In this document: in pieces, positions 1-53,144 of the stretch
How positions within the stretch are numbered: position 1 is the stretch's first letter
Layout of the letters: the number at the start of each line of letters is the position of its first letter
Source: Spirochaetales bacterium
Lineage (GTDB): Bacteria; Spirochaetota; GWE2-31-10; MWDO01
DNA: 53,144 bases
Assembly: GCA_017540815.1 (NCBI GenBank)
Contig: JAFYAI010000014.1
Coordinates: forward strand, 1 to 53,144
Direction: 5' to 3'
Position numbers and translations under genes: made by a program
The notes under the pieces: model-generated
Told to the model about the DNA's origin: nothing
What the model saw: the letters and a program-made list of their open reading frames with translations, nothing else
Database searches by the model: none

Positions 1-1240
1 GGATCCATTTCAGACTGATCTTGCCATCCTCCGGACGCACTCTCACACCAACCGGGCGTGACGGGGGGAGGTTCTTATCATAGTTTATAGTCAGTTCTCT
101 AAACAGAGGAGTCGTGTTATTGTCTGTGCCGGGCAGCATCTCTATCCTAAACTGAATAAACCGAACAGGCTTATGACCAAATTCCGCATTTTTAAGATTT
201 GTCCATGGCAGCAACTCTTCCGACAGGTCATATTTAAACGGCTCATCGGATGTTCTGTAATAATATCTAATCGTGCTGTTATTCTCAGCCACATCATGTG
301 TAATGATCCTATTGATTACGCCTCCGTATTGATCCAACTGCAACACTTTACTGATCACTTCTCCGCCATCGGCTTTATACTTGCCGCCGAAATCATTCTT
401 AACACCACGGAAGATATAGAACTCATCCATAACTCCGGTAAAAGACTTAGCTATCTTAATGATACACCTGTTAGTCTTATGAAATCTCATATCATAGACA
501 CTGCCGTCAAGAGTGCCATCTGATGTGGATATACCAACAGCCTCTTCCATTCCGTTAATATATGCCCTGATGATACCTGTATAAGCATCAAATGTCATAC
601 ATATATGATTCCACTTATCAGGGCAGATACGATTGTAAGATTTTATGCTGATATTCGATACATAATCACTGTTATCCGTGAAGATGTAATTGAAATCACA
701 TATAAGATGTCCATCCTCGATACGATTGACTATGGACTGATCATATACTTCATTATCTTCTTTATTATAATACTGTCGCCCAATCTTAACCAACTCTTCA
801 TTATATGAAGAAGTCACAGGATATATCCAATACTGCAGTGTCCAAGACTCAAGATTAACTCCCGGCTGGAAGAAACTCGTCTTATCACCGCAGATCTCGA
901 TATTGTTATCATCATTAAGGAAATAAGCAGCCCGACCAAGATGACTCCTGTTTTCACTGATAAGGAACTCACTGTATATTGCCGAATATCGTCCGGTCTC
1001 ATCGCTGATCCTGTTGCTCTCGAATGGCAGATACATCTCTGTATCCTGCTTAACTCCGTAAGACTCAGGTTCAATACCCATTGTCACTGAACGGCTGAGC
1101 ATAGTCTGTCGCTCGATATTCCTGCGAACCTGTATGAACTCACTTATATTATTCATCACATTCCATGTGACACTGGCTTCTGCAGCGAAACCGCAAACCG
1201 CAGATGCGGCTATCATCATTGTAATTATCAGTTTTTTCAC
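1..1240 (-). CDS. Secreted LamG-domain protein, 3' end cut by window
   Basis: I read this frame by hand from a GTG at 1240-1238 and found it open for 413 codons to the window edge. GGAG lies 6 bases before the GTG. Residues 1-22 form a signal peptide (two Lys, then a hydrophobic run ending AVCGFAAEA). Residues about 125-285 look like a concanavalin A-like/LamG sandwich: they open with a WTLQYWIYP strand and later have DKWNHICMTFD and IRAYINGMEE, the usual strands of that fold. Near residue 398 a new segment (RPVGVRVRPEDGKISLKW) resembles the first strands of a fibronectin type III domain, so the intact protein is longer. It is probably an exported carbohydrate- or surface-binding protein; the ligand is unknown. 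Confidence 0.85.
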   Translation of the reverse strand, partial: MKKLIITMMIAASAVCGFAAEASVTWNVMNNISEFIQVRRNIERQTMLSRSVTMGIEPESYGVKQDTEMYLPFESNRISDETGRYSAIYSEFLISENRSHLGRAAYFLNDDNNIEICGDKTSFFQPGVNLESWTLQYWIYPVTSSYNEELVKIGRQYYNKEDNEVYDQSIVNRIEDGHLICDFNYIFTDNSDYVSNISIKSYNRICPDKWNHICMTFDAYTGIIRAYINGMEEAVGISTSDGTLDGSVYDMRFHKTNRCIIKIAKSFTGVMDEFYIFRGVKNDFGGKYKADGGEVISKVLQLDQYGGVINRIITHDVAENNSTIRYYYRTSDEPFKYDLSEELLPWTNLKNAEFGHKPVRFIQFRIEMLPGTDNNTTPLFRELTINYDKNLPPSRPVGVRVRPEDGKISLKWI

Positions 1241-1311
1241 GGGACACTCCGCTCACTCTTTTTTTTGATTTTCGGCAGAATGTGAGAATTTATGAGGAAA
1301 ATTTAAAAAAC

Positions 1312-1349
1312 AAAAAAAATGAGACTTCATACTGAAGTCTCATTTTTTC
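1312..1349 (-). terminator. Rho-independent terminator after the nrd operon
   Basis: A 9-bp perfect stem (1321-1329 with 1333-1341) with a 3-base loop, extended by A and T runs on both sides. It lies just past the stop codon of the last nrd gene on the minus strand. The symmetric A/T flanks mean it could work in both directions. Confidence 0.85.
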
Positions 1350-1364
1350 AAATGACTTATTTCT

Positions 1365-1901
1365 TTACACAGCTACATTCTGAACAGTTGTGCCGAATAT
1401 TTTCTGCAGTTCTTCAACAGTGTGCATCTCACCAACTACATTATTGTTCTCGTCGAAGAGAAGAACTGTCGGTGTAGACTTTACACCATACTGCTTAGCC
1501 TGCTCTACTCCGATGTCACCTGTAACATCCAGCATTTCGCCCTGCATCTCCACATTATTCATGAATCGCACTACCGGCGGGCAGTTGCGGCAGAACTGGC
1601 TGTGGAAAAGTTTGTAAGAAGCCGGCTTACCCTGCGGAACACTGCTGTTGATCTCATCAGCAGCAACATGGCGTGGCTCTTTATCTGTCACAGCAGCCAT
1701 TCTCTGCTTGATCTGCTTGTCATTCAGCTCGAATGTCTTGCGATAGTTATACTCCTCCCGCTTGCCTTTGTTCCAGTTAGCAACCGATCTAAAATAACCT
1801 ACAATCCGTGTATATATTTCTGTCTGAGTTCCTTCTACCTCATTATACTTAGCTTCCAATGCTGCGATCTCTTTATCGATGTCCTGTACTGTTCTTTCCA
1901 T
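1365..1901 (-). CDS. Separate glycyl-radical domain fused to thioredoxin domain (class III RNR)
   Basis: A 178-residue protein. Residues about 30-57 match the C-terminal glycyl-radical segment of NrdD: TRIVGYF, with Gly35 as the predicted radical site, followed by the NWNKGKREE stretch typical of that tail. A thioredoxin/glutaredoxin fold follows, with FCRNCPP (Cys104, Cys107) as the redox pair and STPT with the cis-proline near residue 144. Class III reductases keep the radical Gly on the catalytic chain, and nrdD just upstream lacks it. The ATG lies one codon past the nrdD TAA, in the same frame, with GGGAG 8 bases before it. I infer that this chain completes the reductase and brings its own reductant. 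Readthrough of the TAA, giving one fused chain, is the alternative. Confidence 0.85.
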   Translation of the reverse strand: MERTVQDIDKEIAALEAKYNEVEGTQTEIYTRIVGYFRSVANWNKGKREEYNYRKTFELNDKQIKQRMAAVTDKEPRHVAADEINSSVPQGKPASYKLFHSQFCRNCPPVVRFMNNVEMQGEMLDVTGDIGVEQAKQYGVKSTPTVLLFDENNNVVGEMHTVEELQKIFGTTVQNVAV

Positions 1902-1904
1902 TTT

Positions 1905-4028
1905 TTATGCTCCCATTGATTTTTTATTTATAAGCGTTACACGCTCTTTTTTCAGTTTATTTATCTCTCTCATTATCTCGGCTCGCTCCTCTTCTGCACA
2001 CTTCTCACAATGGAAATGCTCACCATTGAGATAGCCGTGTTTCGGGCAGACAGAGAATGTCGGCGAAATCGTGAAATACGGAATGCGGTAGTTATACGCA
2101 ATCGACTTCACAAGGTCACGGCATGCCTGCCAGCTGTTGATCGCCTCACCCAAGAATCCGTGGAATACAGTTCCTCCGGTATACTTAGTCTGCAGCTCTT
2201 CCTGCATATCAAGTGCCTCAAATATATCATCCGTGTAATCAACAGGCAACTGCGATGAGTTAGTATAGAATGGCTCATCCGTTCCGCTGGTGATAATATC
2301 AGGATAACGCTCCTTATCATGCTTAGCAAGACGATAGCTTGTGGACTCGGCAGGAGTCGCTTCAAGATTGAACAGATCCCCCGTCATCTCCTGATAGTCA
2401 GCGATACGCTTGCGCATATAGTCCAATATCTCGATAGCAAAGTCTCGTCCTTCTTTCGTCGTAATATCTTTGCCCATAAAGTTGAGCAGACACTCGTTCA
2501 TACCATTGATACCGATAGTCGAGAAATGACTGTCGAAGTGTTTCAGATACTGCTTAGTATACGGGAACAAGCCATTCTCCATCAATCGATTGATCACCTT
2601 ACGCTTAGTCGTAAGACTCTCGGCTGCCAGATCCATCAGATATTTGAGCCGATCGAAAAACTGTGTCTTAGTCTTAGCCAAATATCCGATACGCGGCAGA
2701 TTAATCGTAACAACACCGATAGAACCTGTCATCTCATCTGCACCAAACAGACCGCCGCCTTTCTTGCGAAGCTCACGCTTGTCAAGCTGCAGTCGGCAGC
2801 ACATTGATCGAACATCGCTCGGATTGAGATCACTGTTGATGAAGTTCTGGAAATACGGAGTACCGTATTTGGCAGTCATCTCAAACAGGAGTTTGGCATT
2901 CTCAGAATCCCAATCAAAGTCTTTAGTCACATTGTAAGTCGGGATAGGATAGCCAAATCCACGACCGTTAGCATCACCTTCAATCATTATCTCGATGAAT
3001 GCCTTATTGATCATATCCATCTCTTTCTGATAGTCACCGTAAGTCGTGTTCAGTTTCACACCGCCGACAATCGCAGGCTTATCACGCAGATCGTCAGGAA
3101 CAGTCCAGTCAAGCGTAATATTGGTAAACGGAGCCTGAGAGCCCCATCTGGACGGAGTATTGACACCGAAGATGAAACTTTGTATAGACTGCTTAACTTC
3201 ATCATAGTTAAGTCCGTCTGCACGCACAAACGGAGCAAGATAAGTATCGAAACTTGAGAATGCCTGTGCACCGGCCCACTCATTCTGCATAATGCCGAGG
3301 AAGTTCACAATCTGGAAAATCAGAGTATACATGTGCTTGGCAGGCTTGGAACTGATCTTGCCTTTGACACCGCCCAAACCTTCCTCGATGAGCTGTCGAA
3401 GAGACCATCCTGCACAGTAACCGCTGAACATACTCAGATCGTGAATATGGAAGTCAGCATTGCGGTGAGCCTCAGCAACTTCCGGCGAATATATATTCTG
3501 CAGCCAGTAGTTAGCGGTAATAGCACCGGAGTTATGAAGGATAAGACCACCCAGCGAGTAATTAACATTGGCATTCTCATTGACACGCCAATCCATCTGA
3601 CTAAGATAACCGTCCATCGTCGAATCAATATCGAGGAACAGCTGCTTAGAGTCACGCATAACTTTGTGTTTCTCACGATAAATGATGTAATTCTTCGCAA
3701 GAACAACCTCACGCTGCTCAATCAGCACCTCTTCTACAATGTCCTGTATCTCTTCGATAGCAGGTGCAGAGTTGGCATGACGCTTCTTCATAAACTCTTT
3801 GAGCTTCTCTTCAACGCAGTCTGTCAGGTGTGCTACCTTTTTAGTATCATCAATGCCATTCTCAATGGCTGCCTTATTAATCGCATCGAAAATCTTCTGT
3901 TTGTTGTAGACTTCAAGCTGTCCATCGCGTTTGATGACATGCTTAACTACAAAGTCGGATGAATCATCAGCTTTGTCTTGCAGACCTAAGAAATCTCTTC
4001 GCCAGCTGGTAAGTGATTTATCTCCCAT
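1905..4028 (-). CDS. nrdD: Anaerobic ribonucleoside-triphosphate reductase, catalytic chain without radical domain
   Basis: 707 residues; class III RNR, which reduces ribonucleotides to deoxyribonucleotides without oxygen. An N-terminal ATP-cone starts at VIKRDGQ (about residue 28) and serves as the allosteric site. The barrel follows, with the active-site cysteine segment SMCCRLQLD near residues 405-413 and GGGLFGADEMTGSIG after it. Near residues 660-680 is a metal-binding knuckle (CPKH...CEKC). The chain then becomes a Lys/Glu-rich helix and stops at TAA (1905-1907) before any RVxGY glycyl-radical motif, which is encoded by the next frame. It sits 12 bases after nrdR in one operon. No nrdG activase gene is present in the window. 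Confidence 0.93.
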   Translation of the reverse strand: MGDKSLTSWRRDFLGLQDKADDSSDFVVKHVIKRDGQLEVYNKQKIFDAINKAAIENGIDDTKKVAHLTDCVEEKLKEFMKKRHANSAPAIEEIQDIVEEVLIEQREVVLAKNYIIYREKHKVMRDSKQLFLDIDSTMDGYLSQMDWRVNENANVNYSLGGLILHNSGAITANYWLQNIYSPEVAEAHRNADFHIHDLSMFSGYCAGWSLRQLIEEGLGGVKGKISSKPAKHMYTLIFQIVNFLGIMQNEWAGAQAFSSFDTYLAPFVRADGLNYDEVKQSIQSFIFGVNTPSRWGSQAPFTNITLDWTVPDDLRDKPAIVGGVKLNTTYGDYQKEMDMINKAFIEIMIEGDANGRGFGYPIPTYNVTKDFDWDSENAKLLFEMTAKYGTPYFQNFINSDLNPSDVRSMCCRLQLDKRELRKKGGGLFGADEMTGSIGVVTINLPRIGYLAKTKTQFFDRLKYLMDLAAESLTTKRKVINRLMENGLFPYTKQYLKHFDSHFSTIGINGMNECLLNFMGKDITTKEGRDFAIEILDYMRKRIADYQEMTGDLFNLEATPAESTSYRLAKHDKERYPDIITSGTDEPFYTNSSQLPVDYTDDIFEALDMQEELQTKYTGGTVFHGFLGEAINSWQACRDLVKSIAYNYRIPYFTISPTFSVCPKHGYLNGEHFHCEKCAEEERAEIMREINKLKKERVTLINKKSMGA

Positions 4029-4040
4029 TTTACACTCCGT

Positions 4041-4496
4041 TTAATCTAATACTTCTTTAATCTTCTCTTTAAACTCATTCTCTTCATTTATATACACAGA
4101 TGCAAATCTGATATATGCAACTTTGTCAATATCACGCAGAGCATCCATTACAAAATCACCAACTTCCGCAGAAGAGATCTCCATCGAACCGGCACTGTAT
4201 GCTTTGGCATTGATCTTCTCCTCTATCTCCGAAGCAACCTTCTCAATAGTCTCCTGCGATACGGGGCGTTTCTCAACAGCCTTGCTGATACCGTTAATCA
4301 CCTTCTGAATATTGAAGTCCTCTCTGCGTCCGTCACGCTTGACGACCATAACAGACTTCTCCTTAACATGCTCATACGATGTAAACCGATAGCCGCAGTT
4401 CAGACACTCTCGCCGTCTGCGAAGTGTGCTGCCACCGTCAGCCTGTCTCGTCTCCAATACTTTATCATCTAATGATGAACATTTCGGACATCTCAT
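4041..4496 (-). CDS. nrdR: Transcriptional repressor NrdR
   Basis: 151 residues, the normal NrdR length. The N-terminal zinc ribbon has CPKC at residues 3-6 and CLNC near 31-34, with the RRRREC and YRFTSYE segments between and after, as in the family. An ATP-cone starts at VVKRDGRRE near residue 51 and senses ATP/dATP. NrdR represses ribonucleotide reductase operons. Here it is the first gene of an operon with nrdD, and a near-perfect NrdR box lies between its promoter and start codon, so it probably represses itself and nrdD together. Confidence 0.97.
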   Translation of the reverse strand: MRCPKCSSLDDKVLETRQADGGSTLRRRRECLNCGYRFTSYEHVKEKSVMVVKRDGRREDFNIQKVINGISKAVEKRPVSQETIEKVASEIEEKINAKAYSAGSMEISSAEVGDFVMDALRDIDKVAYIRFASVYINEENEFKEKIKEVLD

Positions 4497-4560
4497 AACT
4501 ATAACACTCTTAAAATCTTAACAGAATCTCCCAATTTGCGTTGATTTTCATATATCTCTA

Positions 4561-4580
4561 AAACACTAAATATAGTGTTT
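4561..4580. promoter_or_regulatory. NrdR box
   Basis: ACACTAAATATAGTGT at 4563-4578, extended to a 20-bp near-palindrome by AAAC/GTTT. It fits the known NrdR box form (ACACwATATATwGTGT). It lies about 12 bases downstream of the expected transcription start, so bound repressor would block the polymerase. Boxes usually come in pairs about 31 bases apart; I see no good second copy. Confidence 0.85.
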
Positions 4581-4596
4581 TTATTTATTTATCGAA

Positions 4597-4625
4597 ATAA
4601 TATCATACTAAATAAATATTGTCAA
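4597..4625 (-). promoter_or_regulatory. nrdR-nrdD promoter
   Basis: On the minus strand TTGACA (4625-4620), a 17-base spacer and TATTAT (4602-4597). The predicted start is near 4590, upstream of the NrdR box. Confidence 0.85.
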
Positions 4626-4851
4626 TAGGATTTTAAATAATTTTTTTGCAAAAAAAATCATAATTTTGCATAATTATCGCAAGCATTATGAGTTAAGCAA
4701 AATATTTTTTTTGAGATTTTTTCCATACCAATCAAAAAAATTCGTTTAAAGCAATCTATCGAAGTTATGGATTTTGCGATGAATTTATAACTGATTTTTT
4801 GAAAAAAATGGCATAAAAAGGCAAAAAAACAGGGTGAAAATGAATTTTTTT

Positions 4852-4910
4852 AAGACCTCACCCCTGCCTTCGGCATCCCCTCTCCATCGAAAATCGACGG
4901 AGAGGGGCTT
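4852..4910. repeat. CCTCACCCC-type palindromic repeat, intergenic copy
   Basis: It begins AAGACCTCACCCCTGCC, then a hairpin: CCCCTCTCC (4877-4885) pairs with GGAGAGGGG (4899-4907). The same leader and hairpin core occur twice inside the type IIG gene (7512-7660). Confidence 0.75.
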
Positions 4911-4977
4911 CGACTGTCGTAATCGGTTTGTAAATTCGTCGGAGACTCTCTTTGCGATAAACTGATTGACGAAGTGG

Positions 4978-4987
4978 CACAATTGTG
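4978..4987. repeat. Iterated palindrome CACAATTGTG, copy 1
   Basis: The only intergenic copy. Others are at 10397-10406, 13457-13466, 14716-14725, 25668-25677, 41053-41062 and 43873-43882. Confidence 0.85.
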
Positions 4988-5029
4988 ATATAAACTTAGA
5001 AACATAAAATATAGAAGCATAGGAAAAAT

Positions 5030-5220
5030 ATGACAAAATTTAACTGTCCCATTTGCGGACAACCAACCTTAACCGAGGAATAACCAACCACATATTCCGA
5101 TTTAGACAATTTTTGAATGAAACAGCGACCGACGAGGAAAAACAGTTGTTGTCAGAACCTAAAATAGATTTTGACAAATGCTGTCAGTTTCGCAAACGGC
5201 ACAATAATAAGTTGTTTTGA
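5030..5220 (+). pseudogene. Frameshifted small zinc-ribbon protein remnant
   Basis: An ATG at 5030 after AGGA opens MTKFNCPICGQPTLTEE with a CxxC knuckle, then meets TAA at 5081. In another frame from about 5068 the sequence is open to TGA at 5218-5220 and reads like the rest of a small charged protein (NETATDEEKQLLSEPK, then CCQFRKRH). Joining the two frames near 5068-5080 gives a protein of about 63 residues. This looks like a gene broken by one indel. It could also be two chance frames, so confidence is low. Confidence 0.35.
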
Positions 5221-5266
5221 CATTTAAGTAACGAAATGCCCTTTCTGGCATTTCGTTACTTAAATG
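5221..5266. terminator. 20-bp perfect hairpin, possible terminator
   Basis: Positions 5221-5240 are the exact reverse complement of 5247-5266, with a 6-base loop. A short T run follows. It directly abuts the stop of the zinc-ribbon remnant. The stem is much longer than an ordinary terminator and resembles the perfect palindromes at 29077-29130 and 39858-39900 in design, though not in sequence. Confidence 0.6.
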
Positions 5267-5302
5267 TTTCGCTGAAATTACATTATATTTTTTATAAATC
5301 TC

Positions 5303-5330
5303 TTGATTTTTCTTTTTTTTTTGGTATAAT
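5303..5330 (+). promoter_or_regulatory. Promoter of PIN-domain gene
   Basis: TTGATT (5303-5308), a 16-base T-rich spacer, then TATAAT (5325-5330). GAGG at 5341-5344 is the ribosome site for the ATG at 5354. Confidence 0.65.
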
Positions 5331-5353
5331 TACTATAAAAGAGGCATCTTACT

Positions 5354-5857
5354 ATGGAAAAAATATTTAACAAAATTAAAGTATATCTTGACACATCGGT
5401 TATCAGTTATTTGGAGCAGTCCGATGCACCCGAGCAAATGCAAATTACTCGTGAAATATGGGAAACCTTGAAAAACGGCAGATATGATATTTATATCTCA
5501 AATGTAGTTTTTAAGGAACTGTCGGAATGTTCCGATGAAAAAAAAACTCAGATATTGTTAAATCACTTAAACGAGATAGATTATAAGTATGTCAATGTAA
5601 CAGAAAAAGCAGTTGCTTTAGCAGAAAAAATTGTTGATTTCGGTATTTTAAAAAAAAGAAGTTTTGATGATTGCCAGCATATCGCAGCTGCTATTATGAG
5701 TAATTGTGATGTGATTATGTCTTGGAATTTCAAGCATATCGTGAATATCAATACCATGAAAGGTATAAAAGTCTTAACAACACTGGAAGGATATAAAGAT
5801 ATACTGATTTATTCACCGGAAGCATTTCAGATTGATAAGGAGAGTAACGATGACTGA
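5354..5857 (+). CDS. PIN-domain ribonuclease, VapC-like
   Basis: 167 residues with the PIN nuclease layout. The first acidic residue is in VYLDTSVISYLE (about residues 11-21), the second is the Glu of VFKELSEC (near 55), and a third acidic cluster is in RSFDDCQHIAAA (near 99). A late Trp/Asn segment (MSWNFKHIV) follows. Such proteins bind magnesium and cut RNA, usually as the toxin of a toxin-antitoxin pair. The next gene overlaps its last codons by 8 bases, so the two are translated together. Order is toxin first, unlike most vapBC pairs. A restriction-modification gene lies convergently beyond it, giving a small defence-like cluster. Confidence 0.8.
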   Translation: MEKIFNKIKVYLDTSVISYLEQSDAPEQMQITREIWETLKNGRYDIYISNVVFKELSECSDEKKTQILLNHLNEIDYKYVNVTEKAVALAEKIVDFGILKKRSFDDCQHIAAAIMSNCDVIMSWNFKHIVNINTMKGIKVLTTLEGYKDILIYSPEAFQIDKESNDD

Positions 5858-6056
5858 ACATTCAATAGGATTAAAGAAACCCGTTTTATCACCTCGGTTT
5901 GATGTAGAAGATATTCAGCGGTTGCGAGAATATAATTCCCTGCGTCATTGGGGAATGTCTCATGCGGATATAGTTGCCGAAACTTATGAGGCAACTGCCG
6001 ATATTATTGAACAGTTTGTCAAAAGCGGTCATGCTCACTTTGTGAACATCGAATGA
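5850..6056 (+). CDS. Small partner of the PIN protein, possible antitoxin
   Basis: 68 residues from the ATG at 5850, chosen because AAGGAG lies 7-8 bases upstream. It overlaps the PIN gene by 8 bases. The sequence is acidic and helix-rich with no family I can name: a short basic N-terminus (GLKKPVLSPRF), then DVEDIQRLREYN and a helical tail with FVKSGHAHF. By position and size it is probably the antitoxin of the preceding PIN toxin. This is inference from context only; no DNA-binding motif is evident. Confidence 0.6.
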   Translation: MTEHSIGLKKPVLSPRFDVEDIQRLREYNSLRHWGMSHADIVAETYEATADIIEQFVKSGHAHFVNIE

Positions 6057-6136
6057 CAGAAAATCAAGTAAACAATCTCCTCAGAAGCACATCCCGGTAT
6101 TTTCGTTAGAAAACACCTGGATGTGTCTTATACACT

Positions 6137-9100
6137 CTACTTCCCTTCCACCACTCTTATCTCATCATCAGTCAGTCCGTACAGTTTATACACACTGTTA
6201 TTTATCTGCCGGTCTATTAAATCTATCTTCTGTTCCAGCATTCTTTTGTCACTGTCACTCATTGCATTGGCGAGTTGCGTTTTGGCAAGCATCATCTGTT
6301 CTGCAAGTGAAGCAAGTTTTTGAGCCGTTTCATCATCAAGTTTAGGGAGAGGGAAAGGCTCAAGATATTTTGTTTTGAAACGAAAATATCCGCCGCGAAG
6401 CGAAGTTCCTGTTTTTTGCAAAAAGTACCAAGTAACAGAAGAATTCAAAATTGCAAGATACGCTTTATAAAGACGATCATCGGGATTATTGAGAACTAAA
6501 CCATAAGATGTATCATTATGGAAATAACCAATGTCATCAAACACCATTGATGATCCATAACAAATATCAGGCGTAAGAATTTTCTTTGAAGTCAGATTTA
6601 ATATATTTCTTGCATTCCAAAGAGCATACCATATTGGATATTTCATTGAAGCAGAGCCTCGGCTTTCCAAGCGTTTCTTTATTGACAAGAAATATTCATA
6701 ACAGTTCGGGAAATTTTCTTTCATCTCTTTTTCTGTATAAAAAACGGTTTTATTTTCAATCAAATGATATGGGAAAATAATATATTCATTTTTATGTATA
6801 AGTTCATATCTGGAAATTGTTTTTCCTGTAAAAATAGGCTTACAAATTTCTTTTTCAATCTTTATCCTTGATTCCGTTGCAGCAGAAAAGCCTTCTATCA
6901 TTTTATCACTTTCAATACAATCTGTAAGATAAAAAGCCTTATTATCTCCGCTGACAATTCCCTGAAAAATACCTTTAAAAATATCTTTTACAGTAAAAGG
7001 CATTGTATTTAATTTATCAAGAATTACATTATCATCTGATTTTGTTATATTCCATTTATCGATGGTTGATAAACTTTTTTCATCTATTTTCTCAAAATTT
7101 ATTACATTTTCAATTTCTTTTGGTTTCACCTGAGCAAAGTCAAATTCTTTATTGCCGTGAGAAAGTCCAACAATACAGGTATAAACGCTTGCTCTCTCAA
7201 AAACCTGCTCCGCTCCAAAATGAACAAGGTAGCGAAGAGCGTTATTATCATATATAAATTTACGAATTCCTGTGCCAAAGTCAGCATTAATAAATTTATG
7301 CGGCAATATAAATGAAAGAATACCGTCTTTATTCAAGAGAGAAAAACCTCGTTCCATAAACAGAATATAAAAATCAAATCTTCCTGTCGCCGACTTATAT
7401 TTCTTCTCATAAAATTTTGATTCTTCTTCGTAATTCTCACGCAGTCCCTGCACTCTAAGGTACGGCGGATTGCCAATCACACAATCGAAACCGCCAAGTG
7501 ACGCTTGTGAGGAGACCTCACCCCCTGCCCCTCTCCGATGCGGAGAGGGAAGATTACCGTCGTTATTGGTCATAAAGTCCGTCGAAGCGGCACTATCCAT
7601 AGAAGAAAAGACACAGTTCCCCTTCTCCACTTTGGAGAAGGGGTTAGGGGTTGAGGTCTTATCAGAAGAGGCGTAATTCTGTGAGGTCTTTGTCAAAGTA
7701 GTCTTAAATACATCTGCGAACTCAGTCCCCCAATCAAAGGCATTAATCTTTCTCTGTTTAGACATATCGAACAGGAGAATGTCTTTATCATCATAGTAGT
7801 CACTGCCGATAAGAGAGTTGCCGCATTTAATATTGCCGCTCATCGACGGAAGGATTTTTTCCGACAGATCAGACTGCCGAAACAAAAGTGTTTGACCATG
7901 TGACAGGGCTTTGCCTTCATTCTCAAGAAGTTTGAGGAACAATGACAGCTTCGTAACTTCGACTGCCTGAGCATCAATGTCCACGCCATAGATATTGTTA
8001 ATCAGTATCCGACGCTTCTCTTCGACAGAGAGTTTATAGTCATGAGTAACAGAGTCTTTATAAATGATGCCTTTCTTTTCATAGTATAGAATGTCTTTAC
8101 TAAGATAATAATCCAAATGCCAATCAAGCAAATACTGATATGCACCGACAAGGAAACTGCCGGAACCGCAGGCAGGATCAAGGAAACGCATTTTCGATAC
8201 TTCATCAGGAGTTTTGCCTTCGATTTTCTTGCCGATAGTCTGACGAACAATATACTTGACAATATACGGCGGTGTATAATAGACTCCGCCGGCTTTCTGC
8301 ACTTCAGGTTTCTCAATAATCTCAACGGAATGTCCGTTTTTCGTTTTCCGCGAGAACCGAATAATCTTGCCCAAGAACTGTTCATAGATAGAACCAAGTA
8401 TCTCAACCGGCAGAACACTGAACTCATACTGACATTCAGGATAGTAGAGTGCGTTAATAATAAGGCAAAGAGTTTTATCCGAAATGTTTAGACTGTCAAG
8501 CCATTTATCGGAAGCAAACAGACCTGCGTTAAATTTGTCATTAGCCGCGCAGAAGAGTTTTTTCAACTGAAGATAGATGTCGATTTTACCATCAGCAATC
8601 TTTTTGAGTGAATTATATTCTTCAATCTCTTTATCTTCACAGATTCGCAGGAACAGAATGCGGTCAATGATACGCTGAACGGCTGATGTCAGATTATATT
8701 CATCAATGTCCTCATTATGCAGTGCAATATCTTCAGCCAAATATGCACGCCACTGCTCTATCATTGCAAGAATATCATCATCAACTGTTGCTGTTCCTTT
8801 TTTATCTTTGGCACTTTCATAGAATGTGTCGAAATGACCAAGATCTACGGCTTCCCAGCTGATTTTTTTATACAACTCCTCAAATTTATCGGGAAACTGC
8901 TGATATGTTATATATTCAATGCGAGCCGCCGCAGAATTATCAGTTTTCTTCGGTTTGATGCGGGTATCATAGATAGCCAACTCTTGGAAATCGGTCAAAA
9001 TGGCGATTGGCATTTTAGATGTGTAAGCATATCGACGCACCTGCAATGCCGGTGACGGATCATTTTTCAGATCTATGCTTGGCTGTTTGGCTTCGATATA

Positions 9101-9394
9101 GATTTTGCGTTCACCGCCATAACACAATGTGTAATCAGGATGTTTAACAGTCCCGTTTATAACAACCCGATCCTCGGTGATTACTTCCTGTTTATCATGT
9201 CTTGCACCTTTTTCGTTTTTGACATCCCAGCCGAGACATTCCAGCAGCGGATCGATAAACTTCGACCGGCATTCCGACTCTACGAAGTCTTTGCTCATAT
9301 AGAACTTTTCGCCTTCGCGAAATTGCTCGACCAATCGAGATATTATCTCTTTGCGTTTCTGCATTGACATTGATTTGCATTTTATATCAGGCAT
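6137..9394 (-). CDS. Type IIG restriction-modification enzyme (Eco57I-like)
   Basis: 1085 residues: one chain that both cuts and methylates DNA. The N-terminal nuclease is a PD-(D/E)xK fold with Asp87 in HPDYTL and Glu101-Ala-Lys103 in YIEAKQ. The adenine methyltransferase has motif I DPACGSGSF (406-414) and motif IV NPPY (near 640). The rest is a TaqI-like target-recognition region. AAGGAG stands 8 bases before the ATG. Just before NPPY is an insert of about 50 residues (including SPHRRGAGGEV and TPNPFSKVEKG) encoded by two inverted palindromic repeats. No separate specificity or restriction subunit is adjacent, as expected for type IIG. Target sequence is unknown. Confidence 0.9.
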   Translation of the reverse strand: MPDIKCKSMSMQKRKEIISRLVEQFREGEKFYMSKDFVESECRSKFIDPLLECLGWDVKNEKGARHDKQEVITEDRVVINGTVKHPDYTLCYGGERKIYIEAKQPSIDLKNDPSPALQVRRYAYTSKMPIAILTDFQELAIYDTRIKPKKTDNSAAARIEYITYQQFPDKFEELYKKISWEAVDLGHFDTFYESAKDKKGTATVDDDILAMIEQWRAYLAEDIALHNEDIDEYNLTSAVQRIIDRILFLRICEDKEIEEYNSLKKIADGKIDIYLQLKKLFCAANDKFNAGLFASDKWLDSLNISDKTLCLIINALYYPECQYEFSVLPVEILGSIYEQFLGKIIRFSRKTKNGHSVEIIEKPEVQKAGGVYYTPPYIVKYIVRQTIGKKIEGKTPDEVSKMRFLDPACGSGSFLVGAYQYLLDWHLDYYLSKDILYYEKKGIIYKDSVTHDYKLSVEEKRRILINNIYGVDIDAQAVEVTKLSLFLKLLENEGKALSHGQTLLFRQSDLSEKILPSMSGNIKCGNSLIGSDYYDDKDILLFDMSKQRKINAFDWGTEFADVFKTTLTKTSQNYASSDKTSTPNPFSKVEKGNCVFSSMDSAASTDFMTNNDGNLPSPHRRGAGGEVSSQASLGGFDCVIGNPPYLRVQGLRENYEEESKFYEKKYKSATGRFDFYILFMERGFSLLNKDGILSFILPHKFINADFGTGIRKFIYDNNALRYLVHFGAEQVFERASVYTCIVGLSHGNKEFDFAQVKPKEIENVINFEKIDEKSLSTIDKWNITKSDDNVILDKLNTMPFTVKDIFKGIFQGIVSGDNKAFYLTDCIESDKMIEGFSAATESRIKIEKEICKPIFTGKTISRYELIHKNEYIIFPYHLIENKTVFYTEKEMKENFPNCYEYFLSIKKRLESRGSASMKYPIWYALWNARNILNLTSKKILTPDICYGSSMVFDDIGYFHNDTSYGLVLNNPDDRLYKAYLAILNSSVTWYFLQKTGTSLRGGYFRFKTKYLEPFPLPKLDDETAQKLASLAEQMMLAKTQLANAMSDSDKRMLEQKIDLIDRQINNSVYKLYGLTDDEIRVVEGK
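7512..7660. repeat. Inverted pair of palindromic repeats inserted in frame in the type IIG gene
   Basis: The left copy (7512-7551) has the hairpin CCCTCTCCG/CGGAGAGGG. The right copy (7619-7660), in the opposite orientation, has CCCCTTCTCC/GGAGAAGGGG followed by GGTTAGGGGTTGAGGTCTT. The pair bounds about 149 bases and keeps the reading frame. Confidence 0.85.
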
Positions 9395-9426
9395 TGTCGG
9401 TTCTCCTTATTACGAGTTTGTATGTA

Positions 9427-9446
9427 CGAGCGTGATTTATCACGCC
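9427..9446. repeat. Small palindrome between DUF748 and type IIG genes
   Basis: CGTGATTTATCACG with G/C-rich flanks, in the 111-base gap downstream of the DUF748 gene. It may end that transcript, but no T run follows on the minus strand. Confidence 0.4.
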
Positions 9447-9471
9447 CATTAATAAATTCTCTTCACATCCA

Positions 9472-9504
9472 AATTATAAATTATAAATTATGAATTATGA
9501 ATTA
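9472..9504. repeat. AATTATR heptamer tandem repeat
   Basis: About four and a half copies of a 7-base unit (AATTATA or AATTATG). The same unit recurs at 51641-51675. Confidence 0.75.
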
Positions 9505-9505
9505 T

Positions 9506-12500
9506 TTAATTCCTCTCCGCCGTGATAATCACACCTATCGCATTGCCGACACCTTTGATGTAAGGATTATCATCGATGTGCTGCTCCTCAAAGACAATGT
9601 GCGAGCCGTCAACTCCGTATTCCGAAGTGAGCATACGCTTCATCGCTGTCAGGCGGCTGTATGAGAGAGCCTGATAATCGGCATCAGTCGGATTAAGCTC
9701 TTTTAGGATGACATTCTTCATTATATCCTGAGTCAGAGCTGCATCAGGCTCGCCGCCGAAGATGTCTCTGTATATCTTAGTCAGCACAGTCCGCTCTTCC
9801 TCACTGCCGACAGCAGGCTCTGTGCCTTCGGCGGCAATAATGAGCTCTTTGAGCCGCGTCTGACGAAGTATCGCTGTCTCCGTCACCCGATCGATGTATG
9901 CTTCCAGTATGAAATATTTATCTTTCTTCTTGAAGTCAGACTTAATCTGATCTGAGAGCAGCGAATCCGGCGAAACTGCATAGCGGTCACTGCCCGGAGT
10001 GAAGTAAAGCAGCTCATAAGTGTCACCGCGGACAAGCCGGCCTGTTGATCCTGCAGTAACTTTGCTCTGAGAGTTGTCAAGCATATCATATAATAATGTA
10101 AAAAACATTTTGCGGACATCGACATTCGGAGCGGACAAGTCACCTTTAACGGGGATCGTAAGGCTTATAACACGCTCGTCATTCTCCATAAGCCGCACAA
10201 GGCGAGTCAGATCAGCCTTAAACAGAGGATTTTGCTTGACAAGCGTGCGATTTTTCAGCACAATGCCGATATTGGAGTCAAGTTTGCTCCGATCGATCGC
10301 AATCTTACCATCGACAGACAGATTGCCGCCGATGACACTGTATCCGAGATACTGTTCGAAGTAAAGCGAGAACTGCGATACCGACATATCTTCTGTCACA
10401 ATTGTGCCATCTATACCGCTCGCACCAATATCTGCATCAGCAGTGACCTTATTGCGTTTGTTGATGACACCTGTGACATTGATATGCCCTTTCGGATAGA
10501 CAAACGACGGGAAATGCGTCATAGTACCGCTGATATTCGTCACATTCAGTGAGAATGGCTTACCCAGCGAATTGTCTGCAAACCGAAGCGTGCCGTCGAT
10601 AAGTTCAGTCTTATCAATGCTAATGCCTAATTGTCTGCCCGGCTGCATAGTGCCGTTAGTCTGCGGCACTTCATTATCATCAGACTGACTCCCGGACTTA
10701 TCACCGTGTCCGAATGAGATCTTGTCAAGCAGATAAAGTTTGCCATTAGACCTAATCTCCGCAGTCACGAGCGGCTGCGTCACGACGGCACGGTTAATAT
10801 TAAGACTCAGATCATCAATATCAAACTTATCCACATCGATCTCTGCCCGCTCAAGTCCTGCAAGCACCTTCTGAGAGTTCTTCATCAGGAATGACGTGAG
10901 TACCGCCCTGCCGCCGATGTGTTTCTTATCACCAAGCTGTATATCGAAATCCTTCCCGACAGTCAGAGATCCGATACTGCACGGATGCGTATCGGTATCA
11001 TCTATATACAGACACGATATATCACTAAGAATGAAATCATCGTCAAGTTTCATCTTTTGTCCGTTAAGACTGTTCATCCAGATCAGACCGCAGGGTCGAA
11101 ATGCTGCATTAATCTTCGTAAACTTCATATCAGGAGTCAGGATTGCACTGCCGCCGCTCAGACTGATACTGTTAAACGAACAGTGATACTCTGTCCCCCA
11201 CTTCATCCTGAAGTCATTAACATCAGCGGTAAGTTTATCCGCTGCGAATGTCATATCACGCTTAGTCAGTCCCAAACTGCTAAGGCTCACCTGACCACTG
11301 ACAGACAGCCCGTCAGAGTCGGCACTGATACTGCCTGTGAAGTCATCGACAGTCAGTTTCATTCCGTCTGGGAGCATCTTAGTAAGGAATATCACATTCT
11401 GCACAGATATACTCTGCAGACTAATGCGTGAGAGCATAAGCCGACCGCTGTGAATGTTATAAGAGCCGACTGTCTGAACTCTGCCAAGTATATCACGAGC
11501 CGACACATCTGCACGAAGCAGCCAGTCACTGCGACTGTCAGTCGAAAGACCATCGACAGCAAGATTAGTCACATAGAGAGGGATCGTCTGAGCATTGTCA
11601 TACTCTAAGACATTAACCGAAACAGCCGCAGCGGACAGATTATGCAGTGCAAAATGAAATACGGCATCGCTTTGGGGCTGAGTAAAGATGCAGCTTGTGT
11701 ACTGCTTATACTTCGACAGACTGAGACTCACCCGACCGCCCGTAATCCGAATGTAATCAAATGTCAGTGCATTGCCAAACACATCATAGTCAGCAATGCT
11801 AAGACTGCCTGAGATATTCTCGGCAAGCATCTTATGCAGCTTCGTATCATAGCCGCGTCCGCCGGACAGCGTTCCGCTGCACTTGATATGTATCTGCGGC
11901 TTGCGGTGCTTAGGCACTGTCAGTGTAATAATGCCGTCAGCCGATACAATGCCGCCTATAATCTTAACGCCAAACAGCGGCGGTATAAACGAAGCAATAT
12001 CAGCGATACTGAACTTACGCAGATTGACCTTGAATGTATTGGTCAGACCTGTCTTATCGATAGTAGTCTCGCCTTTGATATTGATCGGCTTGCCAAGCAG
12101 AAGTCCGCTAATCTGCGGGAAGATCTGCTGCTCTTTATCGGAAGTCAGCCCAGGTAGCACGAGACTCATATCGGACAGCAGAGAGCGTTCTTTCACCGTG
12201 CTGCCGGTCTGATCTTTCAGAGTGAGATTAAGCCCTGTCACAGACAGCGACTCCAATGAAAATCTTATCTTCGACCAATCAAACTTTGCTTTATCCGATC
12301 GGTTTTCTTCATTATAAGTCTTATCTCCGCTGTCAGTCAGCTGCTCATCGATAAAAGGCGGCAGTCCGAAGTCATAAGTACCGCTCTGCACAATATAAGT
12401 CTGCGGACGGTCAATCTCCAGAATGGTTACAGTCGGACGAAGGATAAACAGTTTATGAAGTGAAACATCTGCAAATATTCGTCCAACACTCGCCAGTTCG

Positions 12501-12721
12501 TCGCCGGCACGAGTTTTGAGAGACGCATTCTCAATGAGCAGTGTCCCCTTAAACGGATTCCACGAGAAACTCTCTATCGTCAGATCTCTGTTCATATAGC
12601 GATCCGCAAGAATGCCTGACATCCTGTATAGGATATAAGGTCCTGCAAAATACGCTGTCCCTGCAAAGATCACAACAAAACAGAAAAGTATAATCAAAAA
12701 TGTGCGTATAGGATGTTTCAT
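9506..12721 (-). CDS. DUF748 / AsmA-like envelope protein
   Basis: 1071 residues with one N-terminal membrane anchor (about residues 7-29). The long repetitive beta-rich body has recurring strands such as ITGGRVSLSLS, ISADGIITLTV and VTGVINKRNKV, typical of the DUF748/AsmA group. After the anchor comes RDLTIESFSWNPFKGTLLIEN, the characteristic opening of that family. Near the C-terminus is RVISLTIPVKGDLSAPNV, a DUF748 hallmark. Large AsmA-like proteins are thought to bridge the periplasm and help move phospholipids to the outer membrane. It starts 5 bases after the Mur ligase gene, so the two are co-transcribed. The palindrome CACAATTGTG occurs inside it at 10397-10406. Confidence 0.85.
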   Translation of the reverse strand: MKHPIRTFLIILFCFVVIFAGTAYFAGPYILYRMSGILADRYMNRDLTIESFSWNPFKGTLLIENASLKTRAGDELASVGRIFADVSLHKLFILRPTVTILEIDRPQTYIVQSGTYDFGLPPFIDEQLTDSGDKTYNEENRSDKAKFDWSKIRFSLESLSVTGLNLTLKDQTGSTVKERSLLSDMSLVLPGLTSDKEQQIFPQISGLLLGKPINIKGETTIDKTGLTNTFKVNLRKFSIADIASFIPPLFGVKIIGGIVSADGIITLTVPKHRKPQIHIKCSGTLSGGRGYDTKLHKMLAENISGSLSIADYDVFGNALTFDYIRITGGRVSLSLSKYKQYTSCIFTQPQSDAVFHFALHNLSAAAVSVNVLEYDNAQTIPLYVTNLAVDGLSTDSRSDWLLRADVSARDILGRVQTVGSYNIHSGRLMLSRISLQSISVQNVIFLTKMLPDGMKLTVDDFTGSISADSDGLSVSGQVSLSSLGLTKRDMTFAADKLTADVNDFRMKWGTEYHCSFNSISLSGGSAILTPDMKFTKINAAFRPCGLIWMNSLNGQKMKLDDDFILSDISCLYIDDTDTHPCSIGSLTVGKDFDIQLGDKKHIGGRAVLTSFLMKNSQKVLAGLERAEIDVDKFDIDDLSLNINRAVVTQPLVTAEIRSNGKLYLLDKISFGHGDKSGSQSDDNEVPQTNGTMQPGRQLGISIDKTELIDGTLRFADNSLGKPFSLNVTNISGTMTHFPSFVYPKGHINVTGVINKRNKVTADADIGASGIDGTIVTEDMSVSQFSLYFEQYLGYSVIGGNLSVDGKIAIDRSKLDSNIGIVLKNRTLVKQNPLFKADLTRLVRLMENDERVISLTIPVKGDLSAPNVDVRKMFFTLLYDMLDNSQSKVTAGSTGRLVRGDTYELLYFTPGSDRYAVSPDSLLSDQIKSDFKKKDKYFILEAYIDRVTETAILRQTRLKELIIAAEGTEPAVGSEEERTVLTKIYRDIFGGEPDAALTQDIMKNVILKELNPTDADYQALSYSRLTAMKRMLTSEYGVDGSHIVFEEQHIDDNPYIKGVGNAIGVIITAERN
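10397..10406. repeat. Iterated palindrome CACAATTGTG, copy 2
   Basis: Within the DUF748 gene, encoding part of GTIVTED. Confidence 0.85.
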
Positions 12722-12726
12722 TGCAG

Positions 12727-14298
12727 TCAGTCAGCCTTATGCTCCGCTAATATTTGTCTGATACACTCCTGATCCGACCACGGATACTCCGTTGTGCCGA
12801 AGCACAGACTCTGCTCATGCCCCTTGCCGCAGGCGACAACAATATCACCTGACGAGGCTTCACTAATCGCATCTGCAATGCCGCTCCGTCTGGCATCGAC
12901 ATTCTCCGCCTGATATACTCGGACAGTCCTGCCATTCTGCGAGAATGACAAAACATTCTTATCATTATCCGCAGAATGTTTATCTTTGTCTATATCGATA
13001 CCCATCCCGGACAGGATCTGTCTGTCAATATCGATCAGCTTCTCGGTGCGAGGATCTTCCGGCACGATAAAAATCTTATCGGCATATTTTGCAGCGATTC
13101 TACCCATCGGCTCACGTTTAGTCCTGTCACGCATACCTGCACAGCCGAAGATAACGCTGAGTCTGCCGCCATTCAGCTTGGCACGAAGACTCGACAATAC
13201 CTGCTCCAGAGCATTCTCGGTATGAGCGAAATCCACAATGATCCGAAACGGCTCATCCTGCATATACTCCATTCTGCCGCTGATCCCAATGAAATCAGCA
13301 AGTATGTCACGGGGTATCCGCCGATCTGTCACATTCTCAGCCGTCAGAATGGCAAGACTCGCATTAAGACGATTGTAATCAGTGTCGCAGCGGCGGTCAA
13401 GGATGATATTATCCGGCTCGGCATCATTGGTGATGTATCGGATGTGCAGTTCATCGCACAATTGTGCAAGCCGGGTAAAAGACTTTGCATCATAGCGATT
13501 AAGCACTGCAATGCCGCCGGGTTTGATATGCTCACGGATAAGGCGGGACTTCGCATTGAAGTAATTATCCCAAGTCTTGTGATAGTCTAGATGCTCACTC
13601 GTGATATTAGTCACTGCAGCAGCATCGAACAAACTGCACGCCACTCGTCCCATCGCAAGTGCGTGAGAAGTCGTCTCAAGGATAACATATTCTACATCGG
13701 TTAGCTCAGGCGAAGTCAGCAGCCGATACAGCTCCTGTGCTGACGGCGTTGTAGTGTGGAAGCCGGTATCGAACATCTTATCGCCGATAAACATCCCGAC
13801 TGTCGAGATCATAGCCGCCTTGAAGCCCAGTTTCCGCAGAATGTGATATATCATACTCACTGTCGTCGTCTTGCCGTCAGTGCCTGTCACAGCGATATAC
13901 TTCTTCGCTGACCAATCTATCGCCGCAAGCGGAAGCAGCTCAGACTGAATGGCTGCAGCCTTCTCTGACTCAGAAAGAGAGCCGCTCAGATAATCAGCGA
14001 TAATCTTATCTGTTATCTGCCCGACATCGTAAGCCGCAACATCCTGACCTGTGAAGTATAGCCGCTCAGGATGAGTCTCATCAAATGCCGGAGAATATAT
14101 ATATCGGTCAAACGGACCGTTAGCGGCGATAAACTCAGACGCATCAGAGCCTATATACAGATGATCTGATATTGCAAGGCTGTCAGTGCGGCGACTCTGC
14201 TGAATGTCACTGCCATAAACAGTGTCACCTTTGCATAAATAATACTTTGCGAGGTAGTAAGCACCGCTGCCGCCGATACCGGAGATAAATATTTTCAT
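12727..14298 (-). CDS. Mur ligase with MurC-like N-terminus and MurE-like body
   Basis: 523 residues. The first 95 have the Rossmann front of MurC/Mpl: ISGIGGSG, then GDTVYGSD, then YSPAFDETHPE where MurC has its SSA...NPE segment. From residue 132 the chain is MurE-like: P-loop GTDGKTTT (139-146), TTP (183-185), SHAL (211-214), HLDYH (236-240) and the lysine expected to be carbamylated in FNAKSRL (250). The C-terminal domain has GRMEYM, DFAHTENAL and EDPRTE, the last at the place of the DNPR amino-acid selecting motif. It probably adds the third peptide residue to peptidoglycan precursors; the retained Arg hints at diaminopimelate. No other mur gene is nearby. Confidence 0.8.
   Translation of the reverse strand: MKIFISGIGGSGAYYLAKYYLCKGDTVYGSDIQQSRRTDSLAISDHLYIGSDASEFIAANGPFDRYIYSPAFDETHPERLYFTGQDVAAYDVGQITDKIIADYLSGSLSESEKAAAIQSELLPLAAIDWSAKKYIAVTGTDGKTTTVSMIYHILRKLGFKAAMISTVGMFIGDKMFDTGFHTTTPSAQELYRLLTSPELTDVEYVILETTSHALAMGRVACSLFDAAAVTNITSEHLDYHKTWDNYFNAKSRLIREHIKPGGIAVLNRYDAKSFTRLAQLCDELHIRYITNDAEPDNIILDRRCDTDYNRLNASLAILTAENVTDRRIPRDILADFIGISGRMEYMQDEPFRIIVDFAHTENALEQVLSSLRAKLNGGRLSVIFGCAGMRDRTKREPMGRIAAKYADKIFIVPEDPRTEKLIDIDRQILSGMGIDIDKDKHSADNDKNVLSFSQNGRTVRVYQAENVDARRSGIADAISEASSGDIVVACGKGHEQSLCFGTTEYPWSDQECIRQILAEHKAD
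13456..13467. repeat. Iterated palindrome GCACAATTGTGC, copy 3
   Basis: Full 12-base form within the Mur ligase gene, encoding part of AQLCDEL. Confidence 0.88.
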
Positions 14299-14317
14299 GG
14301 GTAGTTCCTTTTTTGTA

Positions 14318-14346
14318 ATTATACCAAAAAATCAGTGGTTTTGCAA
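14318..14346 (-). promoter_or_regulatory. Promoter of Mur ligase-DUF748 operon
   Basis: TTGCAA, a 17-base spacer and TATAAT on the minus strand. AAGGAA precedes the ATG at 14298. Confidence 0.75.
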
Positions 14347-14384
14347 AGTAAAATCTCATTTTTTTAGAATTCAATATTATCTTC

Positions 14385-14413
14385 TTGAAAAAAACAATAA
14401 AATTTTATATAAT
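14385..14413 (+). promoter_or_regulatory. adk promoter
   Basis: TTGAAA (14385-14390), a 17-base spacer and a perfect TATAAT (14408-14413), divergent from the Mur ligase promoter. Confidence 0.85.
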
Positions 14414-14452
14414 GGAACTATCTTTTAATATTTCAAGCAAAAGGTGGGTATT

Positions 14453-15082
14453 ATGCAGCTTGTATTTTTTGGTGCTCCGGGAGCGGGGAAAGGCACAATC
14501 GCAAAGAAATTATTTGAGAAATATAAAATTCCGCAGATAAGCACTGGAGATCTGTTCCGTGCGAATATTAAAAACGAGACAGAGTTAGGCAAGAAGGTCA
14601 AATCCATTCTGGATAACGGTCAGCTCGTGCCTGACGAAGTGACTATCGCGATGGTTAATGATCGTATCAAAGACGACGACTGTAAGAATGGCTATATCCT
14701 TGACGGATTTCCACGCACAATTGTGCAGGCTGAGGCATTCGAGAAGACTAACCCGATTGACGCAGCAGTTTACTTCGACATTACGGATGATGAAGTGAAA
14801 GGCCGTCTCGGCGGCCGCCGTGTATGCAGCGGATGCGGTGCTATCTATCATATCAAGAACAATCCTCCGAAGCAGGACGGCATCTGTGACAAGTGCGGCA
14901 AAGAGCTGCTTATCCGTCCTGATGATGCTGTCGAAGCTATCGAGAAACGACTCGTAGTTTATCATGAGCAGACTGAGCCGCTGATCGGATTCTATAAGAA
15001 TATCAATAAAATGATTACGATCGACGCAAGCCTTGCTCCGGAGAAAGTTGTCGAGCAAATCGAGAAACAGATCAAATTATGA
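14453..15082 (+). CDS. adk: Adenylate kinase
   Basis: 209 residues from the ATG at 14453; AAGGTGG lies about 6 bases before it, and a GTG at 14444 is a worse start. It makes ADP from ATP and AMP in the cytoplasm. The P-loop is GAPGAGKGT (residues 7-15), with ISTGDLFR for AMP binding and LDGFPRT. The lid is the long zinc type, with four cysteines (CSGC and CDKC) around IYHIKNNPP. Complete and of normal length. The palindrome GCACAATTGTGC lies at 14715-14726 inside it. Confidence 0.97.
   Translation: MQLVFFGAPGAGKGTIAKKLFEKYKIPQISTGDLFRANIKNETELGKKVKSILDNGQLVPDEVTIAMVNDRIKDDDCKNGYILDGFPRTIVQAEAFEKTNPIDAAVYFDITDDEVKGRLGGRRVCSGCGAIYHIKNNPPKQDGICDKCGKELLIRPDDAVEAIEKRLVVYHEQTEPLIGFYKNINKMITIDASLAPEKVVEQIEKQIKL
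14715..14726. repeat. Iterated palindrome GCACAATTGTGC, copy 4
   Basis: Full 12-base form within adk, encoding part of RTIVQAE. Confidence 0.88.
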
Positions 15083-15091
15083 CTTATAAAT

Positions 15092-15122
15092 AAAAAAGCC
15101 GATTTATATAATCGGCTTTTTT
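15092..15122 (+). terminator. adk terminator
   Basis: A 13-base stem AAAAAAGCCGATT (15092-15104) with its complement (15110-15122) and a 5-base loop, ending in a T run. It starts 9 bases after the adk stop. The minus-strand A run makes it potentially bidirectional. Confidence 0.9.
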
Positions 15123-15302
15123 ATTTCCTCTAATGGTATTAGAAAGACTTCCCACATCCGGCGGCTGCCCGCTTTCTCTGATACTAACAATCTCTGTTCA
15201 AAAAGTGATAATATTATATCATCATTTAGCCGGGAAAACAACAAAAAAAATTGGGAAGAATTGGGAAGTTTTGGTATTTTTTGCAGAAAAATCCACAAAA
15301 AA

Positions 15303-16187
15303 TCAGCCTTTTGCCGTCAAATTGTCTGTTAGTTTATAGATTACGTCTGTAATATCTTTCCTGTTATTGCAGCCGACTTTAGCCATAATGTTTTTGATAT
15401 GGCGATCGATAGTTTCCGGACGCTTATCCATAACATCTGCGATGTCCTTGCTTGAAATCACTCCTGACTGTATAAGATCAACTATTTTCAACTCAGTCTT
15501 AGTCAGAGCGAACGGATTATCATCGGTAGGCTGTGTCTTGCGGTCAGATTTGACATTATGCGAAACAAGTGAAAATATCTGAACAAAACTCAGACTCTCA
15601 TAAGTAAACATATAGATGATCATACCGCTGCAGAATATAAATTTATATTTGAATCCTACAAGACGCAACTGTTCCATCAGCGAAAAACACAGCACAGTAA
15701 CGAACATCGACAGCAGCAGGATGCGATGTTTGCGGGACAGCTCATTCCATTTGATCACAAGGAATACTATATAAAGGATAAGACTCACTATCGCAGTAAC
15801 GATAACAGCATCATCAATGATAGCAACACGAAGTCTCCTAAGCAGCAGGATTATATACAGCATATACTCACAGCACAATGAGTACAGAATAACATTAGTC
15901 AGTTTCGTGAATATGTAATCATCAAAAAGAGTCCTGACATAGATCACAGCCGTAAAGAACGAAGCGATAACCAAAAAATGCCGAATAAGCGTAATACAGC
16001 GGTGAGCGGATTCGTAATTAGCCGCAACTTTCAGATCATATACAACTGTCATCGCATAGAATACAAACATTATCAGCACAAGATACTGCTTGGAGTCATC
16101 ATGCGTTACTCTATGCAAAAGAAAATGCGTCACGAAAAGCAGAAAGCAGAACAGTACACAAACCAGCTCTACTATCTTCACAGTCAT
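15303..16187 (-). CDS. Membrane-bound LuxR-type regulator
   Basis: 294 residues. The N-terminal two thirds carry about seven hydrophobic segments (for example VELVCVLFCFLLFVTHFLL and AVIVTAIVSLILYIVFLVI) and no known sensor motif. The last 70 residues are a LuxR/GerE helix-turn-helix: LTKTELKIVDLIQSG, SSKDIADVM, then PETIDRHIKNIMAKVG. It probably links a membrane signal directly to transcription. It stands alone, divergent from the VWA cluster, and could control that cluster, itself or distant genes. AGGA lies 8 bases before the ATG. Three 11-base repeats sit in its leader. Confidence 0.85.
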   Translation of the reverse strand: MTVKIVELVCVLFCFLLFVTHFLLHRVTHDDSKQYLVLIMFVFYAMTVVYDLKVAANYESAHRCITLIRHFLVIASFFTAVIYVRTLFDDYIFTKLTNVILYSLCCEYMLYIILLLRRLRVAIIDDAVIVTAIVSLILYIVFLVIKWNELSRKHRILLLSMFVTVLCFSLMEQLRLVGFKYKFIFCSGMIIYMFTYESLSFVQIFSLVSHNVKSDRKTQPTDDNPFALTKTELKIVDLIQSGVISSKDIADVMDKRPETIDRHIKNIMAKVGCNNRKDITDVIYKLTDNLTAKG

Positions 16188-16202
16188 TGTTATTATCCTA
16201 AT

Positions 16203-16235
16203 TTATATTCTATTTATATTCTGCTTATATTCTGT
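16203..16235. repeat. Three tandem 11-bp repeats in the LuxR-gene leader
   Basis: On the plus strand TTATATTCTAT, TTATATTCTGC and TTATATTCTGT follow one another exactly. They lie between the predicted transcription start (near 16236) and the start codon of the LuxR-type gene. Confidence 0.85.
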
Positions 16236-16242
16236 GTATAAT

Positions 16243-16271
16243 ATAATAATAAATTTTATCATAAAATGCAA
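16243..16271 (-). promoter_or_regulatory. Promoter of LuxR-type gene
   Basis: TTGCAT, a 17-base spacer and TATTAT on the minus strand. Confidence 0.65.
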
Positions 16272-16337
16272 ATGAAATTTGGAAAGTTTTATTTTTTAGA
16301 TAAAAAGCAAAAAAAAATCACCGCTGAAAAATAAAGT

Positions 16338-16366
16338 TTGACAATACTGCATAAATCCTGTATACT
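16338..16366 (+). promoter_or_regulatory. Promoter of the VWA cluster
   Basis: TTGACA (16338-16343), a 17-base spacer and TATACT (16361-16366). AAGGAG at 16381-16386 precedes the GTG at 16393. Confidence 0.85.
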
Positions 16367-16392
16367 TAAAGAGTAATTTCAAGGAGCAAACT

Positions 16393-17271
16393 GTGGATAA
16401 AAGAGTTTTTCGCATTGATGAAGGCTGCTACATAATCTATACCGGACAGTCTTCTGCTGATAATGCAGCATTCCTAAGAATCGGAACATCACCTAAAGTT
16501 TCGAGCAACATTCAGCGGCACATCAGATATATAGCCGTTAATGACGCTGCTGCGGTTGATATTAATATGGAAAAAAACGATATTAAATTCATGCCGCCCG
16601 GCAATATCAAGTATATTTGCAGCCAGCAAAATCACATCGATCTGTTTACACGGCTGCAGGAGAACGGTGTCAACACGAACAGTTTCGGCATTCGCAGTCC
16701 GTCACCGGATATGGACAACATCAGCCGTGTCGAGTTCAAGAAGCATTTCTTCACGATATTCTATGACAATAAAAACATCAAAATCGTAACCAACGAGGAA
16801 GTTTTCTTCGATCTGTTCGAGGCACGCATCGACAAGCTGAATAAGGTCAATGACTTGCCGCGTCTTGAGAATCTGATTAAGCAGCTTGACGCATTGAATG
16901 CAGAATGCCGGACTAAACCGAAGTTTATCACTCCGACACCTGGCGTTATCAAACCTACCGACAAGTTATCGGCATTCATCATTCAGGATGATCTGTTCAC
17001 ACCGCTGACAGCCGGCATGTTCGAGATTACTAAGATTACAGGCAATGTTGCAACGGTGCTGTTCACCAATGCTCAGAGATTCACCGTCGGCAGACCGATG
17101 ACATTATCACTGCTCAACCATGCAGACAAAGTTGTGCAGACTAACGGTCTGATAACAGAAGGCACAGTCATCGAGTCGCAGGTGATGTATAAGTTCCTCT
17201 GCAACATCCAGTTCGCTGATAAGAATGCGTTAGCCCTTTTCAGCCAATTTTTCATGAAGGTTATTTCGTAA
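16393..17271 (+). CDS. Unknown cytoplasmic protein ahead of the VWA gene
   Basis: 292 residues from a GTG with AAGGAG 6 bases upstream. There is no signal peptide or membrane segment. The first 170 residues are mixed alpha/beta without a motif I know. A helical linker follows (RLENLIKQLDALN), then a C-terminal beta-rich domain from about residue 195 (AGMFEITKITG, VGRPMTLSLLN, EGTVIESQVMYKF). That domain has the rhythm of a PilZ-like barrel but lacks the clear RxxxR signature, so I do not assign it. It is the first gene of the transcript that carries the VWA protein, 9 bases ahead of it. Confidence 0.8.
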   Translation: MDKRVFRIDEGCYIIYTGQSSADNAAFLRIGTSPKVSSNIQRHIRYIAVNDAAAVDINMEKNDIKFMPPGNIKYICSQQNHIDLFTRLQENGVNTNSFGIRSPSPDMDNISRVEFKKHFFTIFYDNKNIKIVTNEEVFFDLFEARIDKLNKVNDLPRLENLIKQLDALNAECRTKPKFITPTPGVIKPTDKLSAFIIQDDLFTPLTAGMFEITKITGNVATVLFTNAQRFTVGRPMTLSLLNHADKVVQTNGLITEGTVIESQVMYKFLCNIQFADKNALALFSQFFMKVIS

Positions 17272-17280
17272 ACAATATAT

Positions 17281-19977
17281 ATGAAGAGATTTATCGGATT
17301 TTTATTGACATTTTTACTGACTGTCGCATTCACACAGAATGTGACGGCTCTCGTGCTGGACGATGTGACTATCGATGAAAACATCACATCTTCCAAAAAT
17401 AAGAATGAAAAGACTGACAAGGTAACGATACGCTTCCACAATTATCCTGATGACATCAGCGATAACCTGCGGCTTACGCTCAATCAGGAAGAGATATTCA
17501 AGCCGGATTACAATCTGACTGCCGACCGCATTACGCGGTATTATTACATTCTCATCGATAACAGCGGCTCTATACAGGAGCGTGATCTCGCAGCCATCCG
17601 CAGGAATGTCTCATACCTGATCAGTCACATCAACAAACAGGACTATGTGGAAGTCATCACTGTCAGCGACTACAGTTCAGCTATATACAACCTGTCGCAT
17701 TACAGTCCGAATGTCCTGACTCGGATTGACGGCATTGTCCGTGAGGGCAACTACTCTCGTCTATACGATGCAGTCTCAGAACTGAACACTCGTGTTCTGG
17801 CGAAGCAAAGCAAAGATACCGGCAAAGACGATGTGATTTACTACATTTTGTTCTTCTCTGACGGTGAGGACATCGACAGCCACACAACCGGGCGACAGAT
17901 GAGAGACGGCTATCGCGATATACCATTCTACTATTTCTGTTACTCGTCGAACTTCAAGCCGGAGCCGAATAAACCGCTGCAGGATATAGCCGCTAAACAC
18001 GGCAAATTCTTCAACTATCTCGACTCGAAAAAAATTGACGAACTCTTCTTCAGCAATGAAAACCGCTATACGCTGGATTTCCTCATCAATAAAAAAGAAG
18101 TCCTCAAAAGCAAAAGCTACTATATAGAACTGTCCAAGCGGACAACAGAAGAAGGCAAGATCATTATCGATCTACGTAAGTATTTCGACGGCTCTAATCT
18201 CAATGACATGATCGTCGATGCTCCGAAGGACAACACTCTGTATCATAACCTGCAGAATAATCTCGTGCATGATACGCAGTATGCGTATAATAATTCACAA
18301 TTAGATGATAATGGTGATAAACAAGGGAAATCATCTGATAATAGAGACACAACTGTCATCTCGACCGAAGCGGAGAGATCTGTCAATAACAATGAGCAGA
18401 ATATCACCTCAACCGAAACGAAGAAATCCAATGATGAAAATAAGCAGACTGAGAATAGTAACATCGACGACCGCCACATCCGAGAGTCGTCAATGAACTC
18501 GACATCCGTGTCGGACGAAATTCAGCATGACGATAAGGCCGGTGAGCAAAGCCGAACCACTGTGACAGAAAACAATCAGGATAATAATGTCACGCGGACC
18601 GGAACTGAGAAGTCTGCTGATAATAAGAAAGACAACAAGACCGCCGCCGCCGGAGCAGCCGCTGCTGCTGCATTGCATAATAAATCTGATAATAGCAAGA
18701 GCACAAACGACAATGAGATGCTGAATCGAGTTCAGCATGACGATGATGATAATGAGATGCTCAATCATGTTCAGCATGACAATAGCACGAAAAAATCATC
18801 TGACAGCAGGAACACAACTGTCATCTCGACCGAAGCGGAGAGATCCAAAGATAATGAGATGCTGAACCGAGTTCAGCATGACAATGATGATAATGAGATG
18901 CTCAATCATGTTCAGCATGACAATAACACGACAAAATCATCAGGTGATGAAAACAATACTGCAGTAAGTGACGAAGAAGACTCCTCCGATGACAATGCGG
19001 CAGCCGTTATAATCCCGGCTAAAGCCGACAAACATCAGAAACAGGCAAAGCAAAATAAAACTGTCAAAGAAAAAACCGAAAAAACTAAAGAAACAAAAGA
19101 AAAAACAAAGCGAGACAACAAGTGGTTGCTATGGCTGCTCATTATCTTACTGCTGTTACTGCTTCTCCTGCTGCTGATATGGCTGATATGGTGGCTCATC
19201 CGCAAAATCAGTGACAGTAACCGAGCCGCATCAAGCGGCGGCGGACGAAGCAGCGGCGGTATAGACCGAACTCCTGTCGAGACTTACTCACCGCCGCCAA
19301 CTCCGATCGTTAGTTCGTCATCATCATCTGCGAAGAAGCCGGCTGCTAAACCTGCTGCAAACAACAAGGTCAAGTTCCGCATTGCGAAAGACAGCTACCG
19401 CAAAGCTAAAAATCGCATAGACAATACGAAAGAGAGCGGCATACCGACTTTCATCGAAGAGATGAATAAAGACGAAGGCAAGTTCAAAGTCGGTTCTGCC
19501 GTAACGATCTCAGAGATCCTTGATGATCACATATCGGCACAGTCTATGACAAGTCTGCAGCCGGATGACATCGTAACGATAAACAAGGCTGACTTCCGAG
19601 TAATCTATGTCCGCTATCGCAGCAAAGTATATACATTTACCTTAGTGCCGATAGATCCGAACTATGACATTCGCAGGAATGTCAAAATGACTGACAGCGT
19701 AACAATGGCTGAGAAAACAGTCGCTGTTTACGGCAGCAAGGAAGCGATCATCAATAAGATGCTCGTTCCATCGAAAGTCGAGATCGTCAGTCCTAAGTGG
19801 AGTGATGGCACGATCGATACTGTGATCGGACAGACAGACAAAGTGATCCGATCTGACAGTCCGCTGTATCTTGATTACATCGTAGAGATACAGCAGGGAG
19901 CTAAGTCAACACAGTATCTGATAACCGAAGTCAAATATGAGAACAGGAAATACACAGGTAAAATAAAACCGCTGTAA
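17281..19977 (+). CDS. VWA-domain membrane protein with repeat-built linker
   Basis: 898 residues. A signal peptide (1-23) leads to an exported von Willebrand A domain (about 88-250) with the metal site DNSGS (93-97) and FFSDGED near 195. Residues about 340-610 are a low-complexity, Asn/Asp-rich linker containing repeated ISTEAERS and NEMLNRVQHD segments that come from palindromic DNA repeats. A very hydrophobic transmembrane helix follows (about 614-640). A basic Pro/Ser stretch and a C-terminal domain of about 200 residues should lie in the cytoplasm, with repeated strands (VGSAVTISEILDD, DDIVTINKADFRVIYV). There is no Shine-Dalgarno site, so translation probably couples to the gene before. 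The role may be sensing or binding across the inner membrane; the ligand is unknown. Confidence 0.85.
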   Translation: MKRFIGFLLTFLLTVAFTQNVTALVLDDVTIDENITSSKNKNEKTDKVTIRFHNYPDDISDNLRLTLNQEEIFKPDYNLTADRITRYYYILIDNSGSIQERDLAAIRRNVSYLISHINKQDYVEVITVSDYSSAIYNLSHYSPNVLTRIDGIVREGNYSRLYDAVSELNTRVLAKQSKDTGKDDVIYYILFFSDGEDIDSHTTGRQMRDGYRDIPFYYFCYSSNFKPEPNKPLQDIAAKHGKFFNYLDSKKIDELFFSNENRYTLDFLINKKEVLKSKSYYIELSKRTTEEGKIIIDLRKYFDGSNLNDMIVDAPKDNTLYHNLQNNLVHDTQYAYNNSQLDDNGDKQGKSSDNRDTTVISTEAERSVNNNEQNITSTETKKSNDENKQTENSNIDDRHIRESSMNSTSVSDEIQHDDKAGEQSRTTVTENNQDNNVTRTGTEKSADNKKDNKTAAAGAAAAAALHNKSDNSKSTNDNEMLNRVQHDDDDNEMLNHVQHDNSTKKSSDSRNTTVISTEAERSKDNEMLNRVQHDNDDNEMLNHVQHDNNTTKSSGDENNTAVSDEEDSSDDNAAAVIIPAKADKHQKQAKQNKTVKEKTEKTKETKEKTKRDNKWLLWLLIILLLLLLLLLLIWLIWWLIRKISDSNRAASSGGGRSSGGIDRTPVETYSPPPTPIVSSSSSSAKKPAAKPAANNKVKFRIAKDSYRKAKNRIDNTKESGIPTFIEEMNKDEGKFKVGSAVTISEILDDHISAQSMTSLQPDDIVTINKADFRVIYVRYRSKVYTFTLVPIDPNYDIRRNVKMTDSVTMAEKTVAVYGSKEAIINKMLVPSKVEIVSPKWSDGTIDTVIGQTDKVIRSDSPLYLDYIVEIQQGAKSTQYLITEVKYENRKYTGKIKPL
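18328..18921 (+). repeat. Palindromic repeat cluster inside the VWA gene
   Basis: Two copies of a 53-base segment (18328-18380 and 18793-18845) each end with the palindromic GTCATCTCGACCGAAGCGG core. Each is followed at some distance by a pair of 27-base units of the form GAGATGCTGAA...TTCAGCATGAC (18715-18741, 18754-18780; 18856-18882, 18895-18921). A further GACATCCGTGTC...TTCAGCATGAC unit lies at 18500-18532. All preserve the frame. Confidence 0.85.
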
Positions 19978-20005
19978 TGGCAGGCAATAGCAGGAAGGTG
20001 ACATT

Positions 20006-20548
20006 ATGCACGAAAAAATTAATAAGACGATTTATTTTCTGATTTGTTTTGGGATCGTTATGCTGATAATCGGGATAATTACAAGCGGTATCCAATGGTT
20101 TATATCCAAGTGGATATTCAGCGATATACCGATGGAAGTCAAGATGATCTCTGAACGCAAGATTCAGAATCTGTCGATGTATATTATATTCATCGGTTTT
20201 GTCGTGCCTATCCTGCTTGCGTTCATCACCAACTTTGCTAAGACAAATTGTGCGATCAACACAGGCCGCATTAAGCGGCTTCGTCTTGCATTCAAGTTCT
20301 ATATCTTCGGCAGTATCGGCATTCTGCTCATATCACTGTATCGCGGACTGACATTTATGATAGTCCTTGCCAAAGATATTTCACTGACTCTCGACGAGAT
20401 AGAAGCCTCGCTGTTCTTCGGCAGTCAGCTTTTCCGAGATGTGTGCTATGTCGTTTCATATCCGATATTTATCTTCGGACTTATATGGTATCTGATGATA
20501 CTTTGGGATGTGCTGTCTCGCCTGCCTGACTCTAAGATCCAGAAATGA
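20006..20548 (+). CDS. Small four-helix membrane protein, unknown
   Basis: 180 residues with four likely membrane helices: IYFLICFGIVMLIIGIITSG, LSMYIIFIGFVVPILLAFI, FYIFGSIGILLISLY and a last one near VSYPIFIFGLIWYLMIL. No catalytic motif is visible. GGAAGGTGAC gives a strong ribosome site before the ATG. It lies 28 bases after the VWA gene and 7 before the nuclease gene, on the same strand, so it is probably in the same transcript and may be a membrane partner of the VWA protein. Confidence 0.8.
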   Translation: MHEKINKTIYFLICFGIVMLIIGIITSGIQWFISKWIFSDIPMEVKMISERKIQNLSMYIIFIGFVVPILLAFITNFAKTNCAINTGRIKRLRLAFKFYIFGSIGILLISLYRGLTFMIVLAKDISLTLDEIEASLFFGSQLFRDVCYVVSYPIFIFGLIWYLMILWDVLSRLPDSKIQK

Positions 20549-20555
20549 GATACCG

Positions 20556-21407
20556 ATGAACCGAAAAGTATTAGCTTTATTTCTGTTTCTCTTATCTGTA
20601 TGGTCAAGCTATGCTGATGTTCTTAGTATTTTAGAATGGAATGTCGGCAATTTTTTTGATACTATTGATAATCCCAACACTAAGGACACGATACTGACTG
20701 ATGAAGAGTATGCCCGCAAGATGCAGCTCATCGCCGGTATGGTTAAGAATGCCAATGCCGATGTCGTTGCTCTCTGTGAGATCGAGAATGAGACTATACT
20801 TGGACAGCTCGCTGACCAATGCGGCTACGAATATCGCTATCTGGTCGAAGGCAACGATGAGAGAGGGATCAATGTGGCGATGATGAGCAGATTAGAGGCT
20901 GTATATTCGTCTAACCGCACTATGAAAGTCCCATACAAAGGCAACCCGCATTACAGATTCAGCAGGGATTGTCCGGTTGCTAAGATCACACTGCAAGATA
21001 AGAATGTCTACATACTGATCAATCATCTCAAATCAATGATAGGCGACCCGATAAAGACTGAACAAAAGCGGATTGCTCAAGTCGGTGGCATTCTCGATAT
21101 AATAGACAGAATATACCAAACCGACAATACGCCTTACATAATACTGACGGGTGACTTCAACTCTCACAGAATGACCGAGCCTCTTAATATCCTGCAGAAA
21201 GCCGGATTGACTATACTGAATTACGCTTACAAAGAATCAGAGACTTACACTCATATCTATCATGGGGATAAGCGCGATCTTGATTATTTTATGATTAATG
21301 ACATTGTTAGCAGCAATATCCGCAGTTTCTCTATCCGAACATACCACAAGATGGACAGGCACGCAAGTGACCATTATCCGATCCTGCTGAAATTGGATAT
21401 AAAATGA
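20556..21407 (+). CDS. Secreted endonuclease/exonuclease/phosphatase-family protein
   Basis: 283 residues from the ATG at 20556, where a signal peptide begins (MNRKVLALFLFLLSVWSSYA). The DNase I-like fold is plain: ILEWNVGNFF, CEIENETIL with the metal-binding Glu, NHLKSM, LTGDFNSHR, DLDYFMIND and ASDHYPILLKL with the catalytic Asp-His. Members cut nucleic acids or phosphate esters; the signal peptide puts this one in the periplasm or outside. It may scavenge DNA for nucleotides or phosphate. It is the last gene of the VWA group and meets the next gene tail to tail. Confidence 0.9.
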   Translation: MNRKVLALFLFLLSVWSSYADVLSILEWNVGNFFDTIDNPNTKDTILTDEEYARKMQLIAGMVKNANADVVALCEIENETILGQLADQCGYEYRYLVEGNDERGINVAMMSRLEAVYSSNRTMKVPYKGNPHYRFSRDCPVAKITLQDKNVYILINHLKSMIGDPIKTEQKRIAQVGGILDIIDRIYQTDNTPYIILTGDFNSHRMTEPLNILQKAGLTILNYAYKESETYTHIYHGDKRDLDYFMINDIVSSNIRSFSIRTYHKMDRHASDHYPILLKLDIK

Positions 21408-21416
21408 AGAATCAGC

Positions 21417-22139
21417 TTACTTAACATTATATAAGTCTGCCAGCATAAGCACTATCCATAAGAATTTCATTCTGTCTGACCAAGACACATCTTCAAACAT
21501 TCGATAGACATTGTGACGATAGTCTTTGTGATAGACAGACAGCACGAACTTCTGCTGCTCATCATCAAGGAAGTTCAGAATGCGGGACTCAAACTTATCA
21601 CAAGGTATGACTTTGCCGATATAACCGACGAAGAGATCTCTCAGCGACAGAACGAGCATTATATCCAGCAGCTCATTGCGTCCGCACAGATGAACCGTCT
21701 CTTCATCGCTGATGCTTTCCATATCGAAGTCGGCCACCAACTGCAGTTCATCGACTATCTCATCATCCTGCATATCATTATCATCTCCGCTGCCAATCTG
21801 CAAATCTTTCGGCTCTATAATATCCCCGGAAAGAGTCAACTTGAAGCATTGATCAGGTGTAAGGCTCACATCATCAAGACGCGGCGACAACACAAACGAA
21901 TAGTCCTGCTCCAAGAAAGAAAAAGTCGCCGTAACGCGAAGCTCGTCAGCATCATTCAGATATTTAATGAGTTTCAGAGCAAAAGACTTATCTATAAACG
22001 AAAATGAAATGTGAAAAATGCCGAGTTTCTCAAAATGAGCATCGAAATCATAAATCTCATCAGTGACCATATTCCGAATCGAGATATGCCCCATTGTATC
22101 GAGATTAAATATATACTTACTATAAGGAATATCGCTCAT
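21417..22139 (-). CDS. Unknown acidic protein downstream of rodA
   Basis: 240 residues without signal peptide or membrane helix. The first half is beta-rich (GHISIRNMVTDEIYDF, ATFSFLEQDYSFVLSP). A very acidic linker (GSGDDNDMQDDEIVDEL) leads to a helical C-terminal half (ELLDIMLVLSLRDLFVGYIG, FLDDEQQKFVL). I recognise no family. GGAG lies 4-5 bases before the ATG. It starts 9 bases after the rodA stop, so it is co-transcribed with that cell-shape gene and may be cytoplasmic. Confidence 0.8.
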   Translation of the reverse strand: MSDIPYSKYIFNLDTMGHISIRNMVTDEIYDFDAHFEKLGIFHISFSFIDKSFALKLIKYLNDADELRVTATFSFLEQDYSFVLSPRLDDVSLTPDQCFKLTLSGDIIEPKDLQIGSGDDNDMQDDEIVDELQLVADFDMESISDEETVHLCGRNELLDIMLVLSLRDLFVGYIGKVIPCDKFESRILNFLDDEQQKFVLSVYHKDYRHNVYRMFEDVSWSDRMKFLWIVLMLADLYNVK

Positions 22140-22148
22140 AACACTCCG

Positions 22149-23477
22149 CTAAAACTGATAACGATTGAGACTGACATTCATAACCAGCCCGATACCGCAG
22201 AAACAAGCCATGAGGAACGATCCTCCGTAGCTCAGGAACGGCAGCGGTATACCTGTGATCGGCATTATGCCCAGCCCCATCCCCATATTCTCCAACACAT
22301 GGAAAAGCAGCATCGCAATCACATCGCCAACTACATACGAGCCCCAATAGTCACGAGACCTGTACATAATGATAAATCCCCTCGCAAAGATCAGCCCATA
22401 CAGCAGCAGAATAATCAGACTGCCCAAATAACCGCGCTCCTCAGCAATAACAGCATAGATAAAGTCTGTCGCCTGCTCTGGCAGGAAGTAATGCTGCGTC
22501 TGATCACCTTTTGTCCATCCGCGGCCAAGCAGACCTCCGTTACCGATCGTATTACGAGACTGTATAATGTGGAATCCTTTGCCGCGCGGATCATAATCAG
22601 GGTTGAGGAATATAAGCAAACGATCTTTCTGATATGGTTTGAGCATAAAACGATTGACAGGATATGACAAACTGCCGGCTATAACGATAACCGACACAAT
22701 AAATACATACCAATAAAATACAGGTCTCAGCCTATCGTCAATGCCCTTAATCACACCAAAATATGCCAGCAGAGCAATCACAACAGTCAGTATGAGTGTA
22801 CCGAAGATAATCAGCATATATTTGGGATTCATCAGCAGCAGGATTATCTCATTCTCATCATTAAACAGCATCTTGTTCATCGAAGTGACTATCGGTATGA
22901 ATGTAACCATTCCGATAAATGCGATAGTATATATAACATATCTCTTAGGCACACCGGCTAAGAATGATATAGTCAGAAATATCGGTATATATACAAGAGT
23001 AGTTCCCAAGTCAGGTTGCAGCATGATCAGTCCGGCAGGCAGAGCAATGATCAGTCCGCCTTTCAGATATGTCATAATGTCTCCGAGCTGCTCAGGCGGC
23101 ATCGACGCATAGTATTTCGCAAGCAGTATTATAGTCGCCAGTTTCATGAACTCACTGAACTGCAGATTAATGCCGAATATATACAGCCGCCGCTGTCCCT
23201 TAACCTCCGGGAAAAGCAGAGTTACAACAAGACCGAATGCACACAAAGCATAGAACCACACTGCTACATCTGAGATGCTCTTCGAGGGAACGAACAGCAG
23301 CGTTATCATCATCACAAGCCCTACACTGCCAAATATTATCTGCTTGATATAATTATGAGAGATCTCAGGCTTTATCAGATTAGCAGAGTATATGTATAGA
23401 ATACCGATAACAGTCAGTGCAATCGTCGAAAGGAATATGATATAATCAAAACTTGATGTAAAATTCTTAGAATTCAT
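22149..23477 (-). CDS. rodA: Rod-shape SEDS glycosyltransferase RodA
   Basis: 442 residues with about ten membrane helices; polymerises peptidoglycan strands for side-wall growth with a partner penicillin-binding protein. SEDS signatures include QFSEFMKLATIILLAKYY, LQPDLGTTLVYIPI, the RLLIFLNPDYDPRGKGFHIIQS loop with its catalytic-region Asp, GRGWTKGDQTQHYFLPEQATDFIYAVIAEE, and a C-terminal GIPLPFLSYGGS. Those fit RodA better than FtsW. It is some 70 residues longer than E. coli RodA, mainly through an extra segment near residues 205-250. No partner gene is adjacent. There is no Shine-Dalgarno site; the promoter sits directly against the ATG. Confidence 0.93.
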   Translation of the reverse strand: MNSKNFTSSFDYIIFLSTIALTVIGILYIYSANLIKPEISHNYIKQIIFGSVGLVMMITLLFVPSKSISDVAVWFYALCAFGLVVTLLFPEVKGQRRLYIFGINLQFSEFMKLATIILLAKYYASMPPEQLGDIMTYLKGGLIIALPAGLIMLQPDLGTTLVYIPIFLTISFLAGVPKRYVIYTIAFIGMVTFIPIVTSMNKMLFNDENEIILLLMNPKYMLIIFGTLILTVVIALLAYFGVIKGIDDRLRPVFYWYVFIVSVIVIAGSLSYPVNRFMLKPYQKDRLLIFLNPDYDPRGKGFHIIQSRNTIGNGGLLGRGWTKGDQTQHYFLPEQATDFIYAVIAEERGYLGSLIILLLYGLIFARGFIIMYRSRDYWGSYVVGDVIAMLLFHVLENMGMGLGIMPITGIPLPFLSYGGSFLMACFCGIGLVMNVSLNRYQF

Positions 23478-23483
23478 AATGAT

Positions 23484-23512
23484 AATATAATATAATAATG
23501 AGTTTTAGTCAA
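23484..23512 (-). promoter_or_regulatory. rodA promoter, leaderless geometry
   Basis: On the minus strand TTGACT, a 17-base spacer and TATATT, then only 6 bases before the ATG at 23477. Transcription would begin at the start codon. Confidence 0.75.
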
Positions 23513-23564
23513 ATGAATTTTTGAAAAATTATTGCATCATCTAACTGCAGCATCTATATGATGC

Positions 23565-23778
23565 AAAATCATCAGGTGTCATCACAAGGCTGCTGAAAAA
23601 GTCAAAATCATTATGTCATCCCGAACTTGATTCGGGATCTCAAAACTGTATATAGTGTAGATGCTGAATCTGCGTCGCCTTATGCGTCCTTGCGGCGACT
23701 GCACACCCGACATCGTGTCGGGCGAAGTTCAGCATGACTGGACTTTTTCAGTAGGTTCTGTCATCACCTGATGATTTT
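23565..23778. repeat. Nested composite palindromic element between thiC and rodA
   Basis: Fills most of a 302-base gap without a gene. Outer 14-base inverted repeats (23565-23578 and 23765-23778) enclose an inner pair CTGAAAAAGTC/GACTTTTTCAG (23593-23603, 23741-23751). Inside are hairpins CCCGAACTTGATTCGGG and CCCGACATCGTGTCGGG and a GATGCTGAA...TTCAGCATGAC frame, the same units as in the VWA gene. Confidence 0.85.
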
Positions 23779-23779
23779 T

Positions 23780-25087
23780 TTACAATATATCGATCATCTC
23801 ACCGGATAATGCTTTATTCATACTGCGGACAGCACAGAACTTGCCGCACATAGAGCATGTATCGGAGTGATCATCCTCCGGTTTGCGACTGTCACGGATG
23901 CGTTTGGCAGTCTCAGGATCGATAGCACATGCAAACTGTGCATCCCAATCAAGATTGCGGCGGGCATCAGCCATTCTGTCATCAATATCTCTGGCATGAG
24001 GCAGACCTTTGGCAATATCAGCGGCATGAGCGGCTATCTTTGATGCAACTATGCCCTGCTTAACATCATCGACATTCGGCAGTGCAAGATGCTCAGCAGG
24101 AGTTACATAACAGAGGAATGCCGCCCCGCTCATTGCTGCTATCGCTCCGCCGATAGCACTCGTTATATGATCATACCCCGGAGCAATGTCAGTCACGAGA
24201 GGTCCAAGCACATAGAACGGAGCACCCATACATATCGTCTGTTGGACTTTCATATTCGTAGCGATCTGATCAAGTGGCACATGCCCCGGCCCCTCAACCA
24301 TTACCTGCACATTGTGAGCCCAAGCACGCTTAGTCAGTTCACCGAGACGCACAAGTTCCTCAATCTGGCATACATCAGTCGCATCGGCAAGGCATCCCGG
24401 ACGACAGGCATCTCCAAGAGAGATCGTCACATCATGCTCCTCACAAATATCGAGTATCTCATCGTAGTATTCGTAGAACGGATTTTCATTGCCTGTCATA
24501 CTCATCCATGCGAAGACAAGGCTGCCTCCGCGGCTGACGATATTCATCTTGCGTTTGTGCTGCTTGATCTGCTCGATAGTCTTGCGTGTTATACCGCAGT
24601 GGATCGTCACGAAGTCAACACCGTCCTCAGCATGAAGCCGCACAACATCGATGAAGTCCTTAGCAGTCAGCGTCGCCAAGTCTCGCTGATAGTGAATAAC
24701 GCTGTCGTAGACAGGAACAGTGCCGATCATAGCAGGGCATTCCGAAGTGAGTTTGCGGCGAAACGGCTGTGTATCACCGTGACTCGATAAGTCCATTATC
24801 GCTTCTGCTCCCATATTAACGGCACTCATTACTTTCTCCATCTCGATGTCATAATCCTTGCAGTCACGGCTTATACCGAGATTGACATTTATCTTAGTTC
24901 GCAGAGATGATCCTATCCCTTCGGGATTAAGGCATGTGTGAGCCTTATTCGCCGGGATAGCTACCTGACCTTTGGCAACCAGCTCCATCAGTTTGTGCTC
25001 ATCCATGTATTCTTTCTTCGCAACCGCAGCCATCTGCGGTGTGACGATGCCTTTGCGTGCGGCATCCATCTGAGTTGTCCAATCCAT
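23780..25087 (-). CDS. thiC: Phosphomethylpyrimidine synthase ThiC
   Basis: 435 residues from the ATG at 25087, chosen because AAGGA lies 6 bases before it; a GTG at 25093 is less likely. ThiC is a radical SAM enzyme that turns aminoimidazole ribotide into the thiamine pyrimidine. The C-terminal iron-sulphur motif [11 protein letters not shown] is present (CxxCxxxxC). Other signatures are [26 protein letters not shown] and TIHCGI. Length fits the shorter bacterial form. It begins 2 bases after the tgt stop, as the last gene of the recN operon, so no TPP riboswitch stands directly before it. No other thiamine gene is in the window. Confidence 0.96.
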
Positions 25088-25089
25088 AC

Positions 25090-26202
25090 TCACTCCTTGT
25101 ATATCCCTTCATATTCTGACTTCAAACTCAAAAAACTCCCATCGGCGATCGAAGCTCTGATCCTGCTCATCAGATGCTTCATAAAATATATATTATGATA
25201 ACTAAGCATTCTGCATGCGGTGATCTCTTTCGCCTTGAACATGTGACGAATAAACGACTTGCTGAAAGTGCGGCAGATATAGCAGTCACACTCCGGATCG
25301 AGCGGTGACAAGTCCTTGACGAATCGCTCATTACGCAGATTGAACCGCCCCTGACTCGTCAGAGCCAACGCATTGCGGGCAACTCGCGTCGGGAATACAC
25401 AATCCATCATATCGATCCCCTGCTCCACAGCATAGAACAAATCAAGAGGAGTGCCGACTCCCATCAGATAACGCGGCTTATCCTGCGGAATATAATCCGT
25501 AACAAATGCAAGGATGTCAAGGAACTGTTCTTTGGTCTCACCGACAGACAACCCGCCTATCGCATATCCGTCGAAACCAATATCGACTATCTCTTCGGCA
25601 CTTCGCTTCCTCAGATCTTTATACATATTGCCCTGAACTATGCCGAATTGCTTCTGCCGATCAGTGTCACAATTGTGCAGGAAATATTCTCTGGAGCGTT
25701 TAGCCCATGATGTGGTCGTCTCTAATGCCTTGACAGCTTTTTCGTATTTGATATTGGACTCTGTGCAGTGATCCAGCACCATCATTATATCAGAGCCGAT
25801 TGTCCGCTGCACATCTACAACATCTTCAGGCGACAGGAAATGACGGCTGCCGTCTATATGCGATTGGAAATACACCCCATCAGGCACAATCTTAGTCAGC
25901 TTAGACAGAGAGAACAGCTGAAAGCCGCCTGAGTCCGTCAATATATTGCGATCCCATGCAGCGAACTTATGCAGCCCTCCGGCATTAGCGATAACATCCA
26001 TACCCGGACGCAGATACAGATGATAAGCATTGGACAGGATGATCTGATTATCCATGTCACTCAGCTCATAAGGCAGGAATGTCTTAACCGTTCCGTTAGT
26101 GCCTACCGGCATAAAAACAGGAGTCTCCACCTCACCATGAGCTAACTTCATTATACCTGTTCTTGTTTTGCAGTCATTACATTGATGTATTATCTTAAAC
26201 AT
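25090..26202 (-). CDS. tgt: tRNA-guanine transglycosylase
   Basis: 370 residues, normal bacterial length. It swaps guanine-34 for preQ1 in tRNAs with GUN anticodons on the way to queuosine. Motifs: [10 protein letters not shown] with the general acid-base Asp, [30 protein letters not shown] around the nucleophilic Asp region, and the zinc site [18 protein letters not shown] with a later His. AGGA lies 5 bases before the ATG, and the gene follows the kinase stop by 9 bases. The palindrome CACAATTGTG is at 25668-25677. Confidence 0.97.
25668..25677. repeat. Iterated palindrome CACAATTGTG, copy 5
   Basis: Within tgt, encoding part of LHNCDTD. Confidence 0.85.
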
Positions 26203-26211
26203 AATATTCCT

Positions 26212-28320
26212 TTATTTTACACTCACTTTCAGCCGATTATTCTTCTCATCGTATTCTGTTCGCAGCACCCACTCCTTTCTATTATCGAGTGTTGCCGAAG
26301 CAGAGGCTTGCACCTTGAACTTTTTATTAGTCACTGTAACAGTAATCGGTCCTTCGTTGAGATACACACTCTTCAAGCGTCCAAGCCGAGATACATAGCC
26401 TGTTTTCAATCCATCCTCATCAAGCCACACACGATTAGACTCACCCAGACTAATCTCCAAAGGAATATCAGACTCCGTTAGAACAAGGCGGGCTTTAGGC
26501 TTCAGCAGTGTGAATGTCAGCGGAAGCACTCTCTGACCAACAGGCACTGATACAGCAGGTATCACGGCATCCTTATAGCCGTAACATCTTGCGATCCAAT
26601 CGTAAGTCTCGCCGTTAGTCAGACGCGTCGAAGTCATATAAGGCAGCCAGTCAGTCTCGGATGATCTCTTATACAGAATATCCACATCAGCTATGTTGAT
26701 CTGGCGATCAGCGATAATCGTCGGCACTATGGTGAAGTTAGACTTTGCATCCGGACGAAGCGTTATCTCGACATTATTACTGCGACTCGTTCTATACGAT
26801 CGCAGAGCGAACTCCGTCGAAGTAAGTTTGCCGCCTGAGCGGAACTGACACACATAACTGCCTGTTGGCAAAACTATATTGTGCAGCCGCATTTTGTTGC
26901 GATGCACAGTTCCTGTGCGGCGAACCATATTCTTACCGCGTTCCGGCGAATATATCTGCATATCATAATAGTTAATCGCACTCTCGCTGCCTACGCGCAG
27001 ATCCATGATCCCATACTGATTGGAGAATGCGAAAGTCAGCAGCACCTGTGGCAGAGCCATCCATAGGAATAGAATAATCAATATCCCGCTCAATATCGGC
27101 AATGTAACTTTAGAGATCACTTCTGTCATTACTGCCGCTTTAGGATAAACGAAACAGTCCAGTTCCGCAGCCGAATACTGAGTCCCGATCAGCACAGAGA
27201 ATTTCTGCCTGATCTCGTGCACATCTTTGAACTTGAAGAACAGTATCGACTCTATCTTACGAATGAATTCTTTAATATTATAATACCGCTTAGTCCTTTT
27301 GGGATTGCAAAGTTTTTTGATTATCCTCACAAGATACGGCGGAACATCGCTGTTGTAGTATCGCAGCGGCTTGCACTTACCCTTGCGGATATTGGCGAGA
27401 TTCTCAACGGAGAACTCATTGCTGAACGGCTTCTCTCCGGCAAGCATCTCATAGAAAATAATGCCGAGTGCATACAGATCTGTTCGCTCATCCACATCCT
27501 TAGAACTGTTGATCTGTTCTGGAGACATATATGCCGGTGTGCCAAGCAGCGTTCCTGTCTTCGTAATATTGACCTCATCCTCGCGGTTAGTCTTGAATGC
27601 TATACCGAAGTCAGTCAGCTTTATCTCGCCTTTAGTCGAGATCAGCACATTCGCAGGCTTAATGTCACGATGAATAATCCCCTTCTCATGGGCACATTCC
27701 AAACCTTTGGCGATCTCATAAGCGATATAGCACGCCAGATATACAGGCACTTGACCGAATTTCTTGATTATCTCCGACAGATTATATCCCGATACATACT
27801 CCATAACGATGTAAGACGAGTTATTCTCCTGAAAGTAGTCGAACAAATGCACAACATTCGGATGAGACACTTCCATCATTATAGTAGCCTCTCGCTTAAA
27901 CCGCTCGTAGAATGTCTGAGGTGCTTTAGCGATCAACTTTTTCAGGATTACTTCTTTGCCGAGACCGTTGTGGATGCCTTTGTAGACCTCCCCCATGCCG
28001 CCTTTAGCGATCTTACCGAGAATAGTATAGCCTTTTATCTCCGTATTGCCCCGTCTCTGAGGGCGTGGACCTACATTTGCTTTATCGGACGGATGCTGAC
28101 CGCCTGCTACCGCAGTCGTTTTTGCAGCCGATTTATTGGCTATAGGTTTGCCGCCGTTAATACGAGCAGCATTCTGTCTGTCTGCGTCGAATGAGCGTTT
28201 CTGCGGAATGTCACTATCCTGCTTGTTAGACACATTCGCAGAAGAGCCGATCCGCTCGGTCTGCATATCGGCGATATTTGCAGTCTTGTCAGGCTCTATG
28301 ATATTCTGATCATCACTCAT
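26212..28320 (-). CDS. Transmembrane serine/threonine protein kinase
   Basis: 702 residues. After a disordered N-terminus of about 95 residues comes a Hanks-type kinase domain: GKIAKGGMGEV (102-112), Lys127 in VILKK, HRDIKPAN (217-224), DFG (237-239) and PAYMSPEQ. A single membrane helix (about 403-432) leads to an extracytoplasmic beta-rich region that recalls PEGA-type repeats (LPTGSYVCQFRSGGK, VPVGQRVLPLTFTLL, EGPITVTVTNKKF). All catalytic residues are present. The ATG overlaps the stop of the upstream phosphatase gene by 4 bases (ATGA), so the two are translated together and probably act on the same targets in opposite directions. Confidence 0.93.
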   Translation of the reverse strand: MSDDQNIIEPDKTANIADMQTERIGSSANVSNKQDSDIPQKRSFDADRQNAARINGGKPIANKSAAKTTAVAGGQHPSDKANVGPRPQRRGNTEIKGYTILGKIAKGGMGEVYKGIHNGLGKEVILKKLIAKAPQTFYERFKREATIMMEVSHPNVVHLFDYFQENNSSYIVMEYVSGYNLSEIIKKFGQVPVYLACYIAYEIAKGLECAHEKGIIHRDIKPANVLISTKGEIKLTDFGIAFKTNREDEVNITKTGTLLGTPAYMSPEQINSSKDVDERTDLYALGIIFYEMLAGEKPFSNEFSVENLANIRKGKCKPLRYYNSDVPPYLVRIIKKLCNPKRTKRYYNIKEFIRKIESILFFKFKDVHEIRQKFSVLIGTQYSAAELDCFVYPKAAVMTEVISKVTLPILSGILIILFLWMALPQVLLTFAFSNQYGIMDLRVGSESAINYYDMQIYSPERGKNMVRRTGTVHRNKMRLHNIVLPTGSYVCQFRSGGKLTSTEFALRSYRTSRSNNVEITLRPDAKSNFTIVPTIIADRQINIADVDILYKRSSETDWLPYMTSTRLTNGETYDWIARCYGYKDAVIPAVSVPVGQRVLPLTFTLLKPKARLVLTESDIPLEISLGESNRVWLDEDGLKTGYVSRLGRLKSVYLNEGPITVTVTNKKFKVQASASATLDNRKEWVLRTEYDEKNNRLKVSVK

Positions 28321-29777
28321 ACACTGCCCTCCGAGTCGTTAGATTCGCCGATCTGTATAATGTCACGGTCTAAGTCTATCGGCTCACTCTGATCAATGAA
28401 ACCTATGATCTGCAGCCACGGATTGTGGAACTGCACATAGCGATCGCCATTAATGCGGTAGTAGAGCCCTTTGATCGGGCGATGCCCGCCGAAGTAGTAT
28501 GTTCCGTCACAATTATCAGGAATATAATAATCCAGCATAACATCGATCGTTCCCGGCATAGACTGATGGTTGTCAGTCCAAGTCAAACCGAGGATCACAT
28601 CTTCGTTAATGTGATAGTTAAGTATATGATCGAAATCATAAAATGAAGCAGGTTCCGCATGGCTTGCGAGGAAATTCCAACCGACTGCAAACAGCGGCAG
28701 GCTCCGCTCAAAATCAGCATACAATGTAAGCAGTTCAAGGTCGTATTTCTGTCTGAAATATGTCAGCACCATCTGACCTTCGTTAGCAAACTTAGCAAAT
28801 GCGTAGTTGCCGCCGCCGGTCTCGTTGCATATATTCTCATGGTTGCCTTTCAGGAAATGGAACAGTTTCGGATAGCGGATCTTAAGCAGCATTACAGCGA
28901 TCATCAGATTAAACGAATCGGCTATCTCAGCATCCATATTAGGACTCACATCGAAATCATCCAAGAACTCGGCATAAGCCTCACGCCATCGTCCGGCAAA
29001 ACTTGCCTCGCCATGCACACCGTCACCGACACACAGAACGATTACACGATGCTGATCCAACAGTTCAAGAACTGTAAACTGATTTACTTCAGTCAAGTGA
29101 GCCTGCTCACTTGACTGAAGTAAATCAGTTTCATTCTCTTCTTCTACCCTTACTATATCTTCCTTAATAGAATGGAGTTGCTCAATCAGTTTGTCGGCGA
29201 TGTCTTTCTCCGCAATGACATTCTCCGTTGACTTTTCAGAGACTTGTATATCTGATGGCGGTTCATAATCAAGAACAGATACTTCTTCAGTATCAGATGC
29301 TGCCGGAACATTTGCTACTTTGTCCACAGCTGTCTCTGTCATTCCGAGTGCAGTCGGGGGATCCGATGATGCAGACCTCTCCGCTTCGGTCGAGGTGACA
29401 TAATTATCTGCCGAAGTAACATAATTACCTGTCGGGGTGACATAATTATCTGTCGGGGTGACATTATCTGCGGTCGGGATATATCTTGGCGGTACATAGT
29501 TAAGCACATTTCTAAGGAAATAACGCCGAGCATGCAGATCCGGCAGAAGTATCACAGGCTTATCACTGCGAAGATCGATGAGGCCACCCGGTAAACCGTC
29601 AGCTGCTTTCTGACGAATATCTTCATCTTCTTCATCATAAGTTGCCAATACTATATCCAACACATTCTTGAAGAAATCAATATTCGGCGGTAGCGGATCA
29701 TTCAGCACACCATACAGAATATCGCGAAAAGTATCAAGATCTGCATCAATAATCGCATCGCGAGTCCAATCCGTCAC
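28317..29777 (-). CDS. PPP-type metallophosphatase with variant motifs and inserted linker
   Basis: 486 residues from a GTG with GGAGGA 5 bases upstream. The calcineurin-like phosphatase motifs are spread out: PDLHAR (79-84) for GDxHG, GDGVHGE (251-257) for GDxVDRG, GNHEN (311-315), SHAEP (372-376) and GGHRP (430-434). Key His, Asp and Asn ligands are kept, but the usual Arg of DRG is absent. Between the first two motifs lies a 140-residue unstructured insert made of repeats (NYVTPTG units, TSTEAERS, a palindrome-encoded segment). It overlaps recN by 4 bases and the kinase by 4, so it is the likely counterpart of the kinase. It might instead act on small phosphoesters. Confidence 0.85.
   Translation of the reverse strand: MTDWTRDAIIDADLDTFRDILYGVLNDPLPPNIDFFKNVLDIVLATYDEEDEDIRQKAADGLPGGLIDLRSDKPVILLPDLHARRYFLRNVLNYVPPRYIPTADNVTPTDNYVTPTGNYVTSADNYVTSTEAERSASSDPPTALGMTETAVDKVANVPAASDTEEVSVLDYEPPSDIQVSEKSTENVIAEKDIADKLIEQLHSIKEDIVRVEEENETDLLQSSEQAHLTEVNQFTVLELLDQHRVIVLCVGDGVHGEASFAGRWREAYAEFLDDFDVSPNMDAEIADSFNLMIAVMLLKIRYPKLFHFLKGNHENICNETGGGNYAFAKFANEGQMVLTYFRQKYDLELLTLYADFERSLPLFAVGWNFLASHAEPASFYDFDHILNYHINEDVILGLTWTDNHQSMPGTIDVMLDYYIPDNCDGTYYFGGHRPIKGLYYRINGDRYVQFHNPWLQIIGFIDQSEPIDLDRDIIQIGESNDSEGSV
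29077..29130. repeat. 26-bp perfect palindrome inside the phosphatase gene
   Basis: 29077-29102 is the exact reverse complement of 29105-29130 with a 2-base centre. It encodes residues about 217-234 of the phosphatase linker and keeps the frame. Confidence 0.9.
29338..29471. repeat. GTCA-type element and 21-bp tandem repeat in the phosphatase gene
   Basis: 29338-29399 is a composite palindromic element (GTCATTCCGAGTGCAG ... CTCCGCTTCGGTCGAGGTGAC), encoding TSTEAERS ... TALGMTE. Adjacent 29388-29471 holds four imperfect copies of a 21-base unit encoding (D/G)NYVTPT. Confidence 0.85.
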
Positions 29778-31474
29778 GGCTGTCCTCCGATTAGTTCTTT
29801 CGCATGATTAAGGCTTAGTTCAGTAATGTTGCCTGACAACATTCTGGCTATCTCGCGGACTTTGCCTTCATTATCAAGACGCTGTATCTGAGAAGATGTG
29901 CGATGTTCTGTTGTCTCCTTATGAATGAGGAAGTTCGCATCACCAACGGCGGCAATCTGTGCAAGGTGCGTGATACACAATATCTGCTTGCGAGCAGCTA
30001 TCTTCTTCATAGTCGCAGCGATCGACAGAGCGACTTTGCCGCCAATACCGGTGTCGATCTCATCAAATATCATCGTCTGAACATTGTCATTATCAGTCAG
30101 CACAGTCTTAAGCGACAGGATAACACGGCTAAGCTCACCACCGCTTGCGATCTTGGCAAGGCTCTTTATCGGCTCACCTTCATTTGTGCTGATCATAAAC
30201 TCGATATTGTCATAGCCGTTAGCTGCGTATCGAACATTCTGACCACTGATCTGAATGCCGTCATCACTCAAAGCGGGCTCCAACGCATTATGTATCTTGA
30301 ATACCGCCTTCTCCATACCGAGATTATGCAACTCGGCTGTAACGGCTCTCTCCAACTTCTTAGCGGCTTCACACCTCTTCGCCGAGACGATCTGTGCCTG
30401 CTTTGTATATTCTGATTTGATTGCAACAAACTCTTTCTGCAGGCGATCTTTCTCCTCATCCGAGAATATTATAAGGTTGAGATCCTTCTTAGCCTGCTCG
30501 CAGTAGTTCCTCACACTCTCAATGCTGCCGCCGTGCTTGCGTTTAAGTTTCTCTATCACTTCTGCCCGCTCGATCAGGCGATCAAGCAAATCTGGTTCGC
30601 AGCGATATTCACCGGCGATCCGCTGGAGTTCGTTATTCAAGTCTTCCAAACGATAATACGCATCATCAAATTCGGCAGACTTCTCCGATAGTTTACTGTC
30701 ATATTCCGCAATAGAGTCAAACAAACTCTTTGCGTGTTTCATTCCGAAGATAATGCCCCCCTCACCGCTGAATGACTCGGTTAATTCCGACAGTCCTGAA
30801 GTGAGTTTTTCAATATTTTCATTGAGTTTTATCTCATTTCTCAGAGTTTCGTCCTCATCATCCTGTATATTGGCGGTCTCTATCTCTTCTATCTCGAATT
30901 TCAGCAGTTCGATCTGTTTTTCTTTATCTTCATCGTCACATTCCAGTTTACGCAGGTCACGCTTCTTATCCTGCAGATCTCCGTACAAATGCTTAAGTTT
31001 ATCCAACTCTGACTCTAAGCCGGCATAACTGTCTAAGAATGTGATGTGTGTTTTAGGAGACAGCAGCGACACACCATCGTGCTGTCCGTGGAAGTCAAAC
31101 AATTCTGCACTCACAGCGCCGAGTTCTTTGGAAGTAACCTGAGTGCCATTCATAAAAGATCGTGATTTGCCGCTCGACGACAACACTCGGCGGATAATCA
31201 GAGTTCCATCCTCACTATCGATCCCAAGATCATCAAGCAGCCCCTGTATAGTCTGATTATCAGCAATATCTATAACCCCGTTAAGCACAGCTTCTTCGCA
31301 GCCTGTCCGGATCTGCTCCGTAGAAGCACGCCCGCCGAGCAGCACAGACAATGCCTGTATAAGTATAGACTTACCGGCACCGGTCTCGCCTGTGATCATA
31401 TTCAATTTATCCGAAAAATCGACTTCGCAGTTATCGATTAATGCAAAATTCTTTATCTGTAAATGTCGTAACAT
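29774..31474 (-). CDS. recN: DNA repair ATPase RecN
   Basis: 566 residues, full length. SMC-like repair protein for double-strand breaks. Starts MLRHLQIKNFALID, with the P-loop GETGAGKS (about 30-37) and DFHGQHDG. Two long coiled-coil arms follow (for example KLKHLYGDLQDKKRDLRKLE). The C-terminal head has the signature LASGGELSRVILSLK and Walker B TMIFDEIDTGIGG, then CITHLAQIAA. It heads a five-gene operon with phosphatase, kinase, tgt and thiC. Confidence 0.97.
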   Translation of the reverse strand: MLRHLQIKNFALIDNCEVDFSDKLNMITGETGAGKSILIQALSVLLGGRASTEQIRTGCEEAVLNGVIDIADNQTIQGLLDDLGIDSEDGTLIIRRVLSSSGKSRSFMNGTQVTSKELGAVSAELFDFHGQHDGVSLLSPKTHITFLDSYAGLESELDKLKHLYGDLQDKKRDLRKLECDDEDKEKQIELLKFEIEEIETANIQDDEDETLRNEIKLNENIEKLTSGLSELTESFSGEGGIIFGMKHAKSLFDSIAEYDSKLSEKSAEFDDAYYRLEDLNNELQRIAGEYRCEPDLLDRLIERAEVIEKLKRKHGGSIESVRNYCEQAKKDLNLIIFSDEEKDRLQKEFVAIKSEYTKQAQIVSAKRCEAAKKLERAVTAELHNLGMEKAVFKIHNALEPALSDDGIQISGQNVRYAANGYDNIEFMISTNEGEPIKSLAKIASGGELSRVILSLKTVLTDNDNVQTMIFDEIDTGIGGKVALSIAATMKKIAARKQILCITHLAQIAAVGDANFLIHKETTEHRTSSQIQRLDNEGKVREIARMLSGNITELSLNHAKELIGGQP

Positions 31475-31490
31475 AACTATCTCTAACTAA

Positions 31491-31519
31491 ATAATAATAA
31501 ATTTATTTTCAAAATTCAA
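31491..31519 (-). promoter_or_regulatory. recN operon promoter
   Basis: TTGAAT, a 17-base spacer and TATTAT on the minus strand; short leader of about 10 bases. Confidence 0.7.
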
Positions 31520-31560
31520 GTATTTTTTTAATTATATTCTTAAAATTCAAACTTATCTGT

Positions 31561-32421
31561 TTATTCATTTTGATTGAAGCGATACGGCATCTTCGGTAGC
31601 TCAGACTGTTCAAGTTTGCTCGGCTCGATTGTCAGAGTATTGGTCATATCCTGCCTGTCAATATTTGGGAAAAACGATGAGTTGCACACTTTATCGATGA
31701 GGTTTTCAAAGTCAGACGACATTTCATGAGTCAGAGTAACGAATTCACCGGATGAGAGCCGATTGCGATGCGAGAGGAATCTTTGTATCGGCTTATCGTC
31801 ATTCTCAGAATACTTTCGCCCGGTGTCGTATCTCTGCACCGCAGGTCTGTAACGAACCTCCCCATCGACACATGTAACAGTGGTAACGAAGTCATTATCA
31901 CACTTTACGAAGAAGCGCCCCTTACTCACCATCAGATCAGCAGTAGAAGTCCTCACGCGGACAAGCGAGTTATCAGAATAAGTATTGACTCCGCAGAAAA
32001 ACTCACCTGACTCAACTGCAAACTCACTAAACCGCCCATAGTCTCGCCCCGTTCCGCCTGCAGTGAACCGTCCGACATCAGCGACATACACAACCGAGTT
32101 CGGATATATATAATAATATCCGGATGACTTCAGTATAAATGATACAGACGAATCCGCTCCGGTCCTGATAGTCATTCGTCGTGCAATGCGAGTATCTTTC
32201 GTCACTGCATTATATCGGCGGTTCTTCATGCTAAACATAACATCATCACCGGTGACAGACACTATCGAACTCTCATCTGACGAGTCACCGGCTCTATCCA
32301 TAAAGAGTGTCATCGGCATCCGAATATCACTGCCGCTCTTAAGAATGAAATGCACCGCCGCAATAACTACAATGACTGCGGAGAATGCCACATAGAATAT
32401 CCAATAACGACTTTTCACCAT
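31561..32421 (-). CDS. FecR-like membrane-anchored protein
   Basis: 286 residues. An N-terminal membrane helix (about 7-28) leads to an extracytoplasmic beta-rich region with the FecR pattern: TRIARRMTIRTGADSSVSFIL, YPNSVVYVADVG, FAVESGEFFCGV, VRTSTADLMVSKGRFFVK and VTCVDGEVRYRP. FecR domains usually relay signals or bind cell-surface partners. No sigma factor or TonB receptor gene is beside it, so it is not a classical FecIR pair. Its ATG overlaps the metF stop by one base (TAATG), which implies coupled translation with an unrelated metabolic gene. Confidence 0.8.
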   Translation of the reverse strand: MVKSRYWIFYVAFSAVIVVIAAVHFILKSGSDIRMPMTLFMDRAGDSSDESSIVSVTGDDVMFSMKNRRYNAVTKDTRIARRMTIRTGADSSVSFILKSSGYYYIYPNSVVYVADVGRFTAGGTGRDYGRFSEFAVESGEFFCGVNTYSDNSLVRVRTSTADLMVSKGRFFVKCDNDFVTTVTCVDGEVRYRPAVQRYDTGRKYSENDDKPIQRFLSHRNRLSSGEFVTLTHEMSSDFENLIDKVCNSSFFPNIDRQDMTNTLTIEPSKLEQSELPKMPYRFNQNE

Positions 32422-33299
32422 TATCGAGGTATATACTGCTTAATCGCCTCGTATATCTTCTTAGTAGCGTAGCTCTTGTTCATACTGTACAGATGCAGAC
32501 CGCGAATCCTGCCGGACTTGATCAGATCTTCACACTGATTGATAGCATATTCGATACCGATCTCTGCTACAGCCTGACTGTCATCCTGATATTTCTCCAG
32601 CACTGTGACAAGTTTCTCAGGGATCGTAGCACCTGACAGTTCGGCAGAACGCTTGACGCTCTTATAGTTCAGAATGGGGAATATCCCCGGTATTACAGGC
32701 TTGTCAATGCCGAGTTTAGCCAACTCATCAAGATAGCGGTAGAACTTATCATTGACGAAGAACATCTGTGTCACGATGAAGTCTGCTCCTTTGGAGACCT
32801 TGTTCTTGAGATTAGCCAGATCCGCCTCGAATGAAGAAGCCTCGATATGCCCCTCCGGATATCCGGCCACACCGATGCACCAATCACCTGACTTGCGGAC
32901 GAACTCCGTCAGCTCCGAAGCATAGCCGAAACCACCGATAGTCTTAGTGAAATTCTCCTCACCGGCAGGAGGATCACCCCGCAGGCACAGTATATTCTGT
33001 ATATTGTTCTCTCTGAGACTGTCTATCACACCCTGTATATCCTCTTTGGTAGAATTGACACAAGTCAGATGTGCGATAGTCTCCAATCCGATCTCATTCT
33101 TAATATGCGATGCCAGACCGACTGTCTTATCACGGCGAGAACCGCCTGCTCCGTAAGTCACAGACACATAGTCAGGATTAAGCTCTTTGAGCTCATTGAT
33201 CGTCTCATACAACTTTTCAAGGTCTGTATCCTGCTTCGGCGGAAAAAACTCGAAAGACAGAGTCCATTTCTTTTTCGCAAATATATCTCTGATATACAT
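32421..33299 (-). CDS. metF: Methylenetetrahydrofolate reductase
   Basis: 292 residues from the ATG at 33299, 6 bases after GGGAG; a TTG at 33305 overlaps that spacing. It reduces methylene-THF to methyl-THF for methionine synthesis. Family motifs: SFEFFPPK, VSVTYGAGGSRRDKT, HLTCVNSTKEDI, LRGDPPAGE, VAGYPEGH, FIVTQMFFVND and VIPGIFPILN. Complete, normal bacterial length. No methionine synthase or folate gene is adjacent. Confidence 0.96.
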   Translation of the reverse strand: MYIRDIFAKKKWTLSFEFFPPKQDTDLEKLYETINELKELNPDYVSVTYGAGGSRRDKTVGLASHIKNEIGLETIAHLTCVNSTKEDIQGVIDSLRENNIQNILCLRGDPPAGEENFTKTIGGFGYASELTEFVRKSGDWCIGVAGYPEGHIEASSFEADLANLKNKVSKGADFIVTQMFFVNDKFYRYLDELAKLGIDKPVIPGIFPILNYKSVKRSAELSGATIPEKLVTVLEKYQDDSQAVAEIGIEYAINQCEDLIKSGRIRGLHLYSMNKSYATKKIYEAIKQYIPR

Positions 33300-33333
33300 T
33301 ACCAACTCCCATTATCCATATTTTCTCATTTTA

Positions 33334-33362
33334 TTTTTACAATATTTTTGAGCGATTGTCAA
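33334..33362 (-). promoter_or_regulatory. metF promoter
   Basis: TTGACA, a 17-base spacer and a weak -10 (TAAAAA, preceded by TG) on the minus strand. Confidence 0.5.
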
Positions 33363-33413
33363 GAAAATTAAAATAAAAAGGACAGAATTTGCCCCGCAGA
33401 AATGCGGTATGAA

Positions 33414-34382
33414 TTACAATGATTCTTTGAGCGGATAAACATCGCCCAAACAGTTTATTTTCAGAAATTCATAATGACCGCCGGGATAACTGTCGCTTGT
33501 ACCGTCAGTCACATAGAGCCAAACAGAGTCTTCATCGCAGAATACTGCAAGAGGCTTATCGCTTAATCCAAGAGATGTTATCCAGACTGTCTGATATTCT
33601 TGGGCATTGTAATCAGTAAATACAGTCAATCTACTGGAGATCCAATCATAACGACGATTATCACAATAAAATACATCGGTTATCTTATTTTTAGTAAGAT
33701 ATATCTGACCAAAATCATATTTAATCTTAGGACTATAGTCGTCTCTAACAAAATGCGACTGCATGGAATTATACTTATATCGATGTAATTCTCTTGTGTC
33801 ATAACTGCGATACAAAATTACCCATAGCGTTGCTTCATCATTATCATAGTAGAAACCATCTATTCTCTCAGCCGAAGCAATATCAACCGTTATATCAGAC
33901 ATACAAAAGTTTGTACCATCGGAGTCCACGGAGAATAATGGGTACTTATAATAAATTTTCCTGTCATTATAATAAGTATAATACTCAGGAGTAGAAAAAT
34001 ACCTCTGCTCCAGAGTCAGCATAAATGTAATTTTATTATTATGTTCCATAATGCCGTTACCACAGATTACCTTATATGTACACTCCAAACTGTCATTATA
34101 GTATTGTCGCCAATTATAAGAGATTTCCTTCTTAGTTTTATGATTGTTAATATCATCCAACACAGTTATCCTGCCGTCATCAATGATATAATAATGATGA
34201 TTAGTATATTCTGCATATAATCCCTTCGGAGCATTGACTCTCTGCACTATCTCAGCATGGGCTTTTTCAGGATTATACTCAATCTTCTGAGACTCATACT
34301 CATAGACTTGCTTAAATGAAACAAGATGAACGGAACAGCCTAATAGTATTACAAGACATAGTACTAATAATAAATTTTTCAC
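33414..34382 (-). CDS. Array lipoprotein 7 (last of the array)
   Basis: 322 residues from a GTG with AAAGGT upstream. Signal peptide with lipobox LLGC puts the mature N-terminus at about Cys16. The shared array motif is YNPEKAHAEIVQRV, followed by YAEYTNHHYYIIDDGRITVLDD. The body is Tyr/Asp-rich with repeated beta-strand pairs, plausibly a beta-propeller. It is the most diverged member, with no clear close sister in the window. It is last in the minus-strand series, and the metF promoter lies beyond it. Function unknown. Confidence 0.85.
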   Translation of the reverse strand: MKNLLLVLCLVILLGCSVHLVSFKQVYEYESQKIEYNPEKAHAEIVQRVNAPKGLYAEYTNHHYYIIDDGRITVLDDINNHKTKKEISYNWRQYYNDSLECTYKVICGNGIMEHNNKITFMLTLEQRYFSTPEYYTYYNDRKIYYKYPLFSVDSDGTNFCMSDITVDIASAERIDGFYYDNDEATLWVILYRSYDTRELHRYKYNSMQSHFVRDDYSPKIKYDFGQIYLTKNKITDVFYCDNRRYDWISSRLTVFTDYNAQEYQTVWITSLGLSDKPLAVFCDEDSVWLYVTDGTSDSYPGGHYEFLKINCLGDVYPLKESL

Positions 34383-34417
34383 AATGTTACCTTTATTTTC
34401 TTTGTAATCCTTTATAA

Positions 34418-35326
34418 CTATCGCGGTCTGAATGACACTTTCAGATATTCGGGTTTATCTTCATTGATATAGAGATAAAATGATACACCATCATAAAAAG
34501 CACTTATTATAGGATTATACATCCCAAGATATTCCAAATTAGCCCAATCGCACCGTAAAGTACTGCCATAAGGCTTGTCCATTTTATCAATAATATTCAA
34601 TGTTCCTAAAGGATACTCTCGCCAATACAAAGAATAATAATACACATTAATAATATGATACGCATCACAAGGCATCTTAGACTTTAGCTTCAGTTTATCA
34701 TTAGTCTCATCATAGATACTCTCTACAAATATCGATCCGGAATCTCCATTATGAATAGACGAAAAAATCTTAGATACATTATCATAATAAATGCTATATA
34801 TCGGTGTAGTCGTCACCAAATCCTTAGTAAGATCAGATAACATAAAGTCGCTGCCGTCATGTCTAATAGATAATAAAGTTGTTATTTTGCTTTCATCATT
34901 GCTTAGATCAGCCAGCATCAATATCTTTGTCCCCAAATCAGCGATGCCACATCCTTTGATTGATGTCCAATTTCCAGACAAATCTGCCAGTGAAAATGGA
35001 ATCTCCTGCACTATTTTTATCCTGTCGCTGCTTGCATCTCCTGTCGCATCATCGCTTAAATCTACTATCTTAATGTCATCATCGGATATTATATATACAT
35101 GACCGTTTTGCCAGTTGGCGAATGTCCCTGCAGGTGCGTCATATCTGTCAATAATATCCAGATGTGCCGATTCATTAGGATCTCGTATAGTCGTCGTTGT
35201 AGTAGTATAAGTGCGTCTGATAGTCGTAGTCGTCGTGCTATTAGGATCTGTATCAAGATATATCTCCAAATCACACGAGAAAAACATTAATAGTGATAAT
35301 ATTATGATTACATAATGCGATTTCAT
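34418..35326 (-). CDS. Array lipoprotein 6, Thr-rich linker
   Basis: 302 residues; AAGGAG before the ATG. Lipobox FFSC at about residue 18. After the Cys comes a linker of two Thr runs (TTTTTIRRTYTTTTTTIR), a flexible tether from the membrane. The shared segment is AHLDIIDRYDAPAGTFANWQNGHVYIIS, then IKIVDLSDD. DGSDFMLSDLTKDLV groups it with members at 38949 and 39900 (subgroup A). Probably a surface or periplasmic beta-propeller-like lipoprotein of unknown ligand. Confidence 0.87.
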   Translation of the reverse strand: MKSHYVIIILSLLMFFSCDLEIYLDTDPNSTTTTTIRRTYTTTTTTIRDPNESAHLDIIDRYDAPAGTFANWQNGHVYIISDDDIKIVDLSDDATGDASSDRIKIVQEIPFSLADLSGNWTSIKGCGIADLGTKILMLADLSNDESKITTLLSIRHDGSDFMLSDLTKDLVTTTPIYSIYYDNVSKIFSSIHNGDSGSIFVESIYDETNDKLKLKSKMPCDAYHIINVYYYSLYWREYPLGTLNIIDKMDKPYGSTLRCDWANLEYLGMYNPIISAFYDGVSFYLYINEDKPEYLKVSFRPR

Positions 35327-35343
35327 ATTTATTTCTCCTTTTT

Positions 35344-36279
35344 TTATTCTATCAAACGCAGTTTGACGAACTCATATTGATTAAGCTTAGATTGTTTAAC
35401 ATACAACACCATATTATTATAAACATCATCACCACCCAGTGAAAATAATGTTATAAAAGAATAATTAACACTAAGATCCAAATAACTTGTGTATATCTGA
35501 TATGTAATCTGCGGATTATCAAGTGGTGTTATTATTATCGACGAACATATCAACCAATCGCCTTCTTCAGTATAACCGCATCTTTCCGAAGACCATATCC
35601 ATTGATATGCACCATTCTGCTTGAATATGTTTCTCACAGGACTAAAATCACACAGAGTAAACCTATGTTCTATCTCGTCAAACACATACTCACATAACAT
35701 CAGCCTTGAACTCGGATAAATCGTATATAAATAATACAATTTCAGTTTATGTTCTGTAGTAATATATGTTGCCTCATATACATTATCAAGATCAGATATA
35801 TCATTAGATACATCCATAATCGCAAGACCACCATCACTGAGATTCAGCGAGACAAACACATTACAGTCAGTTGTACCGTCAAGAGACATAAGCATTAGCA
35901 GTTTGTCACTATTCGGAATAATACACTTGCATGACTTACATCTATAATTAGGCATCACATTGGCTATATCGAATGTCAAGTCATTCAAGAATACCATCTC
36001 AGAATGACTAACATCATATATACATGCGTGGCATAACGCATTAGAGCTGTCTACAACATACAGCCTATCATTGTCAATAACAGCATTATCTCCTGCGACA
36101 GCCTCATATCTTGCTACAATCTCCGCCCCGGCTTTCTTAGGATTATACTCCTGCACATTAACTTGTCTCGGATGAATAGATGGTGGCTCACATACTTTTT
36201 TTATTTCACGGACATCATCTACAACATCACACCCACACAAAATCACCGCAATTATACCAAGCAAAATTATCTTCTTCAT
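35344..36279 (-). CDS. Array lipoprotein 5
   Basis: 311 residues. Signal peptide MKKIILLGIIAVILCGC with lipobox LCGC (Cys at 17). The shared motif is YNPKKAGAEIVARYEAVAG, then DRLYVVDSS. VSLNLSDGGLAIMDVSNDI pairs it with the gene at 37995 (subgroup B). The first 57 bases differ at only two positions from those of the gene at 38949-39839, whereas the mature proteins differ widely. No clear ribosome site precedes the ATG. Confidence 0.87.
   Translation of the reverse strand: MKKIILLGIIAVILCGCDVVDDVREIKKVCEPPSIHPRQVNVQEYNPKKAGAEIVARYEAVAGDNAVIDNDRLYVVDSSNALCHACIYDVSHSEMVFLNDLTFDIANVMPNYRCKSCKCIIPNSDKLLMLMSLDGTTDCNVFVSLNLSDGGLAIMDVSNDISDLDNVYEATYITTEHKLKLYYLYTIYPSSRLMLCEYVFDEIEHRFTLCDFSPVRNIFKQNGAYQWIWSSERCGYTEEGDWLICSSIIITPLDNPQITYQIYTSYLDLSVNYSFITLFSLGGDDVYNNMVLYVKQSKLNQYEFVKLRLIE
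36223..36279 (-). repeat. Signal-peptide DNA segment shared with 39783-39839
   Basis: The first 19 codons of the gene ending at 36279 match those of the gene ending at 39839 in 55 of 57 bases. Similarity drops at once after the lipid-anchor Cys region. Confidence 0.85.
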
Positions 36280-36312
36280 AATATTGTTTTGTCAAGAAAT
36301 TTTGTCGGACTT

Positions 36313-36798
36313 CTATACAGAATGTTGGATAAAGTTCTTAATCTTATCCAAAGATTCCTGCGGTTTCTTTAACGGATTGACGAAAGCCAAACTGTCGGTC
36401 ACAATTCCGCCCTTCGCCGTCACCACTTTTGTAATTATATCGATGCACTTAGCCGGTGAGCCGCCGGCGCTCGATACGATAAGAGAGACATTCTTGCCGG
36501 TGAGATTAGCCTTATCCAAGAATGAACTAATCGGAGCGGCAGGCTTGCTCGCCCATACCGGCGTGCCGATTATTATCCGCTCGTAAGCAGACAGATCCGG
36601 CAAAGTTGTCTTCAGCTCCGGCTTGAATCCAAACGACGCATCCCGACCGCCGTGAAGAAATTTCATCAAACCTTTCTTAGGATATTCCTTAACAGTCTCC
36701 AGCCGACATAACTCTGCACCGCCTTCCTTCGCAGCAGCCCTCGCCAGAAAATCTATATTCCCTTCCAGAGAATAATAAATAATGATTGTATTTGACAT
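36313..36798 (-). CDS. Flavodoxin-family protein
   Basis: 161 residues with AAGGAG 7 bases before the ATG. The FMN-binding loop near the start is YYSLEGNIDFLA (T/S-x-x-G-N form), then IIIGTPVWASKPAAPI for the second loop and LIVSSAGGSPAKC for the third. It is a cytoplasmic electron carrier or FMN-dependent oxidoreductase. It lies inside the lipoprotein array, unlike its neighbours in function, and has its own -10 box upstream. It may be an unrelated insertion or a housekeeping gene around which the array expanded. Confidence 0.9.
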   Translation of the reverse strand: MSNTIIIYYSLEGNIDFLARAAAKEGGAELCRLETVKEYPKKGLMKFLHGGRDASFGFKPELKTTLPDLSAYERIIIGTPVWASKPAAPISSFLDKANLTGKNVSLIVSSAGGSPAKCIDIITKVVTAKGGIVTDSLAFVNPLKKPQESLDKIKNFIQHSV

Positions 36799-36818
36799 TG
36801 TGTTACTCCTTGAGTGAT

Positions 36819-36824
36819 ATTATA
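36819..36824 (-). promoter_or_regulatory. -10 box of flavodoxin gene
   Basis: A perfect TATAAT on the minus strand 20 bases before the ATG. The -35 region is weak (TTTACC at 18-base spacing). Confidence 0.5.
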
Positions 36825-36898
36825 GCATAAAATGTGAGGAATGGTAAAAAAAATTTTATTTATCAATTCAGATTAATTTTAAAATCAAATTTCAATTA

Positions 36899-37954
36899 TC
36901 ATTTAAGTTCAAGCTGGAGGAGATAGTATTTGTTTACCCACCAGTCATCTTTTATTAACTTTTCATATCTCGTAATCTCCACCCACACATAGCCGTCGTA
37001 TTCGATAACAGCTTCTGGAATTTGATCAAACTGCAAATAAAGCAAATCAATATTTTTTACTATATTATTCGGATTATCGACAGATCGCTGCTCCAAAGTA
37101 TTCAGATAGACCTCTCCTAAAGTTTTTGAACAATTCACAAGCCAAAAATTATTATCGGTTATATACCCTTTACAAAAAACATGATAATCTCCAAGATCTC
37201 TTGGAACTAAAATAATATCGGTAGTCGTATCAGGAATAAACTTACCATTTGAAGCATCGTAATCGTAACTGTAAAGCGTTGTTGTAACAAAATCCAACCT
37301 GCCAAACCATAAATACATTTTCTTCCGACTAACATTATAATAAAAATCAAAGTTAAACTTTATATCAGCTCCAAATAAATCGTCTGATGACAGTATTTTC
37401 AGATCAGAGCCGTCAGGCTTGACAACGAATACATTTTGCAGATTCCTGCCGCCGCGGGATTCTATATATTGAGAATCTTCAATTACAGGACCATTATATT
37501 TAAGATAATATGTTGCAAAAATATACAAATAATCATCAACTAATGTAACAGATCGAACATCATAAATATAAGAATAATCTGTAGAATTAAATAAATGATC
37601 ATCAAGTCTAAATTTATTTGTATATTTATTCTTATCTTCATTTGGCACAGGTACTTCGTATTCATAGAAATTATTTCCTGAAACAAAATATGCCTTGTCG
37701 CTGTTTTTCGCAAGAAATAAATACGGCTCATCATCATAATAAGAATAGCGTCTGCCGGACAAATCGATTTTCCTTACAACATGAGCTCCGGCTTTGTCCT
37801 CATCGTAATCAGGCATATACTCCGGCGGCTCCCACACAGAATCGCTTTCATAATACTGCTGATTAAACAAATCTTCAATCAGATAACATCCTGATAACAA
37901 GCACCCACACAAAACCGTCGCCGCAATTATAATAAATATAATTTTTTTCTTCAT
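36899..37954 (-). CDS. Array lipoprotein 4
   Basis: 351 residues from the ATG at 37954 (signal peptide MKKKIIFIIIAATVLCGC). An ATG five codons earlier lies before the GAGG ribosome site and is less likely. Lipobox LCGC at residues 15-18; a second LSGC follows, either of which could be the lipid anchor. The shared motif is YDEDKAGAHVVRKIDLSG, then FLAKNSDKAYFVSG. VVKPDGSDLKILSSDDLFG keeps the DGSD element. It is the longest member, with extra charged loops. Function unknown. Confidence 0.85.
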   Translation of the reverse strand: MKKKIIFIIIAATVLCGCLLSGCYLIEDLFNQQYYESDSVWEPPEYMPDYDEDKAGAHVVRKIDLSGRRYSYYDDEPYLFLAKNSDKAYFVSGNNFYEYEVPVPNEDKNKYTNKFRLDDHLFNSTDYSYIYDVRSVTLVDDYLYIFATYYLKYNGPVIEDSQYIESRGGRNLQNVFVVKPDGSDLKILSSDDLFGADIKFNFDFYYNVSRKKMYLWFGRLDFVTTTLYSYDYDASNGKFIPDTTTDIILVPRDLGDYHVFCKGYITDNNFWLVNCSKTLGEVYLNTLEQRSVDNPNNIVKNIDLLYLQFDQIPEAVIEYDGYVWVEITRYEKLIKDDWWVNKYYLLQLELK

Positions 37955-37994
37955 TATATAAGACCTCATAATACACTACCACGACTTATCGTAA

Positions 37995-38933
37995 TCATAA
38001 TAATTTTAATTTTATCAATTCACAATAATTTTTATTCTCTTCTTTTGTGAACAGCCAAATATAATCATCTATCGAAAATGAAGATACGAAATCGAAAGAA
38101 TAAAAAGGGAAATCCAAATAACTTAGACATATTCTTTTATCTTGTAATGCTTTGTCATAATAATCAATATTCAAGTAATGATAAATAAGCCAATCACCAT
38201 CAATTACCATATCCGAAGAATTATAACTCCAATACCATGAGAAAACATCACTTCTTTGTAAAACTCTGTCATCAGGACAAAAATTTATAAGACTAAAAGT
38301 TTCACTGTCATCATTATATGAATACTGACTAAGAATCAAACCATCGTTATAATAAGTGTAATTATCACTATAAATATAAAGTCGATTCTCGGATAACAGA
38401 TAATCAGCATTTATAACAGAATCCGGCCGAATAAAATCAGCCGATATATCTATTGCTGCCAAATGACTGCCATCATATCCCATTGATAACACAACATTCA
38501 TATCATTTGTTCCGTCTCCAACAGACATCAGCATTATAAACTTATCTTCCATCGGAATAAGACATTTACCATAACGATATTGATAATTTTGAAAAACTTC
38601 ACTAATATCAAATGTGACATCATAAACACAATCATGCGTTGTATCAATCATATTATCCATATCATAAACAGCAACATATCCGATTTTACTGCTGCCGCCA
38701 AGAACATATACCTTATTTTCTTTTAAAATAGCTTTATCACCTTTAACAATTTTGTGACGACTGACAATCTCTGCACCTGCTTTCTGAGGATTATATTCTT
38801 GAATATAATTTTCTCCCGGCGACACATGAGGTTCAATACCTAATAAAAGAGCAACCAAATCACAAGATGTATGACAGAATAAAATTACAGCTATAATAAA
38901 AAATCGCATCATTTTCTGTAACAAATTATTCAT
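37995..38933 (-). CDS. Array lipoprotein 3
   Basis: 312 residues; GGGAG 9 bases before the ATG. Signal peptide with lipobox HTSC near residue 24. The shared motif is YNPQKAGAEIVSRHKIVKG, then NKVYVLGGSS and VAVYDMDN. VLSMGYDGSHLAAIDISADF matches the gene at 35344, forming subgroup B. Tyr- and Asp-rich body with strand repeats. It lies 15 bases after its upstream neighbour, probably the same transcript. Confidence 0.87.
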   Translation of the reverse strand: MNNLLQKMMRFFIIAVILFCHTSCDLVALLLGIEPHVSPGENYIQEYNPQKAGAEIVSRHKIVKGDKAILKENKVYVLGGSSKIGYVAVYDMDNMIDTTHDCVYDVTFDISEVFQNYQYRYGKCLIPMEDKFIMLMSVGDGTNDMNVVLSMGYDGSHLAAIDISADFIRPDSVINADYLLSENRLYIYSDNYTYYNDGLILSQYSYNDDSETFSLINFCPDDRVLQRSDVFSWYWSYNSSDMVIDGDWLIYHYLNIDYYDKALQDKRICLSYLDFPFYSFDFVSSFSIDDYIWLFTKEENKNYCELIKLKLL

Positions 38934-38948
38934 ACTTAATTACTCCCT

Positions 38949-39839
38949 TTATTTTCTACTCCGAAACGATATTTTTATGAATTCAAAACTATTCTCATGT
39001 GTATATATGTAAAATGATTTACCGTCAGAGAAAAATCCGACAGCCGGATTATCGATACACAGCTCATATAAATTTGCATAATGATATGAAAAAGATTCAA
39101 AATAATATTTGCTGCTGACAGATAAGTCATTCCAAATGTAACCGCTGACAGTAGGATTATAAGACATTTTGAAATAATAATTTTTCGTCATATAACATTT
39201 ATGCGATACTACAGCAGTCATAAGTGAAAACGAATCATTTGTTTCATCATATACACTCTTCACTATCATTGCTCCATTATCGTTTGAATGAAGTGTTGAT
39301 AAAATATTAGAGGAAGAATCATAATAAATACTGTAAATCGGCGTTGTAGAAACTAAATCTGTCGTGACATCAGATAGCATAAACTCACTGCCATCATGAC
39401 GAATTGACAACAAAGTTTTTAAAGATTTTTCTTCATTTTCCAGTTTTGCAAGGATAAGAATCTTTGTTCCAATGTCCGCAATACCATATCCGGTAAATTT
39501 CGTCCAATCACTTGATAAATCAGAAATATTAAAATTCACTTGATGATTAGGAGAAAAAATAACATTATCATATGTTCCGTCATTTGTCATATCCAATATA
39601 ATAATGCGATCAATACCTACAACATACACACGATTATCCTGCCAATTCACAAAATGCCCTTCTGGAGCATCATACTTTAATAAAATATCAGCATGAGCTG
39701 ACTTAGGATTATACTCATGAATTGTTGTTGTTGTTGAGTTAAAATAAGTCTTACTCTGATTATGTTCTGTTCCAATATAAAACACATCACACCCACACAA
39801 AATCACCGCAATTATAACAAGCAAAAATATCTTCTTCAT
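38949..39839 (-). CDS. Array lipoprotein 2
   Basis: 296 residues; AGGAG 9 bases before the ATG. Signal peptide MKKIFLLVIIAVILCGC with lipobox LCGC. A short Thr run (STTTTIHEYNP) leads to the shared motif KSAHADILLKYDAPEGHFVNWQDNRVYVVG. DGSEFMLSDVTTDLV puts it in subgroup A with genes at 34418 and 39900. Its signal-peptide DNA is almost identical to that of the gene at 35344, which belongs to subgroup B. Confidence 0.87.
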   Translation of the reverse strand: MKKIFLLVIIAVILCGCDVFYIGTEHNQSKTYFNSTTTTIHEYNPKSAHADILLKYDAPEGHFVNWQDNRVYVVGIDRIIILDMTNDGTYDNVIFSPNHQVNFNISDLSSDWTKFTGYGIADIGTKILILAKLENEEKSLKTLLSIRHDGSEFMLSDVTTDLVSTTPIYSIYYDSSSNILSTLHSNDNGAMIVKSVYDETNDSFSLMTAVVSHKCYMTKNYYFKMSYNPTVSGYIWNDLSVSSKYYFESFSYHYANLYELCIDNPAVGFFSDGKSFYIYTHENSFEFIKISFRSRK

Positions 39840-39857
39840 TTTTATTGTCTCCTGTCA

Positions 39858-39900
39858 AAACATCTCACCGACTCGCCTACGGCGAGTCGGTGAGATGTTT
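39858..39900 (-). terminator. 20-bp perfect hairpin after the first array gene
   Basis: 39858-39877 pairs perfectly with 39881-39900 over a 3-base loop. It overlaps the stop codon of the gene above and is followed on the minus strand by TTTT. It could end or attenuate transcription into the rest of the array. Confidence 0.7.
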
Positions 39901-40784
39901 TAATCATAATTATAATACTCTCTCTTCTTCGGCTTGATCTTGATAAACTGATACTGATCATCCTCTTTTGTGAACAGGTAAAAATCCGAACCGGTATAGA
40001 AAACGCTGATAATCGGCTTAGTCAGTCCGAGATATTCCGTCTGGATAAAGTATAACTCATTATATGTATTTGGTGTTTTATAAATATTCAGATACGAATG
40101 ATATAAATCGGCATTTTCATAATTGCGATAATAGCTGTAACCGTAATAGTAACCATTTATAATAGAATAATCATGTGCGGTCGAATAATCATGCAAACTT
40201 AGACTGTCAGCAGTCATGTCATAAAGATACTCAGTATAGAGCGAAGAGTAGCCGTCATCCTGTATCACAGCAAATGTCTGCTTATCCGAATAATAATATA
40301 TACTTGTGATTTTGCCATTATTGACAATATCAGATGTCAAATCCGAAAATCCGAAATCTGTTCCGTCATTCTTAACCGACAGCAAAGTCTGAATGCTGTC
40401 ATCCGTCCTGTCAAGTCTGGCAAGGATGAGATATTTACTGCCGAGGTCGACCACGCCATAGCACCGCATAAAGTTCCAATCGCCGCTTAGATCCGATTTA
40501 TTTAGTTCAATCTTATTCTGCATTGTAAATGTATCATCAGTTAAGTCGAATATTTTCAGATAAGACTGACTAACCACATAAACTTTGCCGTCCTGATAAT
40601 TGGCAAAATGACCTGCTTCGTCAATCGGATATTTTCCGACAATCTCCGCACCGGCACTGTCATAACTGACATATACCGTCGTCGAAGTCGTATAAGGATT
40701 GATGAAATGATTTTTACACTCTGTATCACACGCCCACATTGTCAAGATGATGAATAAAGAAAGAATAAGATAAAGATTTCTCAT
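39900..40784 (-). CDS. Array lipoprotein 1 (first of the array)
   Basis: 294 residues with a strong AGGAGG before the ATG. Lipobox MWAC near residue 19. A Thr/Ser linker (YTTSTTVYVSYD) leads to the shared motif SAGAEIVGKYPIDEAGHFANYQDGKVYVVS, then LKIFDLTDD. NDGTDFGFSDLTSDIV places it in subgroup A. It is driven by a strong promoter and has a stem-loop in its leader. A perfect hairpin at its stop codon may reduce expression of the later members. Confidence 0.88.
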   Translation of the reverse strand: MRNLYLILSLFIILTMWACDTECKNHFINPYTTSTTVYVSYDSAGAEIVGKYPIDEAGHFANYQDGKVYVVSQSYLKIFDLTDDTFTMQNKIELNKSDLSGDWNFMRCYGVVDLGSKYLILARLDRTDDSIQTLLSVKNDGTDFGFSDLTSDIVNNGKITSIYYYSDKQTFAVIQDDGYSSLYTEYLYDMTADSLSLHDYSTAHDYSIINGYYYGYSYYRNYENADLYHSYLNIYKTPNTYNELYFIQTEYLGLTKPIISVFYTGSDFYLFTKEDDQYQFIKIKPKKREYYNYD

Positions 40785-40806
40785 AATGTTTTCCTCCTAA
40801 AGTCCA

Positions 40807-40848
40807 ATAAAACAGACTACAGCACTTTGCTCTGCAATCTGTTTTATT
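40807..40848 (-). other. Stem-loop in the 5' leader of the lipoprotein array
   Basis: AATAAAACAGA (40807-40817) pairs with TCTGTTTTATT (40838-40848). It starts at the predicted transcription start of the array and ends before the ribosome site. It could stabilise the mRNA. Confidence 0.6.
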
Positions 40849-40874
40849 CTACTTATTAATTTCACATTTGTCAA
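40846..40874 (-). promoter_or_regulatory. Promoter of the lipoprotein array
   Basis: TTGACA, a 17-base spacer and TAGAAT on the minus strand. Its -35 lies 7 bases from the -35 of the divergent pgeF promoter. Confidence 0.8.
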
Positions 40875-40881
40875 GTATTTC

Positions 40882-40910
40882 TTGAAATTCCATTTTTTTT
40901 ATAATATAAT
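40882..40910 (+). promoter_or_regulatory. pgeF promoter, leaderless geometry
   Basis: TTGAAA, a 17-base spacer and a perfect TATAAT, followed by 6 bases and the ATG at 40917. There is no Shine-Dalgarno site. Confidence 0.8.
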
Positions 40911-40916
40911 ATCGCT

Positions 40917-41687
40917 ATGAAACTACAAAACAATATTTTAATACCCGATTGGGCAGGAAAATTTTCAATTAAATGCGGATTCACTACTCCGACTTACGGC
41001 AATCAGGCTCTGACAAGGAAGTGCCGCTCAGGAACGCTCGCCGATAATCGTGCACAATTGTGCAAGGCGATAGGAACAGATCCTAACCGCATTTATGCTC
41101 CGCATCAGATTCACGGCAAGACTGTCTTGACAGCCGATGAGACTAATCTCGGACACGGAGCATTCGGTCTGGACAATGCGGATGACGGCGATGCATGCAT
41201 CACAAAGCAGAACGGCATCACGCTTATCACGACTTGGGCGGACTGCATCCCGATAATACTCTATGATGATAACACACACACAGCGGCGGCAGTCCACTCC
41301 GGATGGCGAGGCACAGCACTCAATATAACCGCCGAGACAGTGCAGGCACTTTTGGCTGATGATCCGCAGTCCGCTCCTTCGGATATATGGGCTTCTGTCG
41401 GTCCGGGCATCCGCGGATGCTGCTACGAAGTCGGTGATGAAGTGGCAGACTCATTCCTGGATATGGGCAGTGCTGTCGCCCGACATGTAACAAAAAGAGA
41501 CGGCAGATACAAGTTAGACTTGCAGTCTGTCGTCTATGAGCAGCTTATTCAATGCGGCATACTGCCGAATCATATCGACCGCAGCACATTATGCACCTGC
41601 TGCAATGCAGATCCTACATTCTTCTCGTGCCGCAAAGACGGCAGAGACATTTTTGAAGGGCAGGCAGCATTTATATGTATGATATAA
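40917..41687 (+). CDS. pgeF: Peptidoglycan editing factor / YfiH-family purine nucleoside phosphorylase
   Basis: 256 residues. The YfiH/LACC1 family, once called multicopper polyphenol oxidase, has purine nucleoside phosphorylase and deaminase activity; in E. coli it removes wrongly used Ser from peptidoglycan precursors. Motifs: APHQIHGKTV, GDACIT, TTWADCIPIILYD, AAVHSGWRGTALNI with the metal-binding His, GPGIRGCCYEV and the Cys-rich STLCTCCNADPTFFSCRKDGR. Complete. The start codon coincides with the predicted transcription start. The full palindrome GCACAATTGTGC lies at 41052-41063. Confidence 0.95.
   Translation: MKLQNNILIPDWAGKFSIKCGFTTPTYGNQALTRKCRSGTLADNRAQLCKAIGTDPNRIYAPHQIHGKTVLTADETNLGHGAFGLDNADDGDACITKQNGITLITTWADCIPIILYDDNTHTAAAVHSGWRGTALNITAETVQALLADDPQSAPSDIWASVGPGIRGCCYEVGDEVADSFLDMGSAVARHVTKRDGRYKLDLQSVVYEQLIQCGILPNHIDRSTLCTCCNADPTFFSCRKDGRDIFEGQAAFICMI
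41052..41063. repeat. Iterated palindrome GCACAATTGTGC, copy 6
   Basis: Full 12-base form within pgeF, encoding part of AQLCKAI. Confidence 0.88.
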
Positions 41688-41694
41688 TTCATCA

Positions 41695-41721
41695 AGATCT
41701 CTCCGCTACGGTTGAGATGAC
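41695..41721. repeat. GTCA-type palindromic repeat, short copy
   Basis: AGATCTCTCCGCTACGGTTGAGATGAC lies in the gap after pgeF. It shares AGATCTCTCCGC...GAGATGAC with copies inside the VWA and phosphatase genes. Confidence 0.65.
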
Positions 41722-41733
41722 AAAATATCAAAA

Positions 41734-42312
41734 TTACTTCTTCTTGTCGTCTTTGTGCAGCAGCGGACGGACTTCTTTAGCCTTGACGACTTTATGTTCG
41801 GCTATCGCAAGGCTGCCGTCATCGAGTTTCTTGAATGTGATCATCTCATAATGCGAGAAGTCAGCATTATCCCACGCATTGACGAAGATAATATACGGAT
41901 CGTCAGGACTCGTATTGACCTGCTGCACCTCGTATTCGATGCGGTCTTTCTTAATCCGTCGAAATCTGTCAGTCCAATTTGCCCGAATCTCATCAGCACC
42001 GTCAACGCGTTTCGTGCCATTATAACATACGAAATCGGCTCGCGTCATATCGCTGAAATAATAGCTGCCGTCCTCTGCGTAGCATGTCATTATCGCATCG
42101 ACATTACGCGTCTTGATATTATCGACCAAAGTATGATAGATCGCCAGCATATCCTTCCTGCTGAAGTCCGGCTCAGGCGGCAAAGTCGTTGTCGTTGTTG
42201 TGGTAGTTGTCGTCGTTGTCGGTTCAGGCTCGACTATCTCATGCCGCACACAGCCTGACAAACAAAATGTTATTAATAAGGAAGAAACTGTTATCTTAAT
42301 TAATGTTTTCAT
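41734..42312 (-). CDS. Lipoprotein with poly-Thr linker and NTF2/SnoaL-like domain
   Basis: 192 residues; AGAGGA before the ATG. Signal peptide with lipobox LSGC (Cys near 21). A run of twelve Thr (encoded by GTT/GTC-type triplets on the plus strand) and a Pro-rich end form the tether. The globular part (about 50-180) has the SnoaL/NTF2 cone pattern: LVDNIKTRNVDAIMTCYAED, then a motif IRANWTDRF, then strands YEVQQVNTS, IIFVNAWDN and YEMITFKKLDDGSLAIAEH. The ligand or reaction is unknown. The Thr tether links it to the array lipoproteins in style. Confidence 0.82.
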   Translation of the reverse strand: MKTLIKITVSSLLITFCLSGCVRHEIVEPEPTTTTTTTTTTTTLPPEPDFSRKDMLAIYHTLVDNIKTRNVDAIMTCYAEDGSYYFSDMTRADFVCYNGTKRVDGADEIRANWTDRFRRIKKDRIEYEVQQVNTSPDDPYIIFVNAWDNADFSHYEMITFKKLDDGSLAIAEHKVVKAKEVRPLLHKDDKKK

Positions 42313-42333
42313 GATAATCCTCTTAGACTTGTA

Positions 42334-42396
42334 ATGTCACCCTGAACTTGCTTCAGGGGCTCATAATGCAGAGATTCCGAAGCGAGTTCGGAATGT
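42334..42396. repeat. GTCA-type palindromic repeat
   Basis: ATGTCACCCTGAACTTGC with the hairpin CCCTGAACTTGCTTCAGGG, then a second hairpin ATTCCGAAGCGAGTTCGGAAT. It lies in the gap between two genes. Confidence 0.75.
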
Positions 42397-42408
42397 ATCC
42401 ATCCTGTT

Positions 42409-42891
42409 TCAGAATGCGTAACCTATCTTCTGCAAAAACGCTTTCCGTGCGGCTTTGTCATCTTCATTTTCTACGCCTTTCGGTGACTCACCGTCGATAA
42501 CGCCGATAATGCCTGCTCCGATCTCATTGTTCACAGTCAGAACTGTCAGCGGATTAGCCGTCGCAGCATAGATGCAGCATACTTCGTCGCAGAGTTTGAC
42601 TTTCGTCAGTATATTGATCGGGAACGCATTCTCCAGCAGAATCAAGAATGTATGACCGCTCGCAATCTCTTTCATAATTGCGACACCTTCCTCGATAAGG
42701 CTCTCGCTGTTGCCCTCAGTCCGAATGAGACAAGGTCCTGATGCTTCGTTAAATATCACTGCGAATTTCACGCCAGGCACACACGATGCCACAATCCCTG
42801 CCAGATCAGACGCAGTTTTGATGAAATGCGTCTGTCCAAGTATTAAATTTATTTCTCCGCCCAAATCAATTTTATGAGGTATAATGTCCAT
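42409..42891 (-). CDS. Adenosine-specific kinase (PF04008 family)
   Basis: 160 residues from the ATG at 42891, 6 bases after AAGGAG. A GTG at 42915 would start inside a palindromic repeat and place that ribosome site within the gene. The family pattern is strong across the chain: LILGQTHFIKTASDL, FAVIFNEASGPCLIRTEGN, SGHTFLILLENAFPINIL, VCCIYAATANPLTVLT, GAGIIGVIDGESPKGVENEDD and a C-terminal RKAFLQKIGY. Named for adenosine kinase activity seen in an archaeal homologue; the bacterial role is little known. Confidence 0.9.
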   Translation of the reverse strand: MDIIPHKIDLGGEINLILGQTHFIKTASDLAGIVASCVPGVKFAVIFNEASGPCLIRTEGNSESLIEEGVAIMKEIASGHTFLILLENAFPINILTKVKLCDEVCCIYAATANPLTVLTVNNEIGAGIIGVIDGESPKGVENEDDKAARKAFLQKIGYAF

Positions 42892-42910
42892 TTGCAGCTC
42901 CTTGTACTCA

Positions 42911-42935
42911 GTCACCCCGAACCTGTTTCGGGATC
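42911..42935. repeat. GTCA-type palindromic repeat, hairpin only
   Basis: GTCACCCCGAACCTGTTTCGGGATC, with CCCGAA pairing with TTCGGG. It lies upstream of the adenosine-specific kinase gene. Confidence 0.7.
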
Positions 42936-43027
42936 ACATTGGTTATAATCATCTTTCGTATCCTCTTATATGATATTTTTCGGCAGGAAATAAAAGTTTG
43001 TTAGACGGAAATATGAAAATCGGCTCA

Positions 43028-43954
43028 TTACTCATTATACAGCGGCGTAGACAGATACCGATCCCCGGAATCGGGCAGCAGAGCCACAATGAGCTTGCCC
43101 TCATTCTCAGACCGCTGTGCCAGTTCTGTCGCTGCCACCAATGATGCACCGCTTGTTATCCCGCAGAATATCCCTTCCGTGCGAGCTAACTCCCGACCGG
43201 CAGAATACGCCTGCTCATCGGTGATCGTCATTATACCGTCGTAGCTGTGTATATCCAAGATCTGCGGCACAAATCCCGCTCCGATCCCCTGCAGCCCATG
43301 GGGACCTGCCGATTTACCGGACAGGACGGCACTGTTTGCAGGCTCAACGGCATACACTCTGACATCGGCACGCTGCTCTTTGAGATACCTGCCGACACCG
43401 CTTATCGTGCCGCCCGTGCCGACTCCGGCGACGAAGATGTCCACTGTTCCGTCAGTATCAGCCCATATCTCAGGACCTGTCGTCTCGTAATGCACCTGCG
43501 GATTGATCGGATTGACAAACTGACCGGCGATAATACTGCCCGGAGTCCGGCTGTGCAGTTCCTCAGCCTTATCGATCGCTCCCTGCATACCAAGACTGCC
43601 CGGAGTGAGGACAACCTCTGCTCCGTAAGCCTTAACCATCAGTTGACGCTCTACACTCATCGTATCAGGCATCGTCAGTACTAATTTGAATCCAAGTGCT
43701 GCGGCACACATTGCCAGACCTATACCGGTATTGCCGCTTGTCGGCTCAAATATAGTGCCACCCGGCTGCAGATCGCCTCTTCGCACCGCATCTCGGATCA
43801 TCGCCAACCCTACACGGTCTTTGGCAGATCCGGCGGGATTCATGCTTTCCAATTTGACAGCGATCCTTGCCGCACAATTGTGTATTCTGTTATATTTGGT
43901 TAATTCAATCAGCGGAGTTCCGCCGACTAACTGAGTTATGCTGTTGTATATCAT
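43028..43954 (-). CDS. cysK: Cysteine synthase (O-acetylserine sulfhydrylase)
   Basis: 308 residues, complete. PLP enzyme that makes cysteine from O-acetylserine and sulphide. Motifs: GGTPLIEL, the PLP lysine in NPAGSAKDRVG (near residue 43), EPTSGNTGIGLAM for the acetylserine loop, GVGTGGTISGVGRYLKE for the phosphate, and CGITSGAS near the end. AGGAG lies 7 bases before the ATG. No cysE is adjacent. The palindrome CACAATTGTG is at 43873-43882. Confidence 0.95.
   Translation of the reverse strand: MIYNSITQLVGGTPLIELTKYNRIHNCAARIAVKLESMNPAGSAKDRVGLAMIRDAVRRGDLQPGGTIFEPTSGNTGIGLAMCAAALGFKLVLTMPDTMSVERQLMVKAYGAEVVLTPGSLGMQGAIDKAEELHSRTPGSIIAGQFVNPINPQVHYETTGPEIWADTDGTVDIFVAGVGTGGTISGVGRYLKEQRADVRVYAVEPANSAVLSGKSAGPHGLQGIGAGFVPQILDIHSYDGIMTITDEQAYSAGRELARTEGIFCGITSGASLVAATELAQRSENEGKLIVALLPDSGDRYLSTPLYNE
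43873..43882. repeat. Iterated palindrome CACAATTGTG, copy 7
   Basis: Within cysK, encoding part of IHNCAAR. Confidence 0.85.
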
Positions 43955-43973
43955 TGTTGTATCTCCTAATTAT

Positions 43974-44002
43974 ATAATAGATAATAAAAAGGATTTTGTC
44001 AA
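43974..44002 (-). promoter_or_regulatory. cysK promoter
   Basis: TTGACA, a 17-base spacer and TATTAT on the minus strand, the best-formed promoter with that of nrdR. Confidence 0.85.
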
Positions 44003-44039
44003 GACAATTTTCCGCTTAACGAAATGAAATAATACAAAC

Positions 44040-45485
44040 TTACCACGCTTGTGAGAATGACAGACTGATCTCGAATGCGTCAGACACATCCTGATAGATG
44101 ATCGATTTCGTCATGTTGAATGCGACATCAAGCCGAGCGAGGAAATGCAGGAATTTCGGCATAAGTTTGATACCGAAGCCGAGTGAACCTGCCGGCCAAA
44201 AGTAATTGCCGTTGCCGACACTGAGGTAGACAAGCCGATCTCGCTCAAATGAGTTTTTCACCGAATTACGAGCCGGGCGATACCAAGTGTTATCAATCGG
44301 ATAATCGAAATTGTCGAAGACAACACCAAAGTCAGCAAAGAATGCCAGATACAATATCAGTTTCGCCGGAGTTCTGAAAGTCTTCTCAGACACAGAAGAT
44401 GTAATATCGGCATTGACCAGCGGTATGTTGCCTTCCACATTAGCAAGGATGCTCGCCCAACCGACAAGTTCATTACCTTTGTAGCCGCGCATAAACGGCT
44501 CGCCGCTGAAATTATCGCTGACATTGTAATTGACAGAAGCGAACAGACGGGCAGACAGATAAAACTCTTTATAGATCTTCTTGTTGAACTGATCTTCCAC
44601 GCTGAACTTGAATCTAAAATCACTGCCGAACATTCCGAGCCCTGTCGGTATGATAAAGTCAAATCTCGCTCTGATCTCATTGCCGACAGGGATCGTGCTC
44701 GTCTGCCGCATCTTATCCCAAACGAAGTCCTGCCGCAGAACAAGCCACAGATTATGGTCATTGACAGTCAGCTCTTCGCCGTCAAACATTCTGTTAAACA
44801 CATAGCGGTAGCCGATCTTCATCTGAGTTACAGAATTGACATCTATGAGCGGAATGCGATAGTCCACTCCGAAATAATGCTCCGTTCCGGTATAACTCAC
44901 ATCGTTAAACCGCACACGAACCATACTCCAGATCTTGTTAAATGCTTTAATCAGGAAACTGCTCTCGTCATCATAGTATCGCAGAGACTCATACTGCGGA
45001 GCAGAAGTATAGATTGTGCTGCCGCCGAAGAGCCTCATTCTGTGATTGAGCAGAGCCGGATATTCGACACCCATATAATGCTGCAGAACATCATTCTGAG
45101 AATAATGCGATGCTACAGTCAGCCCCACCTCACTGTTATTAATGCTGTCAAACCGAGTCAGGAATCCCAACTCACCGCCATGAGCAAGCGAAAATCCGCC
45201 GTAAGGCATATATACAAACGGATAGAACGGCATAATCGCCGTATTCTGAGTCAGGCGAAATCTATCCAAGCTTCCGTTATTAAACTCGATATGCCGCCGC
45301 CATCTCAGATTGCGGATATATGCCTCACTCTGCAAATGCTTAGGCTTTGTGCTGAAATACATATCATCCGAAGGATCGATAGATACATACTCATACACCC
45401 AACTCGGATCAGCAGTCTCATCTTCGCAGAATGCGTATAGCAAGGAAGAAATCAGAAATAATGCAGTGAAAAAAAATCTTTTCAT
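44040..45485 (-). CDS. Outer-membrane beta-barrel, Omp85-like
   Basis: 481 residues from the ATG at 45485, where the signal peptide MKRFFFTALFLISSLLYAFC begins; an upstream ATG adds five unlikely residues. The body is made of amphipathic strands ending in SLSFSQAW, with a C-terminal aromatic residue as in outer-membrane barrels. GEPFMRGYKGNELVGWAS followed by NVEGNIPL resembles the RGY loop and the strand after it in Omp85/BamA barrels. No POTRA domain is visible, so it is a barrel-only relative if the match holds. It could otherwise be a porin-like protein. A palindromic repeat fills its promoter region. Confidence 0.7.
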   Translation of the reverse strand: MKRFFFTALFLISSLLYAFCEDETADPSWVYEYVSIDPSDDMYFSTKPKHLQSEAYIRNLRWRRHIEFNNGSLDRFRLTQNTAIMPFYPFVYMPYGGFSLAHGGELGFLTRFDSINNSEVGLTVASHYSQNDVLQHYMGVEYPALLNHRMRLFGGSTIYTSAPQYESLRYYDDESSFLIKAFNKIWSMVRVRFNDVSYTGTEHYFGVDYRIPLIDVNSVTQMKIGYRYVFNRMFDGEELTVNDHNLWLVLRQDFVWDKMRQTSTIPVGNEIRARFDFIIPTGLGMFGSDFRFKFSVEDQFNKKIYKEFYLSARLFASVNYNVSDNFSGEPFMRGYKGNELVGWASILANVEGNIPLVNADITSSVSEKTFRTPAKLILYLAFFADFGVVFDNFDYPIDNTWYRPARNSVKNSFERDRLVYLSVGNGNYFWPAGSLGFGIKLMPKFLHFLARLDVAFNMTKSIIYQDVSDAFEISLSFSQAW

Positions 45486-45505
45486 ACAGGAAGAACACAT
45501 CCGCT

Positions 45506-45576
45506 ATGTCATTATCGGGCTTAACCCGATAATCTTTTTTTTCAAGAGATTGCCGTGTCAAGCACGGCAATGACAT
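45506..45576. repeat. Two-hairpin palindromic repeat before the outer-membrane protein gene
   Basis: Starts ATGTCATT and ends AATGACAT. Inside, TATCGGG/CCCGATA and TTGCCGTG/CACGGCAA form two hairpins. It lies in the 110-base gap between the barrel gene and the immunophilin gene. Confidence 0.85.
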
Positions 45577-45595
45577 AAAATGCAGAGAAAAAATT

Positions 45596-46672
45596 TCACT
45601 TCTCCAGATCTACCAACTCAACTTCAAATACGAGAGTCGCTTTCGGCGGAATTGCACCGGGATAGCCACGCTCACCGTAAGCAAGGTAATAAGGCAGGAT
45701 AATAATACGCTTCTCGCCTTTCTTCATCTGCATAAGAGCAATGTCCCAGCCTTCGATAACTTGTCCGGCACCGACTTTAAACTCAAGCGGCTCGCCTCTT
45801 TTAACAGAACTGTCGAAAACCTGTCCTGTTACGAAGTAGCCTGTATAATGAGCTTTGATATTCTCACCTTTGTTCGGAGTTCGACCTGAGCCTTCTTTCA
45901 TAACAATATATTCCATGCCGGTTTTCTCGTCTTTAACCAGCTTGCTTGTATCAGCACCGAGCTGCTCAAGCAATTTTGTAATTCGTCCGGCTTTGATCTC
46001 ATCCTGCTTAGCCATCTCAGCAGCAGCATCAAACGCCTTAGCAGCATCGCCAATGCGGATAACATTGACCTGTTTCATAACGACATCGGCAAACGGTTTA
46101 TTTGTTCTCGGATCAGTCTTGACTTTGCCGATATTGCGGACAACCTGCATACCATCGACAACTTTGCCGAATACTACATGCTTGCCGTCAAGGTGCGGCT
46201 GCGGAGCAAGCGTTATGAAGAACTGAGAACCGTTGGTATCGGGACCTGAGTTAGCCATAGACAAAACACCTTCACTGTCATGTTTGAGACTCGGATCAAA
46301 CTGATCGATAACAGAATATCCCGGACCGCCGTAACCCATTCCAAGCGGACAGCCGCCCTGTATCATAAATCCGTCGATAATACGGTGGAAGATCAGCCCA
46401 TTATAGAAAGGTCTCTTCACCTGCTCTTTCGTATTCACATCTGTAAACTCCAGAGAACCTTCTGCCAGTCCGATAATGTTCGCAGCAATCAGCGGAACTC
46501 TGTCATAATACACTTTGCAGATAAAGTCCCCCATCGTTGTGCGGAACTCCAGATAAATGCCATCCTCAGTCAGCTTATTCGCTGCGTCGCTTTTCTTGTC
46601 ACATGCGGTTATGGTTGCCATAGTCAAAACCCCTAATACAATCAATATATTCTTAAAAAATTTATTTCGCAT
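45596..46672 (-). CDS. Cyclophilin-FKBP fusion lipoprotein (dual-family peptidyl-prolyl isomerase)
   Basis: 358 residues. Signal peptide with a lipobox ending ITAC (Cys24). A cyclophilin domain follows (about 35-210): FYNGLIFHRIIDGFMIQGG, GSQFFITLAPQPHLDGKHVVFGKVVDG. A helical linker (KAFDAAAEMAKQDEIKAGRITKLLEQLG) leads to an FKBP domain (about 250-357): IKAHYTGYFVTGQVFDSS, VIEGWDIALMQMKKGEKR, IPPKATLVFEVELVD. The catalytic cyclophilin residues (FHR, QFF) and FKBP aromatic residues are kept, so both halves look active. It should help fold exported proteins in the periplasm. GAGG lies 8 bases before the ATG. Confidence 0.95.
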   Translation of the reverse strand: MRNKFFKNILIVLGVLTMATITACDKKSDAANKLTEDGIYLEFRTTMGDFICKVYYDRVPLIAANIIGLAEGSLEFTDVNTKEQVKRPFYNGLIFHRIIDGFMIQGGCPLGMGYGGPGYSVIDQFDPSLKHDSEGVLSMANSGPDTNGSQFFITLAPQPHLDGKHVVFGKVVDGMQVVRNIGKVKTDPRTNKPFADVVMKQVNVIRIGDAAKAFDAAAEMAKQDEIKAGRITKLLEQLGADTSKLVKDEKTGMEYIVMKEGSGRTPNKGENIKAHYTGYFVTGQVFDSSVKRGEPLEFKVGAGQVIEGWDIALMQMKKGEKRIIILPYYLAYGERGYPGAIPPKATLVFEVELVDLEK

Positions 46673-46702
46673 TGAATGCCTCGATTATAATTAATTTTAT
46701 TC

Positions 46703-46731
46703 ATTATAAAAGATATTTTTTATATTGTCAA
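46703..46731 (-). promoter_or_regulatory. Promoter of the immunophilin gene
   Basis: TTGACA, a 17-base spacer and TATAAT on the minus strand, both consensus. Confidence 0.88.
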
Positions 46732-46750
46732 TTATTTTTATTTTATATTT

Positions 46751-46811
46751 GTCACCCTGACAGCATTGGGGATATTGACAATAGATTCCTCGGCTTCGCT
46801 CGGAATGACAT
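46751..46811. repeat. GTCA-type palindromic repeat
   Basis: Begins GTCACCCTGAC and ends CTCGGAATGACA, with the hairpin ATTCCTCGGCTTCGCTCGGAAT. It lies between the divergent immunophilin and J-domain promoters. Confidence 0.75.
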
Positions 46812-46837
46812 AACTTCATTGTGACAAAAAAAAATAA

Positions 46838-46866
46838 TTGATTTTATTTTCATAATTTGCTACACT
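46838..46866 (+). promoter_or_regulatory. Promoter of J-domain gene, near-leaderless
   Basis: TTGATT, a 17-base spacer and TACACT, followed by 7 bases and the ATG at 46874. No Shine-Dalgarno site. Confidence 0.6.
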
Positions 46867-46873
46867 TCCAAAT

Positions 46874-47509
46874 ATGACAGAAGATCAGCTTAAACACACT
46901 TACAGAGTACTGCTCAAGAAATATCATCCCGACACCGGCGGACAGACAGCCGATGAATCGGCGATAAGGCGTATCATCGAAGAATACAAGAAACTCTCAT
47001 CCAGCCGTTCTTCCAAATCAGATAATATATCATCCAATGATATTTCAAAGGATAAAAGCCGCTCAAGCACGCAGCTAACCGCATGGACGACTCCTGCAAG
47101 CACAGATGATACAGATAAGTTCATCCTGTCTATGCTGTCACTGATAGCAGATCGGCGTGCGGAAGAAATGCCGACAGATATTATCGCCGCACATATCTCA
47201 TTCTGCACAGAGCACAGCACTGATGAGGGCCGTATTCTGACACTGACTGCATTGGCAGAGATCGCAGAGCTGACACGGCAGACTCTTAACGAATATGATA
47301 TAAACTGTGAAACGATGCAGAAACAGATCTCGGATTATGCTCGGCATATCTGCGAAGCGGCGAATTATTTGGACAGGCTCTCCGCTGTGAATGCACCGAA
47401 ATCAAACCTGATTAGAGACATTCTGCGAAGTATAAGGATATGCGGCAGTGAACATCTGAAAGAACTGCTAAATGCCGTTCTGATATTTGTTGTTTCATTA
47501 GAAATATAA
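46874..47509 (+). CDS. Short J-domain protein
   Basis: 211 residues. It opens with the second helix and HPD loop of a J-domain: EDQLKHTYRVLLKKYHPDTGG (HPD at 18-20), then IRRIIEEYKKL for the third helix. Helix I is missing, and the frame has a stop before the ATG, so it is not a mis-called start. The rest is Ser/Lys-rich, then helical (FILSMLSLIADRRAEEM, TLTALAEIAELTRQTL), with no zinc finger or substrate domain of DnaJ. HPD implies contact with a DnaK-type chaperone; the client is unknown. Transcription appears to start at or one base before the ATG. Confidence 0.78.
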   Translation: MTEDQLKHTYRVLLKKYHPDTGGQTADESAIRRIIEEYKKLSSSRSSKSDNISSNDISKDKSRSSTQLTAWTTPASTDDTDKFILSMLSLIADRRAEEMPTDIIAAHISFCTEHSTDEGRILTLTALAEIAELTRQTLNEYDINCETMQKQISDYARHICEAANYLDRLSAVNAPKSNLIRDILRSIRICGSEHLKELLNAVLIFVVSLEI

Positions 47510-47571
47510 AAAAATTCTAAAAAAAATATTAAAGATTCCGATATATAAAGCAGCACGCATTGGAGTTTTTT

Positions 47572-48396
47572 ATGGGAAAGCTAACAGATAAACAAAAACT
47601 TGATTTCCAAGAACGGGTAAAATATTACAAAAACTTAATTGACGAAGCGGAGAAGAAACAGAAAGAACTGAATCAGCTGATAATCAAAGAGCCTGAGAAC
47701 GAATGGCTCAACCGAATTAAATCAGCAAATAATAATCTCAATATTATTTCGCTCAATTGTGCTATGAGTGAAATGAGTTATTTTATCCTCGGAATCAAGA
47801 ATACAGCATACCTTGATCGTGCCCGTCAGACTGTCTATGAAGTTCTGTCTAACATTGAAAAAATCGTCACCAATTATGTCGATGTCCCGTTCACTGACTA
47901 TGAGGAGCAGCTCCACCGAATCGATGACTACTCAGATGCGGAGAGAGTGAAACTCATCAAGATGATGGGATTCTGCGTTGACAGACTGGCAGATGACTTC
48001 GGTGAAAACTCCAAATGGAGATGGTCATTCGTAGAGATATATGCCAGAGTAAGTGTCATCGCCAAGAATCTCCTCGATATGCGCCGCTATCAGAAATGCG
48101 ATGATCCGAGAGAAGAAGGCTATCGCGAGCGAAGAGAACATCTCAAACTTGTATTAGAGTCACTCACTGATGCAGCGAAAGGCTACCGCGACAAGTTCGA
48201 GCTGAGTACCAAAGACCCGGAAGATATGAAGAAAGGCATAGATCATCTCAAAGCACTGCTGAGGATATACCAGATCAATCAGGACGCAGAGAAAGTCGAG
48301 TCTACCAAGAAAAACATCGAAGTATGGAGTGCAATCCTTGATAAACACATGGCAGCACTTGACAAAGCCAAGCGATCAGGACCGATAAAAAAATAA
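47572..48396 (+). CDS. Unknown helical protein
   Basis: 274 residues from the ATG at 47572 with GGAG 8 bases before; a TTG at 47560 overlaps that site and is unlikely. Almost wholly alpha-helical and charged: a coiled-coil start (KLDFQERVKYYKNLIDEAEKKQKELNQL), a middle with VYEVLSNIEKIVTNYV, and a C-terminal pair of helices (HLKALLRIYQINQDAEKVESTKKN). No signal peptide or known motif. It lies 62 bases after the J-domain gene and ends at a strong terminator, so the two form a likely two-gene unit. It may be a cytoplasmic partner of the J-protein. Confidence 0.8.
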   Translation: MGKLTDKQKLDFQERVKYYKNLIDEAEKKQKELNQLIIKEPENEWLNRIKSANNNLNIISLNCAMSEMSYFILGIKNTAYLDRARQTVYEVLSNIEKIVTNYVDVPFTDYEEQLHRIDDYSDAERVKLIKMMGFCVDRLADDFGENSKWRWSFVEIYARVSVIAKNLLDMRRYQKCDDPREEGYRERREHLKLVLESLTDAAKGYRDKFELSTKDPEDMKKGIDHLKALLRIYQINQDAEKVESTKKNIEVWSAILDKHMAALDKAKRSGPIKK

Positions 48397-48403
48397 CATA
48401 AAG

Positions 48404-48436
48404 AAATCGGATTTACGCAAAATCCGATTTTTTTTC
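48404..48436 (+). terminator. Terminator of the J-domain unit
   Basis: AAATCGGATTT (48404-48414) pairs with AAATCCGATTT (48420-48430) over a 5-base loop, followed by a T run. Confidence 0.9.
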
Positions 48437-48473
48437 GTTTTTTTTCATTAATTCTCAAAATATTAAAAATTAT

Positions 48474-48502
48474 TTGACATTTTATCCATAAAATTATACT
48501 AT
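48474..48502 (+). promoter_or_regulatory. MCP promoter
   Basis: TTGACA (48474-48479), a 17-base spacer and TACTAT; an overlapping TATACT at 15-base spacing is the alternative -10. Confidence 0.65.
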
Positions 48503-48546
48503 ATATAAATATTAGTTAAGAGACTGAATATTTGATGGAGTTAAAC

Positions 48547-50367
48547 ATGAATTCTATTTTTTCTTCTTATAAATTTCGCATCACAGGTATGATCTTACTG
48601 TTCATAAGCATTATCACAGTGACGCTGATGATACTCTGCAGCACAGCGATCAAAAGATCCGCTGTGACATTCATGGCAGAACAGAGTATGAAACTCGTAG
48701 ACCGTGCTTTGCCGCTGCTTGATGCAGAGAAACTCAAAGATCTGATTCGGACTGACAATGCCGAAGATCCGTACTATATCGAGACTTGCACCAGGATGAA
48801 TGAGCTGCGCATACAGATGAATGCCGAGTATATCTATGTAATGGCACCTGTCAAAGGGAAAGACTTCAAATATGTCCTCGACGGCAATAACTTCGATGAC
48901 GAGGAAAACTTCTCTCCTATTGGTACAGTCGAAGACATATCGTCTTACGGCAAGTGGCCGTTTATCTGTCTGAATGAACAGAAAATCACTGCTGCCGATT
49001 TCGTTAATATGGATGAATGGGGCTGGGCTGCTACCGTATATGCTCCTGTCATAGATAAGTCCGGCAGATCCATAGCATTCCTCGGATGCGACTACGATGC
49101 CACCAAAACCGTCGCAGCGATGAAAGCAGAGCGTCAGAAAATCTTAGTATTCGGATTGATAGCGATTATCGCTGCTGCGATCATAGTATTTCTCCTGATC
49201 AACATCATCTTCACACGCATTAACAAAGTCACCGTATCGATGCACGATATAGCAACGGGCAAAAGCGATCTCACATCCAAGCTGCCAGCAAAAGGCTCTA
49301 CAGAGATTGACAACCTTGCAAAAGGTTTCAACAGTGTAAGCGACTATCTGCAGAGCATTATCAAGAATATCAAAAACTCGATGGCATCACTGTCTGACAA
49401 CAGCCATGAAATGTCATCACAGAACAAAAATATCCTCGACAGCATGAAGACTATGATCGATGTCAATACGAGGATAAGCAAAAAAGCAGGAGAACAATCA
49501 GAACTGACATTGAATGCTCAATCCGATATAAAAACGCTGCTAAGCAAAGTCCAGATCCTTGACGGCAATGTAGATAATCAATCCGAAGCGATGAGCAAAT
49601 CATCATCAGCAGTCGAAGAGATCTCCGCAAATATAAACACAGCACATAATTTGATCCAAGAAGCATATTCTGAATACAAGAATATAGTCGAGTTGACTGT
49701 AACAGAGCAGAAAAAGCAGCAGAAGATCACCGATGAGATTCACAAGATCGCAGAACAGGCACAAAGCCTCATTGAAGCCAATAATATGATAACAGAAATA
49801 TCTCAGAGAACTAACCTGCTCGCTATGAATGCTGCGATTGAAGCGGCACATGCAGGTAAGTTTGGTGTAGGATTCAGCGTTGTTGCTTCAGAGATCAGAC
49901 GGCTGGCAGAGACATCTGCTAATCACACAAAAACTATCGGCACAACTGTATCTGACATTGAGACTGCCATTCAGCAGATACAGCAGGACTCGATAGAGTC
50001 TGTTAAGACATTCGGTGAGTTAGGAACAAACATATCTGACATGGAGAAGCACCTCGATGAGATCAAGAATGGTATGGATGAGCAAAGTGTCGGTGCCAAA
50101 GAGATTCTCGATGTAATGCGAGTGCTCAAAAATTGTGCCAGTGATGTTCAGGAAACTGCAACTCAGATGAAAACCGAGTGTGCCGCAATAACAGATAAGA
50201 TCAGCCAGCTCAGTTCTCATGCCAATGATGTGACTCAGCATACGAAATACGGCATTGAGATCCTTGCTGAAGTTCAGAAACTCACACAGGATGCATCTAA
50301 ACAGGCCAATACCAACAAAATGCTGTCTGACGAAATATCCGATATGCTGGCACACTATAATGTATAA
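48547..50367 (+). CDS. Methyl-accepting chemotaxis protein
   Basis: 606 residues from the ATG at 48547, with GGAG 6 bases before. First membrane helix about residues 14-35, then a periplasmic sensor of about 160 residues with a Cache-like end (WGWAATVYAPVIDKSGRSIAFLGCDYD). The second helix is near 200-222 (GLIAIIAAAIIVFLLINIIF), followed by a HAMP linker. The cytoplasmic coiled coil carries the hallmark tip ISQRTNLLAMNAAIEAAHAGKFGVGFSVVASEIRRLAE. It senses a small molecule and signals to CheA through CheW. No che gene is in the window. Its stop is 2 bases before the next start. Confidence 0.95.
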   Translation: MNSIFSSYKFRITGMILLFISIITVTLMILCSTAIKRSAVTFMAEQSMKLVDRALPLLDAEKLKDLIRTDNAEDPYYIETCTRMNELRIQMNAEYIYVMAPVKGKDFKYVLDGNNFDDEENFSPIGTVEDISSYGKWPFICLNEQKITAADFVNMDEWGWAATVYAPVIDKSGRSIAFLGCDYDATKTVAAMKAERQKILVFGLIAIIAAAIIVFLLINIIFTRINKVTVSMHDIATGKSDLTSKLPAKGSTEIDNLAKGFNSVSDYLQSIIKNIKNSMASLSDNSHEMSSQNKNILDSMKTMIDVNTRISKKAGEQSELTLNAQSDIKTLLSKVQILDGNVDNQSEAMSKSSSAVEEISANINTAHNLIQEAYSEYKNIVELTVTEQKKQQKITDEIHKIAEQAQSLIEANNMITEISQRTNLLAMNAAIEAAHAGKFGVGFSVVASEIRRLAETSANHTKTIGTTVSDIETAIQQIQQDSIESVKTFGELGTNISDMEKHLDEIKNGMDEQSVGAKEILDVMRVLKNCASDVQETATQMKTECAAITDKISQLSSHANDVTQHTKYGIEILAEVQKLTQDASKQANTNKMLSDEISDMLAHYNV

Positions 50368-50369
50368 TT

Positions 50370-50894
50370 ATGCTGACGCTTGTCACTCCGTCCGAAGAAT
50401 ATCTGACATCTTATTATGAAGCGTGCCTTGTTACCTGGGGGCACACTCATAATGATTATATCATTCATAATCCGGCAGAATATCACACTTGGTCGAAAAC
50501 AATATTTACAGACTATGAGAACCAACGCAAAGGCATTGGTCTGCCTGACGGGTATATCCCGTCTGTTACATACTGGATGGTTGACACTGACTCTCAACAA
50601 TACATCGGCACTGCCAATATCAGACTGCAGCTGACTAAGCAGCTGGCAGACTATGGCGGACATATCGGATGTATCATCCGTAATGATATGCGTGGGCAAG
50701 GATTCGGACACAAAATACTTGACCTATCGCTGGATGCAGCCCGCCGTCTCGGCATCAGCCCTATCCTATACACATGTATCTTATCGAATGAATCGTCTCA
50801 CAGTATACTGCTGTCAGGCAATTATATCAGGAAAGAATACGCCGAGACAACTGCAGACGGTGTGTTCTGTAAGATCGGCAGGTTTTGGTATTGA
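50370..50894 (+). CDS. GNAT-family N-acetyltransferase
   Basis: 174 residues. GNAT motif A is IGCIIRNDMRGQGFGHKIL (acetyl-CoA loop RGQGFG near 111-116), with VTYWMVDTDSQQYIGTANIRL before it and YTCILSNESSHSILLSGNY after it, the last two giving the C-terminal motif. It transfers an acetyl group to an amine; the substrate is not evident. No Shine-Dalgarno site is visible, and the ATG lies 2 bases after the MCP stop, so translation is probably coupled to the chemotaxis protein. Confidence 0.88.
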   Translation: MLTLVTPSEEYLTSYYEACLVTWGHTHNDYIIHNPAEYHTWSKTIFTDYENQRKGIGLPDGYIPSVTYWMVDTDSQQYIGTANIRLQLTKQLADYGGHIGCIIRNDMRGQGFGHKILDLSLDAARRLGISPILYTCILSNESSHSILLSGNYIRKEYAETTADGVFCKIGRFWY

Positions 50895-50912
50895 AATGGG
50901 AGAAGAAAAATT

Positions 50913-50934
50913 CATCAGCTGATGATTTTTTTTT
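50913..50934 (+). terminator. Possible terminator after GNAT gene
   Basis: CATCAGCTGATG palindrome followed by a run of T. The stem is short and has hardly any loop, so it may be weak. Confidence 0.45.
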
Positions 50935-51634
50935 ACTTTATAAAATATTTAAGATTGACAATCACTGTCTGCCGATCAGTGTCGCCCGGCTCAAATCTCC
51001 ATTTGGTAAGGACTGATACTATCTGAGCATCGATATTCATATCACCTGTTGAAGTGATAAGCGTTGCGGACAGCACCTCTCCGGCAGCATTGATAACCAG
51101 TTCAAGTTTGACATTCGCATTGCGGCTGAGTCCGATGCCGCCCAGCTCATCCTGACAGGAGTCCAGCACACCGCGAGATTCTCCATTGACGAAAGTCAGC
51201 TCTGACTCATCATCAGGCTCATTAAGAGCCTCAAGATCCGACTGCACAGACTCACGCATCTTGACCTTGCCGAATACAGGCTGCGGCTTATTATACACCT
51301 GCATAGGCTTAGTCTTAGAATGCGTTATCTCATAGGTATTGGTTGACTCCGACATTTGGATCGGCTCGGAGATCGCTACCCGGCCGTCTATCATATTCTT
51401 ATATCCGCGGTGAACACTCTCAGTCCGCCGTGTCGTCTGATGCCGAGCCTGCCGGAGCTGACTGAGCTCTTTGCGGCTGACATTAGTCATAGTGATGTTG
51501 ATATTGCGTTCTTTGCTCTCGAATATAAATGTCGTCCGTCCGAGATAGAGCATCACAAGAACAAGCAGGATGGCATGAAGAGCGATAGAGATAACAAGAT
51601 AAATGTTTAAATCATTATTCTTCTGATAAGTCAT
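50933..51634 (-). CDS. tonB: TonB-like energy transducer
   Basis: 233 residues. One N-terminal membrane helix (about 11-31, IYLVISIALHAILLVLVML). The linker spans the periplasm and is charged rather than Pro-rich. The C-terminal TonB domain is typical: NVKLELVINAAGEVLSATLITSTGDMNIDAQIVSVLTKWRFEPGD. It passes proton-motive energy from ExbB-ExbD to outer-membrane receptors. Third gene of the exbB-exbD-tonB series. A gap of 41 bases with AT heptamer repeats separates it from exbD, and no clear ribosome site is visible. Confidence 0.88.
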   Translation of the reverse strand: MTYQKNNDLNIYLVISIALHAILLVLVMLYLGRTTFIFESKERNINITMTNVSRKELSQLRQARHQTTRRTESVHRGYKNMIDGRVAISEPIQMSESTNTYEITHSKTKPMQVYNKPQPVFGKVKMRESVQSDLEALNEPDDESELTFVNGESRGVLDSCQDELGGIGLSRNANVKLELVINAAGEVLSATLITSTGDMNIDAQIVSVLTKWRFEPGDTDRQTVIVNLKYFIK

Positions 51635-51640
51635 TTTTTA

Positions 51641-51675
51641 CAATTATGAATTATACATTGTGCATTGTGCATTAT
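51641..51675. repeat. AATTATR/CATTGTG heptamer repeats
   Basis: Successive 7-base units AATTATG, AATTATA, CATTGTG, CATTGTG, CATTA, filling the gap between exbD and tonB. The first units match the array at 9472-9504. Confidence 0.8.
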
Positions 51676-52086
51676 CTAGAACCCTTCCTTATCATCAGTC
51701 ACCAATGATATGTCATTGACGGATAGGACTTTCAGCACATCAATGACTTCGACGATATAGCGGTAGTCGGCATTCTCATCACCGAGGATATAGACAGTAG
51801 ACTCGGCATAATGCTCTATCTGCTGGATCTGTTCCGACAGCTGGCTCAGGTGCATCACTTCACCGTTGAGACTTATCTCACCGTCAGGACCGACTTCTAT
51901 CAATATCTTATCCTTGCTGATCTTGCTCTCGCCGGACAAACTTTTCGGCAGAGACAGCCTGATCGTGCGATTAAGCTCAAATGTCGCCGCAACCATAAAG
52001 AATATCAATATGATAAACATCACATCCATAAGCGGAGTAAGGTCGATGCCCTGCTGCTGCCGTGCGGATTTATATTGGAATTTCAT
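51676..52086 (-). CDS. exbD: ExbD/TolR-family biopolymer transport protein
   Basis: 136 residues, normal length. Short cytoplasmic N-terminus, then a single membrane helix with the essential Asp in DLTPLMDVMFIILIFFMVA, which carries the proton path. The periplasmic domain follows (ILIEVGPDGEISLNGEVM, VYILGDENADYRYIVEVIDVLK). AAGGAG lies 5 bases before the ATG. It follows exbB by 9 bases. Confidence 0.95.
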   Translation of the reverse strand: MKFQYKSARQQQGIDLTPLMDVMFIILIFFMVAATFELNRTIRLSLPKSLSGESKISKDKILIEVGPDGEISLNGEVMHLSQLSEQIQQIEHYAESTVYILGDENADYRYIVEVIDVLKVLSVNDISLVTDDKEGF

Positions 52087-52095
52087 TGCCGCTCC

Positions 52096-52689
52096 TTATT
52101 TCGCTGTGCCGCCGTATAGCAGGCTCAGCATGTGAGAAATGATTATCTCCATCTTCTTCATCTCGTCATCGATCCTTGCAATGAAATGCTCATAGAAGAA
52201 TGTCAGCGGGATGGCGACAATCAGTCCAACGGCAGTCGTCATAAGTGCCGTCGATATTCCCGACGCAACAATACCGGCATTGCTTATGCCTTTACTCACA
52301 ATGTTATTGAACGCACTTATCATTCCGACGACAGTTCCGAGCAGACCAAGCAAAGTCGATAGCCGAGCAAACACGCCGATCAGATACACTCGCTTATTGT
52401 AGAGAATGACTATACCGGCGAGTTCTGTGTCGATATATTCCCGCAGAGCCTCTTTGGACTTGAATGTCTTCTGCATAAGTTCGGAGAGAAACCTGTCGAA
52501 TAATGTCTTATTCCTGCGTTTGGCAACAAGCTGGCGGAAGTCGGCAAATTCTTCAATGTGAGGATTTTTATAATAATCAAGCGGAACTTTGTTCCTGCTA
52601 AGAAATATAGATCGCTCCAGAATAACTGCCACTGCGATAACCGAAAACAGGACTATCGGAGCGATAATAATAACAGAAGATATACTCAT
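52096..52689 (-). CDS. exbB: ExbB/TolQ/MotA-family proton channel
   Basis: 197 residues with three membrane helices: an N-terminal one (IIIAPIVLFSVIAVAVILE) and two near the end (LSTLLGLLGTVVGMISAFN, ALMTTAVGLIVAIPLTFFYE). The second and third match the MotA_ExbB family pattern. AAGGAG lies before the ATG, which overlaps the stop of the upstream gene by 4 bases. It energises TonB with ExbD. TolQR of the Tol-Pal system is the main alternative, but the TonB gene beside it favours ExbB. Confidence 0.93.
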   Translation of the reverse strand: MSISSVIIIAPIVLFSVIAVAVILERSIFLSRNKVPLDYYKNPHIEEFADFRQLVAKRRNKTLFDRFLSELMQKTFKSKEALREYIDTELAGIVILYNKRVYLIGVFARLSTLLGLLGTVVGMISAFNNIVSKGISNAGIVASGISTALMTTAVGLIVAIPLTFFYEHFIARIDDEMKKMEIIISHMLSLLYGGTAK

Positions 52690-53144
52690 CGCTGCTCCTT
52701 TATATTCTTTATCTCAATCTGCATATTATTTTCCTTTATGATGACAATAAGTTTATCATATATCGTCACAAGTTCTTTATCAGTCTTATAATATATGAAA
52801 TATTCGAGTTTGCTGAAGTCTTCCAAAATATTATTCTTATTGACATCAAATTTCAGCGACGGTGTAAGGAATGAGTATGCAATGTTATTATCACGGAAAA
52901 AGCCTTCGATAATGTCGGAAGTTTTTTGCAAATTGTCGGATTTGATAACGACCGATACTTTATTGCGAGTCTCGACTATCCGTCTCAATGAGAAGAATAT
53001 GATAAACAAAGCCAAAAGTCCTAACGCTGCCAAAACATAGTTGCCCAATCCGACAAGCAGTCCGCTGATAAGTCCAAACAGTATGAATGTGATGCCCTTC
53101 TGATCGGTCAGTTCCGAACGAAATCTGACAATGCTTAGCACACC
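52686..53144 (-). CDS. DUF4956-like membrane protein, 5' end cut by window
   Basis: The frame is open to the window end, so the true start lies outside. At the visible start is LSIVRFRSELTDQKGITFIL, which matches the IVRFRTP segment of DUF4956 proteins. Two membrane helices follow (FGLISGLLVGLGNYVLA, LLALFIIFFSLRR). The soluble C-terminal domain is ferredoxin-like in rhythm (VVIKSDNLQKTSDIIEGFF, IEIKNIK). It overlaps exbB by 4 bases, placing it in the TonB operon. DUF4956 function is unknown; some members accompany polyphosphate or spore-coat genes. Confidence 0.75.
   Translation of the reverse strand, partial: GVLSIVRFRSELTDQKGITFILFGLISGLLVGLGNYVLAALGLLALFIIFFSLRRIVETRNKVSVVIKSDNLQKTSDIIEGFFRDNNIAYSFLTPSLKFDVNKNNILEDFSKLEYFIYYKTDKELVTIYDKLIVIIKENNMQIEIKNIKEQR

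What the first reader, a model, noticed from the sequence alone, without database searches (positions are those of the whole stretch)
1365..4028. Class III ribonucleotide reductase split at one in-frame stop, with the radical domain fused to a thioredoxin
Seen: nrdD ends with TAA, then AAA, then an ATG in the same frame. The downstream frame holds the RIVGYF glycyl-radical segment plus a CRNCPP thioredoxin fold. The catalytic chain has no radical glycine of its own. GGGAG stands 8 bases before the second ATG. Known: NrdD normally carries the radical Gly on the same chain, and some class III enzymes use a redoxin as electron donor; GrcA is a free-standing radical domain that repairs pyruvate formate-lyase. 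Inference: here a small swappable subunit could carry both the radical and the reductant, so an oxygen-cut radical domain could be replaced without remaking the enzyme. UAA readthrough giving a three-domain fusion is the other option.
Basis: partly seen in the sequence, partly recalled or inferred. Interest (0 to 1): 0.85.

Follow-up and report, generated by a model that had tools for sequence, protein, structure and literature searches.

The report
Ribonucleotide reductase with swappable radical subunit
In this anaerobic bacterium the enzyme that makes DNA building blocks is encoded by two genes, a large chain without the radical-carrying glycine and a small protein that carries that glycine beside a thioredoxin, and the small protein likely plugs into the large one as a replaceable radical cartridge; many relatives share the split, and many virus genomes carry such small radical proteins on their own.

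Summary
On the minus strand follow nrdR, a 707-aa NrdD that stops just before the glycyl-radical segment, TAA-AAA-ATG, and a 178-aa protein (helix, radical loop RIVGYF, thioredoxin fold with CRNC). It is no point mutation and very unlikely a read-through site: in 72 of 80 related loci both genes are present, none of the 72 catalytic chains has its own loop, and frames are unrelated (28/21/23). Of 52 relatives' genomes with NrdD, 40 have a truncated core plus the radical domain in another frame; three more keep it in one chain after a long linker. In G017 (99% complete, no class I/II enzyme found) the only separate radical gene lies on another contig. The window's genome shows no other RNR and has NrdG2. 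Best reading: a two-chain class III RNR whose radical subunit works in trans and could be replaced after oxygen damage. Beyond the finding: 118 of 125 fetched viral loci (105 in frames of at most 120 aa) hold an NrdD radical domain with no NrdD core nearby. Assembly, chemistry and exchange are untested.

The parts
4041..4496 (-). nrdR, transcriptional repressor of RNR genes, 151 aa
   Evidence: TIGR00244 159.2 bits; an nrdR gene lies upstream on the same strand in 56 of 68 related loci
1905..4028 (-). nrdD catalytic chain, 707 aa, without radical glycine
   Evidence: NRDD 1-537/562, 614 bits; PRK08270 1112 bits
3663..3944 (-). ATP-cone (residues 29-122)
   Evidence: PF03477 71.1 bits
3414..3416 (-). 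Cys205, probable active-site partner cysteine (role inferred)
   Evidence: aligned with a cysteine of T. maritima NrdD 4coi
2793..2804 (-). finger-loop motif MCCR (residues 409-412)
   Evidence: same motif in 68 of 68 related cores and 52 of 52 tree rows
1998..2048 (-). zinc-site motif CPKHG...CEKC (residues 661-677)
   Evidence: sequence; comparison with intact relatives
1920..2006 (-). extra C-terminal helix of the core (residues 675-703), heptad pattern
   Evidence: AF2 model; hydrophobic positions +8, +12, +15 in 99% and +22/+23 in 74/82% of 68 cores
1905..1907 (-). TAA stop of nrdD, followed by AAA and the next ATG in frame
1910..1914 (-). GGGAG, Shine-Dalgarno-like, 8 bases before the second ATG
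1365..1901 (-). radical-redoxin subunit, 178 aa
1839..1889 (-). N-terminal helix of the radical subunit (residues 5-21), heptad pattern
   Evidence: model; hydrophobic positions in up to 80 sequences
1731..1826 (-). glycyl-radical domain, NRDD positions 532-562
1797..1799 (-). Gly35, radical glycine in RIVGYF
   Evidence: invariant in the 64 aligned sequences
1395..1619 (-). thioredoxin-fold domain (residues 95-169)
   Evidence: model pLDDT about 90, best Foldseek matches are thioredoxins, E about 1e-5
1581..1592 (-). redox motif CRNC (Cys104, Cys107)
   Evidence: both Cys invariant in the 64 aligned sequences

Best explanation
This is a two-gene class III (anaerobic) ribonucleotide reductase in which the 707-aa catalytic chain lacks the radical glycine and a separate 178-aa protein carries it with a thioredoxin domain, and the two chains likely assemble in trans. 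Shown by sequence: the split and its conservation, no other RNR found in this genome, the activase NrdG2 elsewhere in the genome, the invariant radical Gly and CxxC. Inferred: the extra helix at the end of the core and the extra helix at the start of the small protein pair as a coiled coil and hold the subunits together; the radical loop then enters the barrel beside the finger-loop cysteines, as in one-chain NrdD. NrdG2 would put the radical on Gly35; the radical would pass to a finger-loop cysteine and start nucleotide reduction; the attached thioredoxin would reduce the disulfide left in the active site. Because the oxygen-sensitive glycine sits on a small separate protein, a cut radical domain could be replaced by a fresh copy (chromosomal, extra, or from a virus) without remaking the catalytic chain; this last step is the least certain.
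Against: No biochemistry. In the model the glycine loop itself has pLDDT under 50 (742-748), and the two helices were joined by an artificial linker, so their pairing is not shown. nrdG lies on another contig here. The genome is a draft, 93% complete, so an unseen RNR is possible. Many split-bearing genomes also hold a class I/II enzyme (12 of 24 genomes examined have a PF02867 match), so the split form is not always the only RNR. Three genomes of family f18 (G024, G035, G045) keep the radical domain in the same chain after a long variable linker, so a separate chain is not required. Genomes with a radical domain but no core were seen (those of L038 and L066; G149), perhaps incomplete drafts. 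Subunit exchange is inferred from gene distribution only. Relatives without the thioredoxin have the same MCCR motif, so the motif does not show that the thioredoxin is the donor.
Confidence: 0.8

Rival explanations
1. The split is a fixed gene fission: the subunits form a permanent complex, radical and core are made and lost together, and nothing is swapped.
For: Paired helices suggest stable docking; nrdD and the radical gene are usually neighbours (72 of 80 loci); three f18 genomes have the two parts in one chain again or still.
Against: Unlinked radical genes (G017, G025, G036, T. vincentii), two or three radical genes in 9 of the 40 split genomes, and virus records that carry only the radical domain (34 of 37 whole records searched).
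Confidence: 0.3
2. The stop is read through, giving a three-domain single chain in part of the molecules.
For: TAA-AAA-ATG is in frame here; single-chain NrdD-radical-thioredoxin proteins exist (L166, 802 aa; L115, L119, L120, L124, L127, L128, L133, L137).
Against: Own ATG and GGGAG at a usual distance; 44 of 72 relatives out of frame; unlinked in some genomes.
Confidence: 0.03
3. The 178-aa protein is only a repair part for an intact NrdD elsewhere, like GrcA for pyruvate formate-lyase.
For: Stand-alone radical domains resemble spare parts; some spirochaetes hold both an intact and a split NrdD (for example G293, G349, G381, G383, G115); G094 holds an intact NrdD and a separate 99-aa radical gene.
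Against: No intact NrdD found in the own genome; the neighbouring core itself lacks the radical segment.
Confidence: 0.03
4. The thioredoxin domain is not the electron donor (formate is used) but serves folding, docking or protection of the subunit.
For: The finger loop keeps the methionine of MCCR, which passages of PMC9669993 link to formate use; relatives whose subunit has no thioredoxin have the same motif.
Against: CxxC and Pro144 invariant in 64 aligned sequences; CxxC in 79 of 80 loci.
Confidence: 0.3

Closest known systems
Class III ribonucleotide reductase NrdD (T. maritima, P. copri, T4, S. thermophilus structures)
   Same: ATP-cone, NrdD barrel, finger-loop cysteine, zinc site, radical-loop sequence, NrdG-type activase
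   Different: Radical glycine on a separate polypeptide; helices added on both sides of the cut; thioredoxin on the radical chain
GrcA / YfiD and T4 Y06I, spare radical domains for pyruvate formate-lyase (PMC8683613, passages seen)
   Same: Small stand-alone protein that carries a glycyl-radical domain; a viral version exists (Y06I)
   Different: NrdD type, not PFL type (only NRDD matched); here the partner enzyme is born without its own radical domain, so the part would be obligatory. PMC8683613 states that only YfiD and Y06I were validated and speculates that parts for other enzymes may exist
Trx-using class III RNR of Neisseria bacilliformis (NrdD2; known here through passages in PMC9669993 and PMC4493059)
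   Same: Two adjacent finger-loop cysteines; thioredoxin as possible donor
   Different: Separate thioredoxin there; here thioredoxin rides on the radical subunit, and the NrdD chain is cut
Single-chain NrdD with C-terminal thioredoxin (L166, MT835493.1; spirochaete family f49)
   Same: Same domain order, CPNC redoxin after the radical loop
   Different: One chain; in the three printed (L115, L120, L166) no extra helices at the joint
Split class II RNR of Pseudomonas aeruginosa (title in the reference list of PMC9669993; rest recalled)
   Same: RNR cut into two chains
   Different: Class II, cobalamin; the cut does not separate a glycyl radical

Membership tests
Class III RNR (NrdD) | NrdD barrel homology | tested here: met
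   614 bits to PF13597, fold match to NrdD structures
Class III RNR (NrdD) | Finger-loop cysteine | tested here: met
   MCCR at 409-412
Class III RNR (NrdD) | Radical glycine at the C-terminus of the same chain | tested here: not met
   NRDD profile ends at 537 of 562; the rest lies on the second protein
Class III RNR (NrdD) | NrdG-type activase in the genome | tested here: met
   TIGR02495 182.6 bits
Class III RNR (NrdD) | Glycyl radical and NTP reduction observed | not testable with these tools
   needs EPR and enzyme assay
GrcA / YfiD | PFL-type glycyl-radical domain | tested here: not met
   Pfam finds NRDD and thioredoxin families only
GrcA / YfiD | Partner enzyme is made with a radical domain of its own | tested here: not met
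   the neighbouring core encodes none, and no other NRDD match was found
GrcA / YfiD | Restores activity of an oxygen-cut enzyme | not testable with these tools
   needs assay
Thioredoxin-dependent NrdD2 | Third active-site cysteine (CC in the finger loop) | tested here: met
   MCCR
Thioredoxin-dependent NrdD2 | Active-site glutamate | not tested
   position not assigned with certainty
Thioredoxin-dependent NrdD2 | Reduction by thioredoxin | not testable with these tools
   needs assay
Split class II RNR | Class I/II barrel PF02867 | tested here: not met
   0 matches in own genome

The most novel reading that the evidence does not exclude
Class III ribonucleotide reduction in several bacterial phyla runs on exchangeable radical cartridges: hosts make a radical-less catalytic chain, and small glycyl-radical proteins, from the chromosome, from extra copies, and from infecting viruses, plug into it; viruses carry the cartridge alone and so switch on, repair or take over the host's DNA-precursor supply.
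Probability: 0.5. Interest if true: 0.92.

Novelty: new variant of a known kind. Interest (0 to 1): 0.82.

Why it matters
In the one-chain glycyl-radical enzymes the oxygen-fragile residue sits in the same chain as the active site. An RNR that keeps this residue on a separate small protein would show how cells in changing oxygen can replace only the fragile part, and makes repair of a class III RNR directly testable. The virus-borne copies suggest that DNA-precursor supply of anaerobes may be controlled during infection with a protein of some 40-100 residues. It also warns that searches for full-length NrdD mislabel the halves: small copies carry names such as anaerobic ribonucleoside-triphosphate reductase or the label nrdD (ANMV-1).

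Tried and rejected
Point mutation or sequencing error: rejected by 72 loci and 40 genomes with the same cut. Read-through: rejected by frame and linkage. My first count, 43 of 43 genomes split, rested on profile ends; a check of the open frames showed that three of them, all of family f18 (G024, G035, G045), are one chain of 768-824 aa with a long variable linker after a tail like that of the mini-split cores, perhaps re-fused; the count is now 40. One origin of all splits: on a 52-row tree of the catalytic chain (25 split with thioredoxin, 13 split mini, 7 intact, 7 intact with thioredoxin) the AU test rejects all 38 split rows as one clade (p 3e-118), while the 25 thioredoxin-type rows as one clade are not rejected (p 0.44); the test for the 13 mini rows did not finish. 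So two or more fissions, or later re-fusions. Literature: ten searches gave, in the listings and passages I saw, no paper describing a split NrdD or a virus-borne lone NrdD radical domain as such; the library lacks most subscription journals, and the 2014 PNAS paper on N. bacilliformis is not held. NCBIfam: the 178-aa and a 63-aa subunit reach no model's cut-off. PHROGs: of four lone viral proteins three give weak local matches to the end of NrdD families, one none. Phage record collection: 2 and 3 records matched; ANMV-1 is a lone domain, MT835493.1 (L166) a one-chain NrdD-thioredoxin, the Oceanotoga phage has one NrdD gene that ends in the radical loop. Co-folding was done on one joined chain; helix pairing cannot be read from it. 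Organisms outside Spirochaetota could not be scanned by genome; only names show them.
Full report
WHAT IS THERE. The window's first 4.5 kb hold, on the minus strand, nrdR (4041-4496), a 707-aa class III ribonucleotide reductase chain (1905-4028) and a 178-aa protein (1365-1901). The large chain has an ATP-cone and matches the NRDD family up to position 537 of 562; the small one matches 532-562, the glycyl-radical segment with RIVGYF, then a thioredoxin domain with CRNC. TAA, AAA and ATG follow in one frame; GGGAG stands 8 bases before the ATG. The window is bases 1-53144 of contig C11 of a draft genome of 3.07 Mb in 160 contigs, 93% complete; its relatives are spirochaetes.

IT IS THE ONLY RNR FOUND IN THIS GENOME. 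The two genes give the only NRDD matches, the class I/II barrel family has none, and an NrdG2 activase is present on another contig. Three genomes of the same family also show no class I/II barrel. With 93% completeness a missed gene cannot be excluded. Elsewhere the split form is often accompanied: 12 of the 24 genomes examined have a class I/II match.

THE SPLIT IS OLD AND GENETIC. A scan of species genomes found 110 relatives of the 178-aa protein, of which the best 80 were kept, all titled as spirochaetes. In 72 of these 80 the catalytic gene lies upstream; none of the 72 has its own radical loop; the two genes are in frame in 28 and out of frame in 21 and 23. Of the other eight, a core or part of one was found elsewhere in the genome for L030, L035, L036 and L073, none for L038 and L066, the genome of L049 has an NrdD with its own loop, and that of L078 was not searched. 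Of 100 relatives' genomes 52 have an NRDD match. In 43 of these the core match stops at profile position 525-539 and a second match covers the rest; in 40 of the 43 the two lie in different open frames, by fetched loci or by the frame lengths listed; in three, all of family f18, one frame of 768-824 aa holds both, with a long variable linker. Nine of the 40 hold two or three separate radical domains. Of the nine genomes left, G021 is also split (core 708 aa, radical frame 64 aa), and of the other eight one (G094) has a separate 99-aa radical gene beside an intact NrdD. In a wider draw 241 of 392 genomes have NRDD; its match table was cut and profile ends alone proved unsafe, so I give no share of split forms there. 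In G017, 99% complete and without PF02867, the single 61-aa radical gene is on another contig than nrdD. In G025 and G036, one contig each, it sits beside nrdG, far from nrdD; these two also have a class I/II enzyme.

TWO KINDS OF SPLIT. One kind has a radical subunit with thioredoxin and an N-terminal helix, mostly 170-220 residues between stops; the other a short one without either, 56-77 residues between stops in 11 of 12 loci listed (162 in L107). In-between forms have helix and loop but no thioredoxin (L052, L153, L154). On a tree of the catalytic chain the two kinds fall in different deep groups, each also holding one-chain enzymes; one clade of all split forms is rejected. One-chain relatives with the same domain order (NrdD, radical loop, thioredoxin) exist in spirochaete family f49 and in a record named Bacteriophage sp., so the thioredoxin was probably fused before the cut; that order is my inference. 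The f18 chains keep the tail of the mini-split cores before their linker, which looks like re-fusion, also inferred.

HOW IT LIKELY WORKS. The nine one-chain relatives that I printed pass from the zinc site to the radical loop within a few residues. In the thioredoxin kind the core goes on after the zinc site with a helix whose positions +8, +12 and +15 are hydrophobic in 99% of 68 sequences, and the small subunit begins with a helix whose positions -9, -16, -20 and -23 are hydrophobic in 93-100% of those long enough (80, 74, 58 and 57 sequences). This fits a coiled-coil dock. A fold of the joined chain (TAA read as K; mean pLDDT 78.6, pTM 0.69) gives both helices at pLDDT of about 90 and more and lets the trans radical domain align with that of solved NrdDs; the glycine loop itself is poorly determined, and pairing of the helices cannot be read off. 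Folded alone, the small protein shows a clear thioredoxin fold and a low-confidence radical loop. The finger loop is MCCR in all cores examined; PMC9669993 (passages seen) takes such loops to be able to use formate or thioredoxin. CxxC is invariant in 64 aligned subunits, rows that I chose from the hits, and present in 79 of 80 loci. A gene like the own NrdG2 (phmmer E 1e-10) starts within 400 bp downstream of the radical gene in 49 of 76 loci with room.

RADICAL SUBUNITS IN VIRUSES. A pattern scan of IMG/VR with stand-alone radical domains gave 210 relatives, the best 80 kept; a second scan with the 178-aa family gave 45. These 125 loci lie on 121 contigs. In 118 there is a radical domain and no NrdD core in the fetched stretch, 4 have a separate core nearby, 3 have loop and core in one frame. 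Three of the 118 are double entries of one gene; 105 of the 118 frames have at most 120 residues, median 63.5 between stops; one (L291) is an 806-residue frame and not a small protein. The scans select for radical-domain motifs and the best hits were kept, so this is not a share of all viral NrdD. For 37 whole records (36 of these that I chose plus ANMV-1) 34 hold only the radical domain and 3 also a core cut at the same place. Phage genes lie beside them where tested (portal and terminase on L180; primase, helicase and RecE-like nuclease on L247; integrase on L260). Architectures differ: mini; CxxC pairs plus radical loop; and, in ten lone loci (eight sequences), helix plus radical loop without thioredoxin. 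In nine helix-type viral heads (eight lone ones and L264, which has a core nearby) positions -16 and -20 are hydrophobic in 9 of 9, -9 in 8 of 9, -23 only in 2 of 8. Two extra chromosomal copies tested lie next to phage-type genes (L147: helicase loader, SSB, resolvase, HNH; L143: RecE-like nuclease); for others this is by eye. A search with a viral protein found 740 further stand-alone proteins, 120 listed, the named ones from Victivallaceae and other Victivallales, Lentisphaerae, Thermoguttaceae and Desulfobacteraceae, so the thing reaches beyond spirochaetes; whether those genomes have a cut NrdD was not tested.

WHAT IS KNOWN. PMC8683613 (passages) states that only YfiD and Y06I, both for pyruvate formate-lyase, were validated as spare radical parts, and that parts for other glycyl-radical enzymes are possible. 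PMC4390871 and PMC9531940 (passages) describe the radical glycine as part of the class III enzyme chain. PMC4372165 (one figure-legend passage) labels the short ANMV-1 gene simply nrdD. My ten searches found no report of a split NrdD (listed under Tried and rejected), within an open-licence library, from listings and passages.

VERDICT. Trans assembly is the natural reading where no other RNR is found; exchange after oxygen damage is likely enough to test first, and the virus copies are the best sign for it.

Noticed in passing
L167-L291 (IMG/VR): 118 of 125 fetched viral loci hold an NrdD radical domain without a core nearby (105 in frames of at most 120 residues); 34 of 37 whole records searched have no core at all.
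   Followed up: yes
L165:2680-3114 (ANMV-1 virus, KP703175.1): Archaeal virus gene annotated as anaerobic ribonucleoside triphosphate reductase is a 144-aa protein with CxxC pairs plus radical loop, and no NrdD core in the record.
   Followed up: partly
L193, L203, L206, L211, L226, L235, L275, L284: Viral radical proteins with cysteine pairs or CxxC motifs before the radical loop, as if they bring their own zinc site; judged by eye.
   Followed up: no
L146, L152 (genomes G029, G017): The radical gene (frames of 76 and 61 residues) is neighboured by a radical-SAM-like protein with GPVxSRRLGxSLGIDL near its start rather than by an NrdG2 match; possibly another activase (by eye).
   Followed up: no
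P0270, P0288, P0299, P0322, P0351: Stand-alone radical proteins of Victivallaceae, Lentisphaerae and Desulfobacteraceae begin MxKC, as if bringing the last zinc cysteine, so a zinc site could be shared between two chains.
   Followed up: no
L293, L294, L295 (genomes G024, G045, G035, family f18): One-chain NrdD of 768-824 residues with a long variable linker between a mini-split-type tail and the radical loop; looks like a re-fused split gene.
   Followed up: partly
T. vincentii genome (G392:C1:1689617-1691222): The NrdD core is read in two overlapping frames and lies about 0.17 Mb from its radical gene; a class I/II RNR is present.
   Followed up: no
L166:1030-4350 (MT835493.1): One-chain NrdD-radical-thioredoxin of 802 aa directly followed by a thioredoxin-reductase-like gene (by eye), in a record named Bacteriophage sp..
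   Followed up: partly
window 4877-4907: 14-nt inverted repeat CCCCTCTCCATCGA/TCGACGGAGAGGGG with 3-nt loop between nrdR and the next gene; one copy of its core in the window at up to 3 mismatches.
   Followed up: partly
window 6137-9394 (-): 1085-aa ORF that looks like a DNA-methylase-type restriction enzyme, with a repeat-like stretch (LPSPHRRGAGGE) inside; judged by eye only.
   Followed up: no
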